Assembly (NCBI GenBank): GCA_030526715.1
Contig: JAUNCG010000005.1
Location: forward strand, 1-64,000
DNA length: 64,000 bases
From: Eubacteriales bacterium
GTDB lineage: Bacteria > Bacillota > Clostridia > Lachnospirales > Lachnospiraceae
Reading direction: 5' to 3'
Shown here: positions 1 through 64,000 of the stretch, one piece after another
How the letters are laid out: every line of letters starts with the position of its first letter
How positions within the stretch are numbered: position 1 is the stretch's first letter
Notes under the pieces: generated by a model
Told to the model about the DNA's origin: nothing
The model's database searches: none
The model's input: only the letters and a program-made list of their open reading frames with translations
Position numbers and translations under genes: made by a program

Positions 1-72
1 GGAAAACGGACATGGAACAAGATTCAGGAAATCTATGTGGGAGTGACGAGGATCGCGGAACTGAATCCGTGA
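1..72 (+). CDS. C-terminal end of an unidentified gene (partial)
   Basis: Frame 1 is open from the window edge for 23 codons and ends in TGA at 70-72. The fragment reads GKRTWNKIQEIYVGVTRIAE then LNP. It is too short to assign to a family. The gene would end about 100 bases before the ABC-F start. No clear terminator separates the two, only a T-run at 82-87 and an inverted repeat around the next promoter. Confidence 0.4.
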   Translation, partial: GKRTWNKIQEIYVGVTRIAELNP

Positions 73-86
73 AGCAACATTCTTTT

Positions 87-140
87 TTAAGAAACACTTG
101 CATTTTTCGATTTTTCGATTACAATGGAAGTGTTTCTTAA
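87..140 (+). promoter_or_regulatory. SigA-type promoter of the ABC-F gene, flanked by a 13-bp inverted repeat
   Basis: TTGCAT (98-103) and TACAAT (120-125) are 16 bases apart and form a good vegetative promoter. A perfect 13-bp inverted repeat, TTAAGAAACACTT (87-99) and AAGTGTTTCTTAA (128-140), brackets it. The left arm touches the -35 box and the right arm lies at the expected start of transcription. As DNA this could be an operator; it cannot fold in the mRNA if transcription starts near 132. An 8-base direct repeat (TTTTTCGA) fills the spacer. Confidence 0.6.
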
Positions 141-174
141 TAAGAGGATATTTTTTGAATGAAAGAGGTAAAAC

Positions 175-1812
175 ATGATCAGTGCAAATAACGTGACCTT
201 GCGCATCGGCAAAAAGGCATTATTTGAAGATGTGAACATCAAGTTCACCGAAGGCAACTGCTACGGTCTGATCGGTGCGAACGGCGCCGGGAAGTCCACC
301 TTCCTGAAGATTCTTTCCGGTAAGCTGGAGACCACCAGCGGTGATATTGTGATTACTCCGGGACAGAGACTCTCCGTGTTGGAGCAGGACCATTTTAAAT
401 ACGATGAATTTCCGGTGCTCGACACCGTCATCATGGGCAATCAGCGCCTCTATGACATTATGAAGGAGAAAGAGGCCATCTACGCGAAAGAGGATTTTAC
501 CGACGAGGACGGTATCCGTGCCAGTGAGCTGGAGGGAGAATTCGCAGAGATGAACGGCTGGGAGGCTGAGTCCGACGCGGCGACGCTTCTGAATGGGCTC
601 GGGATCGACACGGAGCTGCATTACACTCTGATGAAGGATCTTACCGGAAGCGAGAAGGTGAAGGTACTTTTGGCGCGCGCGCTGTTCGGTAATCCGGACA
701 TTCTGCTTTTGGACGAGCCGACCAACCATCTGGATCTGGCGGCTATCGAATGGCTGGAGGAGTTCCTGATCAATTTCCCGAACACCGTCATCGTGGTTTC
801 CCATGACCGTTACTTCCTGAATAAGGTATGTACGCATACAGCGGATATCGACTATGGCAAGATCCAGCTCTATGCCGGCAACTACGACTTCTGGTATGAG
901 TCCAGCCAGCTGATGATCAAGCAGATGAAGGAAGCGAACAAGAAAAAAGAGGAGAAGATCAAGGAGTTGCAGGACTTTATCTCCCGCTTTAGCGCCAATG
1001 CTTCCAAGTCAAAGCAGGCGACCTCAAGAAAGCGCGCGTTGGAGAAGATCGAGCTGGATACGATCAAGCCGTCCAGTCGTAAGTATCCGTATATCGACTT
1101 CCGTCCGAATCGTGAGATCGGTAACGAAGTTCTTTTTGTAGAAAATCTGAGCAAGACCATCGATGGAGTGAAGGTGCTCGATAATCTGTCCTTTACTCTC
1201 GGTCATGATGATAAGGTAGCCTTTGTGGGTGGCAATGAGTTGGCCAAGACTGTACTCTTCCAGATCCTTATGGGAGAGATGGAGCCGGATTCCGGAAGCT
1301 ATAAATGGGGCGTGACCACATCTCAGGCGTACTTCCCGAAGGATAGCGGTAAGGAGTTTGATAATGACCTGATCATTGTGGACTGGCTGACGCAGTATTC
1401 CGAGATCAAGGACGTTACTTATGTGCGAGGCTTCTTGGGACGTATGCTGTTTGCAGGCGATGACGGCGTAAAGAAGGTAAAGGTGCTCTCCGGTGGAGAG
1501 AAGGTGCGCTGCCTCTTGTCCAAGATGATGATCTCAGGTGCGAATGTTCTGATCTTTGATGAGCCGACCAACCATCTGGATATGGAATCGATCACCGCTT
1601 TGAATAATGGCATGATGAAGTTCCCGGGTGTGATCCTTTTTGCATCCCACGATCATCAGATCGTGCAGACCACTGCGAATCGCATCATGGAGATCCTGCC
1701 GAACGGTGTCCTGATCGATAAGATCACCACCTACGACGAGTATCTGGCAAGCGATGAGATGGCGCTGAAAAGACAGGTTTATACCATGGATGAATCTGTG
1801 GAGGATAACTAA
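175..1812 (+). CDS. ABC-F family ATPase (YbiT/YkpA-like)
   Basis: Cytoplasmic protein of 545 residues with two ABC ATPase domains joined by a charged linker (about 245-320) and no membrane segments, the ABC-F layout. Members of this family act on the ribosome. The first domain has Walker A GANGAGKST and DEPTNHLD. Its signature is LTGSEK instead of LSGGE. The second domain has a good signature (LSGGEK) and DEPTNHLD, but its Walker A reads GGNELAKT with the last glycine replaced, so the two ATP sites look unequal. AGAGG lies upstream of the ATG. It appears monocistronic, with a terminator after it. The exact subfamily role (translation factor or antibiotic protection) cannot be told from sequence. 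Confidence 0.9.
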   Translation: MISANNVTLRIGKKALFEDVNIKFTEGNCYGLIGANGAGKSTFLKILSGKLETTSGDIVITPGQRLSVLEQDHFKYDEFPVLDTVIMGNQRLYDIMKEKEAIYAKEDFTDEDGIRASELEGEFAEMNGWEAESDAATLLNGLGIDTELHYTLMKDLTGSEKVKVLLARALFGNPDILLLDEPTNHLDLAAIEWLEEFLINFPNTVIVVSHDRYFLNKVCTHTADIDYGKIQLYAGNYDFWYESSQLMIKQMKEANKKKEEKIKELQDFISRFSANASKSKQATSRKRALEKIELDTIKPSSRKYPYIDFRPNREIGNEVLFVENLSKTIDGVKVLDNLSFTLGHDDKVAFVGGNELAKTVLFQILMGEMEPDSGSYKWGVTTSQAYFPKDSGKEFDNDLIIVDWLTQYSEIKDVTYVRGFLGRMLFAGDDGVKKVKVLSGGEKVRCLLSKMMISGANVLIFDEPTNHLDMESITALNNGMMKFPGVILFASHDHQIVQTTANRIMEILPNGVLIDKITTYDEYLASDEMALKRQVYTMDESVEDN

Positions 1813-1823
1813 AAGACGGATAC

Positions 1824-1878
1824 AGAGACTGACAGCTGCAGATACCCTGAGTGGGGAAGCAGCCGGTCGGTCTCTTTT
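1824..1878 (+). terminator. Terminator after the ABC-F gene
   Basis: AGAGACTGAC (1824-1833) can pair with GGTCGGTCTCT (ending 1875) with one wobble; the loop contains a small CAGCTG palindrome. TTTT follows directly at 1875-1878. Confidence 0.55.
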
Positions 1879-1926
1879 CGTTCCAATCAGACTGGGGAGA
1901 ATAGAGGAAACAAAGGGGAGAACATT

Positions 1927-2961
1927 ATGGCAAGAAGACGTAAAAAACCGCGATTTCGTTGGCTTAAATTTTTTCTGGAGGTGCTGATTCTGGTGATTCT
2001 GGCGGCGGCCTTGTTTGTCGGGTACAAGCTTGTGCAGATCAAACGCCTGAATGTTACACAGGAGGAGATCGCTGCGAATGAGAACATCCCTGTGGAGGAG
2101 CTTGGGAGTATGACCGGATATCAGACCCTTGCGCTGTTCGGTGTGGATTCCAGAGAGGGCGCGCTTGAGTCCGGGACGAACAGTGATACGATCATGGTCT
2201 GTGCGATCAACAAGAAGACCAAAGAGGTAAAGCTGGTATCGATATATCGTGATACCTATCTGGATGCGGGGGGAGGAGATTACCGAAAGGCGACGGAGGC
2301 ATATGCCATCGGCGGAGTGCAGCAATCGATCTCCATGCTGAACCGGAATCTGGATCTGAATATTACGGATTATGTGACGGTAAATTTTGATGCGCTGGTG
2401 GAGATCGTAGATCTGTTCGGCGGAGTGGATATTAATCTTTCCGAGGGCGAGGTACAGTGGCTCAACGGATATCTCGTGGAAGCGCGTCAGGTACTGGGAC
2501 GGGAGAGCATGGATGTGCCGGGACCCGGCATGCAGCATCTGAACGGTATGCAGGCGCTGGCCTATTGCCGTATCCGTTATATCGGACTGGATTATGAGCG
2601 TACACAGCGTCAGAGAACTGTGCTTTCGCAGGTGATGGAGAAGGCGAAGGGGAGCAGTATCTTCAGGCTGAATGAGGCGCTCGATACGATCCTGCCGAAG
2701 ATATCCACCAGTCTTTCCGTGACGGAGCTTCTGACACTGGCGGCCTCCGCCGGAAGCTATACCATGGGAGAGACACAGGGATTTCCTTACAATAAAGCAG
2801 AGCTTACGCTCAGCGGTGCCGGAGACTGTGTAGTGCCGGTGGATCTTGCGGCGAATGTCAGTGAGCTGCATGCGTTCCTCTATGGCAGTGAGAGTTACCT
2901 GCCGTCCCTCACCGTGCAGGAGATCAGCAATACCATCGCCTACAATACCGGGGCATATTAA
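1927..2961 (+). CDS. LCP (LytR-CpsA-Psr) family cell-wall glycopolymer ligase
   Basis: 344 residues: a very basic N-terminus (ARRRKKPRFR), one membrane anchor at about 14-37, and an extracellular LCP domain. Family features visible are LALFGVDSREG near residue 70, the arginine-rich stretch SIYRDTYLD, and the later CRIRYIGLDYERTQRQR segment typical of the LCP pyrophosphate-binding pocket. LCP enzymes transfer undecaprenyl-phosphate-linked polymers such as teichoic acids or capsule onto peptidoglycan. GGGGAG lies just upstream of the ATG. It stands alone between the ABC-F gene and a small regulator, so its polymer substrate is not indicated by context. Confidence 0.9.
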   Translation: MARRRKKPRFRWLKFFLEVLILVILAAALFVGYKLVQIKRLNVTQEEIAANENIPVEELGSMTGYQTLALFGVDSREGALESGTNSDTIMVCAINKKTKEVKLVSIYRDTYLDAGGGDYRKATEAYAIGGVQQSISMLNRNLDLNITDYVTVNFDALVEIVDLFGGVDINLSEGEVQWLNGYLVEARQVLGRESMDVPGPGMQHLNGMQALAYCRIRYIGLDYERTQRQRTVLSQVMEKAKGSSIFRLNEALDTILPKISTSLSVTELLTLAASAGSYTMGETQGFPYNKAELTLSGAGDCVVPVDLAANVSELHAFLYGSESYLPSLTVQEISNTIAYNTGAY

Positions 2962-3026
2962 GCGCTGTTTTTGCTGTAAATACGGGGAAATGTGGTTTTG
3001 TGTCGATTTATGTAGGAAGATAGTTC

Positions 3027-3095
3027 TAGTCAGAATATGACTAAAAAATCAATCTCAAATTATGGCTGTCTTATAATTGGATTTACTAAAAATCC
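3027..3095 (+). promoter_or_regulatory. Promoter and probable operator of the XRE regulator gene
   Basis: A consensus -10 box TATAAT lies at 3072-3077 with no convincing -35. Upstream is the inverted repeat TAGTCA-N5-TGACTA (3027-3043), a size and symmetry expected for an XRE dimer site, so autoregulation is possible. A second small repeat, GGATTT (3079-3084) with AAATCC (3090-3095), would form a short hairpin just before the ribosome site GGGGAGG. Confidence 0.5.
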
Positions 3096-3110
3096 GGGGA
3101 GGCAGTCATA

Positions 3111-3347
3111 ATGAGAGAGTATCATCGCATCCGTGATCTGCGGGAGGACAAGGACATGAGTCAGACACAGATCGCGCAAATGCTGGGGATTTCACAGCGC
3201 TCATATAGTCGTTATGAGAATGCAGTCAGTATGATTCCAACCGATATTCTGGCGCGTATTGCAGACATTCATAACGTGAGCGTTGATTATTTATTGGAAA
3301 GGACAGATGTTACGCGCAGATATCCCAGAGGACGTGCGGAACAGTAG
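3111..3347 (+). CDS. Small XRE-family helix-turn-helix regulator
   Basis: 78 residues, almost entirely one HTH_3 domain: LREDKDMSQTQIAQMLGIS as helices 1-2 and QRSYSRYENAVSMIP as the recognition helix region. There is no additional sensor domain. It has a strong ribosome site (GGGGAGG) and its own -10 box with an inverted repeat upstream. Only 7 bases separate its stop from the ATG of the following PF07456 membrane protein, so the two are probably cotranscribed and the regulator may control that transporter. Targets beyond itself are unknown. Confidence 0.85.
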   Translation: MREYHRIRDLREDKDMSQTQIAQMLGISQRSYSRYENAVSMIPTDILARIADIHNVSVDYLLERTDVTRRYPRGRAEQ

Positions 3348-3354
3348 ATATTCA

Positions 3355-3843
3355 ATGCAGAACAGAAAAGTGGCTCTTTACGGAGTGCTGATCGCACTCG
3401 CTATGATATTCAGTTATATTGAAACCATGATTCCATCCATAGGGATTCCCGGAGTGAAGCTTGGACTTGCCAATCTGGCGGTACTGGCGGCGCTCTATTT
3501 AATGTCCCCGTTGGATGCTTTTTTTATTTCCGTTGTACGTATTTTCCTGACGGCGATCACCTTCGGCAATATGTTCGCTCTGTGGTACAGTCTGGCCGGA
3601 GGTCTGCTGAGCCTTGCAGTGATGACCGTCTGTAAAAAGAAAAAATGGCTGGATCAGATGGGCGTGAGCATTGCCGGAGGCATTACCCACAATCTCGGAC
3701 AGCTTTTGGTGGCCTGCATGGTGCTTGAGAGTGCGGCGGTGTTTACCTATCTTCCAGTACTGCTGTTTTCAGGTACGCTGACCGGTGCGCTGATCGGTCT
3801 GTTAGGCGGCATGATTCTGCGGAGGCTGCCCCAAAATTGGTGA
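3355..3843 (+). CDS. Gx transporter / heptaprenyl diphosphate synthase component I-like membrane protein (PF07456)
   Basis: 162 residues with five or so membrane segments and the family opening MQNRKVALYGVLIALAMIFS, followed by SYIETMIPS and GVKLGLANL. The family resembles small-molecule-binding S subunits of ECF-type transporters; the name heptaprenyl diphosphate synthase component I is historical. The ATG at 3355 fits family starts, but its ribosome site is weak. An in-frame ATG at 3307, inside the HTH gene and preceded by AAAGGA, could be used through coupling. In this genome it sits just upstream of the rnf operon, separated by a terminator. A link to quinone or flavin supply is only inference. 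Confidence 0.75.
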   Translation: MQNRKVALYGVLIALAMIFSYIETMIPSIGIPGVKLGLANLAVLAALYLMSPLDAFFISVVRIFLTAITFGNMFALWYSLAGGLLSLAVMTVCKKKKWLDQMGVSIAGGITHNLGQLLVACMVLESAAVFTYLPVLLFSGTLTGALIGLLGGMILRRLPQNW

Positions 3844-3920
3844 CGCTCAGTTTGTAAATTCGGTATAGACAAAGGGTACGCCGATTTAAAAAAGAATCAA
3901 ACAATGCTAAAAGTTTAACA

Positions 3921-3949
3921 AAAAGTCCTGAGTTTTTTGGGGCTTTTTT
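3921..3949 (+). terminator. Terminator between the PF07456 gene and the rnf operon
   Basis: AAAGTCC (3922-3928) pairs with GGGCTTT (one G-T wobble), and a T-run continues through 3949 with further T-rich sequence to 3958. Confidence 0.6.
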
Positions 3950-3981
3950 GTGTTTTTTAGTCGATACATGCTAGTTTACGG

Positions 3982-4010
3982 TTGAAATAATGTACAAAAA
4001 AGTTTAAAAT
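3982..4010 (+). promoter_or_regulatory. Promoter of the rnf operon
   Basis: TTGAAA (3982-3987) and TAAAAT (4005-4010) are separated by exactly 17 bases, which predicts a start near 4017 and a short leader of about 40 bases before rnfC. Confidence 0.65.
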
Positions 4011-4055
4011 AAATGAGAATAGTTTTTGGTATCACCAGAAAAGGAGATCAAAGAT

Positions 4056-5381
4056 ATGAAATTAGCGACTTTTAAGGGAGGAGTGCATCCCGACGATGGG
4101 AAGAAGTTCACGAAGGACAAGCCGGTTCAGACGTATCTGCCGAAGGGCGAGCTGGTGTTTCCGGTGTCTCAGGGTATCGGCGCGCCATCGAAGCCTATAG
4201 TAAAAAAGGGTGATCAGGTGCTCATGGGACAGAGGATCGCAGAGGCCGGCGGTTTTGTCTCAGCCAACATTGTGAGCTCAGTTTCCGGTATCGTAAAGTG
4301 TATTGAGCCGCGTCTGACCGTATCCGGTGCAAAGATAGAGTCCATTGTGATAGAGAACGATGGTAACTATGCTCCGATACAGGGACTGGGGCAATATCGC
4401 AACTATGAGATCATGTCAAAGCAGGAGATTTTAGATGAGGTGAAGGCTGCCGGCATCGTAGGACTGGGCGGCGCGGGCTTCCCGACCCATGTGAAGCTGA
4501 TGCCGAAGGATCCGTCGAAGATCGATTACATCATTGTGAACGGTGCGGAGTGTGAGCCGTATCTTACCAGTGATTACCGCATGATGCTGGAGTGTCCGGA
4601 GAAGATCGTCAGCGGATTGAAGGTTATGCTGAAGCTGTTTGACGGTGCAAAGGGCGTGATTGCGGTGGAGGAGAACAAGCCTGTCGGCATCAAGAATCTG
4701 GAAGAGCTGGTGAAGAATGAGGATCGGATCGAGGTGTGTCCGCTCAAGACCAAGTATCCTCAGGGTGGTGAGCGCAATCTGATCTATGCCGTGACCGGAA
4801 GGAAGATCAATTCTACGAAGCTTCCGGCGGATGCGGGCTGTATCGTGGATAACGTAGACACGGTGATCGCGATCCATATGGCCGTGTGTGAGAGTACGCC
4901 GCTGATGCGAAGGATTTTTACCGTGACAGGCAACGGTGTGAATCAGCCGGGCAACTATAATGTAAAGATCGGTACCTCTTATGCAGAGCTGCTGGAGGCC
5001 AGCGGTGGACTGAAGGACGGAGTGCAGAAGGTCATCTCCGGCGGTCCGATGATGGGTATGGCGCTCGCCACTGCGGATGTTCCGGTGGTAAAGACCTCCT
5101 CCGCACTGACCTGTCTGATGGAGGATGAGGCTGCAAAATATGCCGAGACGGCATGCATCCGCTGCGGAAGATGTGCGCAGGTCTGTCCGTCCAGACTGGT
5201 TCCCGTGAAGATGATGGAAGCAGCAGAGCAGCATAGTATGCAGCGATTTACCGACATTCATGGCATGGAGTGTTATGAGTGCGGAAGCTGTACTTATATA
5301 TGCCCTGCGAGACGTCCGCTGACTCAGGCGTTTAAGCAGATGCGTCAGGCTGTTATGGCAGAGCGACGCAAGAAGGGATAG
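4056..5381 (+). CDS. rnfC: Rnf electron-transport complex subunit C
   Basis: 441 residues. RnfC is the peripheral cytoplasmic subunit of the ferredoxin:NAD+ oxidoreductase that couples electron transfer to ion pumping, and carries the NADH/FMN site. Visible are the N-terminal barrel-sandwich part (FKGGVHPDDGK), the glycine-rich GIVGLGGAGFPTHVKL typical of the NuoF-like nucleotide/FMN fold, and two 4Fe-4S motifs near the C-terminus (CIRCGRCAQVCP and CYECGSCTYICP). The ATG at 4056 has AAGGAG at the right distance and matches family starts better than an in-frame codon ten residues upstream. It is first in a seven-gene operon. Confidence 0.95.
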   Translation: MKLATFKGGVHPDDGKKFTKDKPVQTYLPKGELVFPVSQGIGAPSKPIVKKGDQVLMGQRIAEAGGFVSANIVSSVSGIVKCIEPRLTVSGAKIESIVIENDGNYAPIQGLGQYRNYEIMSKQEILDEVKAAGIVGLGGAGFPTHVKLMPKDPSKIDYIIVNGAECEPYLTSDYRMMLECPEKIVSGLKVMLKLFDGAKGVIAVEENKPVGIKNLEELVKNEDRIEVCPLKTKYPQGGERNLIYAVTGRKINSTKLPADAGCIVDNVDTVIAIHMAVCESTPLMRRIFTVTGNGVNQPGNYNVKIGTSYAELLEASGGLKDGVQKVISGGPMMGMALATADVPVVKTSSALTCLMEDEAAKYAETACIRCGRCAQVCPSRLVPVKMMEAAEQHSMQRFTDIHGMECYECGSCTYICPARRPLTQAFKQMRQAVMAERRKKG

Positions 5382-5393
5382 GAGGGATCATAA

Positions 5394-6956
5394 GTGAACG
5401 GATTTTTGAATGTGTCTTCGTCACCGCATGTGCGTTCGGATGAGTCTACGAAGACGATAATGTACGATGTGGCCATTGCGCTTGTTCCTGCAGCTGCTTT
5501 TGGTATCTACCGTTTTGGAGCATACAGCGCAGCGATCATGCTGGTATCGATATTTTTTGCAGTACTTTCTGAGTATATGTTCCAGAGTCTCACCAATCAG
5601 AAGGTGACCATCGCGGATGGCAGCGCTCTGGTTACGGGACTTTTACTGGGTATGAATCTGCCGCCGACGGTTCCACTCTGGATTCCGGCGCTTGGCAGTA
5701 TGTTCGCGGTTCTGTTTGTAAAACAGTTTTTTGGAGGACTCGGACAGAATTTTATGAACCCGGCGTTGGCGGCCCGCTGTTTTCTGTTGATTTCCTTTAC
5801 GGGAATTATGGGAAATTTCGCGGTGGACGGTATGTCTGGCGCCACCCCTCTGGCAGATCTGGCAGCTTCCGGCAAGACGGATCTTGCAGCGGCATTTCTG
5901 GGATTTATCAGCGGATGTATCGGTGAGGTATCCGCTCTGGCATTGCTGATCGGAGGAATTTATCTGCTGATCCGTAAGATCATTACTTGGCATATTCCGG
6001 TATGCTACATAGTAACCTTTGTGATTTTTGAGGCATTGTTTGCGGGACACGGGTTGGACATTCCTTTTCTGGCCGCACAGATCTGTTCGGGCGGTCTGAT
6101 GCTCGGCGCATTTTTTATGGCGACGGATTATGTCAGCAGCCCGATCACCGAAAACGGTAAGATCCTTTTCGGTATCCTGCTGGGTATCCTGACAGGTGTT
6201 CTCAGAACCTTCGGAGCGACAAATGAAGGCGTTTCCTATGCGATCATTCTGGGTAACCTGCTCGTTCCGTTGATCGAGCGCGTGACCATGCCGAAGGCAT
6301 TTGGATTTGAAGCCGGAGCGCTGGAGGGCAAAAAGCCGATTCCGATAAAAGCGTATCGTTCCGTGCTGATGCTTCTGGCGATCACACTGATTTCCGGCCT
6401 TGCGTTGGGCGGAGCATATCAGCTGACGAAGGGACGCATTGCGGAGCAGGAGCTGGCGGCAGAGGCAGCGGCATATGCGGCGGTTGCGCCGGATGCAGCA
6501 TCCTTTGGTGCGGCCGAGGAGCTTGAGACAAGGATGACTGAGCTGACTGCGGAGGATGGAACCGTGGCAGACGGACAGTTTGGCAAGGTGGTCTATGACA
6601 GCGCTTATGCAGCGTTGGATGAGAGCGGCAGCGTGATCGGTCATGTGGTAAATGTGACAACGAAGGAAGGCTTTGGCGGAGAGATCTCCATCAGCACAGG
6701 TATTGCTTTAGACGGCACAGTTACCGGTGTTGCGTTCCTGACCATCAATGAGACTGCAGGCTTAGGTATGCGTGCGACGGAGCCGGAGTTCTATGAGCAG
6801 TTTGTCGGCAAGAACGTAGAGTCTTATGAGCTGACAAAGAGCGCGGCCTCTGCTGATAACCAGATCGAGGCGCTCAGTGGTGCATCCGTTACTTCGAACG
6901 CAGTGACCAATGCCATGAATGCAGCATTGTATCTCGTTCAGAGTGCAGAAGGTTAG
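5394..6956 (+). CDS. Fused Rnf subunits D and G (RnfD-RnfG)
   Basis: 520 residues in one uninterrupted frame. Residues 1 to about 310 are RnfD, a multi-pass membrane subunit with the covalent-flavin motif SGAT (Thr151, in GMSGATPL). From about 320 a new membrane helix begins (SVLMLLAITLISGLALGG), followed by the extracytoplasmic FMN_bind domain of RnfG, ending in LSGASVTS (Ser498 at the flavin position, where threonine is usual). Rnf D and G are normally separate genes of about 315 and 190 residues. The GTG start has GGAGGG upstream. ApbE, which attaches FMN to these sites, is encoded at the end of the operon. The fusion keeps the two flavins in fixed ratio. Confidence 0.93.
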   Translation: MNGFLNVSSSPHVRSDESTKTIMYDVAIALVPAAAFGIYRFGAYSAAIMLVSIFFAVLSEYMFQSLTNQKVTIADGSALVTGLLLGMNLPPTVPLWIPALGSMFAVLFVKQFFGGLGQNFMNPALAARCFLLISFTGIMGNFAVDGMSGATPLADLAASGKTDLAAAFLGFISGCIGEVSALALLIGGIYLLIRKIITWHIPVCYIVTFVIFEALFAGHGLDIPFLAAQICSGGLMLGAFFMATDYVSSPITENGKILFGILLGILTGVLRTFGATNEGVSYAIILGNLLVPLIERVTMPKAFGFEAGALEGKKPIPIKAYRSVLMLLAITLISGLALGGAYQLTKGRIAEQELAAEAAAYAAVAPDAASFGAAEELETRMTELTAEDGTVADGQFGKVVYDSAYAALDESGSVIGHVVNVTTKEGFGGEISISTGIALDGTVTGVAFLTINETAGLGMRATEPEFYEQFVGKNVESYELTKSAASADNQIEALSGASVTSNAVTNAMNAALYLVQSAEG

Positions 6957-6967
6957 GAGGTGTCGAA

Positions 6968-7663
6968 GTGAATAACAACAATAAATATGTAGAGAGACTT
7001 TGGAATGGTATTATAACGGAGAATCCGATCTTGATTCTGGTGCTGGGTATGTGTCCGACACTGGCGGTAACGACCTCTGTTTACAATGCGATCGGCATGG
7101 GACTTTCCACCACCGTGGTATTGATCCTGTCCAACCTGTTGATCTCGGCGCTGCGCAGCGTTATTCCGGATAATGTGCGTATGCCGGCCTATATCGTGAT
7201 CATCGCGTCTCTGGTTACCGTGGTTGAGCTTCTGATCAAGGCTTATGTACCGGCAGTTTATGACGCGCTTGGTCTGTACATTCCTCTGATCGTGGTAAAC
7301 TGTATCATTTTCGGCCGCGCGGAGGCGTATGCGTCAAAGACGACGCCGATGCTGGCTGCAGCGGATGGCGTCGGTATGGGTATCGGATTTACGGTAGCGC
7401 TGATCCTGATTGGTGCATGCCGTGAACTGATCGGTGCGGGAACTCTGCTTGGATTCCATGTTCTTCCGGGCGGATATGTTCCGGTTGGTATTTTTGTTAA
7501 GGCGCCGGGCGCATTTATCGTACTTGGCGCACTGATCGCGATCATGAATGCGCTGAACATCAAGAATAATTCTGCCAAAAAGGTGGAGGGCTGCGACGGC
7601 AATTGCTGTAGCTGTGGCAGCTCTGCGGGATGTTCTGAGAGCGCTGAGAAAAAAGAGGCATAA
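6968..7663 (+). CDS. rnfE: Rnf complex subunit E with a cysteine-rich tail
   Basis: 231 residues, six predicted membrane helices, homologous to RnfA. Together RnfA and RnfE form the membrane core that holds an iron-sulfur cluster between them; candidate ligands are Cys29 in LGMCPTLAV and the Cys in IVVNCIIFG. The family body ends near residue 203. An extra hydrophilic tail of about 28 residues carries five cysteines (GCDGNCCSCGSSAGC) and then a charged end. Such a tail is not part of the classical subunit and might bind metal. GTG start with AGGAGG ahead; 11 bases after the D-G fusion. Confidence 0.93.
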   Translation: MNNNNKYVERLWNGIITENPILILVLGMCPTLAVTTSVYNAIGMGLSTTVVLILSNLLISALRSVIPDNVRMPAYIVIIASLVTVVELLIKAYVPAVYDALGLYIPLIVVNCIIFGRAEAYASKTTPMLAAADGVGMGIGFTVALILIGACRELIGAGTLLGFHVLPGGYVPVGIFVKAPGAFIVLGALIAIMNALNIKNNSAKKVEGCDGNCCSCGSSAGCSESAEKKEA

Positions 7664-7678
7664 GGGAGGGAGAGAGAC

Positions 7679-8254
7679 ATGTCAGAGTTGGTATTAATTA
7701 TTGTCGCTGCGGCGCTGGTGAACAATGTCGTGCTGAGTCAGTTCTACGGTCTGTGTTCATTCCTTGGAGTGTCTAAGCATACCAAGACTGCAGCAAGCAT
7801 GGGATATGCGGTTATTTTTGTTATCACGATCGCATCCGCGGTGTCCAGCCTGATCTATGATTTTGTATTAAAACCGCTGGATCTGCAGTTCTTGGAGACG
7901 ATCGTATTTATTCTGGTGATCGCGGGTCTGGTACAGTTCGTAGAGATGTTCCTGAAAAAGAACGTTCCGGCGCTGTACACGGCGCTTGGCGTATATCTGC
8001 CGCTGATTACGACGAACTGTGCGGTACTCGGAGTTGCTCTGAGCAATGTAAAAGAAGAATATAATTTCATCCAGAGCGTGGCAAATGGTATCGGAACCGC
8101 AATCGGCTATACTATCGCCATCGTAGTGCTGGCAGGCGTCCGTGAGCGCATGGAGCAAAACAATATTATCGCACCGTTCAAGGGCATGCCGATCGTGCTG
8201 TTTACATCAGCCCTGATGGCAATCGCTTTTAACGGATTTGCAGGATTGATCTAA
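7679..8254 (+). CDS. rnfA: Rnf complex subunit A
   Basis: 191 residues, the standard length, with six membrane helices. The family hallmarks NNVVLSQFYGLCSFLGVS and TTNCAVLGVAL are present; the two cysteines are the probable ligands of the intramembrane cluster shared with RnfE. GGGAGGGAGAGAC precedes the ATG. It lies 15 bases after rnfE and 13 before rnfB, in line with coupled expression of the membrane core. Confidence 0.96.
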   Translation: MSELVLIIVAAALVNNVVLSQFYGLCSFLGVSKHTKTAASMGYAVIFVITIASAVSSLIYDFVLKPLDLQFLETIVFILVIAGLVQFVEMFLKKNVPALYTALGVYLPLITTNCAVLGVALSNVKEEYNFIQSVANGIGTAIGYTIAIVVLAGVRERMEQNNIIAPFKGMPIVLFTSALMAIAFNGFAGLI

Positions 8255-8267
8255 GGAGGAAAATGAG

Positions 8268-9089
8268 ATGAGTATCGGTGGAATTTTTGTGACAGCCGTC
8301 ATTGTCGGTGTCGTTGGCCTTTTCATCGGCTTCCTCTTGGTGACCGCAGGTGAGAAGTTTAAAGTAGAAGTAGATGAAAAAGAAATCGCGGTGCGCGCAG
8401 AGCTTCCGGGCAACAACTGCGGCAGTTGCGGATACCCGGGTTGTGACGGACTGGCTGCTGCGATCGCAAAGGGAGAAGCGGCAGTGAATGCCTGTCCGGT
8501 TGGCGGAGCTCCGGTTGCGGCGAAGATCGGAGCCGTGATGGGCGTGGAAGCCGGTGCCTCTGTGAAGAGGGTTGCGTTTGTACATTGCATAGGCGACTGT
8601 GACAGCGCCAAGGATAAATGCAATTATGTCGGTATTCAGGATTGCCGCGCTGCGGCAGCGATTCCCGGAGGCGGAGCCAAGATGTGTACCAAAGGCTGTA
8701 AGGGCTTTGGCTCCTGTGTAGAGGTGTGTGAATTCGATGCGATCCATGTAGTGAACGGTGTTGCCGTCGTAGATCGCACGAAATGTAAGGCCTGCGGTAA
8801 ATGCGTGAAGGTATGTCCGAACGCTCTGATCACGCTGATTCCGGATGAGGCGGAATATGTGGTGGCCTGCAGCTCACCGGAGAAGGGTAAGGCTGTGAAG
8901 GATGCCTGCTCGGCAGGATGTATCGGATGTACGCTGTGTACCAAGCAGTGTGAGTTTGATGCCATTCATATGAACGGCAATGTCGCACAGATCGATCAGG
9001 AAAAATGTCAGAAGTGCGGCAAGTGCGCAGACAAGTGTCCGGTGAAGGTCATCGGAAGAGACGCGAAGATCCGTCAGAACAGAGCATGA
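8268..9089 (+). CDS. rnfB: Rnf complex subunit B (polyferredoxin)
   Basis: 273 residues. One N-terminal membrane anchor (about 5-26) is followed by a cytoplasmic domain rich in iron-sulfur clusters, the entry point for electrons from ferredoxin. The first cluster motif is CGSCGYPGC with Cys76. A central group has Cys107, 111, 118 and 126 and Cys140, 144, 150 and 154. Two classical ferredoxin-type pairs follow (CKACGKCVKVCP at 173-184, CIGCTLCTKQC at 218-228, CQKCGKCADKCP at 247-258). The count suggests five or six clusters, as in the clostridial RnfB type. AAGGAGG precedes the ATG. Confidence 0.95.
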   Translation: MSIGGIFVTAVIVGVVGLFIGFLLVTAGEKFKVEVDEKEIAVRAELPGNNCGSCGYPGCDGLAAAIAKGEAAVNACPVGGAPVAAKIGAVMGVEAGASVKRVAFVHCIGDCDSAKDKCNYVGIQDCRAAAAIPGGGAKMCTKGCKGFGSCVEVCEFDAIHVVNGVAVVDRTKCKACGKCVKVCPNALITLIPDEAEYVVACSSPEKGKAVKDACSAGCIGCTLCTKQCEFDAIHMNGNVAQIDQEKCQKCGKCADKCPVKVIGRDAKIRQNRA

Positions 9090-9145
9090 TAGGAGATTGT
9101 GTACGCAAATGGTTTAGTATTAGAAGAAGGGAGCTATAGAATTAG

Positions 9146-10393
9146 ATGAAGAGTAAAGAAAAGGGTTTCATTTCTCTTGGAGTAATGGTGGGGATATCTG
9201 CAGTGCTGATCGCTGGATCGGACAGTGTGTATCAGGCGCTGTCCTCTATCGGAAAAAATGCAGCTCAGATCGGCGGACTGGTACCGGGCACCTATGAAGC
9301 CGGCGCTCAGGGCTTCGGCGGAGAAGTAAAGGCGGCTGTGACGATCGGTGACGATGGCGCAATCGCGGATATTCAGATTACAGACTGCAGTACAGAGACG
9401 GACGGTATCGGTCAGAAGGCGGCGCCGGAGCTGGCGGCGGCTATGCTGGAAGCGGGATCTGTGGAGGTAGACAGTGTGGCAGGCGCGTCGATCACCAGTG
9501 ATGCTGTGAAGGAAGCTGTGACAATAGCGCTTGAGATGGCAAAGACCGGGGAAGGCTCCGCACCGGCTGCGGAGGCTGTGACAGAGACGGAAGCTGATGC
9601 GGCAAAGACCGAAACGGAAGAGACTGAGGCAGCTTCAAAAGAAGAAACAGAAGCGGCAGAGGCTGAAGAGACAGAGACGAAAAAGACGGAAACTGAAGCG
9701 GCAGAGACTGAAACTGCAGAGACCGAAGCAGCAGAGACCGAGGCGGCAGAAATAGCAGAGATCGAGCCGACGGGCGGCTATCTCGCAGGCACCTATGAAG
9801 CGCATGCAGAGGGCTTCGGAGGAGATGTAAAGGTAGCGGTCGTGATCGGTGATGCGGGCGAGCTGCAGGCAGTACAGATCGTGGATTACAGCTCTGAGAC
9901 GCCGGATGTGGGACAGGCAGCTGCACCAAAACTTGCAGCAGAGATTCTGAAGGCACAGAGCGCAGAGGTCGATGGCGTGAGCGGGGCAACGATAACCAGC
10001 GATGCGGTTAAGAAGGCAGTATCGGATGCTCTTGCACAGGCTATGAGTGGTGAAGCGGCATCGGAAAAAGATACAGAAGAAGCAGCAGATAATGCAAAAA
10101 AAACTGCATCTGTAGGTGAATATAAGGCCGGTACTTACGAGGCGTCAGCAGACGGCTTCGGCGGTAAGGTTAAGATTGCCGTGACTATCGACAAAAAGGG
10201 TAAGATAGAGAGCGTACAGGTTCTGGATTACAGCTCTGAGACTCCGGATGTGGGACAGAAGGCAGCGCTGCAGCTGGCAGGGGAGATCGTAAAGACACAG
10301 AGCGCAGAAGTAGACGATATTTCCGGAGCAACCATGACTAGCACGGCCATCAAGAAAGCAGTGGAAGAAGCACTGAAAGAGGCCGGGGCTTGA
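9146..10393 (+). CDS. Membrane-anchored protein with three FMN_bind domains
   Basis: 415 residues: a short basic start, one membrane segment (about 8-24), then an outside part with three similar FMN_bind repeats at 48-130, 215-298 and 328-411. Each starts with a G-T-Y-E-A motif and ends with a flavin-attachment motif: AGASITS (Ser115), SGATITS (Thr282), SGATMTS (Thr396). Repeats 1 and 2 are joined by about 70 residues made almost only of Glu, Thr and Ala; repeats 2 and 3 by a shorter acidic linker. It lies between rnfB and apbE and overlaps apbE by four bases, so it is very probably a flavinylated electron carrier on the outer face of the membrane. The partner that receives the electrons is unknown. 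The ribosome site (AAGGGAG) is rather distant from the ATG. Confidence 0.88.
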   Translation: MKSKEKGFISLGVMVGISAVLIAGSDSVYQALSSIGKNAAQIGGLVPGTYEAGAQGFGGEVKAAVTIGDDGAIADIQITDCSTETDGIGQKAAPELAAAMLEAGSVEVDSVAGASITSDAVKEAVTIALEMAKTGEGSAPAAEAVTETEADAAKTETEETEAASKEETEAAEAEETETKKTETEAAETETAETEAAETEAAEIAEIEPTGGYLAGTYEAHAEGFGGDVKVAVVIGDAGELQAVQIVDYSSETPDVGQAAAPKLAAEILKAQSAEVDGVSGATITSDAVKKAVSDALAQAMSGEAASEKDTEEAADNAKKTASVGEYKAGTYEASADGFGGKVKIAVTIDKKGKIESVQVLDYSSETPDVGQKAALQLAGEIVKTQSAEVDDISGATMTSTAIKKAVEEALKEAGA

Positions 10394-11379
10394 GTAAGAA
10401 GATCTACGGAGGCTTATTACTTGGCATGATACTGTTCTGCTGCTTTGTGTGCAATTTGCAGTCTGGAGCAAGGGGACAGCAAAAATACGACAGTACGCTG
10501 CTGTATTTTGACACGGTAGTGCAGATATCCTTCTATGCAGGAGAGGACGGAGAGAATATCATGCAGCACTGCCGTGAGATCTGTGACGAGATCGAGAACA
10601 CCTTCAGCAGAACCAGAGAGACCAGCGAGCTCTACCGGATCAATCATCGTACAGAGAATACGGTACAGGTCTCGGACGGGATCGCAGAGCTGGTGGAGAT
10701 GGGACTGAGGTTTTATGAGATCTCGGGAGGAAAGCTTGATATCACGATTGCTCCGCTCAGTGACGTCTGGGATTTCAAGAGCGAGGATGCCACAATCCCT
10801 TTGAGGGAGGAGATCGAGGAAGCGGTAGAAAAGGTGGATGCTTCCAGAGTACATCTGGACGGAAATACACTGAGCTTCGACCGGGATGATACGATGCTGG
10901 ATCTTGGAGCTCTGGCGAAGGGGTACGCGGCGGATCGCCTGCGGGAATATCTGAACACTCAGGGCGTGACTTCGGGAATCATTAATCTGGGTGGAAATGT
11001 GCTGACTCTTGGAACGAAGCCGGATGGAAGCGCATGGAGAATTGGGATTCAGAAGCCCTTTGATGAACGCGGGGATACTATTACGGTGGTGGAGGCAGAC
11101 AATGAGTCCGTGGTGACCTCCGGTATCTACGAGCGGTATTTTGAGCAGGACGGCGTGATCTATCATCATATTCTGGATCCGGATACAGGATATCCGATCG
11201 AGAATGACATCTGGGGCGTGACGATCCTGAGCAGCTCCTCTCTTCTGGGAGATGCGCTCAGTACGACCTGTCTGACGCTTGGGGTGGACGCAGCGAGGGA
11301 GCTGATCGATTCCATGGAAGACGTGGAGGCAATCTTTGTGAAAGATGATCTGAAGCTGATCTATACAGAAAAAAAGTAA
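10390..11379 (+). CDS. apbE: FAD:protein FMN transferase (ApbE)
   Basis: 329 residues. ApbE links FMN from FAD to Thr or Ser in SGAT-type motifs, outside the membrane. An N-terminal hydrophobic segment (IYGGLLLGMILFCCFVC) would anchor or export it; no proper lipobox is seen. Family motifs: TRETSELYRIN, the central LDLGALAKGYAAD, and the C-terminal HHILDPDTGYP with a GDALSTTCLTLG segment. The start is TTG at 10390, inside the stop of the preceding gene (TTGA overlap), with AAAGAGG ahead, so translation is coupled to its probable substrate. Substrates in the operon are RnfD, RnfG and the triple FMN_bind protein. Confidence 0.95.
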   Translation: MSKKIYGGLLLGMILFCCFVCNLQSGARGQQKYDSTLLYFDTVVQISFYAGEDGENIMQHCREICDEIENTFSRTRETSELYRINHRTENTVQVSDGIAELVEMGLRFYEISGGKLDITIAPLSDVWDFKSEDATIPLREEIEEAVEKVDASRVHLDGNTLSFDRDDTMLDLGALAKGYAADRLREYLNTQGVTSGIINLGGNVLTLGTKPDGSAWRIGIQKPFDERGDTITVVEADNESVVTSGIYERYFEQDGVIYHHILDPDTGYPIENDIWGVTILSSSSLLGDALSTTCLTLGVDAARELIDSMEDVEAIFVKDDLKLIYTEKK

Positions 11380-11388
11380 GACAATTAG

Positions 11389-11419
11389 AATGCCGGGGGA
11401 ATGGAACCTCCGGCATTTT
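11389..11419 (+). terminator. Terminator of the rnf/apbE operon
   Basis: An 11-bp stem, AATGCCGGGGG (11389-11399) with CCTCCGGCATT (11407-11417), has a 7-base loop and is followed by TTTT. It lies between convergent genes and may serve both. Confidence 0.8.
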
Positions 11420-11426
11420 GACTGTC

Positions 11427-12677
11427 TTATTTTGGCAAGTACATATGTACCTTGTCAATGCGATTCTTATCTACAGATTCAACCACAAGACGGATATCAT
11501 CCGTGACGGTGACCTCCTCGCCCTCTGATGGCAGGTGATCCAGAGATTCGATGATGAGTCCTCCGAGAGAGTCATAGTCTTCGGAATGCAGATTCAGTTC
11601 AAGAGCATCGTTGATATCGGCCAGCTTCATAGAACCTTCGATAAGATATTCCCCTTCTCCGACATTCTGAATAAGCTCTTCTTCATCGGCATCGTATTCA
11701 TCCCGGATCTCACCCACGATCTCCTCCAGCAGATCCTCCAGAGTGATCAGTCCGGCGGTGGCGCCGTACTCATCCAGAACAATGGTAAAATTGATGGAAT
11801 TTTTGCGCATCTCCTCCAGAAGCTCGGAGGTATTCTTATATTCATAAGTAAAATAAGGCTCGCGCATCAGATGGCGCATATTGAAGTCTTCATCGGTACA
11901 GAAAAAGACATCCTTGAGGTTCAGCACACCGATCACATTGTCAATGCTCTCCTCATATACAGGGAGTCTGGAAAACTTTTCTGCCTTGAAGACCTGAAGA
12001 ATCTCCTGATAGGTGCTGTTCACATCTACAGAGACGATATCCACACGGGGAACCATGACATCCTTCGCCTGTGTATCCCCGAAATCAAATACATTGTAGA
12101 TCATCTGCTTTTCTTCCTGCTCGATTACACCATCCTCATGACTGACATCTACATAGGTTCGCAGTTCATCCTCCGTCATTACATCCTCTCCGGCATCCGG
12201 ATTCACATGAAGCAGCTTCAGAAACAGTCGCGCCAGCAGGTTGATGATAAATACCACCGGGCTCAGAAGCTGGATCAGCATATAGATGACCGGAGCATAG
12301 GCGAGAGAGAATTTCTCTGCATGAGCGGTGGCAAGCGTCTTGGGAGAGATTTCTCCGAAGATCAAAATTACCAGAGTGAGCACTCCGGTCCCGATGCTAA
12401 CACCGAGATTCCCCACAAGCTGCAGCATTAGCGTGGTGGTCATGGAAGAGGCTGCCAGATTTACGATATTGTTGCCGACAAGAATTGTGCCGAGCAGTCG
12501 TCCGGGCTCATCCGTGATCTTTAAAAGCGTCTCAGCCCGACGGTTTCCCTCTTGGGCGAGCGTTCGAATTTTGATCTTGTTGACAGTTGTCAGTGCGGTC
12601 TCAGCAGAAGAAAAGAACGCGGAAAGCACAATCAGTATCAGAATTATGCCGGCTTGGATTCCTTCACCGGTACTCAA
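11427..12677 (-). CDS. CNNM/CBS/CorC-type membrane protein (hemolysin-like family)
   Basis: 416 residues. Order: CNNM (DUF21) transmembrane domain at about 1-180 with the opening LSAFFSSAETALTTVN and IFGEISPKTLA; a CBS pair at about 200-320 with VMVPRVDIVSVD and FTIVLDEYGATAGLITLEDLLEEIVGEI split around the second CBS; and a C-terminal CorC_HlyC domain (IEGSMKLADIND). Proteins of this family are linked to magnesium or cobalt export and ion homeostasis; the old name hemolysin is misleading. Translation probably starts at TTG (12675-12677 on the complement), with AAGGAG upstream. Monocistronic, convergent with apbE. Confidence 0.9.
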   Translation of the reverse strand: MSTGEGIQAGIILILIVLSAFFSSAETALTTVNKIKIRTLAQEGNRRAETLLKITDEPGRLLGTILVGNNIVNLAASSMTTTLMLQLVGNLGVSIGTGVLTLVILIFGEISPKTLATAHAEKFSLAYAPVIYMLIQLLSPVVFIINLLARLFLKLLHVNPDAGEDVMTEDELRTYVDVSHEDGVIEQEEKQMIYNVFDFGDTQAKDVMVPRVDIVSVDVNSTYQEILQVFKAEKFSRLPVYEESIDNVIGVLNLKDVFFCTDEDFNMRHLMREPYFTYEYKNTSELLEEMRKNSINFTIVLDEYGATAGLITLEDLLEEIVGEIRDEYDADEEELIQNVGEGEYLIEGSMKLADINDALELNLHSEDYDSLGGLIIESLDHLPSEGEEVTVTDDIRLVVESVDKNRIDKVHMYLPK

Positions 12678-12876
12678 TTATGATCATCTCCTTATACAAT
12701 AATATAGTAGTTTTCTCTTCATCATACCGTATCTATCCGGAAAATTCAACTGCGCATTTTATCGTAGACTCATAGAGCGTGTTTTTGAGCTTATCTGTAA
12801 CAAAACGATTATATGCATAATCGGGACAATGTCTGCATAAGATAGGAATAGATCATTGTGTAAAAGGGGAATACAT

Positions 12877-13236
12877 ATGACGGCAGGAAAATATTTCAGG
12901 ATCATACTGTGCGCAACCATTACGTCCTATATCGTTACGGGAGCATTATTGCTTTTGACGGCGTTTCTGCTGTATCAGCTGGAACCGAGACAGAGCATGA
13001 TCACGCTGGGGATTCAGGCGATTTACATCTTCAGTAGCTTTTTGGGGGGCTTTGTGTCGGGAAGATGCGCGGGCAGCCGCAAATTCCTGTGGGGCATGGC
13101 GACGGGATCTCTGTATTTTATCCTTCTGTTTATCGTCTCTTTTTTCACCGGGGGCATTCATGCCTACGGCTCCAGAATCCTTTCCACGGCAATCATGTGT
13201 ATCGGCGGCGGGATGCTCGGAGGCATGCTGTCCTGA
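12877..13236 (+). CDS. TIGR04086 family small membrane protein
   Basis: 119 residues with four predicted membrane helices (about 9-30, 43-63, 68-88, 95-118). Small glycines pack the helices (SSFLGGFVSGR, GGGMLGGML). The family is widespread in Clostridia and Bacilli and its function is unknown. AAAGGGGAA sits upstream of the ATG at 12877. An inverted repeat CGATTAT-atgc-ATAATCG lies at 12806-12823 in its upstream region. It precedes rho, which has its own promoter. Confidence 0.75.
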   Translation: MTAGKYFRIILCATITSYIVTGALLLLTAFLLYQLEPRQSMITLGIQAIYIFSSFLGGFVSGRCAGSRKFLWGMATGSLYFILLFIVSFFTGGIHAYGSRILSTAIMCIGGGMLGGMLS

Positions 13237-13244
13237 TAAAAGGA

Positions 13245-13273
13245 TTGCATTTTACAGGGGGCTGTGCTATAGT
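13245..13273 (+). promoter_or_regulatory. Promoter of rho
   Basis: TTGCAT (13245-13250) and TATAGT (13268-13273) with a 17-base spacer. The predicted leader is about 140 bases, long enough for the autoregulation known for rho in several bacteria, although no specific structure was identified. Confidence 0.65.
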
Positions 13274-13422
13274 TTCAATATCTTTAGTAGTTTCAGGTCA
13301 GTTCGACAATTATCCAGCACAAAGAAAAATTTGTGAGAGAAAGGCTGCATGAAGCCGATGCTTATGCGCATGTGTATCTGTGATGTGCAAAAGCATGGAT
13401 GGAAAACGGGAAAGGAAAATAT

Positions 13423-14811
13423 ATGACAAAAGAACAGTATGAATCTTTATCAGCCGCACAGCTGAAGGAGGTTGCGAAGGCGAGAGGTTTGAAGGTAACT
13501 GCAGGCATGAGAAAAAGCCAAGTGGTGGAAATGATGCTTGCGGAGGATGAGAAGGAAGAAAAGAAGGAGAAAGAAGAAAAGCAGGAGACGACGCCGGCAC
13601 AGACAGAGCAGACTGCGGAGAATACGCAGGAGGAGACAACGCCGATGAGGCAGGAACGCCCTGCTATGGATATGGCACAGCTTGACAGTGGACAGAGTGT
13701 GAACGGAATGCTTGAGGTGCTGCCGGACGGTTACGGATTTATTCGAAGCAACGGATATATGCCGGGAGAAAATGACGTGTATGTGTCACCTTCACAGATC
13801 CGTAAATTTAATCTGAAGACCGGAGATATGATCGCGGGCAATACCAGAATCAAGACGATGCAGGAGAAGTTCAGCGCTCTGCTGTATCTGACGACCATCA
13901 ACGGGATGGGACCGAATGAGGCTATGAAGCGATACAACTTTGAGGATATGACGCCGATTTTCCCGAACGAACGTCTGCGTATGGAACGGGGAACCAGAGA
14001 GACGTCTATGCGGATCGTGGATCTTATCTCACCGATCGGTAAAGGACAGCGAGGCATGATCGTATCGCCGCCGAAGGCCGGTAAGACGACCCTTCTGAAA
14101 GATATCGCGAAATCCATTCTTGCCAATAACGCGCAGATGCATCTGATCATTTTGCTGATCGATGAGCGTCCGGAGGAAGTGACGGATATGCGGGAGGCTA
14201 TCACGGGTCCAAATGTGGAGGTGGTGGATTCCACCTTTGATGAGCTTCCGGAGCACCACAAGAGAGTTTCCGAGATGGTGATCGAGCGGGCGAAGCGTAT
14301 GGTGGAGCAGAAGAAGGACGTGGTGATCCTTCTGGACAGCATTACCCGTCTGGCGAGAGCCTACAATCTGGTAGTGCCGCCCAGCGGACGAACGCTGTCA
14401 GGCGGTCTCGATCCTGCAGCGCTGCATATGCCGAAACGTTTCTTTGGCGCTGCGAGAAATATGCGGGAGGGCGGAAGTCTGACGATTCTTGCTACCGCGC
14501 TGGTAGACACGGGAAGTAAGATGGATGATGTGGTCTACGAGGAGTTCAAGGGAACCGGCAACATGGAGCTGGTGCTTGACCGTAAGCTCTCCGAGAAGCG
14601 GGTATTCCCGGCGATCGATATTCCGAAGTCCAGCACCAGAAGAGAAGATCTGCTTCTGGATCGGGATGAGATGGAGTGTGTGGAGATCATGCGCCGCGGA
14701 TTGAACGGCATGAAGGCAGATGATGCTGTGGAAAATATCTTAAATCTGTTCGTTCGCACAAAAAATAATCAGGATTTTGTACAGCTTGTGAAAAAACAAA
14801 GACATATCTGA
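13423..14811 (+). CDS. rho: Transcription termination factor Rho
   Basis: 462 residues; hexameric RNA helicase that releases transcripts. The N-terminal Rho_N helix domain ([19 protein letters not shown]) is followed by a Lys/Glu/Thr-rich insert (about 42-85). Then come the RNA-binding cold-shock-like domain ([17 protein letters not shown]) and the ATPase core with Walker [12 protein letters not shown], Walker [17 protein letters not shown], and the Q-loop/R-loop region [14 protein letters not shown]. The ATG at 13423 has AAAGGAA in front; an in-frame ATG at 13399 lacks this. Disordered N-terminal inserts of this kind are common in clostridial Rho. Confidence 0.96.
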
Positions 14812-14818
14812 AAAATGC

Positions 14819-14847
14819 TTGCAAATGCGGGATGAATGTGCTATAAT
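14819..14847 (+). promoter_or_regulatory. Promoter of rpmE
   Basis: TTGCAA (14819-14824), 17 bases, TATAAT (14842-14847). It begins right after the rho stop codon; no terminator is seen between rho and this promoter. Confidence 0.75.
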
Positions 14848-14853
14848 TCTCGC

Positions 14854-14990
14854 GATGTTTAACTGTAGGGACTTACAGGGATAGTCCGGGATATCTTGCC
14901 GCGGCAACATCAGAGTGGCATTGGCCGGGAAGGACTGGGAGTTGACTCCCAAAGGCAGTTCACAAAATATGAAAAACAGAGGTGAAAATC
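14854..14990 (+). ncRNA. Structured leader of rpmE, candidate L31 autoregulatory RNA
   Basis: About 137 bases of untranslated leader separate the rpmE promoter from its start. It can form several helices: CTGTA/TACAG (14862 region), an enclosing AGTCC (14883-14887) with GGACT (14932-14936), TTGCC/GGCAA inside it, and GGGAGT/ACTCCC near 14938-14951. L31 leaders of Firmicutes have been described as r-protein autoregulatory elements; I assign this by position and foldability only, not by a covariance match. Confidence 0.5.
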
Positions 14991-15191
14991 ATGAGAGAAG
15001 GAATCCATCCGGAGTACCATCAGGCAACCGTAACCTGCAACTGTGGCAATACTTTTGTAACAGGTTCTACAAAGAAGGACATTCACGTAGAAATTTGTTC
15101 CAAGTGCCATTCATTCTACACAGGTCAGCAGAAATCCGCTGCGGCTCGTGGACGTATTGATAAGTTCAATAAGAAATACGGCATTAAATAA
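14991..15191 (+). CDS. rpmE: 50S ribosomal protein L31 (zinc-binding type)
   Basis: 66 residues with the family start [10 protein letters not shown] and four cysteines arranged as CNC and CSKC, the zinc-binding (C+) form. It ends in the basic [16 protein letters not shown] sits 7 bases before the ATG at 14991. Its leader may hold an autoregulatory structure. A terminator follows before the DUF1385 gene. Confidence 0.95.
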
Positions 15192-15202
15192 AGACTATAG
15201 TC

Positions 15203-15234
15203 AAAGGTTGAGGTTGCAAAAATCTCAACCTTTT
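15203..15234 (+). terminator. Terminator after rpmE
   Basis: AAAGGTTGAG (15203-15212) pairs perfectly with CTCAACCTTT (15224-15233), followed by TTTT, a textbook intrinsic terminator. Confidence 0.85.
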
Positions 15235-15252
15235 ATCATAAGGAGAAGACAT

Positions 15253-16314
15253 ATGAAGGGATCGGGAATTGGCGGTCAGGCCGTCATGGAAGGAATCATG
15301 ATGAAAAACGGCGACCGATATGCGGTGGGCGTTCGAAGACCTGATAAAGAGATTATTGTAAAGACATCCGAGTATCCGAGCTACATCAAGGGGAAGAAGG
15401 TACTGTCCCTTCCGTTTGTGCGGGGAGTGTTTAATTTTGTAGATTCTCTGGTGCTCGGGATGAAGACGCTGACTTACTCGGCGGGATTTTTTGAGGATGA
15501 AGAAGAGGAACAGAAGCCCGAGAAGGAGCCGTCGAAGCTGGAGAAGAAGCTAGATGCTTTTCTGGATACCAAGAAGGGTATGGATATTCTGATGGGGATC
15601 ACGATCGCCATCTCGCTGGTGTTTTCTATCGCTCTTTTTGTTCTGGTGCCGTACTTTGCCTCTACGCTGCTGAAAAAGGTGACTGACAATATGACGGTCA
15701 TTGTGACCGTGGAGGGTATCCTCAAGATGATCATTTTTCTGGGATATATCTATGCAATCTCCCGCATGAAGGATATCCAGAGAGTGTTCATGTACCATGG
15801 TGCGGAGCACAAATGCATCAATTGCATTGAACACGGACTGGAGCTCAACGTAGAGAATGTCATGAAGAGCTCCAGAGAGCACAAGCGCTGCGGCACCAGC
15901 TTTCTGCTGATCGTTATGGTAGTCAGCGTATTTATACATATGTTTGTACGTGTGGACTCCAGAGCGCTCGGCTTCGCCATCCGTATTCTGCTGTTACCGG
16001 TGGTTGCAGGAGTATCCTATGAGTTTATCCGTCTGGCGGGTTCCAGTGAGAACCGATTCGTGGCAGCGCTCAGCCGTCCGGGAATGATGCTTCAGCATAT
16101 GACGACGAGGGAGCCGCAGGCTGGTATGGTAGAGGTGGCGATCGCGGCAGTGGAAGCGGTTTTTGACTGGAAGAAGTTTTTGAATGAGAATTTTGACGCA
16201 CACTATGAATTGACAGAAAGAGAATATGTCTGCGGAGAGTTTCTGGTGCGGGAAGGCGGTCGTCTCATGCCGATCGAAGCAAAAGAGACGCTGGATGCGA
16301 AGGTGAAGGCATGA
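15253..16314 (+). CDS. DUF1385 domain membrane protein (YqhQ-like)
   Basis: 353 residues. The opening GIGGQAVMEGIMMKNG, the HGAEHKCINCIEHG segment and SREHKRCGTSFLL are hallmarks of DUF1385. Four hydrophobic segments lie in the middle (about 115-145, 155-180, 215-240, 245-265), so it is a membrane protein with a large cytoplasmic N-terminus. Conserved His and Cys residues suggest metal binding, but no function is established. AAGGAG precedes the ATG. Its stop overlaps the prmC start (ATGA), the usual rpmE-DUF1385-prmC-prfA order of Clostridia. Confidence 0.88.
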   Translation: MKGSGIGGQAVMEGIMMKNGDRYAVGVRRPDKEIIVKTSEYPSYIKGKKVLSLPFVRGVFNFVDSLVLGMKTLTYSAGFFEDEEEEQKPEKEPSKLEKKLDAFLDTKKGMDILMGITIAISLVFSIALFVLVPYFASTLLKKVTDNMTVIVTVEGILKMIIFLGYIYAISRMKDIQRVFMYHGAEHKCINCIEHGLELNVENVMKSSREHKRCGTSFLLIVMVVSVFIHMFVRVDSRALGFAIRILLLPVVAGVSYEFIRLAGSSENRFVAALSRPGMMLQHMTTREPQAGMVEVAIAAVEAVFDWKKFLNENFDAHYELTEREYVCGEFLVREGGRLMPIEAKETLDAKVKA

Positions 16315-17144
16315 CATACCGCGAAGCGCTGCGCAAGGGGACGGAATGTCTGCGCGATGCCGGAATATCTGAAGCGGAGAATGACGCATGGCTGCTGCTG
16401 GAATATGTGACCGGGATGAATCGTGCGCACTATTTTCTGGAGCAGAGCGAATGCTTGACCAAGGAGCAGCAGACGACCTATGAGGCGCTGCTTCGAAAGC
16501 GGGCAGGACGTATTCCGCTACAGCACATCACGGGAGTACAGTCCTTTATGGGACTGGAGTTTTCGGTAAATGAGCATGTGCTGACGCCGCGGCAGGATAC
16601 GGAGCTGCTGGTAGAGACTGCGCTTGCACGTATCGGAGACGGCATGAGCGTGCTGGATCTGTGTACCGGTTCCGGCTGTATTGCGATTTCCATGGAGCGT
16701 TTATCCCAAAAGAAGCTGCAGGTATATGCGGCCGATATCTCGAAAAAGGCGCTGGAGACTGCAAAGGAGAACGCCGATCAGCTTGGTGCTCAGGTGTTTT
16801 TTTATCAGAGTGATCTGATGGAGAGCATACCGGGACAGTTTGATATGATCGTGTCCAATCCTCCGTATATTGCCACGGCTGAGATTGCACAGCTGATGCC
16901 GGAGGTACGGGAGCATGAGCCAGTTGGCGCGTTGGACGGACATGAGGACGGATTGTATTTTTATCGTGAGATCATCGCTCAGGCAGAGAAAAAGCTGAAG
17001 TCTCAGGGAATGCTGCTGTTTGAGATCGGATATGATCAGGGAGCTGCGGTATCGGAGCTGATGGTACAGTCCGGATATCAGAAGGTAGAGATTAAAAAGG
17101 ACTATGCGGGACTGGATCGCGTGGTTCTTGGGTATAAAGTGTGA
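16311..17144 (+). CDS. prmC: Peptide chain release factor N5-glutamine methyltransferase
   Basis: 277 residues. PrmC methylates the glutamine of the GGQ motif in RF1 and RF2. An N-terminal helical domain (1-75) is followed by a Rossmann methyltransferase domain with VLDLCTGSGCIAIS (SAM site, 114-127) and the catalytic NPPY motif at 183-186. It overlaps the preceding gene by four bases and is followed 36 bases later by prfA, its substrate. Confidence 0.95.
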   Translation: MTYREALRKGTECLRDAGISEAENDAWLLLEYVTGMNRAHYFLEQSECLTKEQQTTYEALLRKRAGRIPLQHITGVQSFMGLEFSVNEHVLTPRQDTELLVETALARIGDGMSVLDLCTGSGCIAISMERLSQKKLQVYAADISKKALETAKENADQLGAQVFFYQSDLMESIPGQFDMIVSNPPYIATAEIAQLMPEVREHEPVGALDGHEDGLYFYREIIAQAEKKLKSQGMLLFEIGYDQGAAVSELMVQSGYQKVEIKKDYAGLDRVVLGYKV

Positions 17145-17180
17145 GATCGGCAGAGATGTCGAATGGAGGAAGAAAGAGAT

Positions 17181-18251
<1,071 letters not shown>

Positions 18252-18263
18252 GGAGGAAGAAAA

Positions 18264-19610
18264 ATGGGCAAGTATTTCGGAACCGACGGTTTTCGCGGTG
18301 AGGCAAATGTGAAGCTGACCGTGGAGCATGCGTACAAGGTAGGACGTTTTCTAGGCTGGTACTACGGAAGAAACCATAAGGCGAATATCGTGATCGGCAA
18401 GGATACCAGAAGAAGCAGCTATATGTTTGAATATTCTCTGGTGGCGGGATTGACAGCTTCCGGTGCGGATGCCTATCTGCTTCATGTGACGACGACTCCG
18501 AGCGTATCCTATGTAGTGCGCACAGAGGAGTTTGACTGCGGTATTATGATCTCTGCAAGTCACAATCCGTACTATGACAATGGCATCAAGATCATCAACG
18601 GCAACGGTCATAAGATGGAGGCCAGTGTGGAGGAGATGATTGAGAAATATATTGATGGTGAGCTGGAGGAGCTTCCCTTTGCAACGAAGGAGGCCATCGG
18701 ACGCACCGTAGACTATGTAGCCGGACGCAACCGCTATATCGGTTATCTAATCTCTCTGGCGACACGTTCCTTCAAGAAATACCGCATCGGTCTGGACTGC
18801 TCTAACGGAAGCGCGTCCTCTATCGCAAAGAGTGTATTTGATGCGCTCGGCGCCAAGACCTATGTGATCAGCAACGATCCGGACGGAACCAATATCAACC
18901 GCGACTGCGGCTCCACACACATTGAGGCGCTTCAGCAGCTGGTAAAGGAGAAGAAGCTGGATGTCGGCTTTGCCTATGACGGCGATGCAGACCGTTGCAT
19001 TGCAGTGGATGAAAACGGCGAAGTAGTGGACGGCGATCTGATCCTCTATGTATGCGGCAAGTATCTCATGGAGAACGGAAGACTGAAGAATAATACCGTA
19101 GTTACCACTGTAATGTCTAATCTGGGTCTGTACAAGGCATTTGACAGAGCCGGGATCTCGTATGAAAAGACGGCGGTCGGAGATAAATATGTCTATGAGA
19201 ATATGTCAAAGAACGGTCACTGTCTGGGCGGTGAGCAGTCCGGACATATTATTTTCAGTAAGCATGCCACCACAGGCGACGGTATCCTGACCTCCCTGAT
19301 GATCATGGAAGTGCTGACGGAGAAGAAGATGAGTCTGGGTACTCTGGCCGGTGAGGTGAAGATCTATCCACAGCTGCTGAAAAATGTGCGCGTAGCCGAT
19401 AAACAGGAAGCCCGCGAGAATGCGGCGGTGGTGGAGACCATCAATACGATCGAGGTGGCGCTCGGAGATGAGGGACGGATTCTCGTGAGAGAGAGCGGTA
19501 CAGAGCCGGTGCTCCGTATCATGGTAGAGGCATCCGAGGATGCGCTCTGTGAGAAGTATGTAAATCAGGTGATTGACGTTCTGACACGTCAGAATCTTGT
19601 CGTAGAGTAA
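18264..19610 (+). CDS. glmM: Phosphoglucosamine mutase
   Basis: 448 residues. It converts glucosamine-6-phosphate to glucosamine-1-phosphate for UDP-GlcNAc and cell-wall synthesis. Visible: the opening GKYFGTDGFRGEAN, the phosphoserine loop MISASHNPYYDNG (Ser99), the metal loop AYDGDADRC, the sugar-binding GEQSGHII and the phosphate-binding RESGTEPVLRIMVE. AAGGAGG precedes the ATG, 12 bases after prfA. No glmS-type ribozyme is seen upstream. Confidence 0.95.
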   Translation: MGKYFGTDGFRGEANVKLTVEHAYKVGRFLGWYYGRNHKANIVIGKDTRRSSYMFEYSLVAGLTASGADAYLLHVTTTPSVSYVVRTEEFDCGIMISASHNPYYDNGIKIINGNGHKMEASVEEMIEKYIDGELEELPFATKEAIGRTVDYVAGRNRYIGYLISLATRSFKKYRIGLDCSNGSASSIAKSVFDALGAKTYVISNDPDGTNINRDCGSTHIEALQQLVKEKKLDVGFAYDGDADRCIAVDENGEVVDGDLILYVCGKYLMENGRLKNNTVVTTVMSNLGLYKAFDRAGISYEKTAVGDKYVYENMSKNGHCLGGEQSGHIIFSKHATTGDGILTSLMIMEVLTEKKMSLGTLAGEVKIYPQLLKNVRVADKQEARENAAVVETINTIEVALGDEGRILVRESGTEPVLRIMVEASEDALCEKYVNQVIDVLTRQNLVVE

Positions 19611-19680
19611 TAAATGACCTCCGGGAGATAGCGGCAGGGTCAAGATCTCCCATGTTTAGCATAAAGAAATTGAGGATTAC

Positions 19681-20583
19681 ATGAATATAAATTTTAAAAG
19701 ACCGGAGCTGGAAGATCAGGAGATTATTAAGAGCTATCTGGGAAAAGTAAAGACAAGAAGCTGTGAATGCACCTTTGCCAATGTTTATTTGTGGAGCCGT
19801 TTCTACTTTGTAGAGTATGCGGTAGTGAACGATGCATTGATCTTTAAATGCGGAAAGGGAGAGGAGACCTTTTTTGACTTCCCGTTCTGTGATGAAATGC
19901 ATAGGAAGCCGGCCATCGAGATCATCAAGGCTTATTGTGAAGCTCAGGGAATGGCGCTAAGATTCGGTATGATGACGCCGGAGCAGTTTTCCCAACTGGA
20001 AGAGCTGTATCCGGGCGAATTTGAGATTGCTTATGATCGTGACAGAGCGGATTATGTATATGAGACGGAGAAGCTGGCAAATCTTTCCGGCAAAAAGTAT
20101 CACGGTAAGAAAAATCATGTCAATAAGTTTAAAAAGACCTATGCAGACTGGAGCTACGAGACGATCACAGAGGATAATCTGGAGGATTGCTTCCAGATGG
20201 CGTTGAAGTGGCGCAATATCAACGGCTGTGAGGAGGATGAAGAGAAAAACGCAGAGCTCTGTGTGACGCTGAATTCTCTTCGACTGTTTAGGGAGCTTGA
20301 CCTGCGAGGCGGATTACTGAGAGTGAATGGAGAGGTGGTTGCATTTACCATCGGCGAGCCAGTCTGTGACGACACCATGGTGGTGCATATCGAGAAGGCC
20401 TTTGCGGATATGGACGGAGCCTACCCCATGATCAATCAGCAGTTTATTCAGCATGAGGCTATAGAGTATAGGTATGTAAATCGTGAAGAGGATCTCGGCG
20501 AGGAGGGACTTCGCAAGGCGAAGCTTTCCTATCGTCCGGTGTTTCTGGTAGAGAAAGGATTTGCGACAAGAAAGAGAGGATAA
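19681..20583 (+). CDS. DUF2156 / phosphatidylglycerol lysyltransferase-like domain protein
   Basis: 300 residues with no membrane segment. The sequence fits DUF2156, a double GNAT-like fold that also forms the catalytic part of MprF: FKRPELEDQEIIKSYL at the start, CTFANVYLWSRFY, LSGKKYHGKKNHVNKFKK in the middle and NREEDLGEEGLRKAKLSY near the end. Without the membrane half of MprF, soluble members probably use aminoacyl-tRNA or acyl-CoA, but the acceptor is not known. It lies between glmM and two aminotransferases. Confidence 0.8.
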   Translation: MNINFKRPELEDQEIIKSYLGKVKTRSCECTFANVYLWSRFYFVEYAVVNDALIFKCGKGEETFFDFPFCDEMHRKPAIEIIKAYCEAQGMALRFGMMTPEQFSQLEELYPGEFEIAYDRDRADYVYETEKLANLSGKKYHGKKNHVNKFKKTYADWSYETITEDNLEDCFQMALKWRNINGCEEDEEKNAELCVTLNSLRLFRELDLRGGLLRVNGEVVAFTIGEPVCDDTMVVHIEKAFADMDGAYPMINQQFIQHEAIEYRYVNREEDLGEEGLRKAKLSYRPVFLVEKGFATRKRG

Positions 20584-20586
20584 GAG

Positions 20587-21777
20587 ATGATTTCGGAAAA
20601 AATGATCGGTATGGTGCAGAACAGCTCTGCGATTCGTGCAATGTTTGAAGAGGGCAAAAAGATGGCGGCGATCTATGGCGCGGAGAACGTCTATGATTTC
20701 AGTCTCGGCAATCCGAACGTGCCGGCTCCGCAGGCGGTCAAGGAAGCAGCCATAGATATTTTAGAGCATGAGGATGCGCTGATGCTCCACGGCTATATGA
20801 GCAATTCCGGATATGAGGACGTGAGAGCGGCCGTTGCAGCCTCTCTGAACAGCCGCTTCGGCACCGCGTTTCATGAGGAGAACATCCTGATGACCGTGGG
20901 TGCGGCCGGCGGTCTGAACGTGATCTGTAAGACACTTCTGAATCCGGGAGATGAGGTATTGACCTTTGCCCCGTATTTCGGAGAGTACCGTTCCTATGTA
21001 TCGAACTATGACGGAGTCTTGAAGGCAGTTCCTGCAAATACCATTGATTTCCAGCCGAATCTGGAGCAGTTTTCCGAGATGATCACGGAGAAGACGAAGG
21101 CAGTCATCGTGAATTCACCGAACAATCCGACCGGTGTGGTATATTCGGAGGAGACGATCGTGAAGATGGCAGAGATCCTGCGCGGCAAGCAGCGGGAATT
21201 TGGAACCAGCATCTATCTGATCTCCGATGAACCGTATCGCGAGCTGGCATACGATGGCGTAGAGGTGCCGTATCTGACAAAATATTATGAGAATACGATC
21301 GTGGGATATTCCTTCAGTAAGTCCCTCTCGCTTCCGGGGGAGCGTATCGGGTATCTGGTGCTTCCGGATGAGATGGATGACAGTGAGCTGATTCGCGGCG
21401 CGGCGAATGTAGCGAACCGCATTCTCGGCTATGTCAATGCTCCCTCTCTGTTCCAGCGTGTCATCGCGCGCTGTCTGGACGCCAAGGCAGACGTGGAGTA
21501 TTATAACCGCAACCGTGAGACACTGTACAGCGGACTGCAGAAGGCAGGCTTTACCTGTGTCCGCCCGCAGGGAGCGTTCTATTTGTTTGTAAAATCTCCT
21601 ATGGAGGATGAAAAGCAGTTCTGCGATATGGCGAAAAAATATCATCTGTTGCTTGTGCCCGGTTCCTCCTTCGGATGCCCGGGATATGTGCGTCTGGCAT
21701 ACTGCGTCGCATATGAGACGATCGTGAATGCGCTGCCGAAGTTTGACGCTCTGGCGCAGGAGTGCGGGCTGAACTGA
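20587..21777 (+). CDS. Pyridoxal-phosphate-dependent aminotransferase, class I/II
   Basis: 396 residues, fold type I. The PLP lysine is Lys245 in YSFSKSLSLPGERIGY; NSPNNPTG (176-183) and SDEPYREL carry the usual cofactor contacts. The closest broad family is the aspartate-aminotransferase-like group. The amino donor and acceptor cannot be told from sequence. It starts three bases after the DUF2156 gene, so the two are probably in one operon with the HisC-like gene that follows. Confidence 0.85.
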   Translation: MISEKMIGMVQNSSAIRAMFEEGKKMAAIYGAENVYDFSLGNPNVPAPQAVKEAAIDILEHEDALMLHGYMSNSGYEDVRAAVAASLNSRFGTAFHEENILMTVGAAGGLNVICKTLLNPGDEVLTFAPYFGEYRSYVSNYDGVLKAVPANTIDFQPNLEQFSEMITEKTKAVIVNSPNNPTGVVYSEETIVKMAEILRGKQREFGTSIYLISDEPYRELAYDGVEVPYLTKYYENTIVGYSFSKSLSLPGERIGYLVLPDEMDDSELIRGAANVANRILGYVNAPSLFQRVIARCLDAKADVEYYNRNRETLYSGLQKAGFTCVRPQGAFYLFVKSPMEDEKQFCDMAKKYHLLLVPGSSFGCPGYVRLAYCVAYETIVNALPKFDALAQECGLN

Positions 21778-21826
21778 TTTCAGCTAATAGAGTAAGTGAA
21801 GCATGAACGTTGATGAGGAAAAATAT

Positions 21827-22900
21827 ATGGAAAACAGATGGGAAGAGAATGTCCGCAGAGTTGTCCCGTACACTCCGGGAGAACAGCCGGATTTTCCTGA
21901 TATGATAAAGCTGAACACCAATGAGAACCCTTACCCGCCCTCACCGCTGGTAGAGCGGGCTCTGCGCGGTATGGAGACAGAGCCGCTGCGTCTGTATCCG
22001 GCTCCCGGAGCGGACGCTCTGGTGGAGGCGCTGGCGCAGTACCATGGGCTGAAGAAGGAACAGGTATTTGTGGGGGTAGGCTCAGATGATGTGCTGGCCA
22101 TGGCGTTCCTGACATTTTTTAATTCCGGAAGACCGATCCGTTTTCCGGATATCACGTATTCCTTTTATGATGTCTGGGCAGAGCTGTTTCGGATTCCCTT
22201 TGAGAGACAGCCGCTGAATGAGAGGTTCGAGATCGTAAAAGAGCATTATTTCGGAGAAAACGGCGGGATCGTATTCCCGAATCCCAATGCCCCGACAGGT
22301 ATAGAGCTGTCCTTATCAGAGATCGAGGAGATCATCGCTCATAACCGGGACGTGATCGTGATCGTGGATGAGGCATACATAGACTTCGGCGGTCATACAG
22401 CGTTGCCGCTGATCGAAAAATATGAGAATCTGCTGGTGGTTCAGACCTTTTCAAAGTCCCGGTCCATGGCTGGACTGCGTATCGGATATGCCATGGGACA
22501 GGAGAAGCTGATCAAGTATTTAAATGACGCGAAGTATTCCTTCAATTCCTACACCATGAACCGGCCGAGCCTGACGATGGGAACGGCGGCGCTGAGGGAT
22601 GAAGCGTATTTTTGCGAGACCAGAGATAAGATCGTGGCGACTCGCGAGCGTACAAAGAAGGAGCTGGCGAAGCTTGGCTTTACCTTTGGAGATTCCAGAG
22701 CCAATTTTGTGTTTGCTACACATTCTGAGGTACCGGCCAGAGAGCTTTTTGCGGCGCTCAAGGAAGCGCATATCTTTGTGCGCTATTTTGACAAGCCGCG
22801 TATCGACAACTATCTGAGAATTACCATCGGAACGGATGCTCAGATGGATCAGCTAGTTGCATTTTTGAAAAAATATTTAGAAGACAGGAGAGCAATATGA
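21827..22900 (+). CDS. Histidinol-phosphate aminotransferase family protein
   Basis: 357 residues. HisC-like enzymes convert imidazole-acetol phosphate and related keto acids. Visible: KLNTNENPYPPSP, VGVGSDDVLAM, NPNAPTG, DEAYIDFGG and the PLP lysine Lys210 in QTFSKSRSMAGLRIGYA. No other his genes are nearby, so it could act on aromatic or other amino acids. The ATG at 21827 has GAGGAAA ahead; the ATG at 21803 has no such site. Its stop overlaps the next start (ATGA). Confidence 0.85.
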   Translation: MENRWEENVRRVVPYTPGEQPDFPDMIKLNTNENPYPPSPLVERALRGMETEPLRLYPAPGADALVEALAQYHGLKKEQVFVGVGSDDVLAMAFLTFFNSGRPIRFPDITYSFYDVWAELFRIPFERQPLNERFEIVKEHYFGENGGIVFPNPNAPTGIELSLSEIEEIIAHNRDVIVIVDEAYIDFGGHTALPLIEKYENLLVVQTFSKSRSMAGLRIGYAMGQEKLIKYLNDAKYSFNSYTMNRPSLTMGTAALRDEAYFCETRDKIVATRERTKKELAKLGFTFGDSRANFVFATHSEVPARELFAALKEAHIFVRYFDKPRIDNYLRITIGTDAQMDQLVAFLKKYLEDRRAI

Positions 22901-23394
22901 CCGGATTATTGAGTTGGTTCAGCGGTACGCTGGGAGCAGTGCTGACAAAAGAGGCTCTGGTTTTCGTGATTTCCATGATTCCGATTCTGGAGCTGCGCGG
23001 TGCCATGATCGTCGCATCCCTGAAGGGGGTGGAGATGTGGAGAGCTATCAGTCTGTGCATTATCGGAAATATCATCCCGGTACCCTTTATTCTGCTGCTG
23101 ATCACACCGATCTTTAACCGGATGAAGCAGACGCGTTTGCTGAAGCCTTTTGTGGAGAGAATAGAAAACAAGGCGATGACCAAGAAGGATCGGATAGAAA
23201 AATATGAGTTTCTGGGACTGATACTGTTTGTGGGAATTCCGCTTCCGGGAACCGGAGCATGGACAGGTTCTCTGATCGCGTCCATGCTGGGGATCAAGTT
23301 TAAAAAGGCGTTTCCTGCGGTAATGATCGGTATCTGCATGGCTATGGTGATTATGACGGTAGTATCTTATGTTATTCCCGGATTATTCTGGTAG
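22897..23394 (+). CDS. Small multidrug export family membrane protein (PF06695)
   Basis: 165 residues with four or five membrane helices. Family features: EALVFVISMIPILELRGAM, IPLPGTGAWTGSLIASML and the basic loop KKDRIEKYEFLGL. The family name rests on little evidence; it is distantly related to the DedA/SNARE-associated group. It overlaps the HisC-like gene by four bases and precedes a methyltransferase by 11. Confidence 0.8.
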   Translation: MTGLLSWFSGTLGAVLTKEALVFVISMIPILELRGAMIVASLKGVEMWRAISLCIIGNIIPVPFILLLITPIFNRMKQTRLLKPFVERIENKAMTKKDRIEKYEFLGLILFVGIPLPGTGAWTGSLIASMLGIKFKKAFPAVMIGICMAMVIMTVVSYVIPGLFW

Positions 23395-23405
23395 GAGGAA
23401 GCGTG

Positions 23406-24167
23406 ATGGCGGCATATAGTGAATTTGCATCGGTATATGATATGTTCATGGATGATATTCCCTATGAGACATGGCTTGCGAATGTCACGAAGATCCTGCA
23501 GGAGTGCGGAATTTGCGAGGGACTGGTGCTGGAGCTTGGCTGCGGGACCGGAACCTTCACAGAGCTTCTGGCACAGGCCGGCTATGATATGATCGGAGTC
23601 GATAATTCCGAAGAAATGCTGGCGGAGGCGATGAGAAAAAGAGCGCAGAGCGGTGCGGATATTTTGTATCTGCAACAGGATATGCGCTCTTTTGAGCTAT
23701 ATGGAACCGTGCGGGCTATCGTCAGTGTCTGTGACTCCATGAATTACATCGGGACAGAGGAAGAGCTGCAAGAGGTGTTTGAGCTGGCAAATAATTATCT
23801 GGATCCGGGAGGTATCTTCCTGTTTGATCTGAAGACGGCTCATTATTTCCGTGAGGTCATGGGAGATGCTACCTTTGCAGAAAATCGTGAGGAGGGCAGC
23901 TTTATCTGGGAAAATGCGTGGTATGAGGAGGAGCAGATCAATGAGTATGATCTGACGCTCTTCGTAAAGCAGCCCTCAGGTCTGTATGAAAAAAGTGAGG
24001 AGACACATCTTCAGAGAGCCTATGACACAGAGACGGTGATCCGTCTTTTGGAAGCGGCCGGAATGGAATTTGTGGCGGCTTATGATGTGCAGACAGGGGC
24101 AGCCGTGACGGACGAGACGGAGCGCATCTATATCCTTGCGCGGGAATGCGGCAAACAGTCGCAATGA
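23406..24167 (+). CDS. Class I SAM-dependent methyltransferase
   Basis: 253 residues. N-terminal YSEFASVYDMFMDDIPYETW is followed by the SAM-binding LELGCGTGTFTELLA, VDNSEEMLAEA and CDSMNYI. The middle matches the methyltransferase_25-type domain and the C-terminal half is an antiparallel lid of unknown specificity. AGGAGG precedes GTG-ATG; the ATG at 23406 is taken as the start. Substrate unknown. Confidence 0.85.
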   Translation: MAAYSEFASVYDMFMDDIPYETWLANVTKILQECGICEGLVLELGCGTGTFTELLAQAGYDMIGVDNSEEMLAEAMRKRAQSGADILYLQQDMRSFELYGTVRAIVSVCDSMNYIGTEEELQEVFELANNYLDPGGIFLFDLKTAHYFREVMGDATFAENREEGSFIWENAWYEEEQINEYDLTLFVKQPSGLYEKSEETHLQRAYDTETVIRLLEAAGMEFVAAYDVQTGAAVTDETERIYILARECGKQSQ

Positions 24168-24213
24168 TAGATGCTTTGGAAACCAAAGAAAGTATAATAG
24201 AGAGGTTAACATA

Positions 24214-25089
24214 ATGTCAGATTATATTGTAAGAGCAACTGCAGCGAACAATCAGATTCGCGCGTTTGCGGCAACGACAAGAGAACTTACAGAATATGCG
24301 CGTCAGGCGCATAATACTAGTCCGGTGGCAACGGCGGCGCTTGGCCGTCTGCTGACTGCCGGCGCTATGATGGGAAGCATGATGAAGGGGGAGAAGGATC
24401 TTCTGACGCTTCAGATTCAGGCAGGCGGTCCCCTGCAGGGCATTACCGTGACGGCGGATTCGCATGCGAATGTCAAGGGCTATGTAGGAAATCCGAATGT
24501 GCTGATCCCGGCAAACAGCAAGGGAAAGCTGGACGTGGCGGAGGCTGTCGGCGTCGGTTTGCTGACGGTGATTAAGGACATGGGAATGAAGGAGCCGTAC
24601 TCCAGCCAGACGGTGCTTCAGACCAGTGAGATCGCGGAGGATCTGACCTATTATTTTGCAACCTCCGAACAGGTACCGTCGGCGGTAGGTCTGGGTGTGC
24701 TGATGAATCGTGACAATACGGTACGTCAGGCCGGAGGCTTCATCATTCAGCTGATGCCGTTTACGGAAGAGACGGTGATCGCACGACTGGAGGAGAAGCT
24801 TCAGGAGGTGACCTCTGTGACATCTATGCTGGATCGTGGAGATTCTCCGGAGCAGATTCTGGAGAACCTGCTCGGCGAATTTGGGTTGGAGATGACCGAT
24901 ACGATCCCGACACAATTTTACTGCAACTGCTCCAAGGAGCGGGTAGAGAAGGCCGTGATGAGCATCGGCAAAAAAGAGATTCAGGAAATGATCGATGAGG
25001 GCAAGCCCATTGAGGTAAACTGCCATTTCTGTAATAAGCATTATGAATTCAGCGTCAACGAGCTTCAGGACCTGAAAATGAGGATCTAA
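24214..25089 (+). CDS. hslO: Redox-regulated chaperone Hsp33
   Basis: 291 residues. Hsp33 becomes an active holdase when oxidation releases zinc from its four cysteines, seen here as CNC (in FYCNCSKERV) and CHFC near the C-terminus. The N-terminal core has RAFAATTRELTEYARQ and the substrate-binding region GGPLQGITVTAD. AGAGAGG precedes the ATG at 24214. A TATAAT-like box (24191 region) in the 47-base gap suggests its own promoter. In an anaerobe it would respond to oxygen or hypochlorite stress. Confidence 0.95.
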   Translation: MSDYIVRATAANNQIRAFAATTRELTEYARQAHNTSPVATAALGRLLTAGAMMGSMMKGEKDLLTLQIQAGGPLQGITVTADSHANVKGYVGNPNVLIPANSKGKLDVAEAVGVGLLTVIKDMGMKEPYSSQTVLQTSEIAEDLTYYFATSEQVPSAVGLGVLMNRDNTVRQAGGFIIQLMPFTEETVIARLEEKLQEVTSVTSMLDRGDSPEQILENLLGEFGLEMTDTIPTQFYCNCSKERVEKAVMSIGKKEIQEMIDEGKPIEVNCHFCNKHYEFSVNELQDLKMRI

Positions 25090-25104
25090 GTCAGGAGGCG
25101 GGGC

Positions 25105-25539
25105 TCAGCGGACGCGCGCGCGATGGAGCGCGTCGTTGATGGCCTCGATCAGCATCTGAGAGGTGTACTGACTGCTGCTCTCATAGTAGATATTATCTGT
25201 ACTCTGTGTTTCGTAGATCTGAGAGGCGATGCTGTCCAGAGAAGGTTTCATGAGTGGAAGCGTAGTGGTTACGGCTTCGCCCGCGTTGACAAGGCGGATA
25301 TCATGGATCAGATCCTTATCGACCCGAACCTCCAGCTCCATGGCGTTGCCGCCGAGCAGGAGCGGCGAGCAGTAGACGCCGGGCACGAAGGTCTGAACCG
25401 TCTGATCCGGAAGTGCAGGTGTGTTTGGGTGAAACATCAGGATCGTGAGGATCAGCAGTGTGACGCCCAGAGCAATGAAGATGGCGGTGTAGATGATTTC
25501 GCGTTTTTTTAAAATCAGAATTTTGGTTTTAGAGCTCAT
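25105..25539 (-). CDS. Membrane-anchored protein resembling an FMN_bind domain without its flavin motif
   Basis: 144 residues with a cytoplasmic start, one membrane helix (about 15-37) and an outside domain of about 95 residues. The outside part follows the FMN_bind pattern: FVPGVYCSPLLLGG, then MELEVRVDKDLIHDIRLVNAG, a helix with LDSIASQI, and a final ESSSQYTSQMLIEAINDAL. In true FMN_bind domains this last part reads SGAT-x-TS followed by a helix; here the SGAT is replaced by ESSSQY, so covalent FMN is unlikely. Compare the triple FMN_bind protein at 9146-10393. The gene is transcribed toward hslO and diverges from degV. The relation is my reading of the pattern, not a database match. Confidence 0.6.
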   Translation of the reverse strand: MSSKTKILILKKREIIYTAIFIALGVTLLILTILMFHPNTPALPDQTVQTFVPGVYCSPLLLGGNAMELEVRVDKDLIHDIRLVNAGEAVTTTLPLMKPSLDSIASQIYETQSTDNIYYESSSQYTSQMLIEAINDALHRARVR

Positions 25540-25683
25540 ATGGATATCCTGTTTTTTTCTAGTCTATGCAGAGAATCCTACAGAAATGACTGCTGTTACA
25601 TATCCGGGGAAACATGGAATCTTCTTTACAATTTTGTGGAAGTATGTGAAAATGAAAATATCAGAAAAATTGGAGGGAAAATC

Positions 25684-26553
25684 ATGAGTTATGTAATTAC
25701 AACAGACACAACATCGGATCTTCCGGAGAGCTTTTATCAAGAGCATGAGATGACCGTGCTGTCTATGTCATATTTTTTGGAAGACGAGACATATTGTAGG
25801 GGAAAAAAGGAACTGGACTGGCATGAGTTTTATGAGAAAATGAGGGGCGGTTCTATGCCAACGACTGCTCAGGTAAATCCGGAGACAGCAAGAGAGGGCT
25901 TTGAGCCGTTGCTGAAGGCGGGTAAGGATATCCTGCATATCGCATTTTCCAGCGGTCTGAGCGGAAGCTATAACAGCATCTGTATGGCAGCGCAGGATCT
26001 GATGGAAGAGTATCCCGAGCGTAAGATCATCGTGGTCGATTCTCTATGTGCCTCTATGGGAGAAGGGTTCCTGGTGTACAAGGCGATGCAGCAGCAGGCA
26101 AAGGGAATGACGCTGGAGCAGACGGCAGCCTGGTGTGAGACACATAAGCTGAATGTGGTGCACAGCTTTACGGTGGACAATCTGTTTCATCTGTTCCGGG
26201 GCGGACGTGTGTCCAGAGCCAGCGCGATCGTGGGTACCATGCTGAGCATTAAGCCGATCCTTCATGTGGATGCGGAGGGGCATCTGAAGCCGCTTTCTAA
26301 TGTCCGCGGAAGAAAGAAGGCGCTTCAGGCTCTGGTGAAGAGTATGGAGGAGAAGCAGGGCAGTTATCTTGGAAAGAACGATATCGTCTTTATCAGTCAC
26401 GGCGACTGCAGGGATGATGCGGAGTATGTTAAGAAATTAATTCAGGAAAAATACGGGATTCAGAGCTATATGATCGACATGATCGGTCCGACGGTCGGGG
26501 CGCACTCCGGTCCGGGAACGGTAGCGCTGTTCTTTATGGGAGACCAAAGATAA
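25684..26553 (+). CDS. DegV family fatty-acid-binding protein
   Basis: 289 residues. DegV/FakB proteins bind a fatty acid for phosphorylation by FakA. Visible: YVITTDTTSDLPESFY at the start, PTTAQVNPE, the SGLSGSYNS motif and the C-terminal GPTVGAHSGPGTVALFF. TGGAGGG lies before the ATG at 25684. No fakA is in the window. It is directly followed by a MATE transporter, one base after its stop. Confidence 0.92.
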   Translation: MSYVITTDTTSDLPESFYQEHEMTVLSMSYFLEDETYCRGKKELDWHEFYEKMRGGSMPTTAQVNPETAREGFEPLLKAGKDILHIAFSSGLSGSYNSICMAAQDLMEEYPERKIIVVDSLCASMGEGFLVYKAMQQQAKGMTLEQTAAWCETHKLNVVHSFTVDNLFHLFRGGRVSRASAIVGTMLSIKPILHVDAEGHLKPLSNVRGRKKALQALVKSMEEKQGSYLGKNDIVFISHGDCRDDAEYVKKLIQEKYGIQSYMIDMIGPTVGAHSGPGTVALFFMGDQR

Positions 26554-26554
26554 A

Positions 26555-27904
26555 ATGAAGGATATGACAAAAGGAAGCCCGATGCGGCTGATTCTGCAGT
26601 TTATGCTTCCGGTATTTTTGGGGAATCTGTTCCAGCAGATGTACAATCTGGTGGATACAATGATTGTTGGAAGACTGCTCGGAGTCAACGCGCTGGCGTC
26701 CGTTGGCGCTACCGGGTCTCTGATCTTTGTGGTACTTGGATGGGTCATCGGTACGACCAGTGGATTCGGTGTCATGATATCGCAGAGCTTCGGTGCGCAG
26801 GATGAAAAAAGGATGAGGGAGCAGCTGGCAGCCGCTGTCGTCTGGTGTGTGCTCCAAAGTGTGGTGATGACGATCGTATTTGTACTTTTCAATGACCGGA
26901 TCCTGCATCTGATGAATGCGCCGGACACGATTTTTGAAGGTACAAGGGCATATATGCATGTGATCTACTGCGGGATCTGCGCCTCCTTTTTGTACAATAT
27001 GCTGGCGGCGACTTCCCGTGCGCTGGGGGACAGTAAGACGCCGTTGTATTTTCTGATCATATCATCGCTGTTGAATATCGTGCTGGACTATACGCTGATC
27101 GCGATCATTCCGCTGGGAGTGGCGGGAGCAGCTTGTGCAACGGTGGCTAGTCAGGCGGTATCCGGCGTGCTGTGCTTTCTTTATATTCGTAGAAAATATC
27201 CATTGCTGCGTTTTTGCAGATCAGACTGGGAGCGTGCGCCGCAGCATCTGCTGAGACTGATGAGCATCGGAGCGCCCATGGGACTGCAGTTTTCCATCAC
27301 GGGCATCGGAACTATGATCGTACAGACCGCATTGAATCTTCTTGGCGCGACGTATATCGCGGGATTTTCAGCGGCGATCAAGGTACAAAATACAGTAACA
27401 CAGGTATTCCCGGCCATCGGAGTTACGGTGGCGAATTACACCGGACAGAATCGCGGTGCCGGGGATCTGGGGCGGGTACGTGAAGGTGTGCGCAGCGGTC
27501 TGCTTCTGACAGTGATCTGCGCGATCCTCTGTGCAATATTCGTATTTTTTGGAAGTGATCCATTGACACAGCTGTTCGTCAGCGGAGACGGTGCTGATGA
27601 GGTGATTGCGGCATCTCGGACGCTGCTTCATATCAGCCTGTGGTTCTACATTCCGTTGGGTACGATTTTTATTTTCCGAAATGTACTTCAGGGACTCGGC
27701 TATGGCCTCGTGCCGATGATGGGTGGCATCTTTGAGCTTGCGGCCAGAGCGGTCGGTACGGTGCTGCTGGCTTCGCCCTTTGGATATGCAGGCATCTGCT
27801 TCACAGATCCGCTGGCATGGGTGAGCGCATTGATTCCCCTGATACCTTATTATATTGTTAAAATGAAAAAAATTGTTCTGGAAAGTCAGGGACAGCAGAA
27901 ATGA
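26555..27904 (+). CDS. MATE family efflux transporter
   Basis: 449 residues with twelve predicted membrane helices. The start KDMTKGSPMRLILQFMLPVF and QMYNLVDTMIVGRLLG mark the NorM/DinF-type Na+ or H+ coupled exporters. The substrate cannot be predicted. The ATG is one base after the degV stop, and GGGAG lies inside degV, so translation is probably coupled. Confidence 0.92.
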   Translation: MKDMTKGSPMRLILQFMLPVFLGNLFQQMYNLVDTMIVGRLLGVNALASVGATGSLIFVVLGWVIGTTSGFGVMISQSFGAQDEKRMREQLAAAVVWCVLQSVVMTIVFVLFNDRILHLMNAPDTIFEGTRAYMHVIYCGICASFLYNMLAATSRALGDSKTPLYFLIISSLLNIVLDYTLIAIIPLGVAGAACATVASQAVSGVLCFLYIRRKYPLLRFCRSDWERAPQHLLRLMSIGAPMGLQFSITGIGTMIVQTALNLLGATYIAGFSAAIKVQNTVTQVFPAIGVTVANYTGQNRGAGDLGRVREGVRSGLLLTVICAILCAIFVFFGSDPLTQLFVSGDGADEVIAASRTLLHISLWFYIPLGTIFIFRNVLQGLGYGLVPMMGGIFELAARAVGTVLLASPFGYAGICFTDPLAWVSALIPLIPYYIVKMKKIVLESQGQQK

Positions 27905-27925
27905 CTGCTGCCTTTGGCTTTTTTC
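27888..27925 (+). terminator. Probable terminator after the MATE gene
   Basis: CAGCAG (27893-27898) pairs with CTGCTG (27905-27910), extended by AGG/CCT across a bulge. A T-run follows at 27919-27924. The stem overlaps the stop codon. Confidence 0.5.
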
Positions 27926-28063
27926 TTTTTGCGGAAAACAGAGCCTCTCTGAAGCAGATGTGAAAGGTAAAGCATGATCATATGTATAAAATCAACAAAA
28001 GCAGAGATACTGTCATTGAAAACAAAATTTCAAAATGCTTTACGATGGAAAAGGAGTAAAAAG

Positions 28064-28372
28064 ATGAAAAATACAGGAAAAGGTTTACTGAGTCTGCTGA
28101 CACTCTGCCTCATTTTGGCAGCTACCGGATGCGGTAAAAAAGATGACATGAACGGAAATCGTACGACAGAGAAAAGGATAACGGAAAAGGCACAGACGGA
28201 ATCCGGGATGACGGAGCAGGAGTCTATGGATGGAAAAGTCACGAAGGATGGCGGGGTTCTGGGAGATCTCGGCGAGGACGTTGAGGATGTCGCAGATCAT
28301 GTGGCAGATGGCGCGAAGGATATGGTAGATAATGTAGATGACTCTGTAGATCACGCGACAAAGAAGAAATAA
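28064..28372 (+). CDS. Small lipoprotein of unknown function
   Basis: 102 residues. A lipoprotein signal peptide is clear: KNTGKGLLSLLTLCLILAATG followed by the lipid-attachment Cys27 (AATGC lipobox region). The mature part is hydrophilic, rich in Asp, Glu, Thr and Lys, and ends in repeated Asp-Val-Asp/Ala-Asp-His patterns (EDVEDVADHVADGAKDMVDN) that should be one acidic amphipathic helix. No known domain was recognised. AAGGAG precedes the ATG. Confidence 0.75.
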   Translation: MKNTGKGLLSLLTLCLILAATGCGKKDDMNGNRTTEKRITEKAQTESGMTEQESMDGKVTKDGGVLGDLGEDVEDVADHVADGAKDMVDNVDDSVDHATKKK

Positions 28373-28385
28373 AAACAGGCTTAAG

Positions 28386-28425
28386 GGAAAAAATATCCCC
28401 TGCATCGAAAAATTCGCTGCAGGGG
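28386..28425 (-). terminator. Terminator of the PHP gene (minus strand)
   Basis: CCCCTGCA-t-CGAA (28397-28409) pairs with TTCG-c-TGCAGGGG (28413-28425). Read on the minus strand the stem is followed by ATATTTTTTCCC, a proper T-run. On the plus strand no T-run follows, so it mainly serves the minus gene. Confidence 0.7.
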
Positions 28426-28517
28426 GAAGCTCTGTGTACGGATTTGATATTTCCCGGGGATCCGGCTCAAGAGTATATAGTGTAGATCCAATGCATTTTA
28501 GTAATAAAGAAATCGAA

Positions 28518-29228
28518 TCAGCATACAAAAAGCAGAGAAGCGGCGTCAGCTCTGGTATTCAGAATCAATTCCCGGGGGAAATCTAGCTCCTTTATAAGCG
28601 CTTCCGCATAAGTGAAATCACCTACGTGGGCGGTTCCGTGACTGTCGCTGGAGAGCAGAACCGGGTAACGATACTGCATACAGAGACGCAGGATTTCTTT
28701 ATTATTCTCCCGGGTATCACCCCGATAACTATCCGGAGAAAGAGAAGCATTATTGATCTCAAGAAATACATGATGCTCCATAGCTGCCTGAAGTATGGCG
28801 GGATAATCAGCGGGATAACGGGTATCGTCACAGTGACCGATCACCTTTACATAAGGATGCTTCATCGCCTGAATATAGGCCTCGGTATTTTCCTGACGGG
28901 AACCGGGCTTAAAATTCGGCAGATGAAGACTGGCAATAGCGTAATCCAGATGCGCCAGAGTGGAAGCGTCCAGATCCACCGTGCCCTTCGTATCCAGAAT
29001 ATTTAATTCTACGCCATACCTGAGATCAATACCGCATCGCTGCTTCGGAGCCATGGCGAGGCTGCGAAAATAAGACGTCGTTCCGGAACAAAGAGTGGAC
29101 GGTGCATGATCTGAGATACCGAGCAGCTTCAATCCGCGTGCAGCGGCAACCTTCGCCATATCGGCAATCGTGGCAGACGTACCGTGACCACTGGCAATAG
29201 AGTGAGTATGAATATCTAAGCAGTACAT
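28518..29228 (-). CDS. PHP-domain phosphatase (YcdX-like)
   Basis: 236 residues, a single PHP metal-dependent phosphoesterase domain. Metal-binding motifs: DIHTHSIASGHG near the start, GISDHAP at about 37-43, GVELNI, VIGHCDDTRYP, FLEINNASL and SSDSHGTAHVG. The substrate is unknown; related enzymes act on phosphorylated small molecules. GAGGT precedes the ATG. Upstream lies a non-coding stretch with decayed genes. Confidence 0.9.
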   Translation of the reverse strand: MYCLDIHTHSIASGHGTSATIADMAKVAAARGLKLLGISDHAPSTLCSGTTSYFRSLAMAPKQRCGIDLRYGVELNILDTKGTVDLDASTLAHLDYAIASLHLPNFKPGSRQENTEAYIQAMKHPYVKVIGHCDDTRYPADYPAILQAAMEHHVFLEINNASLSPDSYRGDTRENNKEILRLCMQYRYPVLLSSDSHGTAHVGDFTYAEALIKELDFPRELILNTRADAASLLFVC

Positions 29229-29324
29229 AAGAATACCTCGAACGTATATGATAAATCTATTTTAGACATACAGAGCTCTTTCGTCAAGCTGCGAAGTGAT
29301 TTTGTGCAGGATCTAAGGAGGGCG

Positions 29325-29426
29325 TTACTTCATATCGGTAGAATTTTTAATAGCGATCGTTTTCAGAAAAGTTTTCATCAATTCTTCTGCAAAAGGGATA
29401 TAGGGTTCATCAATATTGGAAACCAT
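29325..29426 (-). pseudogene. Short minus-strand reading frame, probably a gene remnant
   Basis: Within the 355-base gap between the PHP gene and the Big_2 remnant, the minus strand has a 33-codon frame starting MVSNIDEPYIPFAEELMKTF with GAGGG ahead and ending in TAA. It reads like the C-terminus of a normal protein, not like a small peptide. In-frame stops lie just upstream. Family not recognised. The rest of 29229-29583 shows no coding signal. Confidence 0.3.
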
Positions 29427-29583
29427 CTCTATATTCCCTCTTTACTTCTCTTTCGTGATAATAAGTAATTTTATTGTAGTAATTACCCGTAGAAGCAAAA
29501 ATAATCTGTCAGATATTGATAAATAAAGTCTGGTGGGCTTAATATAACTATATCTATTAGTGACAAAACAGGAGGAAATGTGC

Positions 29584-29936
29584 ATGGAGAAAAAAGTATG
29601 GCAATTTTGCTGTCGGCATTATTAGCACTAACACCAGTTTAAGGTGCAATGGCAATAGAGGAGAGTATTGCTGCTCCACTGGCAGAAATGGTGCAAAACC
29701 CGGGAGAAGCTGCCTTAGAGGAGGCTGCAGATAAAAATTTTGCAGAGACAGCGGTTGCGGAAGAAGCTGATGATGATAGTCTTTCAATATGGACAGGTGA
29801 GAGTGATACAGAGAAATTTAATATTTTGAAGGAAGCAGATAAGAAAGGGATGATAAAAGCAAAGGGAAGAGGTACAGCATTGATTACAGTGAAATCAGGA
29901 AATAAGAAGATAAAATGTCAAGTCACTGTACGATAA
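29584..29936 (+). pseudogene. Decayed gene for a secreted Big_2 (Ig-like) surface protein
   Basis: A good start with CAGGAGG (29568-29576) and ATG at 29584 reads MEKK, then needs a one-base shift to enter a signal-peptide frame (MAILLSALLALTPV from 29598). That frame has a TAA at 29640-29642, then continues as GAMAIEESIAAPLAEM to 29936. The C-terminal part (GMIKAKGRGTALITVKSG, then KIKCQVTV) is the end of a bacterial Ig-like group 2 domain. One frameshift, one stop and a much shortened body show a dead gene. Such proteins are usually large adhesins or wall-associated enzymes. Confidence 0.7.
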
Positions 29937-30037
29937 GTGGAAATATATTGTTAGCATTGAGAAATTGCTGTAAATTTAAAGCACTTGAATGGTTTACCTA
30001 CTCATATACGGTATAATTAAATAAGTTATAAATTCTG

Positions 30038-30068
30038 GAACCTCTGCAGTAGTTGCAGGGGTTCTTTG
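30038..30068 (+). terminator. Hairpin terminator downstream of the Big_2 remnant
   Basis: GAACCTCTGCA (30038-30048) pairs with TGCAGGGGTTC (30054-30064) with one wobble; TTTG follows. The T-run is short. Confidence 0.45.
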
Positions 30069-30107
30069 ATATAATGTGTATTATTAAAAAGTGTTATAAA
30101 AATAAAA

Positions 30108-30136
30108 TTGACATTATGAAAAACGTATGATAATAT
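30108..30136 (+). promoter_or_regulatory. Strong promoter of the Rpn-type nuclease gene
   Basis: TTGACA (30108-30113), a perfect -35, stands 17 bases from TAATAT (30131-30136). The predicted leader to the ATG is about 140 bases and is AT-rich. Apart from this promoter and the hairpin at 30038, 29937-30282 shows no further feature. Confidence 0.65.
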
Positions 30137-30282
30137 GATGAACATATAAATTAGTTCTAAAGATTTATTACATTTCTGGAATTCCGGCAGTCGCCATTGA
30201 TTCCGAAAAAGACAACAGAATAATTAAATGGTGCAGCGTGTCGGAAAGACTCCTGACAGGTATGCGCTTAGACAGGAGGAGT

Positions 30283-31338
30283 ATGGGAAAGAAAGACGTT
30301 ATCCAGAAGATATTCTGGGAAGATAATCGTAGATTTGCCGATTTTATCAATGTAGTAATGTTTCGGGGAGAACAGATCATCTCGGCAAAAGATATTGAAG
30401 ATTCAGATGCTTCCGAATATATGCTCTCAGAAGACAGCAGGACGAAGATGGAAGGATATCGTGACATCGTGCGTAAGGTGTCTGCTGATGCAGGTTTTGC
30501 CTTGATAGGAATCGAGGATCAGACAGAGATACATTATGCGATGCCGTTGCGGGTATTGATCTGGGACGCCATGTGCTACGATGAGCAGCTGCGCGGAATC
30601 GCGAGAATGCATGCGGAAAAGAAGGATCTGACAGGTGCAGAATATCTCTCACGTTTTGCCAAAACTGACCGTGTATTGCCGATGTATACCTTTGTACTTT
30701 ACTATGGATCAGAACCATGGGACGGCGCGAGGAATGTGACGGAGCTGATCGATGATCGTTTTTTTACCGGTGTAAGATCGGATGGAAAAATGCTTCCTCC
30801 GTTTTCTTATCCAATTCATTTGATAGAGATACAAAAATATCAGGAGACAGGATTCTTCCAATCAGATCTTCGTGAAGTATTTGAGTTTATCCAGAGAGCC
30901 AGAGACAAGAATGCATTAAAGGATTTATTGAAAACACGTACAGAAAAGTATGAACATATGTCAGTGGACGCAGTACGATTCATAGCGACCGTGACAAGGA
31001 CAAAAGAACTTGAAAGGATAATAGAGAAACCGGAAGTATCCGGGAAGAAAGGAGAGACAAATATGTGTAAGGCAATTGATGATATGATCGCGGAAGGACG
31101 AGCAGAAAGTGAGGAAAAAGCACGAAAGCTTGAGAAAAGATTAAAAGCTGTAGAAGAACAGAATCGACAGTCGGAACAGAAAGCACATCAATCAGAGGAA
31201 AAACTACAGTGGTTAGAGAAAAAGAATCAGGTTGTACTTACATTACTTGCGCAGAATCGTAATGAAGACATTGTCGCTGCATTGCAGGATGACGGTATTT
31301 GCCGGAAGCTGATCGAGGAGCTTGGAATCGGAGCATAG
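30283..31338 (+). CDS. Rpn-family (PD-(D/E)XK) nuclease / putative transposase-like protein
   Basis: 351 residues. The N-terminal two thirds resemble the PD-(D/E)XK Rpn/YhgA-type proteins that are numerous in Lachnospiraceae: KKDVIQKIFWEDNRRFADFIN, IGIEDQTEIHYAMPLRVL (acidic residue before the strand and QxE-type region), then VLPMYTFVLYYGSEPWDG. The C-terminal 110 residues form a long charged coiled coil (EGRAESEEKARKLEKRL) and a short helical end. Rpn proteins are DNA endonucleases that promote recombination. The start is uncertain: AGGAGG is only a few bases before the ATG at 30283, while a GTG at 30238 would add 15 residues. It sits alone among pseudogenes. Confidence 0.75.
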   Translation: MGKKDVIQKIFWEDNRRFADFINVVMFRGEQIISAKDIEDSDASEYMLSEDSRTKMEGYRDIVRKVSADAGFALIGIEDQTEIHYAMPLRVLIWDAMCYDEQLRGIARMHAEKKDLTGAEYLSRFAKTDRVLPMYTFVLYYGSEPWDGARNVTELIDDRFFTGVRSDGKMLPPFSYPIHLIEIQKYQETGFFQSDLREVFEFIQRARDKNALKDLLKTRTEKYEHMSVDAVRFIATVTRTKELERIIEKPEVSGKKGETNMCKAIDDMIAEGRAESEEKARKLEKRLKAVEEQNRQSEQKAHQSEEKLQWLEKKNQVVLTLLAQNRNEDIVAALQDDGICRKLIEELGIGA

Positions 31339-31360
31339 CTTAGAAAAGAAAGATATTCTG

Positions 31361-31413
31361 AAATAAAAATCGAAACGTAAAGTCTATATGACTGGTAGTT
31401 TCGATTTTTATTT
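31361..31413 (+). terminator. Terminator after the Rpn-type gene
   Basis: A perfect 16-bp stem: the 16 bases at 31361-31376 (AAATAAAAATCGAAAC) pair with GTTTCGATTTTTATTT (31398-31413). A-rich and T-rich flanks allow action in both directions. Confidence 0.75.
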
Positions 31414-31457
31414 TTAATGTGCAGTTGTATAACCGTAAAAGTATGGTAAAGTTTCCA

Positions 31458-31486
31458 TTGACCTGTCCTGTTGAAATTGGTAAAAT
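31458..31486 (+). promoter_or_regulatory. Promoter of the riboswitch-controlled transcript
   Basis: TTGACC (31458-31463), 17 bases, TAAAAT (31481-31486). The predicted start near 31493 lies just before the riboswitch aptamer. Confidence 0.6.
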
Positions 31487-31499
31487 GATGTAGAATTAA

Positions 31500-31626
31500 A
31501 TATTGAGCAAAACAGTCGAAAGATTGTTACGCAAAGCTATAGGGCCTGTAAAATGGCAGCCAGTTGCACGAAATATATGTATTTGGAGGGTTGTCTTTGC
31601 CGTGTATGTGAGGGCGCTCTTTTTTT
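31500..31626 (+). promoter_or_regulatory. Cyclic-di-GMP-I (GEMM) riboswitch with downstream expression platform
   Basis: The aptamer (31500-31576) has all the landmarks of class I: closing stem ATATT/AATAT; GCAAAAC; a 7-bp stem AACAGTC/GATTGTT capped by a GAAA tetraloop (31518-31521); ACGCAAAGC; and the receptor helix with TATAGGGCCT and ATGGCAGCCAGTTG. After it, an imperfect stem between GGAGGG (31585 region) and AGGGCGCTCT is followed by seven T (31620-31626), a plausible but weakened terminator. The first gene below is a pseudogene; the intact hybrid kinase and the GGDEF/EAL protein lie further along the same strand. Confidence 0.85.
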
Positions 31627-31672
31627 CGATAAGAACTATTTATAAAGAGCGGTTAAAATGGGGAATTGTTCT

Positions 31673-31900
31673 ATGAGGGAAAACAAAAAAATCAGATGGT
31701 TATCGGTTAGCACTGCGGTTATACTTTTGTGTGCCGGTTTGTGAGGATGCGGAAATAAGCAGGATCCGCATGATGCTGCGAATAGAAAGGTGACGCTTCC
31801 GCTGAAGGAGTTGGTGGAGCTGACGATTGCTGCGCCGGATAGAGGCGAGTATTCGCTGGAGAATGAGCTTCCGCTCTGGAAGGAAATTGAGAAGAGGTGG
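31673..31900 (+). pseudogene. N-terminal remnant of an extracellular solute-binding lipoprotein
   Basis: From the ATG at 31673 the frame gives a lipoprotein signal peptide (IRWLSVSTAVILLCAGL), then a TGA exactly where the lipobox serine would be, then GCGNKQDP. A single change (TCA to TGA) would restore LSGC. The following KELVELTIAAPDRGEYSLEN and LPLWKEIEKR match the start of LplA/YesO-type sugar-binding proteins. After EIEKR the family sequence stops and the frame runs straight into the transmembrane start of a sensor protein, so the rest of the gene was deleted. This is the first gene below the cyclic-di-GMP riboswitch. Confidence 0.75.
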
Positions 31901-33564
31901 ATGGGTATGAAGCTGTTTCATTTCCCATATACGATGCCAGAGTACAGGAGAATGTTTCGGCAAATGTATCGTCGTCTGTTTCTTGTGTTTACCGCAGTAT
32001 TTCTTGTCGCGGCGGGCATGTATTACTCGATCCATGCGCAGAACCGCAGAAACGAAGATGCGCAGATTGCGGAAAAGGTCAATAGCTATGCAAGTGCGGC
32101 GCTTATGAAGCTGAGAGATCTGACCTATAATCTCGGTGCTTCTCAGGAGATCACGGAAATGAGGAATGCCGCGACTGGGGAATTTGATCCGACCTATTAT
32201 TATGCCGCGCAGCGAGAACTGATCTCCTACAAGGTATTAAACAGGCAGGTCAACGGCCTTGCAGTGTATATCTATGATGCGATCTACGTGGCGACCGATA
32301 AAGAGGTAGTGAGCGTGGAGGATTATCAGGAGGCTCTGGCTCCGGGCGTTGCTTTTTCACAGTACGCAAATCGATCGGTGACGCACGTTTTGTTGCCGCA
32401 AAGGATAAAGAAATGCAGCTGGACTACGCGATGCCGCTGATCAATTCTGCCGGGCATAGATATGCGACGTTGTTCATAGAATTAAAGACATCGGCGATCC
32501 GCAGGGAGATAGAAGAGTTGATTCCGAAGGAGTTTGTATATCTTCTTTTTGACGAATCCCATACGCTTATTTTGGGCAATTCGCTGACAACCGGGAAGTC
32601 TTCGTGGCCAACCTATGAGGAGACTCTTGCGGATCGGTTCTATGCGTCGGACGATGAGGATGGGATCGTCTGCTTTATAAAACAGACCGATTCCGGCTAC
32701 CGGAATCAGCGCATTCGGACAGCCATATTGCTGATCGCATTGTTCGCCCTGCTTCTTGTACTGTCGGTACCGTGTTCTCACTTTTTCTGTAAGAGAAGCT
32801 ATGAAGAACGGGAGGAGGTAAGGCATGAGCTTGAAGAACAGAAGAAGATGGTGGAAAACAGCAGAATGCAAATGGAGCTGGCACAGGCGAGGGAGAACCG
32901 GATCCGGGTAAAAAAGGATTTCCACGGAGTGAACCATTGGTATGTCTCCGGAGTTTCTAAAAAAGTTTTTTTTGCCGTTTGAACGAGAGCATATGTATTC
33001 CGATGCCAAGCATTCCGGAACCGATCTCGGAATGGCGATTACCAAGGAGCTGGCAGATCTTATGAATGCCGAAATCCGCGTCACCAGCGAGGTGGGCAGG
33101 GGAAGTAGGTTTGTCATGACGGTTCCGTTTGATCTGGCCGCTTCGGTGGGAGCGACGGAGGAGACAGGAAACGAGGATGTCTCATTGGAGGCGCACCATT
33201 TTGCTGGCGGAAGACAACAGTCTGAACCGGCAGGTGGCGGAGTATGTGCTTTGTGACGCAGGGGCAGAAGTAGTCGCCGTGGTCAACGGTCTGGAAGCGA
33301 TAAAGACATTTGCAAAAGCGCCGACAGGCACCTTTGATTTTGTGATCATGGATGTACGGATGCCGGAAATGGACGCTCTGGAAGCAAACGCGGAGGATCC
33401 GGGCATTATCCTGTGTGGATGCGAGGACAGTACCGATCATTGTGGCATCTGCGAATGCATTTGCGGATGATGTCAGAGAGTGTCTGGAAGCGGGAATGAA
33501 CGATCATGTGGCGAAGCCGATCGATATTGCAAACCTGCTTTTGGTCTTGAAAAAATATCTATAG
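31901..33564 (+). pseudogene. Broken hybrid sensor histidine kinase gene
   Basis: Read in pieces across four frame changes. Part 1 (to about 32400): YRRMFRQMYRRLFLVFTAVF transmembrane helix and an extracellular sensor region. Part 2 (about 32400-32930): rest of the sensor, second helix (AILLIALFALLLVLSV) and a coiled coil, then an abrupt loss of the phosphoacceptor histidine domain and most of the ATPase. Part 3 (about 32940-33170): GMSPEFLKKFF and the GTDLGMAITK box of the ATPase end. Parts 4 and 5 (to 33564): a receiver domain (ILLAEDNSLNRQ, IMDVRMPEMD, then IIVASANAFADD and HVAKPIDIANLL) split by another shift near 33400. It cannot be functional. It is a paralogue of the intact kinase that follows. 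Confidence 0.8.
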
Positions 33565-33572
33565 AATATCGA

Positions 33573-33611
33573 CAGTAGTACCTCTGTTTCTTCGAATGAA
33601 GGAGGATACTG
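33573..33611 (+). other. Hairpin before the intact hybrid kinase gene
   Basis: CAGTA (33573-33577) pairs with TACTG (33607-33611), with CCTC/GAGG and TTC/GAA helices inside. No T-run follows, so it is an RNA structure or a decay boundary and not a terminator. Confidence 0.35.
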
Positions 33612-33659
33612 CAGAACCGTCGGGATGATGAAAAATAATGGATAGTAGGTAAGGTAGAG

Positions 33660-35354
33660 ATGAAGGAAAAGAAAATGATCGACAGAAGTGAAAAACCGGC
33701 TTCGGAAATGCTGGGCGAATATGTGGAGCAGCTTAAGAAACAGGAGCAGGAGCTGAAAGCGGCGCTCAATTCGGCGATGGATGCCAGCAAGGCGAAGAGC
33801 AGGTTTTTATCTAATATGTCGCATGATATCCGGACACCGATGAATGCGATCGTGGGATATACGGCGATCGCATCCGCACATATTCATGAACCGGATATCG
33901 TGAAGCAGAGTCTGGGAAAAATAGCGCTGGCCAGCGAGCATTTACAGGGACTGATCAACGATATTCTGGATATGTCCCGCATTGAATCGGGAAAAGAGAC
34001 GATAAATCTGAACCGCACCTCTGTCCCGGAGATGGTAAGAGGTGTTTTACCGATGATACAGGCGCAGGTCGATCGCAAGCATTTGGAGTTGTATATCGAT
34101 ACGATAGATTTAAAGGATGAAAGAGTATATGCTGACACGCAGAAAATGCGGCAGATCCTGATCAATCTGATGAGCAATGCCGTGAAGTTCACCGGAGAGG
34201 GTGGACATATCGGAATCCGTGTGAAACAGATGAAGAGTAAAAAAGAGGGGTATGCGACCTATGTTTTCCGGGTGAAGGATGACGGAATCGGTATGAGCAG
34301 GGAGTTTCTCAAACGGATTTTTGATCCATTCGAGCAGGAGCATACGTATGAGGAATCCGGAAAGGAAGGTACCGGACTCGGTATGACGATCACAAAAAGC
34401 TTTGTGGATATTCTTGGCGGAACGATCGAAATAGAAAGTGAGCTTGGTAAGGGCAGTGAATTTATTATATCGTTGGAGCTGAAGCTTCAGGAGGACGTGC
34501 AGCCGGATGCAAGGCTGGAAGAGCTGAGAGGGTTTCGCGCGCTGGTCGTGGATGATGATTTTTCGACCTGCGACAGTATTACGAGGATGCTTTCCGATGT
34601 CGGGATGCGATCGGACTGGACGGTTTCGGCTAAGGACGCCCTGCTGAGGACTCAAAAGGCCATCAGTGATGACGATCCGTTTTTTGCCTATATCATAGAC
34701 TGGATCATGCCGGAAATGAATGGTCTGGAGTTGGTTCGCAGAATCCGGAAGTTTATAGGAAACGACATACCGATCATCATTCTGACGGCATATGCGTGGG
34801 GAGATATTGCAGAGGAAGCGAAGGAGGCAGGCGTGACAGCGCTCTGTACAAAGCCGCTGTTTGCCTCAGATCTCACAACGATTTTTCTGGATAATATCAA
34901 TATTGATGGAACAGCGCGCATGGCGAAAAGAATGATGGACAGCGTAGATCTGAGGTTTGAGGGGGAACGTGTGCTTCTGGCAGAGGACAACAGGTTGAAT
35001 CGCGAGATCGCGGAAGTGGAAATGCAGGAAATGGGGCTGGAGGTCATCTGTGCAAAGAATGGTAAAGAGGCGGTGGAGATGCTGGAAGCATCCGAAAACG
35101 GGCATTTCGATTTTGTTTTGATGGATATGAGAATGCCGGTCATGGATGGGGTCAGTGCTACGCTGAAGATCCGTCAGTCCCAACGCCGGTATCTGAAGGA
35201 AATTCCGATCATAGCGCTGACTGCGAATGCGTTTCAGGAAGACGTGAATGCCTGTCTGGAAGCAGGGATGAATGCGCATGTGGCAAAACCTTTTGATTCT
35301 GACGACCTTGCGCTGGTATTGAAAAGACAGCAGAAGAAAAAACGATGTGAGTGA
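33660..35354 (+). CDS. Soluble hybrid histidine kinase with two receiver domains
   Basis: 564 residues. A short coiled coil (15-45) leads straight into the HisKA domain with phosphoacceptor His55 (SNMSHDIRTP), then the ATPase domain (N-box INLMSNAVKFTGEG, DDGIGMSREF, GTGLGMTITK). Receiver 1 starts ALVVDDDFSTCDS, with its Asp in IIDWIMPEM. Receiver 2 starts VLLAEDNRLNRE, with its Asp in VLMDMRMPVMDG. There is no sensor or membrane domain, unusual for this class, so the input must come from a partner or was lost by truncation; the broken gene upstream has exactly the missing sensor. Start uncertain between 33660 and 33675. It is 25 bases from the GGDEF/EAL gene and probably cotranscribed. Confidence 0.88.
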   Translation: MKEKKMIDRSEKPASEMLGEYVEQLKKQEQELKAALNSAMDASKAKSRFLSNMSHDIRTPMNAIVGYTAIASAHIHEPDIVKQSLGKIALASEHLQGLINDILDMSRIESGKETINLNRTSVPEMVRGVLPMIQAQVDRKHLELYIDTIDLKDERVYADTQKMRQILINLMSNAVKFTGEGGHIGIRVKQMKSKKEGYATYVFRVKDDGIGMSREFLKRIFDPFEQEHTYEESGKEGTGLGMTITKSFVDILGGTIEIESELGKGSEFIISLELKLQEDVQPDARLEELRGFRALVVDDDFSTCDSITRMLSDVGMRSDWTVSAKDALLRTQKAISDDDPFFAYIIDWIMPEMNGLELVRRIRKFIGNDIPIIILTAYAWGDIAEEAKEAGVTALCTKPLFASDLTTIFLDNINIDGTARMAKRMMDSVDLRFEGERVLLAEDNRLNREIAEVEMQEMGLEVICAKNGKEAVEMLEASENGHFDFVLMDMRMPVMDGVSATLKIRQSQRRYLKEIPIIALTANAFQEDVNACLEAGMNAHVAKPFDSDDLALVLKRQQKKKRCE

Positions 35355-35379
35355 TTTGTGATTTCGATGAGGAATATGT

Positions 35380-38300
35380 ATGACAAAGAAAGAAAAAACG
35401 GTTTTAAATCCGCTAGATGGGCTTTACATGGATGCAATCGCAGCATCTTATGAATTCAGTATGATTTATAATCTGACAAAAAATACATTTACGATCCGAA
35501 GATATCATCACGCATTTCTAAGCGGGGAGTTTCCTTTAAGTGGGAAATACGATGAGTTTATCGATTCGGTCAGTATGCAGCTTCTGAAAAATGACAGACG
35601 GTATCAGCCATCCGTACGTTGCAGGAAGGAACAGCTCAGACGCTATCGCGCAGGTGAGAGGTATCGGGAGGATCGTTATCAGATCTATGACAGAAAAGGC
35701 AAGCTTCACTGGGTTCGGGAGCGTATCGTGTATATTGAGGATCCGGTCAGCGGGGACGTCATGGGATTATCGCTCGCGGCGGTGATTGACGAGGAAATAC
35801 AGAACGAAAGAAACAACCACAGGATTCATGATGAACTCACGGGAGTTTTCAGCAGAGCGTATTTTTATGAGCAAGCAAACAGGGTTCTGCGTCAGGCAGA
35901 AGCGGAGGGGTGTGTCACAGAATACGCGCTGATTTTTAATAACATTCAGAACTTTAAATATTATAATATAAAATATGGACGCCAGTCGGGCGATACGCTT
36001 CTTCAGCATGTGGCGAATTCGATAGAAACCGTTGGCAATGATTTTTTGCTAGCGAGGTATGGAGACGATCATTTTATCTCCATTACGCGGGATCCGGATA
36101 TGATTGAATCGATCACGACCGGGAATCGTATGTTTGAACAGGAGTTCGGAGCCTTCGGGATAAAGCTTAAAACGGGTGTCTATCAGATTACGAAAGAAGG
36201 CATGACGGCAGAAACGGCCGTGGATATGGCCAAGATCGCCTGCGATTTCGCCGGAAATTCGCAGGATGCTGTCTGGCTATATGATGAAAAGTTGGAAAAG
36301 CAGCTGGAACGCAACAGCTACATTGAGAAAAATTTTGATCGTGCATTGAAAAATGGTTATATCAAACCGTACTATCAGCCAGTGATCCGAACGAATAACG
36401 GGCAGCTCTGCGGCGTTGAGGCGCTGGCAAGATGGATCGACCCGGAGTTGGGATTGTTGTCTCCGGGAGATTTTATTCCGGTATTAGAGAAAAATCAGGA
36501 GATCACAAGACTTGATCTGTATATGCTGCGTCAGATCTGTAAGGATATTATGACCGGCGTCCGGCTTGGAGGAGAGTTCCCTGCGCCGGTTTCTTTTAAT
36601 CTGTCGAAGCTGGATTTCCTGAAGGGCTCAGTTTTTGACGAGGTGGAAGAGATCGTGCTGGAAAGCGGGGTTCCGAGGGATCTGATCCGTATTGAAATTA
36701 CGGAGTCTGCTGTCGTGACTGATCCGACGTATATGAAGCAGGTGATCTCGAAGTTTCAAAATGCGGGATATCAGATCTGGATGGATGATTTTGGCAGCGG
36801 ATTGTCATCGCTGAATCTGCTGACAGAATATCGTTTTGATGAGATTAAGCTGGATATGCTGTTTTTGCGTTCCTTTGATGAACAGGCAAAGGAATTGATC
36901 CGCTCGGTGATCCAGATGGCAAAAAGGCTCGGGATCCAGACGCTTGCCGAGGGTGTGGAGACCAGAGAGCAGTATGCATATCTCAGGGAGATCGGCTGTG
37001 AAAAGGTACAGGGCTATTATTTCAGCAAGCCGCTGTCGTTTCAGGGGCTGTTTGAATACAAAGAACGTACCGGTCTGACGATCGAGCAACGCGCCATGGC
37101 GCCGTATTATGACAAAATGGGGAAAATCGACTATATTACGGATCGCTCTCTTGCCATCGTGGAGTTTGATGCAAAAAAGATCCGCATAATATATAAGAAT
37201 TCCGAGTTTGATAAAATCTGTCGGAACATCGGGAATGGGGAGGATTTTCTGACAGAGTATATTCTAAATGCGCCGGCGTCCACACTTCGACGGAAGTTTC
37301 TGGCGCATCAGAATGCCACGTATGCCAGCATAGACTTTATACATATGGATTATTCCTACAACGGAAAGTATTTTCGCATCCGTTCTAAATGTATCGCCAG
37401 ATATAGGCAGTATGCGGTAAATCAGGTTGAGATCCAGAATATTACGATGGATGAGCAAATCAGGGATGGGAAAGAGCTGGATCATATTTTCCGTATGATG
37501 TATTCCATGTATGACAGCATCCATGTGATAGGCAGGGACGGTTCTTTCTTTGAGGTGATGAAAAATAATACGACTGGGAATCATCTGTCGGAAAACAAGG
37601 AGAGCATCAGCCGCAGAAAAGTGGCTGAGCGTTATATTTTCTGGATGGAGCACGGCGAGTTTATGGAGTTTACAGATCCGGCTACACTGAAAGAGAGATT
37701 GAAACGAATAGAACGAGGCTATGAAACACGGTATTTCAGAAGCAGGACGGAGCAGGGCGGTTATGCGTGGAAGGCGCATACGATCCAGTATATTCCGGAT
37801 AACGATATGCTGCTTTATTCCACGCGGCCAGCGTTTTTTTATCAAAACGGTCTGATTGACAGGCTCGTTCCGTCTTATATGGAAGAATATAAGCAGGGAA
37901 TGAGCGGACTGCTGTGCTCAAATCTGTTTCAATCGGAAATCGTCAGTCTGTTCTGGAAGGATAAAAATCGGAGATTTACGGGGGCAAACCGGAAGTTTCT
38001 GGAGACCTTCGGCTTCCAGTCCGAGAAGGGACTGATCGGAAAGCTGGATGAAGAGATGGGATGGCTCGTGGATGGGATCCCTTTCCGGAATGATGAGATC
38101 GATCTGCTGGAAAACGGAACGGTAGTCAGACATCGGATCGGAAAATGTATTATAAAAGGGGTACTTCATACGATACTTGTTAAAAAGGAACCGATTTTCC
38201 GGGATGGAGAGATCGTCGGATTGATGGGCTGTCTGATCGATCTGAATGAACTGACGGATGCATTTGGAAGCATTGCGCTGAACGATGTCGATCCTGTGAC

Positions 38301-40221
38301 GGGGTTGCTCTCTGCACAGGGGATGACAGGCGCGATCGCAGAATATATGGAAGGCTGGAATGGCAGAAGAGAAAACTTTGCGGCCATTCAGCTTATATTC
38401 CGTGAGTACGGCAGGGTATATCGGACCTATGGAGAGGATATCACCAGACAGATGGCCGGGGAAATAGGAAAGATTTTGGTGCGGATCTGCGGAGATCAAA
38501 GTCCGATCGCGCGTCTGTATGCCGGGAGATTTACGATCCTGAAAAAATACAGTGATAAGGATGAGATCCTCCTGCTTCAGAAAGAGCTGTCGCATGCAAT
38601 GCAGGAAGTCCGTGCCCTTGCAGGATATTCGGTCACTCTCAATCCGGCGATCAGCGCGGAGTACGCAGCAAATAGTTGGAACGAAAATGCGCTGATCTAT
38701 CTGGCAACCGGGGGAAGCGGTTCAAAGGTTACGCTTTTTGATCAACCGTGGACGGAGCAGTCTACGGCGGAAGTGGGACGGGCGACAGAGAAGGCGGTGG
38801 AGATTTCTTCGGAATTTGAGCTGAAGGATCTCTGGAACACCTACGAAAAGCTGAGTGAGACGCTTTATGCCGCAGATATGGATACCTATGAGCTGCTGTA
38901 TATGAACAAGAAGGGGAGAGAGACCGTAGGAGTTACTTCTGTGGAGGATATCCGCGGAAGACGATGCTATGAGGTGATTCAGGGAAAGTCCTCACCGTGT
39001 GAATTTTGCAGTAACCGTCAGTTGATGGACGGAAAGCACGTGGAATATGATTTCTTTAATAAAAAGTACAACATGATGGTTCATGTGTGCGATCAGAGGA
39101 TCGTGCATCAAGGGCGGAATATCCGTATCGAGCATGTCATGGAGTTGAATAAGGAAGAGAACATTCCGAAATTTGACAAGGCGGATCACGTGCGGAATGT
39201 GATTAATGAGAGTATCCGGATGGCGTTGGAGGAACAGGACGCAGACCGGGGGATCGATATACTGCTGGAATATCTGGGGGAAGTATTGCGAGCAGAACGG
39301 ACATATCTGTTTGAGCTTACACCGGATGAGAAAGCATGGACCAATACGTACGAATGGTGCGCGAAAGGCGTTATGCCGGAAAAAGACTTTCTGTCCTACG
39401 TGCCGCTTGAGGATGCGGCAGTTTGGAAGCGTGAATTTGAAAAAGGAAACTATGTCAAGATCCGGGATGTGGAGAAAATCAGGGAGAGTGACCGGATGGT
39501 ATATGATTATCTTGTTCCGCAGAACATTCATTCTCTTGTGGTAGCTCCGATATTTCAGGGAGAAAAGCTGTACGGATTTGTGGGCTTTGATAATCCGCCG
39601 AAGGAAATGATCGATATTTTGAGTCAGAAAATCCGGTCGGTAGCCCATGTACTCCAATCGATCATGGAGAGACGGCTGCTGAAAGAAAAGTTGGATGAGA
39701 TCATTTATGTGGATAGTATGACGAAGCTTGGAAACCGACATGCGGTATCACGCTACTTTGAGGAGATCAATCGGGGACAGAGCATTGGAATCGCATTTTG
39801 TGACGTCTGCGGTCTGAAGTATGTGAATGATAATCTCGGACATCTCTCGGGGGATGCGCTTTTACTTACGATCAGTGATCTGCTTAGAGAGATCTTCCCG
39901 GTAGGGGAGATATTCCGTTGGGGTGGAGATGAGATGATGGTTCTCACAAGCGGTGTGGAAAAGCAAAAGTTTTATCAGTATTGCGAGACGTTGAAAAGAC
40001 GTTCACTGGAACAGAATTCACCGGTAGCGGTCGGAGGAATATGGAGAGAGAGGGTCGATATTTCCTACAATGACCTGCTCAAAGAGGCGGATAAGAAGAT
40101 GTATTTCCATAAGGCACTGTTGTACCAGCACTATGATGTTTACAGAATACTGATGAATAATTCGCAGATCGTTCCAAAATCATCGAAAAAAAGACAAATA
40201 ATTTGTGATAATTTACAATGA
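35380..40221 (+). CDS. Very large GGDEF/EAL cyclic-di-GMP signalling protein
   Basis: 1613 residues, no membrane segment. Order: PAS-like (1-140); GGDEF 1 (148-300) with a degenerate YGDDH at 227-231; EAL phosphodiesterase (320-560) with GVEALARW (Glu347), NLSKLDF, EITESAV, DDFGSGLS, EGVETREQ and GYYFSKP, all needed for hydrolysis; PAS-like modules; GGDEF 2 (about 965-1100), degenerate (YAGRFTI); a PAS module with three cysteines (RRCYEVIQ, SPCEFCSN; about 1195-1215); a GAF domain (about 1280-1430); and GGDEF 3 with RWGGDEMMVL at 1515-1519, likely an active cyclase. So it can probably both make and break cyclic-di-GMP. It follows a hybrid kinase and lies about 4 kb below a cyclic-di-GMP riboswitch. 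Confidence 0.9.
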   Translation: MTKKEKTVLNPLDGLYMDAIAASYEFSMIYNLTKNTFTIRRYHHAFLSGEFPLSGKYDEFIDSVSMQLLKNDRRYQPSVRCRKEQLRRYRAGERYREDRYQIYDRKGKLHWVRERIVYIEDPVSGDVMGLSLAAVIDEEIQNERNNHRIHDELTGVFSRAYFYEQANRVLRQAEAEGCVTEYALIFNNIQNFKYYNIKYGRQSGDTLLQHVANSIETVGNDFLLARYGDDHFISITRDPDMIESITTGNRMFEQEFGAFGIKLKTGVYQITKEGMTAETAVDMAKIACDFAGNSQDAVWLYDEKLEKQLERNSYIEKNFDRALKNGYIKPYYQPVIRTNNGQLCGVEALARWIDPELGLLSPGDFIPVLEKNQEITRLDLYMLRQICKDIMTGVRLGGEFPAPVSFNLSKLDFLKGSVFDEVEEIVLESGVPRDLIRIEITESAVVTDPTYMKQVISKFQNAGYQIWMDDFGSGLSSLNLLTEYRFDEIKLDMLFLRSFDEQAKELIRSVIQMAKRLGIQTLAEGVETREQYAYLREIGCEKVQGYYFSKPLSFQGLFEYKERTGLTIEQRAMAPYYDKMGKIDYITDRSLAIVEFDAKKIRIIYKNSEFDKICRNIGNGEDFLTEYILNAPASTLRRKFLAHQNATYASIDFIHMDYSYNGKYFRIRSKCIARYRQYAVNQVEIQNITMDEQIRDGKELDHIFRMMYSMYDSIHVIGRDGSFFEVMKNNTTGNHLSENKESISRRKVAERYIFWMEHGEFMEFTDPATLKERLKRIERGYETRYFRSRTEQGGYAWKAHTIQYIPDNDMLLYSTRPAFFYQNGLIDRLVPSYMEEYKQGMSGLLCSNLFQSEIVSLFWKDKNRRFTGANRKFLETFGFQSEKGLIGKLDEEMGWLVDGIPFRNDEIDLLENGTVVRHRIGKCIIKGVLHTILVKKEPIFRDGEIVGLMGCLIDLNELTDAFGSIALNDVDPVTGLLSAQGMTGAIAEYMEGWNGRRENFAAIQLIFREYGRVYRTYGEDITRQMAGEIGKILVRICGDQSPIARLYAGRFTILKKYSDKDEILLLQKELSHAMQEVRALAGYSVTLNPAISAEYAANSWNENALIYLATGGSGSKVTLFDQPWTEQSTAEVGRATEKAVEISSEFELKDLWNTYEKLSETLYAADMDTYELLYMNKKGRETVGVTSVEDIRGRRCYEVIQGKSSPCEFCSNRQLMDGKHVEYDFFNKKYNMMVHVCDQRIVHQGRNIRIEHVMELNKEENIPKFDKADHVRNVINESIRMALEEQDADRGIDILLEYLGEVLRAERTYLFELTPDEKAWTNTYEWCAKGVMPEKDFLSYVPLEDAAVWKREFEKGNYVKIRDVEKIRESDRMVYDYLVPQNIHSLVVAPIFQGEKLYGFVGFDNPPKEMIDILSQKIRSVAHVLQSIMERRLLKEKLDEIIYVDSMTKLGNRHAVSRYFEEINRGQSIGIAFCDVCGLKYVNDNLGHLSGDALLLTISDLLREIFPVGEIFRWGGDEMMVLTSGVEKQKFYQYCETLKRRSLEQNSPVAVGGIWRERVDISYNDLLKEADKKMYFHKALLYQHYDVYRILMNNSQIVPKSSKKRQIICDNLQ

Positions 40222-40230
40222 ATTTTGAAG

Positions 40231-40262
40231 ACAGCAGCCTGTAAAAGGGCTGCTGTTTTATT
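40231..40262 (+). terminator. Bidirectional terminator between the GGDEF/EAL and AraC genes
   Basis: ACAGCAGCC (40231-40239) pairs with GGCTGCTGT (40248-40256), 8-base loop, then TTTTATTTTA. It lies between convergent genes. Confidence 0.75.
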
Positions 40263-41184
40263 TTATGTTGATCTTCTTCTCGTGAAAGGCTCTGCGGTAT
40301 TGTCCCGGGGTGATTCCTTCGACCTTTTTAAAGACCCGCAGGAAGTATTTCTCATCCTTGAAGCCGCACATAAACGCGATGCTTTTGTTGGAAAACTTGG
40401 GCTGCTGTCTGGTAAGGAGATTCTTCGCCGCAATGATCCGATAGGAGGTAATATAATCCGAGACGGTATGTCCGGTATGCTTTTTGATCAGGGCGGTCAG
40501 ATAGGTGGGATGATAATTGAACTGCTTCGCCAGTGAGGCAACGGTCAGGGGCTCCTCATAATGTACCCGGATCCATTCGATGATTTCCTTGATGCTGCCC
40601 GGGATCTTGTCACTGAAAATATCGTCTCCGCTGAGAAATTCGGCGGTAAACTCTGAGAGAAGAAGATTCAGGGCATAATGACAGCGCCAAGTGGCATGAT
40701 AATTGTCCCGTTTGGCCATATCCAGAAGCTGATGGAACAGCAGAACCGTTCTTTTCTCATGGAAAAGACTGCTGTATTCCGGTAAAATAAAATAATCGCC
40801 GGTGGTGTGCTGTGCTTCGAGCATATCGGAATCGGGGAAGATTCCGGCAAAGTGAGAGAAGCTGTTGCTGCGCAGCAGGGTACGGCGGCTGTAGATTTTG
40901 TAATCAGGATCTGTGATATAAAAATGAACCCAGAAATAGGAGAGATAGCCGTCGCTCTTCTTATGACCGAAATGGGTCTGGTGGGGAAACAGCAGGATAG
41001 TCTGATTTTCCTGCACATCAAATTCCTGATTGTTTTGCGTAATATGCAGGGTTCCCTGATTGATCAGGATAAAGACCCATGAATCCAGATTCCGATTGGG
41101 GTGAAGAAATCCGTTTTCACTGATGAGGTTTCCGCTGCTGATGTATTTTAGAGGATATTTTTCGCCGGCGACACAATATAACAT
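40258..41184 (-). CDS. AraC family transcriptional regulator
   Basis: About 308 residues: an N-terminal AraC-type cupin that binds the inducer (about 15-160, with ISENGFLHPNRNLDSW and LLFPHQTHFG) and a C-terminal double helix-turn-helix (about 210-305: ASLAKQFNYHPTYLTALIKK, then SIAFMCGFKDEKYFLRVFKK). It is divergent from the sugar ABC transporter and GH127 genes and is their probable activator. The ATG at 41184 has AAGGTGG ahead; a GTG five codons upstream (41199) is the alternative. Confidence 0.9.
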   Translation of the reverse strand: MLYCVAGEKYPLKYISSGNLISENGFLHPNRNLDSWVFILINQGTLHITQNNQEFDVQENQTILLFPHQTHFGHKKSDGYLSYFWVHFYITDPDYKIYSRRTLLRSNSFSHFAGIFPDSDMLEAQHTTGDYFILPEYSSLFHEKRTVLLFHQLLDMAKRDNYHATWRCHYALNLLLSEFTAEFLSGDDIFSDKIPGSIKEIIEWIRVHYEEPLTVASLAKQFNYHPTYLTALIKKHTGHTVSDYITSYRIIAAKNLLTRQQPKFSNKSIAFMCGFKDEKYFLRVFKKVEGITPGQYRRAFHEKKINIK

Positions 41185-41219
41185 ATGGGATTTGTCCACC
41201 TTTCCTTGAAGATTGTGAG

Positions 41220-41283
41220 TTGCTCTGAATATTCTGATAAATTATAATAATTATACCATTAAGGTCGGAAAACTTGCAAGTTT
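41220..41283 (+). promoter_or_regulatory. Promoter of the arabinoside transporter operon with a downstream palindrome
   Basis: TTGCTC (41220-41225), 17 bases, TATAAT (41243-41248). A perfect 14-bp palindrome AAACTTGCAAGTTT lies at 41270-41283, about 15 bases below the expected start. That position suits a repressor or a catabolite-type regulator more than the AraC activator, which usually binds direct repeats upstream of -35. Confidence 0.6.
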
Positions 41284-41354
41284 CAGTTTGAAAATCAAAA
41301 CAATAATGTAACGGGGAAAAGAAGAACGAGAAATGTGGAAAGGTGGAGAATGAG

Positions 41355-42647
41355 ATGAAAAGACGTATGATCGCAGGATCAATGACAGCGCTTATGGTGG
41401 TTTTGGCGTTAGGAATGGGAGTAGCTGTACAGGCAGATGACGTGGTTGAGCTGACCTTCATGGGATGGGAGGCATCACCTCTTGAGACACAGGCGGTGGA
41501 AGACGGTATTGCAGCGTTTGAGGCTCAGTATCCGAATATCAAGGTGAATTATACTCCGGGACTGGCGGGCTCTGAATATAATGCAAAGCTGCTTTCGTCA
41601 GCAGCGGCAGGATCTCTTCCGGATGTTATGTTTGTATCCTCAGAGAGCTACAGAGAGTTTGCTGCCAAGGGTGTGCTGATGGAGCTTACGGATCTGTTTG
41701 ATGATAATTATTCTCTGGATGATTTTATCGAATCTTCTCAAACGATTATGTCGATCGACGGACATGTATACGGTGTTTCCGCATGTACGGTATCTCCGAT
41801 CGTGTATTATAATAGGGATGTATTTGACGCAGCGGGAATTGATTATCCGAGTGCAGATCCGGCAAACTGCTGGACCATCGATGAATTCCGTGAGGTGGCA
41901 AAGCAGCTGACGACAGATGATATTTACGGCGTATACGGACTGGAATCCGTAGCAGATACATTGAATGCGCAGATTCTTTCCAACGGCGGAACGAGATATA
42001 CCGATGATTTTATGCACAGTACCATGAATTCACCGGAGGTAAAAGAGGTGCTGGAGACGATCAAAGCAGTTCGTACTGAGGATGGCTCTGCTCCGGATGC
42101 TTCCACTCTGGACGCAGTGGGAATGTCGGCAAAACAGATGCTGCAGACCGGAAAGGTCGCTATGCTCGTGGATGGCTCATGGTCACTGCAGGAGCTGGCA
42201 GCTAGCGGAATGAATATCGGAATGGCTCCGCTTCCTTCCTACGGTGAAGTGCTTACCACAGGTCAGGCGCATCTGCATGCGATCGCTTCTACAACAGAGC
42301 ATCCGGAGGAGGCATGGCAGTTCTTACAGTTCCTCTCCGGCATGGATTATCAGGGCGCGCTGGTAAAGACCGGTCTTTGGATGCCGAACCGTTATTCCAT
42401 GTACGAGGATGCTGCTGTGGAGCAGTGGTATGACGAGAGCGTTCACGGTGACAGCTATAGGCAGATGCTGGATTACTTCATGAATGCAAAGGTAGATCCG
42501 TCCGCGCTTCAGCTGGCAACGCAGGCGAGAGATATTCTTATCGAGGAGACGGATATGTTCTTCAAGATGGATCAGGACATTGATGTGACGGTGGAGAACC
42601 TTGATACAAGAATCGATGCTGCGATTCAGGATGCTGTAGCGCAGTAA
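41355..42647 (+). CDS. Sugar ABC transporter substrate-binding protein (family 1)
   Basis: 430 residues. N-terminal signal sequence KRRMIAGSMTALMVVLALGM ending VAVQA-DD. The mature protein is the MalE/family 1 type (VELTFMGWEASPLETQA, NIKVNYTPGLAGSEYNAKL, PDVMFVSSESYREFAAKG). No cysteine follows the signal, so this is not a lipoprotein as most Gram-positive binding proteins are; it may stay anchored through an uncleaved signal. GGTGGAG precedes the ATG at 41355. The probable ligand, judged from the arabinosidases alongside, is an arabino-oligosaccharide. Confidence 0.9.
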   Translation: MKRRMIAGSMTALMVVLALGMGVAVQADDVVELTFMGWEASPLETQAVEDGIAAFEAQYPNIKVNYTPGLAGSEYNAKLLSSAAAGSLPDVMFVSSESYREFAAKGVLMELTDLFDDNYSLDDFIESSQTIMSIDGHVYGVSACTVSPIVYYNRDVFDAAGIDYPSADPANCWTIDEFREVAKQLTTDDIYGVYGLESVADTLNAQILSNGGTRYTDDFMHSTMNSPEVKEVLETIKAVRTEDGSAPDASTLDAVGMSAKQMLQTGKVAMLVDGSWSLQELAASGMNIGMAPLPSYGEVLTTGQAHLHAIASTTEHPEEAWQFLQFLSGMDYQGALVKTGLWMPNRYSMYEDAAVEQWYDESVHGDSYRQMLDYFMNAKVDPSALQLATQARDILIEETDMFFKMDQDIDVTVENLDTRIDAAIQDAVAQ

Positions 42648-42669
42648 ACGATGAGAAAGACTACGGAAG

Positions 42670-42702
42670 GCACCCGACACTGTGATGGTGTTGGGTGCTT
42701 TT
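42670..42702 (+). terminator. Intercistronic hairpin between the binding protein and permease genes
   Basis: GCACCCGACAC (42670-42680) pairs with GTGTTGGGTGC (42688-42698), one wobble, followed by TTTT. Partial termination here would give more binding protein than permease, as in many sugar ABC operons. Confidence 0.75.
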
Positions 42703-42726
42703 CCACATAAGCAGGAGGAGGATTGG

Positions 42727-43617
42727 ATGAAAACGAAGAAAAAAGGCAGGCTTCGGGATGACAGCAGATGGGCATGGGCGATGCTGCTGCCGAATATCGT
42801 CGGTTTTATCATGTTTATGGTGGTGCCGGTAGTGGCCACCTTTGTACTGAGCTTTACAAAATATGACATGCTGACGCCGCCGAAGTTTGTCGGAGTGCAG
42901 AATTATATCGATATGGCGACGGATCCCATCGTATGGCAGGTGACGGGGAATACGCTGCTGTACACACTTCTGACCGTGCCGGTAGGCATGTGTATCTCGC
43001 TGCTTCTGGCAGTCATGCTGGATCAAAAGATCGCATTCCGACGGTTTTATAGAGCAGCGTTTTTCCTTCCTGCGATCACCTCCATGGTAGTAGTCGCTAT
43101 CGTATGGCAGTGGATCTATAATCCAGATTACGGTATTTTAAATTATTTTCTGTCCATATTCGGGATCAAGGGGCCGAAGTGGCTGCTGGATACCAGAACA
43201 TCTCTGGTATCGCTGGCAATCGTGGGGATCTGGAAGAGCGCGGGGTACAATATGCTGATTTTCCTGTCGGGACTTCAGGGAATCTCTACGACGTATTACG
43301 AGGCGGCGGAGCTGGACGGCGCCGGCAAGTGGGCGCAGTTTCGGTATATTACGGTGCCGATGCTCAAGCCGACGACGTTTTTCATCTTCGTTATGTCGAT
43401 GATAGGTTCCTTCCAAGTGTTCGATCAGGTGATGCTGATGACGAAGGGAGGACCGGGACGTTCTTCCTCCGTACTGGTGCATTATCTCTATCAGAATGCA
43501 TTCCAGTACTTTAAGCTGGGCTATGCCTGCGCCATTGCGTATCTGCTGTTCTTTATCATTATGGCGATTACGTTATTTAACATGCGCATGGAAAAGAACA
43601 TGCGTGAGATCTATTAG
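42727..43617 (+). CDS. Sugar ABC transporter permease (MalF/UgpA type)
   Basis: 296 residues with six membrane helices. N-terminal basic stretch, then AWAMLLPNIVGFIMFMVVPVV; the EAA loop contacting the ATPase is YYEAAELDGAGKWAQFRYI. GGAGGAGG precedes the ATG. It is the first of a permease pair. The operon encodes no ATPase, which implies use of a shared MsmK-type ATPase encoded elsewhere. Confidence 0.93.
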   Translation: MKTKKKGRLRDDSRWAWAMLLPNIVGFIMFMVVPVVATFVLSFTKYDMLTPPKFVGVQNYIDMATDPIVWQVTGNTLLYTLLTVPVGMCISLLLAVMLDQKIAFRRFYRAAFFLPAITSMVVVAIVWQWIYNPDYGILNYFLSIFGIKGPKWLLDTRTSLVSLAIVGIWKSAGYNMLIFLSGLQGISTTYYEAAELDGAGKWAQFRYITVPMLKPTTFFIFVMSMIGSFQVFDQVMLMTKGGPGRSSSVLVHYLYQNAFQYFKLGYACAIAYLLFFIIMAITLFNMRMEKNMREIY

Positions 43618-43634
43618 GAAAGGAGGAAACCGTG

Positions 43635-44468
43635 ATGAGTATGAAGACGAAAAAGCTGCTGATAAAGATCGTCGCGCACGTGGTGCTGCTGATCGGAGCG
43701 TTTACGATGCTGGTTCCGTTTATCTGGATGCTGTCCTCCTCCTTTAAGAGTCTCGGAGAAGTGTTTGTGTTTCCGCCGACACTGTTCGGAGAGAAAATTA
43801 TCTGGGAAAATTACACTAAAATTTCGAGTCGTTTCGATTATTTTGCCTATTTTCTGAACAGTGTAAAGGTATCTGCTTGGGTAGTGGTATTTCAGGTATT
43901 TACCTCGGCGACGGCGGGCTTTGTGTTTGCGAAGCTTAATTTTAAGGGAAGGGACAAGGTGTTTCTGCTCTATCTGGCAACGATGATGATTCCCTTCCAT
44001 GTGACGGTCATTACGAATTATCTGCAGATGTCGAAATATGGTCTGGTGAATACGCTGTGGTCGCTGATGCTTCCGGCGTCTGTATCGGCCTTCGGTACCT
44101 TCCTGATGAGGCAGTTTTTTATTACGCTTCCGAATGAGCTGGTAGATGCGGCCAAGATCGACGGATGCAATCCGTTTACCATATTTATCCGGATCGCATT
44201 GCCCATGGCAAAATCTACGATCGCAACGCTTTCTATTTTCTGCTTTATGGGTGTGTGGAACGACTATTTTACGCCGCTGATCTATATCAATGATTCCAGA
44301 AAGTACACGCTGCCTCTGGGGCTGGCGAGTATGAAAGGTATGTATTCGACAGACTGGCCGGTGCTGATGAGCGCTTCTGTGATTGCGGTCCTTCCGGTAC
44401 TGATCGCATTTCTGCTTGCACAGGATGCGTTTGTCAAGGGCGTCATGATGTCCGGTCTGAAGGAATGA
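43635..44468 (+). CDS. Sugar ABC transporter permease (MalG/UgpE type)
   Basis: 277 residues, six membrane helices, partner of the preceding permease. Start MSMKTKKLLIKIVAHVVLL; the EAA loop is ELVDAAKIDGCNPFTIFIRI; ends GVMMSGLKE as is typical. AGGAGG precedes GTG-ATG; the ATG at 43635 is taken. Confidence 0.93.
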   Translation: MSMKTKKLLIKIVAHVVLLIGAFTMLVPFIWMLSSSFKSLGEVFVFPPTLFGEKIIWENYTKISSRFDYFAYFLNSVKVSAWVVVFQVFTSATAGFVFAKLNFKGRDKVFLLYLATMMIPFHVTVITNYLQMSKYGLVNTLWSLMLPASVSAFGTFLMRQFFITLPNELVDAAKIDGCNPFTIFIRIALPMAKSTIATLSIFCFMGVWNDYFTPLIYINDSRKYTLPLGLASMKGMYSTDWPVLMSASVIAVLPVLIAFLLAQDAFVKGVMMSGLKE

Positions 44469-44506
44469 GGAAGATGCAATTTGTGAAATGAAAAAGGAGA
44501 TAAAAG

Positions 44507-46453
44507 ATGTTAAATAAGAAACTGAAGCCCGTAGATCTGAATAACATCCGGATAGAGGACAGGTTCTGGAAACAGTATATGGAGTTGGTGAGACAGCATG
44601 TGATCCCTTACCAGTGGGATGCCCTGAACGATCAGATTCCGGATGCAGAGCCCAGCTACTGTATTCAGAACTTCCGTGTTGCAGCGAAGCGGGAGGAAGG
44701 GAAATTTCAGGGAATGGTATTTCAGGACAGTGATGTATATAAATGGCTGGAGGCGGTTGCGTATTCCCTGATGTGGCATCCGGACGAGGAGCTGGAACGA
44801 ACGGCGGATGAGACGATTGAACTGATCGCCGCAGCACAGCAGCCGGACGGATATCTGGATACTTACTATATCATCAACGGTCTGGAGAAGCGATTTACGA
44901 ATCTGATGGATCATCACGAGCTGTACTGTCTGGGGCATATGACAGAGGCGGCGGTAGCTTACTATCATGCGACGGGAAAGGATACCTTTTTGAAGGTGGC
45001 TATCGGATATGCCAACTGTGCATATGCGTGTCTCGGAACCGAGAGCGGGAAGATTCCGGGATATCCGGGACATGAGGTGGCGGAGATGGCGCTGGTGGCA
45101 TTGTACGGGATTACGAAGGATGAGAGACACCTGAAGCTGGCAAAGTATTTTATCGATCAGAGAGGACAGTCCCCGCTGTTTTTTGATGAGGAGTGCAAGA
45201 AAAACCATAATAGCTGCTACTGGGATGACAGCTATATGAAGAAGCAGTATTATCAGGCAGGCAAGCCGGTGAGAGAGCAGGATAAGGCAGAAGGTCACGC
45301 TGTCCGTGCGGTATATCTGTATTCCGGTATGGCCGAGGTGGCGAGCGCGACGGAGGATCGCCGGCTCTTTGAGACCTGCGAGAAGCTCTGGAACAATATC
45401 GTGAATCGTCAGATGTATGTGACAGGAGCCATCGGTGCGACGCAGCATGGGGAAGCCTTTACCTTTGACTATGATCTCCCGAACGATACCGTCTATGCGG
45501 AGACCTGCGCGGCTATCGGATTGATCTTCTTTGCGCGGCGCATGTTTGAGATCACAAAGGACAGCCGCTATACGGATGTGATGGAGCGGGCGCTGTTTAA
45601 CGGTGTTATCTGCGGTATGTCTCTGGATGGAAAGAGCTTCTTCTATGTCAATCCGCTGGAGGTGAGTCCGGAGCACTGCGAGAAGGATTATTTTCGCAGA
45701 CATGTAAAACCGGTTCGTCAGAAATGGTTCGGCTGCGCATGCTGTCCGCCGAATGTGGCGCGTCTCCTGTCCTCTATCGGAGGCTATGCTTTTGAATGTA
45801 ACGAATCCGCCGTGTATATGAATCTGTTTATGGGTGGCGATATGGAGCTTACTCTGAATGGAAAAAACAATGTATTTCACATTGAGACGGAGTATCCATG
45901 GGATGGAAAAGTGCGTATAGCCGTGGAAAATCAGGAGCCGTCTTCTTTTGCCTACGCAGTGCGTATTCCCGGCTGGTGCAGGGCATATAAGCTAACGATC
46001 AACGGGGAAGATGCCGTATACGAAATGGAAAAGGGATATGCGGTCTTGAACAGAGAGTGGAAGAACGGGGATCAGATTCTTCTTGAAATGGAGATGGAGA
46101 TCTCTATGGTGGAGGCGAATCCGCTGGTGAGAGAGGATATCGGCAAGGTGGCAGTGATGCGCGGACCGCTGGTCTATTGTCTGGAAGAGAAGGATAACGG
46201 CGATCAGCTGCAGCAGATCTATCTTGAGGACGGACAGGAATTTACGGAAAAATGCGAGAAGGATCTGCTTAATGGAGTAGTGACGCTGACGACGATGGGA
46301 AAACGCCTATCCAGTGCAGAGTGGGCTGCGGATAGTCTGTATCAGACCTATCATGGCAGAAATTTTGTAGATCAGGAGCTGAAGCTGATACCGTATTATG
46401 CATGGGCAAACCGGGGCATAGGTGAGATGACAGTCTGGATCCATGTGAAATAA
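44507..46453 (+). CDS. GH127 beta-L-arabinofuranosidase
   Basis: 648 residues, cytoplasmic (no signal peptide). GH127 enzymes remove beta-L-arabinofuranose, for example from hydroxyproline-linked arabinans of plant cell-wall proteins. The zinc-bound active site with a cysteine nucleophile is visible: Glu332 and Cys334 (VYAETCAAI) and the CxCC group at 410-413 (FGCACCPPN). The spacing agrees with that of the Bifidobacterium longum enzyme HypBA1 (Glu338, Cys340, Cys417, Cys418). It lies directly after the two permeases, so imported arabinosides are probably split inside the cell. Together with GH51 it covers both anomers. Confidence 0.9.
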   Translation: MLNKKLKPVDLNNIRIEDRFWKQYMELVRQHVIPYQWDALNDQIPDAEPSYCIQNFRVAAKREEGKFQGMVFQDSDVYKWLEAVAYSLMWHPDEELERTADETIELIAAAQQPDGYLDTYYIINGLEKRFTNLMDHHELYCLGHMTEAAVAYYHATGKDTFLKVAIGYANCAYACLGTESGKIPGYPGHEVAEMALVALYGITKDERHLKLAKYFIDQRGQSPLFFDEECKKNHNSCYWDDSYMKKQYYQAGKPVREQDKAEGHAVRAVYLYSGMAEVASATEDRRLFETCEKLWNNIVNRQMYVTGAIGATQHGEAFTFDYDLPNDTVYAETCAAIGLIFFARRMFEITKDSRYTDVMERALFNGVICGMSLDGKSFFYVNPLEVSPEHCEKDYFRRHVKPVRQKWFGCACCPPNVARLLSSIGGYAFECNESAVYMNLFMGGDMELTLNGKNNVFHIETEYPWDGKVRIAVENQEPSSFAYAVRIPGWCRAYKLTINGEDAVYEMEKGYAVLNREWKNGDQILLEMEMEISMVEANPLVREDIGKVAVMRGPLVYCLEEKDNGDQLQQIYLEDGQEFTEKCEKDLLNGVVTLTTMGKRLSSAEWAADSLYQTYHGRNFVDQELKLIPYYAWANRGIGEMTVWIHVK

Positions 46454-46472
46454 ATATGAAATAGATGATAAG

Positions 46473-46516
46473 AAAAACCTCCGGCTGATCCGTATACGGA
46501 TCGGTCGGAGGTTTTT
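46473..46516 (+). terminator. Bidirectional terminator between the GH127 and GH51 genes
   Basis: AAAAACCTCCG (46473-46483) pairs with CGGAGGTTTTT (46506-46516), with an inner TGATCCG-tata-CGGATCGG helix. Both strands have T-runs, as needed between convergent genes. Confidence 0.85.
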
Positions 46517-46532
46517 CGATCATGGAGAAAGC

Positions 46533-48595
<2,063 letters not shown>

Positions 48596-48686
48596 GATAC
48601 ATTTCCTTTCTGTATATAAGTGTAGTTACAAAATTTCGGGAGCACGAAGTGCGGAGAAATTCGGTATCAAAATGGGTAACCTTTCG

Positions 48687-49640
48687 TTATACCACCGGAA
48701 GATAGTGCAGCTTTGTGTAGCTCAGCCAGTCCTCACAGTATTTTGCATTCAAATGCACACCGTCGGAGGAGGCGCCGGAAATCAGAGAATGATTGCCATC
48801 GGAAAGCACCTCATTGAGATTGATATAATGATATCCTTCCTCCTGACACATCTTGAGTATCTCGAGGTTCACAGTATCTACGTTAGTATTGTTCACATAA
48901 TCGGAATCGGTCAGCGCTTCCTCCACATAGACAACGGAATAGATATACACCGTTGGATCTGTGGTCGCGGCCGCTGTCTTGATGTCAGCCAATACCTTGC
49001 GGTAGGATTCCTTCACCTGAGACATATCCCAAGCGCCGAGCTCATTCGTACCGATCATCATATAAATCTTGGAATAATTCAGATTCTTCAATGCGTCCAT
49101 TACCAGCACATTGCCCTTGGCTGTGGGAATCTGTGCGTCTGTATAGAAATTCTCAAGCTGCATACCCACGGCTGTGACGAAGCTACCCTTTGTGATACCG
49201 GAGAGATTGCGGAAGCCCTCCATGCGGGAATCGCCGATGAAGACAGCATCCTCAAAATACGATTCATCAATCGGAGTCGCCTGAGCCGGAACGACTACGG
49301 AGGCATATGCATCGCCGCCCTCCGGAAGACCGATCGCGGCAGAAGAAGTATTCTGTGCCGGCGAGGGCTCTGTCTGTACAGTCTCCGGCTGAGTCGCTGT
49401 GGTATCCTCCGTGACGTCCTCAGTTTCGGATTCCGTCTCTGCTAAAGACTGGATATTGGCGCTGGCAAATACCTCAGCCTCCTCGTCCAGAATCATTTCC
49501 TGAACGCTTTGCTTTGAAAATAAGCTGATCAGACTTTTGCCTTCAAAAACAATCAAGGCAAGAACGATCAGCGTCAGAACGTTTATCGCCAGTCTCGTAC
49601 GGCGCTCTTGCCGTGTGAGACGTCTTTTGTTTTGCTCCAT
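48687..49640 (-). CDS. Membrane-anchored SGNH/GDSL esterase-like protein
   Basis: 317 residues. A basic N-terminus and one membrane anchor (about 18-40), then a Thr/Glu-rich stalk (65-115), then an SGNH hydrolase domain: FIGDSRMEG (block I Ser), MMIGTNELG (block III Asn) and DGVHLN (block V Asp, His). It should sit outside the cell and remove or transfer acyl groups on a surface polymer. It is divergent from the MBOAT gene and upstream of DUF4358 on the same strand. Confidence 0.85.
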   Translation of the reverse strand: MEQNKRRLTRQERRTRLAINVLTLIVLALIVFEGKSLISLFSKQSVQEMILDEEAEVFASANIQSLAETESETEDVTEDTTATQPETVQTEPSPAQNTSSAAIGLPEGGDAYASVVVPAQATPIDESYFEDAVFIGDSRMEGFRNLSGITKGSFVTAVGMQLENFYTDAQIPTAKGNVLVMDALKNLNYSKIYMMIGTNELGAWDMSQVKESYRKVLADIKTAAATTDPTVYIYSVVYVEEALTDSDYVNNTNVDTVNLEILKMCQEEGYHYINLNEVLSDGNHSLISGASSDGVHLNAKYCEDWLSYTKLHYLPVV

Positions 49641-49849
49641 ATTTCCCCTCGTTTTCCGTTGCTTTTATCCCCTGTTAAAAAAAGAGTCTGTCGCCAAACT
49701 CCCACCGCTAAAATTCTTGTTTTTTAGCATACTCTATTATATAATAAATGAGATAATTGTAAATAGGTTTCGACAAAAATAATTAAAATTTTGGATTTCC
49801 AAGGTATTCGGCAGAAGTCTGGAAATCTTTGATAGATACGGAGATTTTT

Positions 49850-51265
49850 ATGGTATTCAGCAGTTTGTTATTTATGTTCCGGTTCCTGCCTGCAGTTTTG
49901 CTTCTTTATTATGTGCTGCCCGCAAGCTTCAGGAACATTGTGCTTTTTGTGTTCAGTCTGTTTTTCTATGCATGGGGAGAGCCGAAATATGTATTTCTGA
50001 TGCTGGGCTCTATTACGGTGGATTACATAGTCGGACGCAGGATTCAGACCAGCAGACAAAAGGGAAGAGACGGGGCGGCAAAGCGGTGGTTGGCAATGTC
50101 TGTGATCTATAATCTCAGTGTGCTGGTATTTTTTAAATATACGGATTTTATACTTGGAAGTGTGAATGCTGTTTTTGGGACGGAGCTTGCGCTGCTGCAT
50201 ATTCCCCTGCCCATTGGCATTTCCTTTTTTACGTTTCAGACCATGTCCTACACCATTGACGTGTATCGGGGTGTGACTGCAGCGCAGAGAAGCTGGCTGG
50301 AGTACGGCACCTATGTGTCCATGTTCCCGCAGCTGATCGCAGGTCCGATCGTGCAGTATAAGACGATTGCACACCAGCTGAAGCATCGGCAGGAGACGAC
50401 ACACGATTTTGCGGAAGGTATTCAGCGCTTCATGATCGGTGTAGGTAAAAAGGTGCTGCTGGCGAACAATATTGGCGTATTATGGGATACGGTTTCCACT
50501 ATGGGAGAGCTGCCGGTGGCAACGGCATGGCTGGGAGCCATCGCCTATACCTTCCAGATTTATTTTGATTTTTCGGGTTACTCGGATATGGCGATCGGAC
50601 TTGGAAGGATGTTCGGCTTCCGTTTTCTGGAGAATTTTCAGTTTCCGTATATTTCCAGAAGTATTACGGAATTCTGGAGACGCTGGCATATTTCCCTCGG
50701 CTCATGGTTCAGGGAATATGTTTACATTCCGCTTGGGGGCAACCGGCAGGGCGTGGCAAAGCAGATTCGCAATCTGGCCATTGTATGGGCGCTGACGGGT
50801 ATCTGGCATGGCGCCAGTTGGAATTTTGTACTGTGGGGCATGTACTATGGAGTGCTTCTGGTGATCGAGAAGTTTTTCCTGAAAAAAGTGTTGGATCGAC
50901 TGCCGGGTATTCTGCAGAATGTGTATACGATATTTTTTGTGATCCTCGGCTGGGTACTGTTTGCATTTGACGATATGCCAAGGGTCGTGTTCTATCTGCA
51001 ATCGATGTTTGGCGTTGCGGGACAGGAGCTGGCAGATCACACGAGCGTCTACCTGCTGTATAATTATGCGGCTCTGTTGATACTCTGTACACTGGGCTCT
51101 ACAGGACTTCCGGGCAGAGCAGCACAACGGGTAATGCAGCGTATCGGAGAGCGCTCATGGCTGCAGGTCATCCTGCGTATGGTATTTTATGCGGGAATCT
51201 TTTTCCTGTCGGTGGCCTATCTGGTGGATGCGACGTACAATCCGTTTTTGTATTTCAGGTTTTAG
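49850..51265 (+). CDS. MBOAT family O-acyltransferase (DltB/AlgI-like)
   Basis: 471 residues with about eleven membrane helices. Family features: SLFFYAWGEPKYVFLM, PIGISFFTFQTMSYTIDVYRG and the catalytic histidine in GIWHGASWNFVLWG. MBOAT enzymes pass acyl groups across the membrane to outside polysaccharides. GGAG is 7 bases before the ATG at 49850. It is followed 15 bases later by a DHHW protein, the usual partner. No dltA or dltC is present, so the group moved is probably acetyl and not D-alanyl. Confidence 0.92.
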   Translation: MVFSSLLFMFRFLPAVLLLYYVLPASFRNIVLFVFSLFFYAWGEPKYVFLMLGSITVDYIVGRRIQTSRQKGRDGAAKRWLAMSVIYNLSVLVFFKYTDFILGSVNAVFGTELALLHIPLPIGISFFTFQTMSYTIDVYRGVTAAQRSWLEYGTYVSMFPQLIAGPIVQYKTIAHQLKHRQETTHDFAEGIQRFMIGVGKKVLLANNIGVLWDTVSTMGELPVATAWLGAIAYTFQIYFDFSGYSDMAIGLGRMFGFRFLENFQFPYISRSITEFWRRWHISLGSWFREYVYIPLGGNRQGVAKQIRNLAIVWALTGIWHGASWNFVLWGMYYGVLLVIEKFFLKKVLDRLPGILQNVYTIFFVILGWVLFAFDDMPRVVFYLQSMFGVAGQELADHTSVYLLYNYAALLILCTLGSTGLPGRAAQRVMQRIGERSWLQVILRMVFYAGIFFLSVAYLVDATYNPFLYFRF

Positions 51266-51280
51266 GAGTAAGTAAGATAT

Positions 51281-52417
51281 ATGACAAAGCGACAGAATAG
51301 TGTGGTCATCGCAGGATTTTTGGCGATGATCTTCAGTGCGGCGGGAATCAGCCTGCTAAAGCCGTCCACTGATTTTTCGGAAAAAGAGAATCGTGTGCTG
51401 GCGCAGCATCCGGGGGTGACCTTGGAGGGGGTGCTGGACGGCAGCTTTTCAAAGGATTATGAGACATACCTTGCGGATCAGTTTTTTGCGAGGAATGCAT
51501 GGATCGGTTTTAAGACGATGACGGAGCGAAGCCTCGGGAAGCAGGAGATCAACGATATCTATTTTGCAAAGGACGGTTATCTGATCGAGAAGCACAGCGG
51601 CGCGTTTGCTACAGATACTGCAGAGCGCAATATCGGCTATCTGACAGAGTTCGTAGAGGCGCAGCAGGTGGTCTGCAAGCCAGACCGGGTGAAGGTGATG
51701 ATCGTTCCGAATGCGGTGGAGATCTTGAAGGACAAGTTGCCCCCTTATGCAGAGAACACGGAGGAGGCAAAGTATCTGGATCGGATAGCGGATGCTCTGC
51801 CGCCGGATAGCATGATCGATGTACAGGAGGTGCTGTCGGAGCATAAAGAGGAGGAGATCTATTACCGCACAGATCATCACTGGAAGACACTTGGAGCCCG
51901 TTATGCTTATGAGGCGTGGGCTGAGGAGATCGGTCTGGATATCATGCCGACAGAGGATTATGAGATAGAGACTCTTACGACGGAATTTTTTGGAACCATT
52001 GAGGCAAAGGTGAACTGCCGGGTACAGAGTGATTCCATCGAACGGTATCGTCCAAAGCAGGAGGTGCCGTACACCCTGACTTATAATCATCATGAGACGA
52101 GGGAGGATCTCTATGATCTGAGCTATCTGGAGAGCAGAGATAAATATGCCGTGTTTTTCGGTGGGAATCAGCCTCTGATCGAGGCGAGGACAGCATCGGC
52201 GAATGATCGCAGACTGGTAGTGATCAAGGATTCCTACGCGAATTGCTTTTTGCCCTTTGCCATACAGGACTTTGAGAAAATAGATATCATCGATATCCGG
52301 TATTTTAATGAAAGCCTGAAGGAGTATCTGGCTAACGAAGATTACACAGATGTGCTGGTGCTGTACAATGCCTCGGGCTTTGCGGGGGATACGGCGCTTG
52401 CAAGATTGGAACATTGA
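51281..52417 (+). CDS. DHHW family protein (AlgX/AlgJ-like acyltransferase partner)
   Basis: 378 residues: N-terminal membrane anchor (about 8-28), then an outside SGNH-like domain. The family motif DHHW is at YYRTDHHWKTLGARY (about 195), and the later VIKDSYANCFLPF carries the likely catalytic Ser. DHHW proteins accept the acyl group moved by the MBOAT partner and transfer it to the polymer. Cotranscribed with the MBOAT gene. Confidence 0.9.
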   Translation: MTKRQNSVVIAGFLAMIFSAAGISLLKPSTDFSEKENRVLAQHPGVTLEGVLDGSFSKDYETYLADQFFARNAWIGFKTMTERSLGKQEINDIYFAKDGYLIEKHSGAFATDTAERNIGYLTEFVEAQQVVCKPDRVKVMIVPNAVEILKDKLPPYAENTEEAKYLDRIADALPPDSMIDVQEVLSEHKEEEIYYRTDHHWKTLGARYAYEAWAEEIGLDIMPTEDYEIETLTTEFFGTIEAKVNCRVQSDSIERYRPKQEVPYTLTYNHHETREDLYDLSYLESRDKYAVFFGGNQPLIEARTASANDRRLVVIKDSYANCFLPFAIQDFEKIDIIDIRYFNESLKEYLANEDYTDVLVLYNASGFAGDTALARLEH

Positions 52418-52489
52418 TCTGTGTAGTCGATGACCTAGAAAAAATATACTGAAAAAGAGATTACAGAAGGATATGAGTTGGAGGAGGAT

Positions 52490-53335
52490 ATGAGCTACGC
52501 AGATAAGCTGTTTAAGGAGACCTGCCGTGATATTCTGACAAACGGCACGGATACCAGTGGAGAGCTGGTTCGCCCGAGATGGGAGGATACGGGAGAGTTT
52601 GCATACACCATCAAGAGATTCGGTGTGGTGAACCGCTATGATCTGAGAAAAGAATTCCCGGCGATCACATTGCGCAGGGTCGCGCTGAAGAGTGCTATGG
52701 ATGAGATCCTCTGGATCTATCAGAAAAAGTCGAATAATGTGCATGATCTGAACAGTCATATCTGGGATAGCTGGGCGGATGCCTCCGGGAGTATCGGTAC
52801 CTGCTACGGTGATGTGATCCGGAGAAAGTTCCTATATAAAGGGGAGGAGATCGATCAGATGGATTATGTGCTGCGGCAGCTGCGGGAGAATCCCTACAGC
52901 CGCAGGATCATGACGAATATGTATCAGTTCGCATATCTGCATTCGGGCGGTCTGGATCCGTGCTGCTACAGCATGACCTATAATGTCACGAAGACAAAGG
53001 AGGGACTGGTTCTGAACGGAGTGCTGAATCAGAGAAGTCAGGATATGCTGGCAGCGAACGGATGGAATGTGTGCCAGTATGCGATCCTGCTGATGATGGT
53101 GGCGCAGGTGAACGATATGATTCCGGGAGAGCTGGTTCATGTGATCGCGGATGCGCATATTTATGACCGACATGTTCCCCTGATCGAGGAGCTGCTAAAG
53201 CGGGAAGAGCATCCGGCGCCGAGGGTATGGCTGAATCCGGAGAAAAAGGATTTTTACGCATTCACGGTAGAGGATCTGCATGTGGAAAATTACGTGACGG
53301 GAGAGCAGATCAAAAATATACCGATCGCAGTCTGA
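52490..53335 (+). CDS. thyA: Thymidylate synthase (ThyA type)
   Basis: 281 residues. It methylates dUMP using methylene-tetrahydrofolate, giving dihydrofolate. The catalytic cysteine is Cys158 in GGLDPCCYSM; most ThyA proteins have PCH here. The phosphate-binding arginines are in NPYSRRIMTNMY, and the nucleotide-binding NQRSQDMLAANGWN and HIYDRHVPLIEELL are clear. AGGAGG precedes the ATG at 52490; an in-frame TTG at 52478 is less likely. It is followed by dihydrofolate reductase, which recycles its product. Confidence 0.94.
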   Translation: MSYADKLFKETCRDILTNGTDTSGELVRPRWEDTGEFAYTIKRFGVVNRYDLRKEFPAITLRRVALKSAMDEILWIYQKKSNNVHDLNSHIWDSWADASGSIGTCYGDVIRRKFLYKGEEIDQMDYVLRQLRENPYSRRIMTNMYQFAYLHSGGLDPCCYSMTYNVTKTKEGLVLNGVLNQRSQDMLAANGWNVCQYAILLMMVAQVNDMIPGELVHVIADAHIYDRHVPLIEELLKREEHPAPRVWLNPEKKDFYAFTVEDLHVENYVTGEQIKNIPIAV

Positions 53336-53376
53336 GACAGGAGATGACAGGTGATAGACAGAGAATGGAGGAGCAT

Positions 53377-53871
53377 ATGAACATTATCGTTGCGGTGGAT
53401 AAGAATTGGGCAATAGGATTGAATAATAAGCTGTTGGTGAGTATTCCGGCAGATATGAAGCTGTTTCGGGAGACGACCACGGGAAAGGTCGTCGTGATGG
53501 GGCGCAAGACGCTGGAGAGCTTCCCGAACGGACTTCCGCTGAAGAATCGTACAAATATTGTACTTACTAGAGATGAAACATATCAGGTGAGAGGCGCGAT
53601 CATGGTACATTCTCTGGAGGAGCTGCTGGAGGAGTTGAAAAAATATGATTCTGAGGATGTGTATTGCATCGGCGGAGACAGCGTGTATCATCTGCTGCTG
53701 CCTTACTGTGATACGGCACATATCACCAGAATCGACCATGTGTATGAGGCGGACAGCTATTTTCCGAATCTGGACGAAGATCCTGAGTGGGAGATCACGG
53801 CGGACAGTGAGGAACAGACCTACTTTGATCTGGAATACCAATTTGTAAAATATGAGAGAGTGAGATCATAA
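53377..53871 (+). CDS. folA: Dihydrofolate reductase
   Basis: 164 residues. Reduces dihydrofolate from the ThyA reaction. Family features: NIIVAVDKNWAIGLNNKLL at the start, the NADPH loop VVMGRKTLESFPNG, and YCIGGDSVYHLLLP. ATGGAGGAGC precedes the ATG at 53377; an in-frame ATG four codons upstream overlaps this site. It lies 41 bases after thyA. Confidence 0.95.
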   Translation: MNIIVAVDKNWAIGLNNKLLVSIPADMKLFRETTTGKVVVMGRKTLESFPNGLPLKNRTNIVLTRDETYQVRGAIMVHSLEELLEELKKYDSEDVYCIGGDSVYHLLLPYCDTAHITRIDHVYEADSYFPNLDEDPEWEITADSEEQTYFDLEYQFVKYERVRS

Positions 53872-53895
53872 GAAAGCTTTGGAAAGGCGAATGGG

Positions 53896-54969
53896 ATGGT
53901 GGATATGAAAGAAATGTACAGAGATCATACAAAGGCGGTTCGTATCGGTGACCGGGTAATCGGCGGGGGCAATCCCATCGCGATCCAGTCTATGACGAAC
54001 ACGAAGACGGAGGATGTGAAAGCAACGGTAGAACAGATTCAGCGTCTGACGGCAGCGGGATGTGAGATCATCCGCTGCACTGTGCCGAGCCTTGAGGCGG
54101 CACAGGCTATCGCAGAGATTAAAAAGCAGATCACGATTCCGCTGGTGGCAGATATTCATTTTGACTATAAGATGGCACTGGCGGGGATGGAGTATGGCGC
54201 GGATAAGATCCGGATCAACCCCGGCAATATCGGCGGTGCAGATCGCGTAAAAGCGGTGGTAGACATGGCGAAGGAACGTCAGATACCGATTCGCGTGGGA
54301 GTGAACAGCGGCTCTCTGGAAAAAGAGCTGGTACAGAAATACCATGGTGTGACAGCGGAAGGCATCGTAGAGAGCGCTCTCGATAAGGTACATATGATCG
54401 AGGATCTGGGATATGATAATCTGGTGATCAGCATCAAATCCTCAGATGTCCTGATGTGTGTCAGGGCGCATGAGCTGATCGCAAAGAAGACACAGCATCC
54501 TCTGCATGTGGGGATCACGGAGGCGGGTACGCTGCTGTCGGGCAACATCAAATCCTCCATCGGACTGGGGCTGATATTGCATCAGGGCATCGGAGACACT
54601 ATCCGGGTATCGCTTACCGGAGATCCTGTGGAGGAGATCAAATCTGCGAAGCTGATCCTGCGCACGCTCGGGCTGCGAAAGGGCGGTATTGAGGTCGTGT
54701 CCTGTCCGACCTGCGGAAGAACGAGTATTGATCTCATCGGTCTGGCAAATGCGGTGGAGAATATGGTGGCAGATATTCCGCTGGATATCAAGGTAGCCGT
54801 TATGGGCTGCATCGTGAACGGACCGGGGGAGGCCAGAGAGGCGGATATCGGAATTGCGGGCGGTAAAGGCGAAGGAATTATCATTAAGAAGGGCGAAGTG
54901 ATTCGCAAGCTGCCGGAGCAGGAGCTGCTGCCGGCACTCAGAGAGGAGCTATTACACTGGAATGCGTGA
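53896..54969 (+). CDS. ispG: 4-hydroxy-3-methylbut-2-enyl diphosphate synthase (IspG/GcpE)
   Basis: 357 residues. The penultimate step of the MEP isoprenoid pathway, using a 4Fe-4S cluster. Visible: the barrel with IGGGNPIAIQSMTNT and VADIHFDYKMA, and the C-terminal cluster ligands CPTCGRTSID (two Cys) and MGCIVNGPGEA (third Cys). The flavodoxin/ferredoxin reductant could come from the same ferredoxin pool that feeds Rnf. Start at 53896 (AAAGG ahead) or at the ATG three codons later. It overlaps polC by eight bases. Confidence 0.95.
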   Translation: MVDMKEMYRDHTKAVRIGDRVIGGGNPIAIQSMTNTKTEDVKATVEQIQRLTAAGCEIIRCTVPSLEAAQAIAEIKKQITIPLVADIHFDYKMALAGMEYGADKIRINPGNIGGADRVKAVVDMAKERQIPIRVGVNSGSLEKELVQKYHGVTAEGIVESALDKVHMIEDLGYDNLVISIKSSDVLMCVRAHELIAKKTQHPLHVGITEAGTLLSGNIKSSIGLGLILHQGIGDTIRVSLTGDPVEEIKSAKLILRTLGLRKGGIEVVSCPTCGRTSIDLIGLANAVENMVADIPLDIKVAVMGCIVNGPGEAREADIGIAGGKGEGIIIKKGEVIRKLPEQELLPALREELLHWNA

Positions 54970-57900
54970 AAAAGCATTTATGGAAGTATTTCCGGAGCTT
55001 CGAGTAAGTGAACAGACGAAGAAACTGCTGGAGAAGGTAACGGTTACGAAGGTGACCGTTACCTCTTCGCGCGATTTTATGAGAGTTCATCTGGTCAGCG
55101 ATACTTGGATTCATAAAAAATACATATATGAGCTGGAAGAGGCAATCAAGGAGCAGTATTTTGCGGGAGATGAGTTGCAGGTACGGATCATTGAAAGATT
55201 CCATCTTTCCGGACAATATACACCGGAAAATTTCTTTCCGGATTATCGGGACAGTATCCTGTTGGAGCTGAAAAATTACAGTATTTTCGAATATGCGCTG
55301 TTACGCGGAGCCGAGTGCGAGTTTTCCTCCAGTGATGAGATGGACATGACGATCGAGGAATCTGTGGTTTCGGCAGGAAAGGCAGAGGAGCTGATCCGTA
55401 TTCTGGAAAAAATTTTCTGTGAACGCTGCGGACTTTCCTTTAAGGTACACCTGCATCAGAAGGAGGCAGGCGTAAGCCGTGCCCGCAGAAACAGTGATCT
55501 GCGCATTGCTCAGGAGGTTGCCGCCATCGCGGAGAGGGCAGCCCATGCGAAGCAGGAAGAGGAGAGCACAGGCGGAGAAGATCTGATGGTGACACCACAG
55601 ACAGAGACGAAGCAGGAGAAGAAGGAAAAGAAGGCTGAGACGGCAAAGACAGCTGTCAAAGCGACACCGGAGCGTACAGAGAAGAAAGGATTTGCCGGTC
55701 GGACGCCGGGGAAAAAAGACGGGGGAGAGTACCGTCGTGCCCTGAAGCGTTCGGATAATCCGGATGTGATCTACGGAAGAGACTTTGAAGGTGAGACTCA
55801 GGAGCTCGCCGGGATCGAGGGAGAGATCGGTGAGGTCATCATACGCGGGCAGATCCGTGCGGTGGACAAGCGGGAGATCCGCAATGAGAAGACGATCTTT
55901 ATTATGGAGATCACGGATTTTACGGATACGATCGTGGTAAAAATGTTCCTGCATAATGAGCAGGTGCCGGAGCTGGAGGGTAATCTGAAAAAGGGCGCCT
56001 TCGTGCGACTGAAGGGTGTGACGACCATTGACCGATTTGACAGTCAGCTCACCATCGGTTCCGTGGCGGGAATCAAAAAATCCACGGATTTTCGTGCCGG
56101 ACGCAAGGACACGGCGCCGGAAAAACGTGTGGAGCTGCACTGCCATACGAAGATGAGCGATATGGACGGCGTCTCAGATGCGAAGGATATCGTGAAGCTT
56201 GCCTATAAATGGGGGCATCCGGCCATCGCCATCACAGATCACGGCGTAGTGCAGTCCTTCCCGGAGGCTAATCATGTAATCGAGGACATCGACAGGGCTT
56301 ACCGTGATAAATATAAGGAAGCGCATCCGGATGTGACAAAGGAGGAACTGAAGAGCATACATGATCCCTTTAAGGTCATCTACGGTATGGAGGCTTATCT
56401 GGTGGATGACCTGAAGGAGATCGTTACGAATTCTCTGAATCAGGAGCTGCAGGGAACCTACGTGGTATTCGATCTTGAGACAACGGGCTTCAGCCCTGTG
56501 AGAGATAAGATTATTGAGATCGGTGCGGTAAAGGTGGAGCAGGGAAAGATCACGGAACGATTTTCGACGTTTGTCAATCCGCAGATACCGATCCCCTTTA
56601 AAATAGAAGAGCTGACGAGCATCAACGACGCTATGGTGATGGATGCGCCGACGATAGAGGAATGCCTGCCGGGATTTCTGGAATTTGTGGGGGACGCGGC
56701 GCTGGTAGCTCACAATGCTACCTTTGACGTGAGCTTTATCGAGGAGAACAGCAGCAGACAGGGACTGGAGCGCACATTTACCTATCTGGACACGGTGGCG
56801 CTGGCGCGTGTGCTTTTGCCGCAGCTGAACAGATTCAAGCTGGATACGGTGGCAAAGGCGCTGCAGATACCTCTGGGGCATCACCACAGAGCGGTGGATG
56901 ACGCGGCTTGTACGGCGGATATTTTTGTGAAGTTTGTAGAGATGCTGGAAGCACAGGATATTCACACTCTGGAGGGAGTCAATGAATTGGGGCGCAGCTC
57001 GGATGAACAGATCCGCAAGATGCCTTCCTATCATGCGATTATACTGGCAAAAAATGATGTGGGAAGAGTTAACCTGTACCGGCTCGTGTCGTATTCCCAC
57101 CTGAAGTATTTCAGCGGCGGAAGTCTCGGAAGACCGAAGCTGCCGAAGAGTCTGGTGATGAAATATCGGGAAGGTCTGATTCTGGGATCTGCCTGCGAAG
57201 CGGGAGAGCTTTTCAGGGCGGTGCTGGAGGGAAGGCCGGATGCGGAGATCACGAGGCTGGTGAATTTTTATGATTATCTTGAGGTACAGCCGATCGGAAA
57301 CAACTCCTTTATGCTGCGTCAGGAGCGGGAGGATATCAGAAACGAGGAGGATCTTCGGGAGCTGAACCGCAAGATCGTGAAGCTGGGAGAGAAGTTCCAT
57401 AAGCCTGTGGTGGCTACCTGTGATGTGCATTTTCTAAATCCTGAGGATGAGATCTATCGACGGATCATTATGAAGGGAAAGGGATTCAAGGATGCGGACG
57501 ACCAGCCGCCCCTGTATCTGCATACGACGGAGGAGATGCTGAAAGAATTCTCCTATTTGGGAGCAGAGAAGGCAGAGGAGATCGTGATCACAAATACCCA
57601 AAGGATCGCGGATATGTGCGAGCATATTTCTCCGGTGCGTCCGGATAAGTGTCCGCCGGTCATCGAGGATTCCGATAAGACACTGCGTGAGATCTGCTAT
57701 AATCGTGCCCACGAGATCTACGGACCGGAGCTGCCTCCGGTGGTTACGGAGCGACTGGAACGTGAGCTGAATTCTATTATTTCCAACGGGTTTGCCGTGA
57801 TGTACATTATCGCGCAGAAGCTGGTGTGGAAATCGAACGACGACGGATATCTGGTGGGCTCCCGAGGCTCGGTAGGCTCCTCCTTTGTAGCGACCATGGC

Positions 57901-59542
57901 GGGAATCACAGAGGTCAATCCTCTGCGTCCGCATTATTACTGTACAGAATGCCATTACTATGATTTCGACTCCGAGGATGTGAAGCCCTTTGCGGGACGC
58001 GCCGGCTGCGATATGCCGGACAAGATCTGTCCGAAATGCGGGGCGCCGCTCAGGAAAGAGGGCTTTGATATTCCGTTTGAGACGTTTCTTGGATTTAAGG
58101 GAAATAAGGAGCCGGATATTGACCTAAACTTTTCCGGAGAATATCAGGGAAATGCGCACAGATATACGGAGGTCATCTTCGGACCGGGGCAGACCTTCCG
58201 CGCCGGAACCATCGGTACACTGGCGGATAAGACGGCGTTCGGTTATGTGAAGAATTATTATCAGGAGCATGGACAAAACAAGCGCGTCTGTGAGATCAAC
58301 CGTATCGTGGAGGGATGTGTGGGTGTGCGCAGAACCACGGGACAGCATCCGGGCGGTATTATCGTACTGCCGCATGGGGAGGAGATCTTTTCCTTCACGC
58401 CGGTACAGCATCCGGCCAACGATATGACGACAGACATTGTCACGACACATTTTGATTATCATTCCATTGATCACAACCTGCTGAAGCTGGATATTCTGGG
58501 ACACGATGATCCGACCATGATCCGTATGCTGGAGGATCTGACAGGGCTGGACGCGAAGCAGATCCCGCTGGACGATCAGGGAGTGATGTCGCTGTTTAAC
58601 AGTACGGAAGCGCTGGGCGTGACGCCGGAGGAGATTCTGGGATGTCCGTTGGGCTCTCTGGGGATCCCGGAGTTTGGCACGGATTTCGTTATTCAGATGC
58701 TGCAGGACACCAAGCCCCAGAGCTTTTCCGATCTGGTACGTATCTCCGGATTGTCCCACGGTACGGACGTCTGGCTTGGCAATGCGCAGGCGCTGATTCA
58801 GGATGGAAAGGCAACGATCTCTACTGCCATCTGTACACGTGACGATATTATGACCTATCTGATCAATATGGGGATGGACAGTGAGGAATCCTTCACCATC
58901 ATGGAGAGCGTGCGTAAGGGCAAAGGTCTGAGGGATCACTGGGAAGCGGATATGAAGGAGCATCAGGTGCCGGACTGGTACATTTGGTCCTGCAAGAAGA
59001 TCAAGTATATGTTCCCGAAGGCGCATGCGGCGGCCTATGTCATGATGGCGTACCGTATCGCGTACTGCAAGGTATACTATCCTCTGGCATATTACGCGGC
59101 GTATTTCAGTATCCGTGCGTCTGCCTTTAATTATGAGCTGATGTGTCAGGGGCATGAGCGTCTATTAGCCAATATGCGAGATTATAAAAAGAGAAAGGAT
59201 ACTCTGACAAAGAAAGAGGAGGATACCTATAAGGATATGAAGAGCGTACAGGAGATGTACGCCAGAGGGTTTGAGTTTATGCCGATCGATCTCACCCGGG
59301 CGGCGGCGAGCCGTTTTCAGATCATCGACGGGAAGCTGATGCCGTCTCTCTCCACTATTGACGGACTGGGGGATCGGGCGGCGGAGGCGGTAGTAGAGGC
59401 TGCCAAGAACGGACCGTTTTTGTCGAAGGATGATTTCTGGCAGAGAACCAAGGTCAGCAAGAGCGTGATCGATGTGATGGATGATCTTGGAATTCTGGGA
59501 AATTTGCCGGAGACAAATCAGCTATCTATATTTGATTTTTAA
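54962..59542 (+). CDS. polC: DNA polymerase III alpha subunit, PolC type
   Basis: 1526 residues, the replicative polymerase of low-GC Gram-positives. Order: N-terminal domain; Lys/Glu-rich stretch (about 200-250); OB fold (about 285-370: VIIRGQIRAVDKREIRNEKT split); PHP domain (VELHCHTKMSDMDG, ITDHGVVQSF) with the DnaQ-type proofreading exonuclease inserted (VVFDLETTGFSPVRDKI, near residue 500); polymerase palm (GSRGSVGSSFVATMAG, PDIDLNFSGEYQ) and fingers (GTLADKTAFGYV); end in LSIFDF. The zinc finger region has CTECHYYDF and CPKCGAP. The ATG at 54962 lies inside the end of ispG with GAGGAG ahead. Confidence 0.97.
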   Translation: MREKAFMEVFPELRVSEQTKKLLEKVTVTKVTVTSSRDFMRVHLVSDTWIHKKYIYELEEAIKEQYFAGDELQVRIIERFHLSGQYTPENFFPDYRDSILLELKNYSIFEYALLRGAECEFSSSDEMDMTIEESVVSAGKAEELIRILEKIFCERCGLSFKVHLHQKEAGVSRARRNSDLRIAQEVAAIAERAAHAKQEEESTGGEDLMVTPQTETKQEKKEKKAETAKTAVKATPERTEKKGFAGRTPGKKDGGEYRRALKRSDNPDVIYGRDFEGETQELAGIEGEIGEVIIRGQIRAVDKREIRNEKTIFIMEITDFTDTIVVKMFLHNEQVPELEGNLKKGAFVRLKGVTTIDRFDSQLTIGSVAGIKKSTDFRAGRKDTAPEKRVELHCHTKMSDMDGVSDAKDIVKLAYKWGHPAIAITDHGVVQSFPEANHVIEDIDRAYRDKYKEAHPDVTKEELKSIHDPFKVIYGMEAYLVDDLKEIVTNSLNQELQGTYVVFDLETTGFSPVRDKIIEIGAVKVEQGKITERFSTFVNPQIPIPFKIEELTSINDAMVMDAPTIEECLPGFLEFVGDAALVAHNATFDVSFIEENSSRQGLERTFTYLDTVALARVLLPQLNRFKLDTVAKALQIPLGHHHRAVDDAACTADIFVKFVEMLEAQDIHTLEGVNELGRSSDEQIRKMPSYHAIILAKNDVGRVNLYRLVSYSHLKYFSGGSLGRPKLPKSLVMKYREGLILGSACEAGELFRAVLEGRPDAEITRLVNFYDYLEVQPIGNNSFMLRQEREDIRNEEDLRELNRKIVKLGEKFHKPVVATCDVHFLNPEDEIYRRIIMKGKGFKDADDQPPLYLHTTEEMLKEFSYLGAEKAEEIVITNTQRIADMCEHISPVRPDKCPPVIEDSDKTLREICYNRAHEIYGPELPPVVTERLERELNSIISNGFAVMYIIAQKLVWKSNDDGYLVGSRGSVGSSFVATMAGITEVNPLRPHYYCTECHYYDFDSEDVKPFAGRAGCDMPDKICPKCGAPLRKEGFDIPFETFLGFKGNKEPDIDLNFSGEYQGNAHRYTEVIFGPGQTFRAGTIGTLADKTAFGYVKNYYQEHGQNKRVCEINRIVEGCVGVRRTTGQHPGGIIVLPHGEEIFSFTPVQHPANDMTTDIVTTHFDYHSIDHNLLKLDILGHDDPTMIRMLEDLTGLDAKQIPLDDQGVMSLFNSTEALGVTPEEILGCPLGSLGIPEFGTDFVIQMLQDTKPQSFSDLVRISGLSHGTDVWLGNAQALIQDGKATISTAICTRDDIMTYLINMGMDSEESFTIMESVRKGKGLRDHWEADMKEHQVPDWYIWSCKKIKYMFPKAHAAAYVMMAYRIAYCKVYYPLAYYAAYFSIRASAFNYELMCQGHERLLANMRDYKKRKDTLTKKEEDTYKDMKSVQEMYARGFEFMPIDLTRAAASRFQIIDGKLMPSLSTIDGLGDRAAEAVVEAAKNGPFLSKDDFWQRTKVSKSVIDVMDDLGILGNLPETNQLSIFDF
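55034..55064 (+). repeat. 10-bp inverted repeat near the 5' end of polC
   Basis: AGGTAACGGT (55034-55043) pairs perfectly with ACCGTTACCT (55055-55064), loop of 11 bases. It encodes the repetitive VTVTKVTVTS. No T-run follows. It may slow translation or be incidental to the repeated GTN ACN codons. Confidence 0.5.
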
Positions 59543-59560
59543 ATACGGCAGTGCTATACT
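59532..59560 (+). promoter_or_regulatory. Promoter of the AlaA-like aminotransferase gene
   Basis: TTGATT (59532-59537), 17 bases, TATACT (59555-59560); the -35 box overlaps the last codons of polC. Confidence 0.6.
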
Positions 59561-59582
59561 ACCGAAAAGGAGAGTGAACACA

Positions 59583-60800
59583 ATGAGAACATTTGCAAAA
59601 TCAACAAAACTGGATCATGTTTGTTATGATATTCGGGGACCGGTACTCGACGAGGCGAATCGTATGATCGAGGAGGGTCAGACTATACTCAAGCTGAACA
59701 TCGGCAATCCGGCTCCCTTTGGATTTCGGGCTCCGGATGAGGTGGTAAAGGATATGATGGCGAATCTGACGGAGACGCAGGGCTACTCTGATTCCAGAGG
59801 TCTGTTTTCTGCGAGAAAGGCCATCATGCAGTATTGTCAGATCAAGAAGATCCCCAATGTGACGATGGAGGATATCTATCTCGGCAATGGTGTCAGCGAG
59901 ATGATCACCATGTCCATGCAGGGACTGCTGAATAACGGGGATGAGATCCTCGTTCCGGCACCGGATTATCCGCTTTGGACCGGTGCAGTGACGCTTGCGG
60001 GCGGCAATGCCGTACACTATATTTGTGACGAGCAGTCCGACTGGTATCCGGATATCGAGGATATGCGCAGTAAGATCACGGATAAGACGAAGGGTATCGT
60101 TATCATCAATCCGAACAATCCGACAGGAGCGCTGTATCCGAAGGAGGTTCTGGAGCAGATCGTAGAGCTGGCCAGAGAGTTTGAGCTGATCATTTTTGCG
60201 GATGAGATCTATGACCGGTTGGTGATGGATGAGGAGAAGCACATCTCCATTGCGTCGCTGGCGCCGGATCTGTTCTGTGTGACCATGAACGGACTGTCCA
60301 AGTCTCACAGGATCGCCGGATATCGTGTGGGATGGATGTGCTTCAGCGGTGATAAGTCAAATGTTCACGGCTATATGGAAGGCATCAATATGCTCTCTAA
60401 TATGCGTCTTTGCTCTAATGTACCGGCACAGTCTATCGTACAGACAGCGCTTGGCGGATATCAGAGCTCGGATGAGCTGCTGGTTCCGGGGGGACGTGTC
60501 TATGAGCAGCGGGAGTTTATCTGGAAGGCTTTGAATGACATTCCGGGAGTTTCCGCGGTAAAGCCGAAGGCTGCATTTTATATTTTCCCGAAGATCGATG
60601 CGGAGCGTTTCCATATCACGAATGATGAGCAGTTTGCACTGGACTTTCTGAAGCAACAGCATATATTGATCAATCATGGGACGGCATTCAATTATCCGAC
60701 GCCGGATCATTTCCGTATCGTGTATCTGCCTCGCAAGGAGGTCCTTGAGGAAGCGATGAATAAGCTGGAGCTGTTCCTGCGCCGCTATCGTCAGAAATAG
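59583..60800 (+). CDS. Pyridoxal-phosphate aminotransferase, AlaA-like
   Basis: 405 residues, the same length as E. coli AlaA (glutamate-pyruvate aminotransferase). Visible: LKLNIGNPAPFGF, GYSDSRGLFSARKAI, NPNNPTGALYP, FADEIYDRLV and the PLP lysine Lys240 in MNGLSKSHRIAGYRVGW. The likely reaction is alanine formation from pyruvate and glutamate. AAAGGAG is 8 bases before the ATG at 59583. Confidence 0.88.
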   Translation: MRTFAKSTKLDHVCYDIRGPVLDEANRMIEEGQTILKLNIGNPAPFGFRAPDEVVKDMMANLTETQGYSDSRGLFSARKAIMQYCQIKKIPNVTMEDIYLGNGVSEMITMSMQGLLNNGDEILVPAPDYPLWTGAVTLAGGNAVHYICDEQSDWYPDIEDMRSKITDKTKGIVIINPNNPTGALYPKEVLEQIVELAREFELIIFADEIYDRLVMDEEKHISIASLAPDLFCVTMNGLSKSHRIAGYRVGWMCFSGDKSNVHGYMEGINMLSNMRLCSNVPAQSIVQTALGGYQSSDELLVPGGRVYEQREFIWKALNDIPGVSAVKPKAAFYIFPKIDAERFHITNDEQFALDFLKQQHILINHGTAFNYPTPDHFRIVYLPRKEVLEEAMNKLELFLRRYRQK

Positions 60801-60808
60801 GTGGTGGA

Positions 60809-61312
60809 ATGCTGAAAAGATTTTACCCGGATGAATATCTGGATTCAACCTATGAGATTCCCTTTGAGGAATGGAAAGAAAAGGGGTATCGGGGAGTACT
60901 GTTTGATATCGATAACACGCTGGTGCCTCATGGAGCGCCGGCAGATGAGCGTGCCAGACAGCTGTTTGCATCTCTGCGCGCGCTGGATATGAAGTATTGC
61001 CTAATCTCCAACAATCAGCTTCCGCGTGTGAAGCCGTTTGCCAAGGAGGTGGGGGCGTTTTATATTGAAAATGCACACAAGCCCTCCCGCAAAAGCTATG
61101 AGAAGGCGATGGAACTGATGGGGACGGATGTGAAGAATACCATTTTTGTAGGCGATCAGCTGTTCACGGATGTATATGGCGCGAGACGCACGGGGATGTT
61201 CAGCATTCTTGTGAAACCAATCCATCCGAAGGAAGAGATACAGATTGTGCTCAAGAGATATCTGGAGAAGATCGTCCTGTATTTTTACGGGCGCAGAAAG
61301 AGGAAGAGATGA
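60809..61312 (+). CDS. YqeG family HAD IIIA-type phosphatase
   Basis: 167 residues. HAD fold with GVLFDIDNTLVPHG (nucleophile Asp), LISNNQLPRVKPFAK and FVGDQLFTDVYGA (motif IV acids). YqeG proteins often lie beside aroE/aroK and are thought to act on phosphatidylglycerophosphate or a similar phosphate ester; in this window the next gene is aroK, overlapping by four bases. The GGTGG before the ATG serves as ribosome site. Confidence 0.9.
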   Translation: MLKRFYPDEYLDSTYEIPFEEWKEKGYRGVLFDIDNTLVPHGAPADERARQLFASLRALDMKYCLISNNQLPRVKPFAKEVGAFYIENAHKPSRKSYEKAMELMGTDVKNTIFVGDQLFTDVYGARRTGMFSILVKPIHPKEEIQIVLKRYLEKIVLYFYGRRKRKR

Positions 61313-61815
61313 AAAATGTGATACTCATCGGCTTCATGGGAGCCGGCAAGAGTACGATAGGCAGGCGTCTGGCGAAGAAAATGCAGCGTCGCTTTGTGGA
61401 TACGGATCTATGGATCGAAAAGCAGACGGGACAGAAGATCAAGGATATATTTGCAGAACACGGGGAGGAATATTTCCGTGATCTGGAGACCGGGCTGCTG
61501 AAGAAGCTGCTGAACTGCGAGGAGGAGCTTGTGATCGCCGTGGGCGGAGGACTTCCTGTTCGGGAGGAGAATCGAAAGCTGCTGAAAAAGCTGGGAACGG
61601 TGATCTACCTGCGGGCAGATGCAAAGACCCTGCTGAAGAGACTTGGAGGAGATAAGCATCGTCCCATGCTGCAGGGAGGCGATCTGAGAGAGCGTATTCA
61701 TATGCTGATGGAGGCCAGAGAGGGACTGTATCAGCAGGCGGCTGAGATCGAGTATTACACGGATAATAAATCATTAATGAAAACAGTGGAGGAGATCAAT
61801 GAGCTTTTTTTATGA
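61309..61815 (+). CDS. aroK: Shikimate kinase
   Basis: 168 residues. Fifth step of the shikimate pathway: phosphorylates shikimate with ATP. Walker A is GFMGAGKSTIGRRLA; the shikimate-binding residues are in FVDTDLWIEK, EEYFRDLE and AVGGGLPVREEN; the lid is LGGDKHRPML. The ATGA overlap with yqeG suggests coupled translation. Its 3' end overlaps the next gene by 17 bases. Confidence 0.94.
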   Translation: MKNVILIGFMGAGKSTIGRRLAKKMQRRFVDTDLWIEKQTGQKIKDIFAEHGEEYFRDLETGLLKKLLNCEEELVIAVGGGLPVREENRKLLKKLGTVIYLRADAKTLLKRLGGDKHRPMLQGGDLRERIHMLMEAREGLYQQAAEIEYYTDNKSLMKTVEEINELFL

Positions 61816-62872
61816 GAAATCATACACCGTATTAGAGGAAAAGGGGGTTGATGCTATCGTTGTATCCGACGGAGCAAATATGCGTTATCTGAGCGGGTTC
61901 CGCGGAGCGACAGGTTATCTGTATATTTCCAAAAACCGCAGAGTACTGATGACAGACTCCCGCTATACAACCATGGCGAAAGCGGAAGCGCCGGAGTTTG
62001 AGGTGATTGAGATCGGGGGGAATCAAAGCTATGGAGAGCTGTTGAACGCTCAGATGGATCTGGACGGAGCGTCTCGTGTGGGATATGAGGATTTCAGTCT
62101 TCTGTGCCACGATTACGCCGGTATTCAAAAAGACTGCAATGATCGCCTGAATGTGGCACTGGGACAGAGTCTGGATCTGCTGCGCTGTGTCAAGACTAAG
62201 GAGGAGCTTGCCTGCCTTGCAAAAGCAGAGTCGATCGGAGATGAGGCGTTCGCTCACATGCTCGATATCCTGAAGCCCGGTATGACGGAGCTGGAGTGTG
62301 CGGTCGAGATCGAGTATTTTATGAAAACACATGGCGCGGAGGAGCTGAGCTTTGCGACGATCGTGGCGTCCGGCGAGAATTCTGCTATGCCTCATGCCAT
62401 GCCAAGTGACAGAAAACTTCAAAAGGGCGATTTTGTAACTATGGATTTCGGATGCATCTATCAGGGCTACTGCTCAGATATGACAAGAACCGTTGTGATC
62501 GGTAAAGCAAGCAAGAAGCAGAGAGAGGTCTACAATGTCGTTTTGAAGGCACAGCTGGCTGCTCTGGACAAGGTGCGCAGCGGGCTGAAGGGCTGTGAGG
62601 TGGATGCTGTGGCGCGCAATATCATCCGTGAGGCAGGCTACGGAGACTATTTCGGTCACGGTCTGGGACACAGTGTAGGTCTGATGATCCATGAGGAGCC
62701 GCGCTTTTCACCGAAGGATCAGACGATCATGCTGCCAAACATGATCGAGACTGTGGAGCCGGGAATCTATCTTCCGGGCTTCGGCGGCGTCCGTATTGAA
62801 GATATGATCGTGGTGAAGGAGGAGGGACATCTGAATCTGACACATTCACCGAAGGAACTGATTGAATTGTAA
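61799..62872 (+). CDS. M24 family Xaa-Pro peptidase (aminopeptidase P-like)
   Basis: 357 residues: N-terminal creatinase-like domain (1-130) and C-terminal pita-bread metallopeptidase domain. The five metal ligands are visible: TMDFGCIYQGYCSDMTRT (two Asp), GHGLGHSVGLMIHE (His), ETVEPGIYLPG (Glu) and GGVRIEDM (Glu). It releases N-terminal residues before proline. GGAGGAG sits inside aroK, 17 bases of which overlap this gene. It precedes efp, a very common order in Firmicutes. Confidence 0.93.
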   Translation: MSFFYEKSYTVLEEKGVDAIVVSDGANMRYLSGFRGATGYLYISKNRRVLMTDSRYTTMAKAEAPEFEVIEIGGNQSYGELLNAQMDLDGASRVGYEDFSLLCHDYAGIQKDCNDRLNVALGQSLDLLRCVKTKEELACLAKAESIGDEAFAHMLDILKPGMTELECAVEIEYFMKTHGAEELSFATIVASGENSAMPHAMPSDRKLQKGDFVTMDFGCIYQGYCSDMTRTVVIGKASKKQREVYNVVLKAQLAALDKVRSGLKGCEVDAVARNIIREAGYGDYFGHGLGHSVGLMIHEEPRFSPKDQTIMLPNMIETVEPGIYLPGFGGVRIEDMIVVKEEGHLNLTHSPKELIEL

Positions 62873-62918
62873 AGAACGTGTTATTCGCAGGAAAGTACGG
62901 ATTTCTTATAAAAAGTTC

Positions 62919-62947
62919 TTGAAATGAATGCAGTTTTATTATAAAAT
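62919..62947 (+). promoter_or_regulatory. Promoter of efp
   Basis: TTGAAA (62919-62924), 17 bases, TAAAAT (62942-62947), in the 137-base gap before efp. Confidence 0.65.
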
Positions 62948-63009
62948 AAGCGATATCTATGGGAAAAAACATTTCCCGTACCTGTGAAAGCGAAGGAGGA
63001 AAATGATTC

Positions 63010-63567
63010 ATGGTATCAGCAGGAGATTTTAGAAATGGTGTAACCTTGGAGATTGAAGGTAACGTTTACCAGATCATGGAGTTTCAGCATGTTAAGCCGG
63101 GTAAGGGCGCGGCATTTGTTAGAACTAAGTTAAAGAATATCATCAATGGCGGTGTAGTTGAGAAGACCTTCCGCCCGACAGAGAAGTTCCCGCAGGCTCG
63201 TATCGAGCGTGTAGATATGCAGTATCTGTATGCAGACGGCGATCTGTTTAACTTTATGAACTCAGAGACTTATGATCAGATCGCGCTGAGCGCTGAGGAT
63301 GTAGGAGATGCTCTGAAGTTCGTGAAGGAGAATGAGACTGTAAAGGTTTGTTCCTACAACGGTAAGGTATTTGCTGTAGAGCCGCCTCTGTTTGTAGAGC
63401 TTGAGATCATTGACACAGAGCCGGGCTTCAAGGGCGATACCGCTCAGGGTGCAACAAAGCCGGCGACCGTTGAGACCGGAGCCGTTGTTTACGTTCCGCT
63501 GTTCGTAAACCAGAATGATAAGATCAAGATCGATACACGTACAGGTGAGTACCTCTCCCGTGTATAA
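63010..63567 (+). CDS. efp: Elongation factor P
   Basis: 185 residues with the three beta-barrel domains of EF-P, which rescues ribosomes stalled at polyproline. The tip of domain I is [12 protein letters not shown], with Lys32 at the site that in Bacillus subtilis carries 5-aminopentanol. No epmA or epmB type gene is nearby. AAGGAGG lies ahead of the ATG. Confidence 0.96.
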
Positions 63568-63584
63568 GAAACGTGTGACGAAGC

Positions 63585-63613
63585 GTCCCTGCCATATGGC
63601 AGGGACATTTTTT
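63585..63613 (+). terminator. Terminator after efp
   Basis: GTCCCTGCC (63585-63593) and GGCAGGGAC (63598-63606) form a perfect 9-bp stem with loop ATAT, followed by ATTTTTT. Confidence 0.9.
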
Positions 63614-63642
63614 ACGTTTTCACAAAAGATTTGTGAAAATAC

Positions 63643-63671
63643 TTGCGTTTATGTAAAGTATATGATATGAT
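63643..63671 (+). promoter_or_regulatory. Promoter of the DUF5688 gene
   Basis: TTGCGT (63643-63648), 17 bases, TATGAT (63666-63671). Confidence 0.55.
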
Positions 63672-63759
63672 TTGTGATGTAAAGCTTCTGAATAATATCT
63701 GTGCGTTCGCACAACTTTTTCAACCAAGTTTTATAGAAAAGTGAAGAGAGGATGATCAT

Positions 63760-64000
63760 TTGAGCTACGAGGATTTTGTCTGTTATATTCAGACGAAGAT
63801 GAAAGAAAAATTGGGAGGGGAGGTACAGGTCGAGCTGCACAGGATCACTAAGAACAATACCGTGATACTGGACGGGCTTTCTATCCAGAAGAATAAAAGC
63901 AAGATTGCACCGACCGTATATCTGAATGAGTTTTACCGGGAATACGAAAAGGGGATGACGATTCCGGAGATTCTGGAATGTCTGGAGGAAGCTTATCATA
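63760..64000 (+). CDS. DUF5688 family protein (partial, runs off the window)
   Basis: The frame opens with TTG at 63760, preceded by AGAGAGG, and is open to the window end (80 codons). It reads SYEDFVCYIQTKMKEKLGG, then LHRITKNNTVILDGLSIQK and KIAPTVYLNEFYREYEKGM, which is the N-terminal pattern of DUF5688, a family of Clostridia without known function, common in gut Lachnospiraceae. Soluble, no signal peptide. Confidence 0.75.
   Translation, partial: MSYEDFVCYIQTKMKEKLGGEVQVELHRITKNNTVILDGLSIQKNKSKIAPTVYLNEFYREYEKGMTIPEILECLEEAYH

Follow-up and report, generated by a model that had tools for sequence, protein, structure and literature searches.

A GEMM-I riboswitch in a Lachnospiraceae genome is followed by the debris of two dead genes and then by two intact genes, which encode a hybrid histidine kinase and a giant protein of 1613 aa with GGDEF and EAL domains. 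We put the probability that the riboswitch works as an OFF switch on these two intact genes at roughly 0.55, with the direction of switching taken from predicted RNA structure. The same kind of arrangement, with fragments directly behind the riboswitch, was found in four other genera of the family. Coordinates refer to the window, which is the whole stretch of 64,000 nt that was analyzed, and the features are collected in Table 1.

Table 1. Features in and around the riboswitch leader and the genes behind it.
Feature	Position	Strand	Basis or score
Promoter-like site TTGACC-17-TAAAAT, TG before -10 (sigma-70-like, extended -10)	31458–31486	+	10/12 matches
c-di-GMP-I (GEMM-I) aptamer, 76-nt subtype	31496–31571	+	RF01051 match
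A at the Vc2 G20 position (ligand-contacting base)	31506	+	Mapping from PMC6274999
Predicted antiterminators, 31555–31561 with 31588–31595 or 31560–31568 with 31578–31586	31555–31595	+	Prefix folds
Intrinsic terminator, 14–15 pairs, one bulged U, 7-nt loop	31585–31626	+	-12.6 kcal/mol
Solute-binding lipoprotein gene remnant (signal peptide and ∼50 residues)	31673–31896	+	Translation
Membrane hybrid histidine kinase remnant	31907–33564	+	Lesions mapped
Hybrid histidine kinase HisKA-HATPase-REC-REC, 564 aa, intact	33660–35354	+	Reading frame, domains
1613-aa protein GGDEF-EAL-PAS-weak GGDEF-PAS-GAF-GGDEF, intact	35380–40221	+	Pfam
Terminator-like hairpin, 13 pairs, likely end of the transcription unit	40228–40259	+	7 nt past the giant gene's stop codon

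The Riboswitch and Its Expression Platform

The preliminary description had placed a cyclic-di-GMP-I aptamer with a GAAA tetraloop at 31500–31626. The search with RF01051 bore this out, with a match of 53 bits (E = 1.6e-7; gathering score 35 bits) that covers the complete model (1–87) and is the sole Rfam match within the window. The P2 and P3 helices and the GAAA tetraloop are present, while a P1 helix is not evident. The aptamer keeps 17 of the 17 consensus pairs of the 76-nt subtype, including those at helix positions that are variable among its relatives. The source genome, a draft of 2.4 Mb in 133 contigs, contains two further RF01051 matches, both with higher scores (83.6 and 67.2 bits) than the one in the window. 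A second riboswitch of the short type (75 nt, 82% identical to that of the window) sits on contig C102 (L128, 8429–11862), flanked on one side by a hybrid kinase gene and on the other by a gene whose product is large, acidic and of surface type. Behind the remaining riboswitch, on contig C79 (L127, 10708–11756), a terminator can be read, after which a run of N hides the gene.

The promoter-like site ends 9 bases 5′ of the aptamer, and transcription from it would start just 5′ of the aptamer. As the number of promoter-like sites in the region does not exceed that in shuffled sequences, this position is the main argument for a promoter. A 366-aa ORF with a coiled-coil tail and only a sub-threshold match to DUF2887 lies 5′ of the riboswitch (30238–31338). 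It was rejected as a part of the cassette, being absent upstream of the other riboswitches surveyed.

The terminator hairpin spans 31585–31622 and its seven T residues 31620–31626. The preliminary description held good for the riboswitch and for both the decayed and the intact signaling genes, but its view of this terminator as mismatched and possibly decaying did not, given the length of the stem, the single bulge and the full run of T. The many G-U pairs of the stem may have been taken for mismatches.

The terminator begins 17 nt after C92 (Vc2 numbering) and does not overlap the aptamer, and ligand binding therefore does not hinder it. The predicted antiterminators do use aptamer bases, and the one formed by 31560–31568 and 31578–31586 is predicted to capture C92. 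Prefix folds, in which the 3′ arm of the terminator has not yet been made, favor structures in which aptamer bases pair with the terminator's 5′ arm or with 31578–31586. With a terminator clear of the aptamer and an antiterminator overlapping it, the predicted structure has the layout of an OFF-type switch. Equilibrium folding separated the free and bound states poorly and gave no clean switch by folding alone. In the OFF-type riboswitch Cd1 the ligand-pairing C87 becomes part of the antiterminator (PMC9262584), and the functional class I switches of Clostridium difficile acted as OFF switches (PMC6200980).

Two Dead Genes Behind the Riboswitch

A lipoprotein signal peptide and a binding-protein-like start (LCAG..GCGNK..., EYSLENELPLWKEIEKR) can be read from the ATG at 31673, and codon 24 of this frame is an in-frame TGA (31742–31744). 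Reading on in this frame leads into the leader sequence of the gene that follows, which means that the remainder of the binding-protein gene has been lost. A Pfam search with the remnant gave no match; its lipobox and motif suggest that it derives from a binding protein. The kinase remnant carries a frameshift at about 32365–32386, a deletion at about 32936 that took HisKA and the front of HATPase, and further frameshifts at about 33180–33191 and 33386 before its stop at 33562–33564. Both the binding-protein remnant and the broken kinase named earlier were confirmed. For the sensor part of the kinase remnant, one weak match only was found among 299 genomes of the family.

Taken together, the two dead genes contain six lesions of differing kinds in ∼1.9 kb, two of them large deletions, whereas the following 6.5 kb with the hybrid kinase gene and the 1613-aa gene contain none. 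The chance of a lesion-free last 6.5 kb is ∼1e-4 under a model of uniformly distributed lesions. This contrast suggests selection on the downstream genes, although these could alternatively be younger than the debris.

The Intact Kinase and the Giant GGDEF/EAL Protein

The frames of both downstream genes are clean, in agreement with the earlier call of an intact hybrid kinase and a 1613-residue GGDEF/EAL protein. No sensor domain was recognized in the 564-aa kinase. The giant protein has GGDEF, EAL, PAS, and GAF domains according to Pfam. Its first GGDEF domain is degenerate (GDDHF) and its second, in the middle of the protein, is weak (22 bits, below the cut-off); from their sequences both look inactive. 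Alignment to the EAL domain of MorA (4rnh/4rni) showed that the VEAL, NLS, EITES, DDFG, KLD, and AEGVE motifs are kept. The third, C-terminal GGDEF domain has GGDEM, LKYVND, and GHLSGD, and its substrate motif is the usual one. Judged by these motifs, the protein may both make and break c-di-GMP.

Named relatives of the giant protein are found mostly in Lachnospiraceae and other gut Clostridia, which points to a gut Lachnospiraceae-like bacterium as the probable source. The source genome itself encodes a paralog of the same length (63% identity), whose gene stands among other large genes for kinases and GGDEF/EAL proteins, and a paralog with 44% identity on another contig; no RF01051 match was found on either contig. 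The 63% paralog is the fifth of five large signaling genes in a row on contig C96 (L123, 1439–19282, – strand), the others encoding hybrid kinases of 1097 and 629 aa, a REC-GGDEF-EAL protein of 1284 aa and a GGDEF-EAL-GGDEF protein of 1000 aa.

The Short Riboswitch Subtype in Related Genera

RF01051 is present in 109 of 299 sampled genomes of the same family, and about 120 aptamer loci, partly picked by score and length, were fetched from it. The subtype of the window aptamer is 73–78 nt long, with most members at 76 nt. HK, REC, GGDEF or EAL domains within 5 kb, counted as signaling context with the window excluded, were seen at 15 of 23 loci of the short type and at 19 of 92 of the longer types (nominal Fisher p = 7.5e-5). 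Counted by genus the figures are 12 of 20 and 17 of 62 (p = 0.014); both p-values are exploratory because the split at 78 nt was chosen after the loci had been viewed. Owing to this post hoc split, the partly selected loci and several near-identical loci among them, we regard the association of subtype and context as a lead with moderate support.

The intact form of the unit is seen at three loci (L200, L210, and L211), where a riboswitch is followed by a binding-protein lipoprotein gene, a membrane hybrid kinase gene and further sensor kinase genes. They resemble the window in the 76-nt aptamer, the terminator and the succession of lipoprotein and hybrid kinase(s), but their first genes are intact, the binding-protein and sensor sequences are other ones, and no giant GGDEF-EAL protein occurs within the stretch read.

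Debris directly behind the riboswitch was found at four loci in four genera. It consists of kinase residues 381–445 at L201 (95% identical to L210), of binding-protein residues 182–222 and kinase residues 548–572 at L208, of binding-protein residues 1–41 at L212, and of two short pieces at L213. Two more loci (L254 and L272) have domain matches near the riboswitch in intact frames and were excluded from this count. The debris is followed by an intact signaling gene at L201, L212, and L213, while at L208 the sensor-kinase gene that comes next is split, too. With debris and a signaling gene behind the riboswitch in four other genera, the arrangement in the window is one of a recurring kind. A literature search found no description of this operon type in Lachnospiraceae.

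Two of these loci, L200 and L201, lie on one contig (genome G149, contig C52, at 119868 and 105476) as cassettes of the same subtype, ∼14 kb apart and in the same orientation. L200 keeps its first genes and L201 has the kinase fragment and the next sensor-kinase gene, which looks like duplication and loss.

The Base at the G20 Position

The equivalent of Vc2 G20 is column 11 of the RF01051 model and is an A in the window, a change overlooked in the preliminary description. The mapping rests on the published geometry of the cGAMP riboswitch, in which A14, the base that sets selectivity, lies before C15, the first base of P2, and A41 comes after G40 (PMC6274999), since a check against a Vc2 sequence was ambiguous in its numbering. 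The ligand-contacting A47 (31533) and C92 (31567) are both kept. An A at the G20 position is typical of cGAMP-sensing GEMM-Ib RNAs and the ligand is therefore not certain, with c-di-GMP appearing the more likely one. Among the roughly 120 sampled aptamers of the family, the position is G in about 94 and A in 17, and A20 shows no association with downstream signaling genes (4/16 vs. 28/88).

The other 76-nt aptamer with A at this position is that of L204 (genome G032, contig C2), where the first gene encodes a GAF domain that shares 42% identity with that of the giant protein. The 76-nt aptamer of L203 has U at the ligand-pairing C92 position (aptamer position 72) and an intact sensor-kinase gene behind it.

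One Transcription Unit or Several

After the terminator of the riboswitch itself, the best terminator is the 13-pair hairpin behind the giant gene; up to 40228 on the + strand there are only weaker terminator-like sites of at most 8 pairs. No promoter-like site was found at 31640–33660, whereas such sites occur inside the giant gene; a promoter before 33660 that escaped detection is possible. These observations fit a single unit from about 31490 to 40260, without proving it. Polymerase would have to cross ∼2 kb without translation, a stretch in which polarity of the Rho type might end transcription.

Alternative Explanations

The two intact genes might have a promoter of their own, with transcription from the leader stopping short of them, so that the riboswitch works, or once worked, as an orphan. 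Two dead genes do intervene, ∼95 bp separate the remnant from the start of the intact kinase gene, and in C. difficile no downstream gene is detectable for 5 of the 12 class I riboswitches (PMC6200980). The promoter-like site, aptamer pairs and terminator, which a leader out of use should lose, are all intact here, however, no promoter-like site was found at 31640–33660, and relatives that lost genes in a like manner have retained both riboswitch and downstream gene. We hold the orphan reading to be possible but the less probable one. Because the succession of riboswitch, debris and intact signaling gene recurs in related genera, the riboswitch is probably still in use; the comparative loci and the position of the strongest later terminator, just past the giant gene, favor continued use over an orphan. 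That the dead genes are artifacts of assembly or sequencing and the operon is really intact is very improbable. A draft genome in 133 pieces leaves room for such errors, but these would have to account for lesions of several kinds, large deletions among them, next to 6.5 kb of clean sequence and for the gene debris that follows riboswitches of this kind in four other genera, and no intact copy of either remnant was found elsewhere in the genome.

As to the ligand, the aptamer might respond to 3′,3′-cGAMP, or to both cGAMP and c-di-GMP, in the manner of the GEMM-Ib RNAs of Geobacter, which share the A at the G20 position together with A47 and C92. Variants that respond to cGAMP commonly have A20, and a comparable aptamer that carried this change bound cGAMP markedly better (PMC9481103); the presence of A20 in 17 aptamers of the family also speaks for such a response. 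The corresponding mutation in Cd1, G11A, kept binding and had no large effect, however (PMC9262584). The P2 closing pair of the window aptamer is G-C as in c-di-GMP types and not C-G as in the Geobacter RNA, the genes behind it are not exoelectron-transfer genes, and its platform is of the OFF type, whereas the pilM terminator is described as capturing C75. Nor do the legible GGDEF domains of the source genome show the Hypr signature: among its 19 GGDEF matches, all but a few of which were extracted, the legible ones have Asp (one has Asn and one is degenerate) and none of these has the Hypr Ser, the search for cGAMP synthases having covered enzymes of the GGDEF type. On balance a response to cGAMP is unlikely. 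Still a little less likely is the wider proposal of an A20 variant that detects cGAMP, or both dinucleotides, and thereby governs an operon of c-di-GMP turnover, and of a 76-nt riboswitch that stays in place while the sensory modules behind it are lost and replaced time and again. In that case one cyclic dinucleotide would tune another.

Proposed Mechanism

Under continued use as an OFF switch, the ancestral unit would probably have consisted of riboswitch, binding protein, membrane hybrid kinase and more signaling genes, of which the first two genes eroded while the switch and the downstream genes stayed intact. The promoter at ∼31460 would give an RNA headed by the 76-nt-subtype GEMM-I riboswitch. 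As long as no ligand is bound, the aptamer's 3′ portion would pair with the 5′ arm of the terminator as antiterminator, and polymerase would continue across the untranslated debris of the lost binding-protein/kinase pair into the two intact genes, those for the hybrid kinase and for the 1613-residue GGDEF-EAL-GGDEF protein, and would terminate at ∼40260. With ligand bound the aptamer would be held, the terminator would form and transcription would be halted. A cyclic dinucleotide, most likely c-di-GMP, would in this way lower the expression of its own kinase and enzyme.

Comparison With Known Systems and Significance

Class I c-di-GMP riboswitches have mostly been described before motility, adhesion, and surface genes. 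The riboswitch of the window belongs to an ordinary family and stands in a less ordinary place. It resembles Cd1 of C. difficile (RF01051) in the aptamer fold, the GAAA tetraloop, A47 and C92, in the lack of an evident P1, which Cd1 is also described as lacking, and in having, behind the aptamer, a terminator whose antiterminator draws on bases of the aptamer. It differs from c-di-GMP-I riboswitches such as Cd1 in the A at the G20 position and in heading kinase and GGDEF/EAL genes. According to a recent review, c-di-GMP riboswitches are often found upstream of process genes rather than of c-di-GMP metabolic genes (review from 2024; PMC11477304). The CmrRST system of C. difficile, a signal transduction system behind a c-di-GMP-II riboswitch (PMC11477304), is a further case of signaling proteins under the control of a c-di-GMP riboswitch, but there the riboswitch is of class II and the proteins are different.

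Here and in a dozen genera of the family, genes for kinases, binding proteins, and c-di-GMP enzymes stand behind the short subtype, a context that gives the messenger a direct way to feed back on its own network. With debris in five genera, that of the window included, it becomes testable how a riboswitch outlives the genes that it originally served, and the A20 base offers a cheap test of whether cGAMP signaling reaches gut Clostridia.

Follow-up and report, generated by a model that had tools for sequence, protein, structure and literature searches.

We analyzed a 64,000-nucleotide stretch of DNA, referred to here as the window, around a forward-strand gene for a predicted c-di-GMP enzyme of 1613 residues (Table 1). 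Using models built in this analysis, and Pfam for the N-terminal PAS, the domain order of the protein was determined to be PAS-GGDEF1(degenerate)-EAL-PASa-PASb-PASc-GGDEF2(degenerate)-PASd-GAF-GGDEF3. In Pfam, the EAL domain matched over residues 318-551 (E = 1.2e-64; 218.3 bits versus a cut-off of 31.3), and three GGDEF stretches, PAS_9 (1169-1247) and GAF (1292-1407) were also found. The matches to PAS_3 (Table 1) and PAS_8 were weak. A genome-wide domain search located the EAL at 36331-37032 and GGDEFs at 35824-36246, 38284-38616 and 39706-40113. The domains assigned with the least certainty are PASa and PASb, where the window protein had no Pfam match and PDB matches to PAS proteins were weak (best E = 0.072). 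PASc was strongly conserved across the family.

The initial annotation had described a soluble protein. Indeed, the highest 19-residue Kyte-Doolittle mean was 1.25, below the value of 1.6 usually taken as the threshold for a membrane helix, so no such helix is expected. AlphaFold models were of too low confidence to be usable: the mean pLDDT was 42.1 for residues 1-850, where the input held two aligned sequences, and 32.6 for residues 831-1613, predicted from a single sequence.

Table 1. Features of the enzyme gene and its surroundings, in window coordinates.
Feature	Position	Strand	Residues	Basis or details
Promoter-like site TTGACC-17-TAAAAT, extended -10	31458..31486	+		Consensus match only; just upstream of riboswitch
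c-di-GMP-I riboswitch aptamer RF01051	31496..31571	+		53 bits (gathering 35), model positions 1-87, full length
Terminator-like hairpin and T run after aptamer; possible expression platform	31592..31616	+		Consensus match only
Decayed genes: lipoprotein-like start with stop codon; hybrid-kinase remnants in three frames	31673..33564	+		Between riboswitch and intact kinase
Soluble hybrid histidine kinase, HisKA-HATPase-REC-REC, intact	33660..35354	+		25 bp upstream of enzyme gene
c-di-GMP enzyme gene	35380..40221	+	1-1613	ATG start, 1613 open codons
N-terminal PAS-like input domain	35380..35799	+	1-140	Pfam PAS_3 84-121
GGDEF1, motif GDDHF	35800..36279	+	141-300	Pfam, alignment of family
EAL phosphodiesterase domain	36316..37047	+	313-556	Pfam, catalytic residues
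PASa and PASb, PAS-like	37060..37869	+	561-830	PAS_3 in 2/24 members
PASc	37897..38265	+	840-962	PAS_4 in 16/25 members
GGDEF2, motif YAGRF	38266..38724	+	963-1115	Profile, and Pfam on relatives
PASd	38812..39165	+	1145-1262	PAS_9
GAF domain	39175..39654	+	1266-1425	Pfam
GGDEF3, motif GGDEM	39655..40134	+	1426-1585	Pfam, motif residues
Terminator-like hairpin, 13 pairs, directly after enzyme stop codon	40228..40259	+		Hairpin scan

Roles were assigned to residues of the EAL and GGDEF domains using the PleD and RocR numbering. The EAL domain retains E347/A348/L349, N407, E439, D469, D470, K490, E524, E527 and Q544, matching the catalytic set (E, N, E, D, D, K, E, E, Q) of RocR and TBD1265. This set was complete in all 40 rows examined (39 family rows, including fragments, and one shorter paralogue from the same genome), the middle residue of the EAL triplet being A, S or G. 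GGDEF3 reads RWGGDEM, with Met rather than Phe as the fifth motif residue, and possesses the metal-binding Asp (D1475) as well as the guanine-binding Asn and Asp (N1483 and D1492). The catalytic and binding residues were complete in 24 of 24 GGDEF3-type rows examined, one of which reads VGDEF. Thus, the one active-looking EAL and one active-looking GGDEF that had been annotated were both confirmed at the level of domain matches and catalytic residues. The EAL domain is predicted to hydrolyze c-di-GMP, and GGDEF3 to synthesize it.

GGDEF3 lacks the Arg that comes after the C-terminal Lys in PleD; this and the Met at the fifth motif position speak against the predicted synthesis. An RxxD sequence before the GGDEF motif is a site of product inhibition that is common but not required. 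The site, five residues before the motif, is absent from GGDEF1 and GGDEF3, the latter having FPVG there. The excerpted text of PMC9061725 names RxxD as the inhibitory site of GGDEF domains. As described in excerpts of PMC9140294, Hypr GGDEFs, which synthesize cGAMP, have Ser or Thr at the position of PleD D344, the residue that governs the choice of GTP. GGDEF3 has D1492 at this position, excluding a Hypr identity.

Such a large protein, with its many degenerate and PAS domains, might instead act as a c-di-GMP receptor or scaffold devoid of net activity, in the manner of LapD. We consider this very improbable given the full catalytic set of the EAL domain, the complete GGDEF3, and a score of 122 bits with the LapD model versus its curated cut-off of 1020.

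The other two GGDEF domains are degenerate, as initially annotated, and their residues have had different fates. In GGDEF1, which reads RYGDDHF, the catalytic Glu is replaced by His231 and the first metal-binding Asp by Asn188, while Asn196 and Asp205 are kept. Across 31 family members, the guanine-binding Asn196 and Asp230, the third motif residue and part of the metal site, were invariant (31/31 each). Position 205, a guanine contact, was Asp in 24 members, including the window protein, and Asn in seven; position 188 was Asn in 19, again including the window protein, and Asp in the remaining 12. At position 231, the catalytic one, the members have His (26), Arg (4) or Gln (1), and never Glu. 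By comparison, position 231 was Glu in four and His in six of 25 other GGDEF-EAL rows of relatives, some of which have no real GGDEF. We take the GGDEF1 pattern to reflect selection that preserves nucleotide binding but not synthesis, rather than random decay. Specifically, nucleotide sensing by GGDEF1 is plausible because the guanine-contacting Asn and Asp and the motif Asp are retained in the family.

In GGDEF2, which reads RLYAGRF, all key catalytic and binding residues are gone. The domain scored 22.3 bits in the window protein alone, under the cut-off of 23.8; in the same region, 25 of 25 aligned members matched Pfam GGDEF, and a profile of the region matched cyclase structures in the PDB (best E = 5.5e-21). 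Of 37 members, 36 have a degenerate motif, and its residues vary freely among relatives. We read GGDEF2 as a domain that has lost its function and kept its fold. One member of the family, L063:4315-7407 in genome G183, still has a GGDEF2 reading GGDEF, which hints that GGDEF2 was formerly active. The initial annotation had proposed that both degenerate domains could be ligand-binding regulators. This is supported as plausible for GGDEF1, whose Asn and Asp contacts are kept in the family, and not for GGDEF2, which has lost them: because none of these residues is kept and relatives vary freely, a scaffold role fits GGDEF2 better.

GGDEF1 could itself be purely structural or serve in dimerization, its DHF pattern being maintained for contact with the EAL domain and not for GTP. 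Asn at the first metal position, present in 19 of 31 members, could weaken Mg-GTP binding, and the second binding Asp is replaced by Asn in seven; both are consistent with such a role. The invariance of the guanine Asn and the motif Asp is not, and GGDEF2, under the same structural need, lost both residues freely. Overall, we consider a purely structural GGDEF1 possible but doubtful.

GTP binding by GGDEF1, the reading that we prefer, would have precedents. Caulobacter CC3396, Pseudomonas FimX, RbdA and RmcA, and Shewanella PdeB all have, like the enzyme, a non-synthesizing GGDEF directly before the EAL. Excerpts of PMC9061725 report that the inactive GGDEF of CC3396, RbdA, RmcA and PdeB binds GTP and raises EAL activity, and those of PMC8846402 that the phosphodiesterase activity of FimX, whose motif is GDSIF, is raised by GTP. 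The enzyme resembles these GTP-activated proteins in that a degenerate GGDEF directly precedes an intact EAL and in that nucleotide contacts are kept without catalysis, with Asn at position 188. It differs from FimX in having GDDHF in place of GDSIF, and the DHF form of GGDEF1 is a signature of its family. Unlike the GTP-activated phosphodiesterases, the enzyme continues in the same chain to a third, intact GGDEF that has a PAS and a GAF domain of its own, with the dead GGDEF2 in between. The best solved relative of GGDEF1-EAL is a Pseudomonas 'Motility regulator' (PDB 4rnh/4rnf; E = 1.3e-53, residues 146-554), which we take to be MorA and which matches the enzyme in this part only. In RmcA of P. 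aeruginosa, several PAS domains feed a GGDEF and an EAL in one protein (PMC8846402, excerpts), as in the enzyme; however, RmcA has a single GGDEF and a different domain order.

The genome containing the window (2.4 Mb, 133 contigs) yielded 19 GGDEF and six EAL matches. Contig C96 encodes a full-length, 1613-residue copy, 60% identical to the window enzyme, and a further copy of 1284 residues, with a receiver domain at its start and without GGDEF3. A third full-length protein, of 1628 residues and 43% identity, is encoded on contig C115. In a 42-row tree built from the EAL-to-GGDEF2 part, the own-genome copies formed one clade (SH-aLRT 100 for the three, 99 including the receiver copy). Domain by domain, the window enzyme and its C96 copy were 57-74% identical throughout, except for the N-terminal domain at 27%. 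The region of C96 from 25.4 to 47 kb (L021 and L022) is a cluster of large c-di-GMP enzymes of 1613, 1000 and 1284 residues, which also encodes a solute-binding-type protein and three hybrid kinases; a tandem-PAS kinase in this cluster shares PAS domains with the enzymes.

A profile of the EAL-GGDEF2 linker (residues 560-1150, five rows) was used to search 397 genomes of the family. It matched in 196 at E ≤ 1e-3, many of the matches being short and partial, with three candidates scored per genome. From the list, 37 stretches at the strongest matches and at related places were retrieved, one of them of 10 bases, along with two own-genome riboswitch stretches. According to the models built in this analysis, an EAL and three GGDEFs share one open frame in the three own-genome genes and in 12 further genes (L038, L039, L040, L041, L042, L043, L045, L048, L050, L051, L052 and L057) from 11 other genomes. 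As long frames were picked first, these 11 genomes among 397 are a minimum and should not be read as a frequency. When six of these genes were checked using Pfam, five had one EAL and three GGDEFs, and L050 had two GGDEFs; in L038, the intact GGDEF stands first. In a class-wide sample, nine of 391 genomes matched at E ≤ 1e-20: six in the family of the window, its own genome included, and three in two other families. A search of the contigs of named genomes returned one locus, in the uncultured Lachnospiraceae MAG RUG11200. Because relatives repeat the same domain order, the arrangement is not a product of chance. The enzyme is not a one-off, since its family is found repeatedly in related bacteria. 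The annotated rarity of the arrangement is correspondingly weakened, with three full copies in one genome and occurrences in at least 11 others of the family. No c-di-GMP paper on three GGDEF domains, and none naming a GGDEF-EAL-GGDEF, multiple-GGDEF or triple-GGDEF architecture, was found among the open-licence papers searched. Candidate orthologues in the same genus were rejected: three of seven congeners had any match, the best of which (161 bits over residues 292-559) reflects EAL-level similarity only. Small Pfam matches in single relatives, such as those to Tim17 or DUF1473, were dismissed as chance.

The two halves of the enzyme also occur apart. An 837-residue gene product in genome G016 ends after PASb, and many other core genes have no GGDEF3. 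Conversely, L003 and L004 encode PASd-GAF-GGDEF3 alone (450 and 465 residues), and in L036 and L056 a GGDEF gene lies directly 3' of the core gene. On the 42-row core tree, the C-terminal state (GGDEF3, GAF only, or none) changed seven times. In a 17-row tree of GAF-GGDEF3, the tails of the window clade fell on the same side as the standalone L003 and L004 and as L027, a GAF-GGDEF gene of the same genome, while the tails of L042, L043, L045, L048, L051 and L053 fell on the other side (100/99). Based on these state changes and the split in the second tree, the core acquired, lost or swapped its cyclase tail on more than one occasion.

A core that is conserved while its tail comes and goes raises the alternative that the enzyme is essentially a phosphodiesterase in the cell, with GGDEF3 intact but mostly idle or serving mainly in dimerization. 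RmcA, which also combines a GGDEF and an EAL, is mainly a phosphodiesterase in vivo according to excerpts of PMC8846402. The complete residue set in every GGDEF3 row would be unexpected of an idle domain, and both other full own-genome copies retain GGDEF3, at 61% and 39% identity to that of the window. On balance, we regard an essentially phosphodiesterase role as unlikely.

The input domains have a separate history. The N-terminal PAS of the window enzyme is 40% identical over 135 residues to a PAS of a 1094-residue hybrid kinase on C96. Another PAS of this kinase matches the N-terminus of the C96 copy, at 38% identity over 134 residues. Using blastp at an E-value of 0.01, the two N-termini did not match each other, and that of the window enzyme gave no alignment with the N-termini of its own paralogues. 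Because these N-termini match kinase PAS domains and not one another, input domains appear to have been swapped between kinases and c-di-GMP enzymes.

Of the three c-di-GMP-I riboswitches in the genome, one is the aptamer 3.8 kb upstream of the enzyme gene; the others are at C79:11929-12012 and C102:10954-11028. This distance and the decayed genes within it speak against control of the enzyme by the riboswitch. In a plain energy test, the aptamer region folded no better than shuffled sequence (z = -0.19), so the evidence for the riboswitch is the covariance model. The neighboring promoter-like and terminator-like sites should be viewed against chance expectations of 21.9 and 8.4 such sites, respectively, in the region. 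The kinase remnants among the decayed genes are most similar to an 804-residue hybrid kinase on C102. The enzyme starts 25 bp after the intact hybrid kinase, and the two are probably co-transcribed. Between the aptamer hairpin and the enzyme, the sole terminator-like match on the + strand is weak (34534-34552), and a shared transcript from riboswitch to enzyme is likely. Through the riboswitch, c-di-GMP would probably feed back on expression of the enzyme.

As with c-di-GMP-I riboswitches of Clostridia, the RF01051 aptamer scored above gathering at the head of its unit; unlike them, it precedes decayed genes, the c-di-GMP enzyme following further on. No c-di-GMP riboswitch was detected near core genes in 27 scanned stretches of other genomes (0/27; flanks of about 3-5 kb; L062-L066, L069 and L071-L073 left out of the scan), and the riboswitch was rejected as a family trait on this basis. 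None was present in the stretches fetched around the C96 and C115 paralogues. Feedback on expression would thus be a local trait and not one of the family.

The explanation that best accounts for the observed domains, motifs, conservation and riboswitch score is that the protein is a soluble bifunctional c-di-GMP enzyme in which a GTP-tuned EAL phosphodiesterase core is fused to a PAS-GAF cyclase. We consider this fairly probable, judging from sequence. The N-terminal module, PAS-GGDEF1-EAL-PASa-PASb-PASc-GGDEF2, would be the phosphodiesterase. In it, GGDEF1 would make no c-di-GMP and would probably bind GTP and tune the EAL domain, as in FimX, CC3396, RbdA and PdeB, and GGDEF2 would be a structural spacer. 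The C-terminal module, PASd-GAF-GGDEF3, would be a diguanylate cyclase under PAS and GAF control, without classic product inhibition. The PAS and GAF inputs would select the dominant activity, and the product would probably feed back on expression through the riboswitch heading the likely transcription unit.

These elements could combine into a set-point device. GTP on GGDEF1 would open the EAL, GGDEF3 would synthesize c-di-GMP without product inhibition, and the riboswitch would adjust the amount of enzyme; a single operon would then keep c-di-GMP at a level determined by GTP and by the ligands or redox signals that the five PAS domains and the GAF receive. Lachnospiraceae would have built the type more than once, joining different cyclase tails to the core and swapping input PAS domains with neighboring hybrid kinases. 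That all of these parts hold jointly is improbable. If the bifunctional reading is right, a recurrent and apparently unstudied Lachnospiraceae family couples c-di-GMP breakdown and synthesis in one soluble chain, and in it a dead GGDEF is maintained by selection, probably as a GTP sensor. The DHF pattern of GGDEF1 offers a testable marker for regulatory GGDEFs. The interest of the enzyme lies in this conserved GGDEF1 pattern, the repeated fusion and the riboswitch.

Downstream of the enzyme gene, the + strand at 41343-46453 encodes the binding protein and the two permeases of a sugar-type ABC transporter and then a GH127 beta-L-arabinofuranosidase; an AraC regulator at 40258-41199 is divergent from them. 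Finally, a riboswitch at the end of C102 leads a gene (L068:7132-7863) that is truncated where the contig stops; its Glu/Ala-rich product is apparently secreted and is a candidate surface protein under c-di-GMP control.
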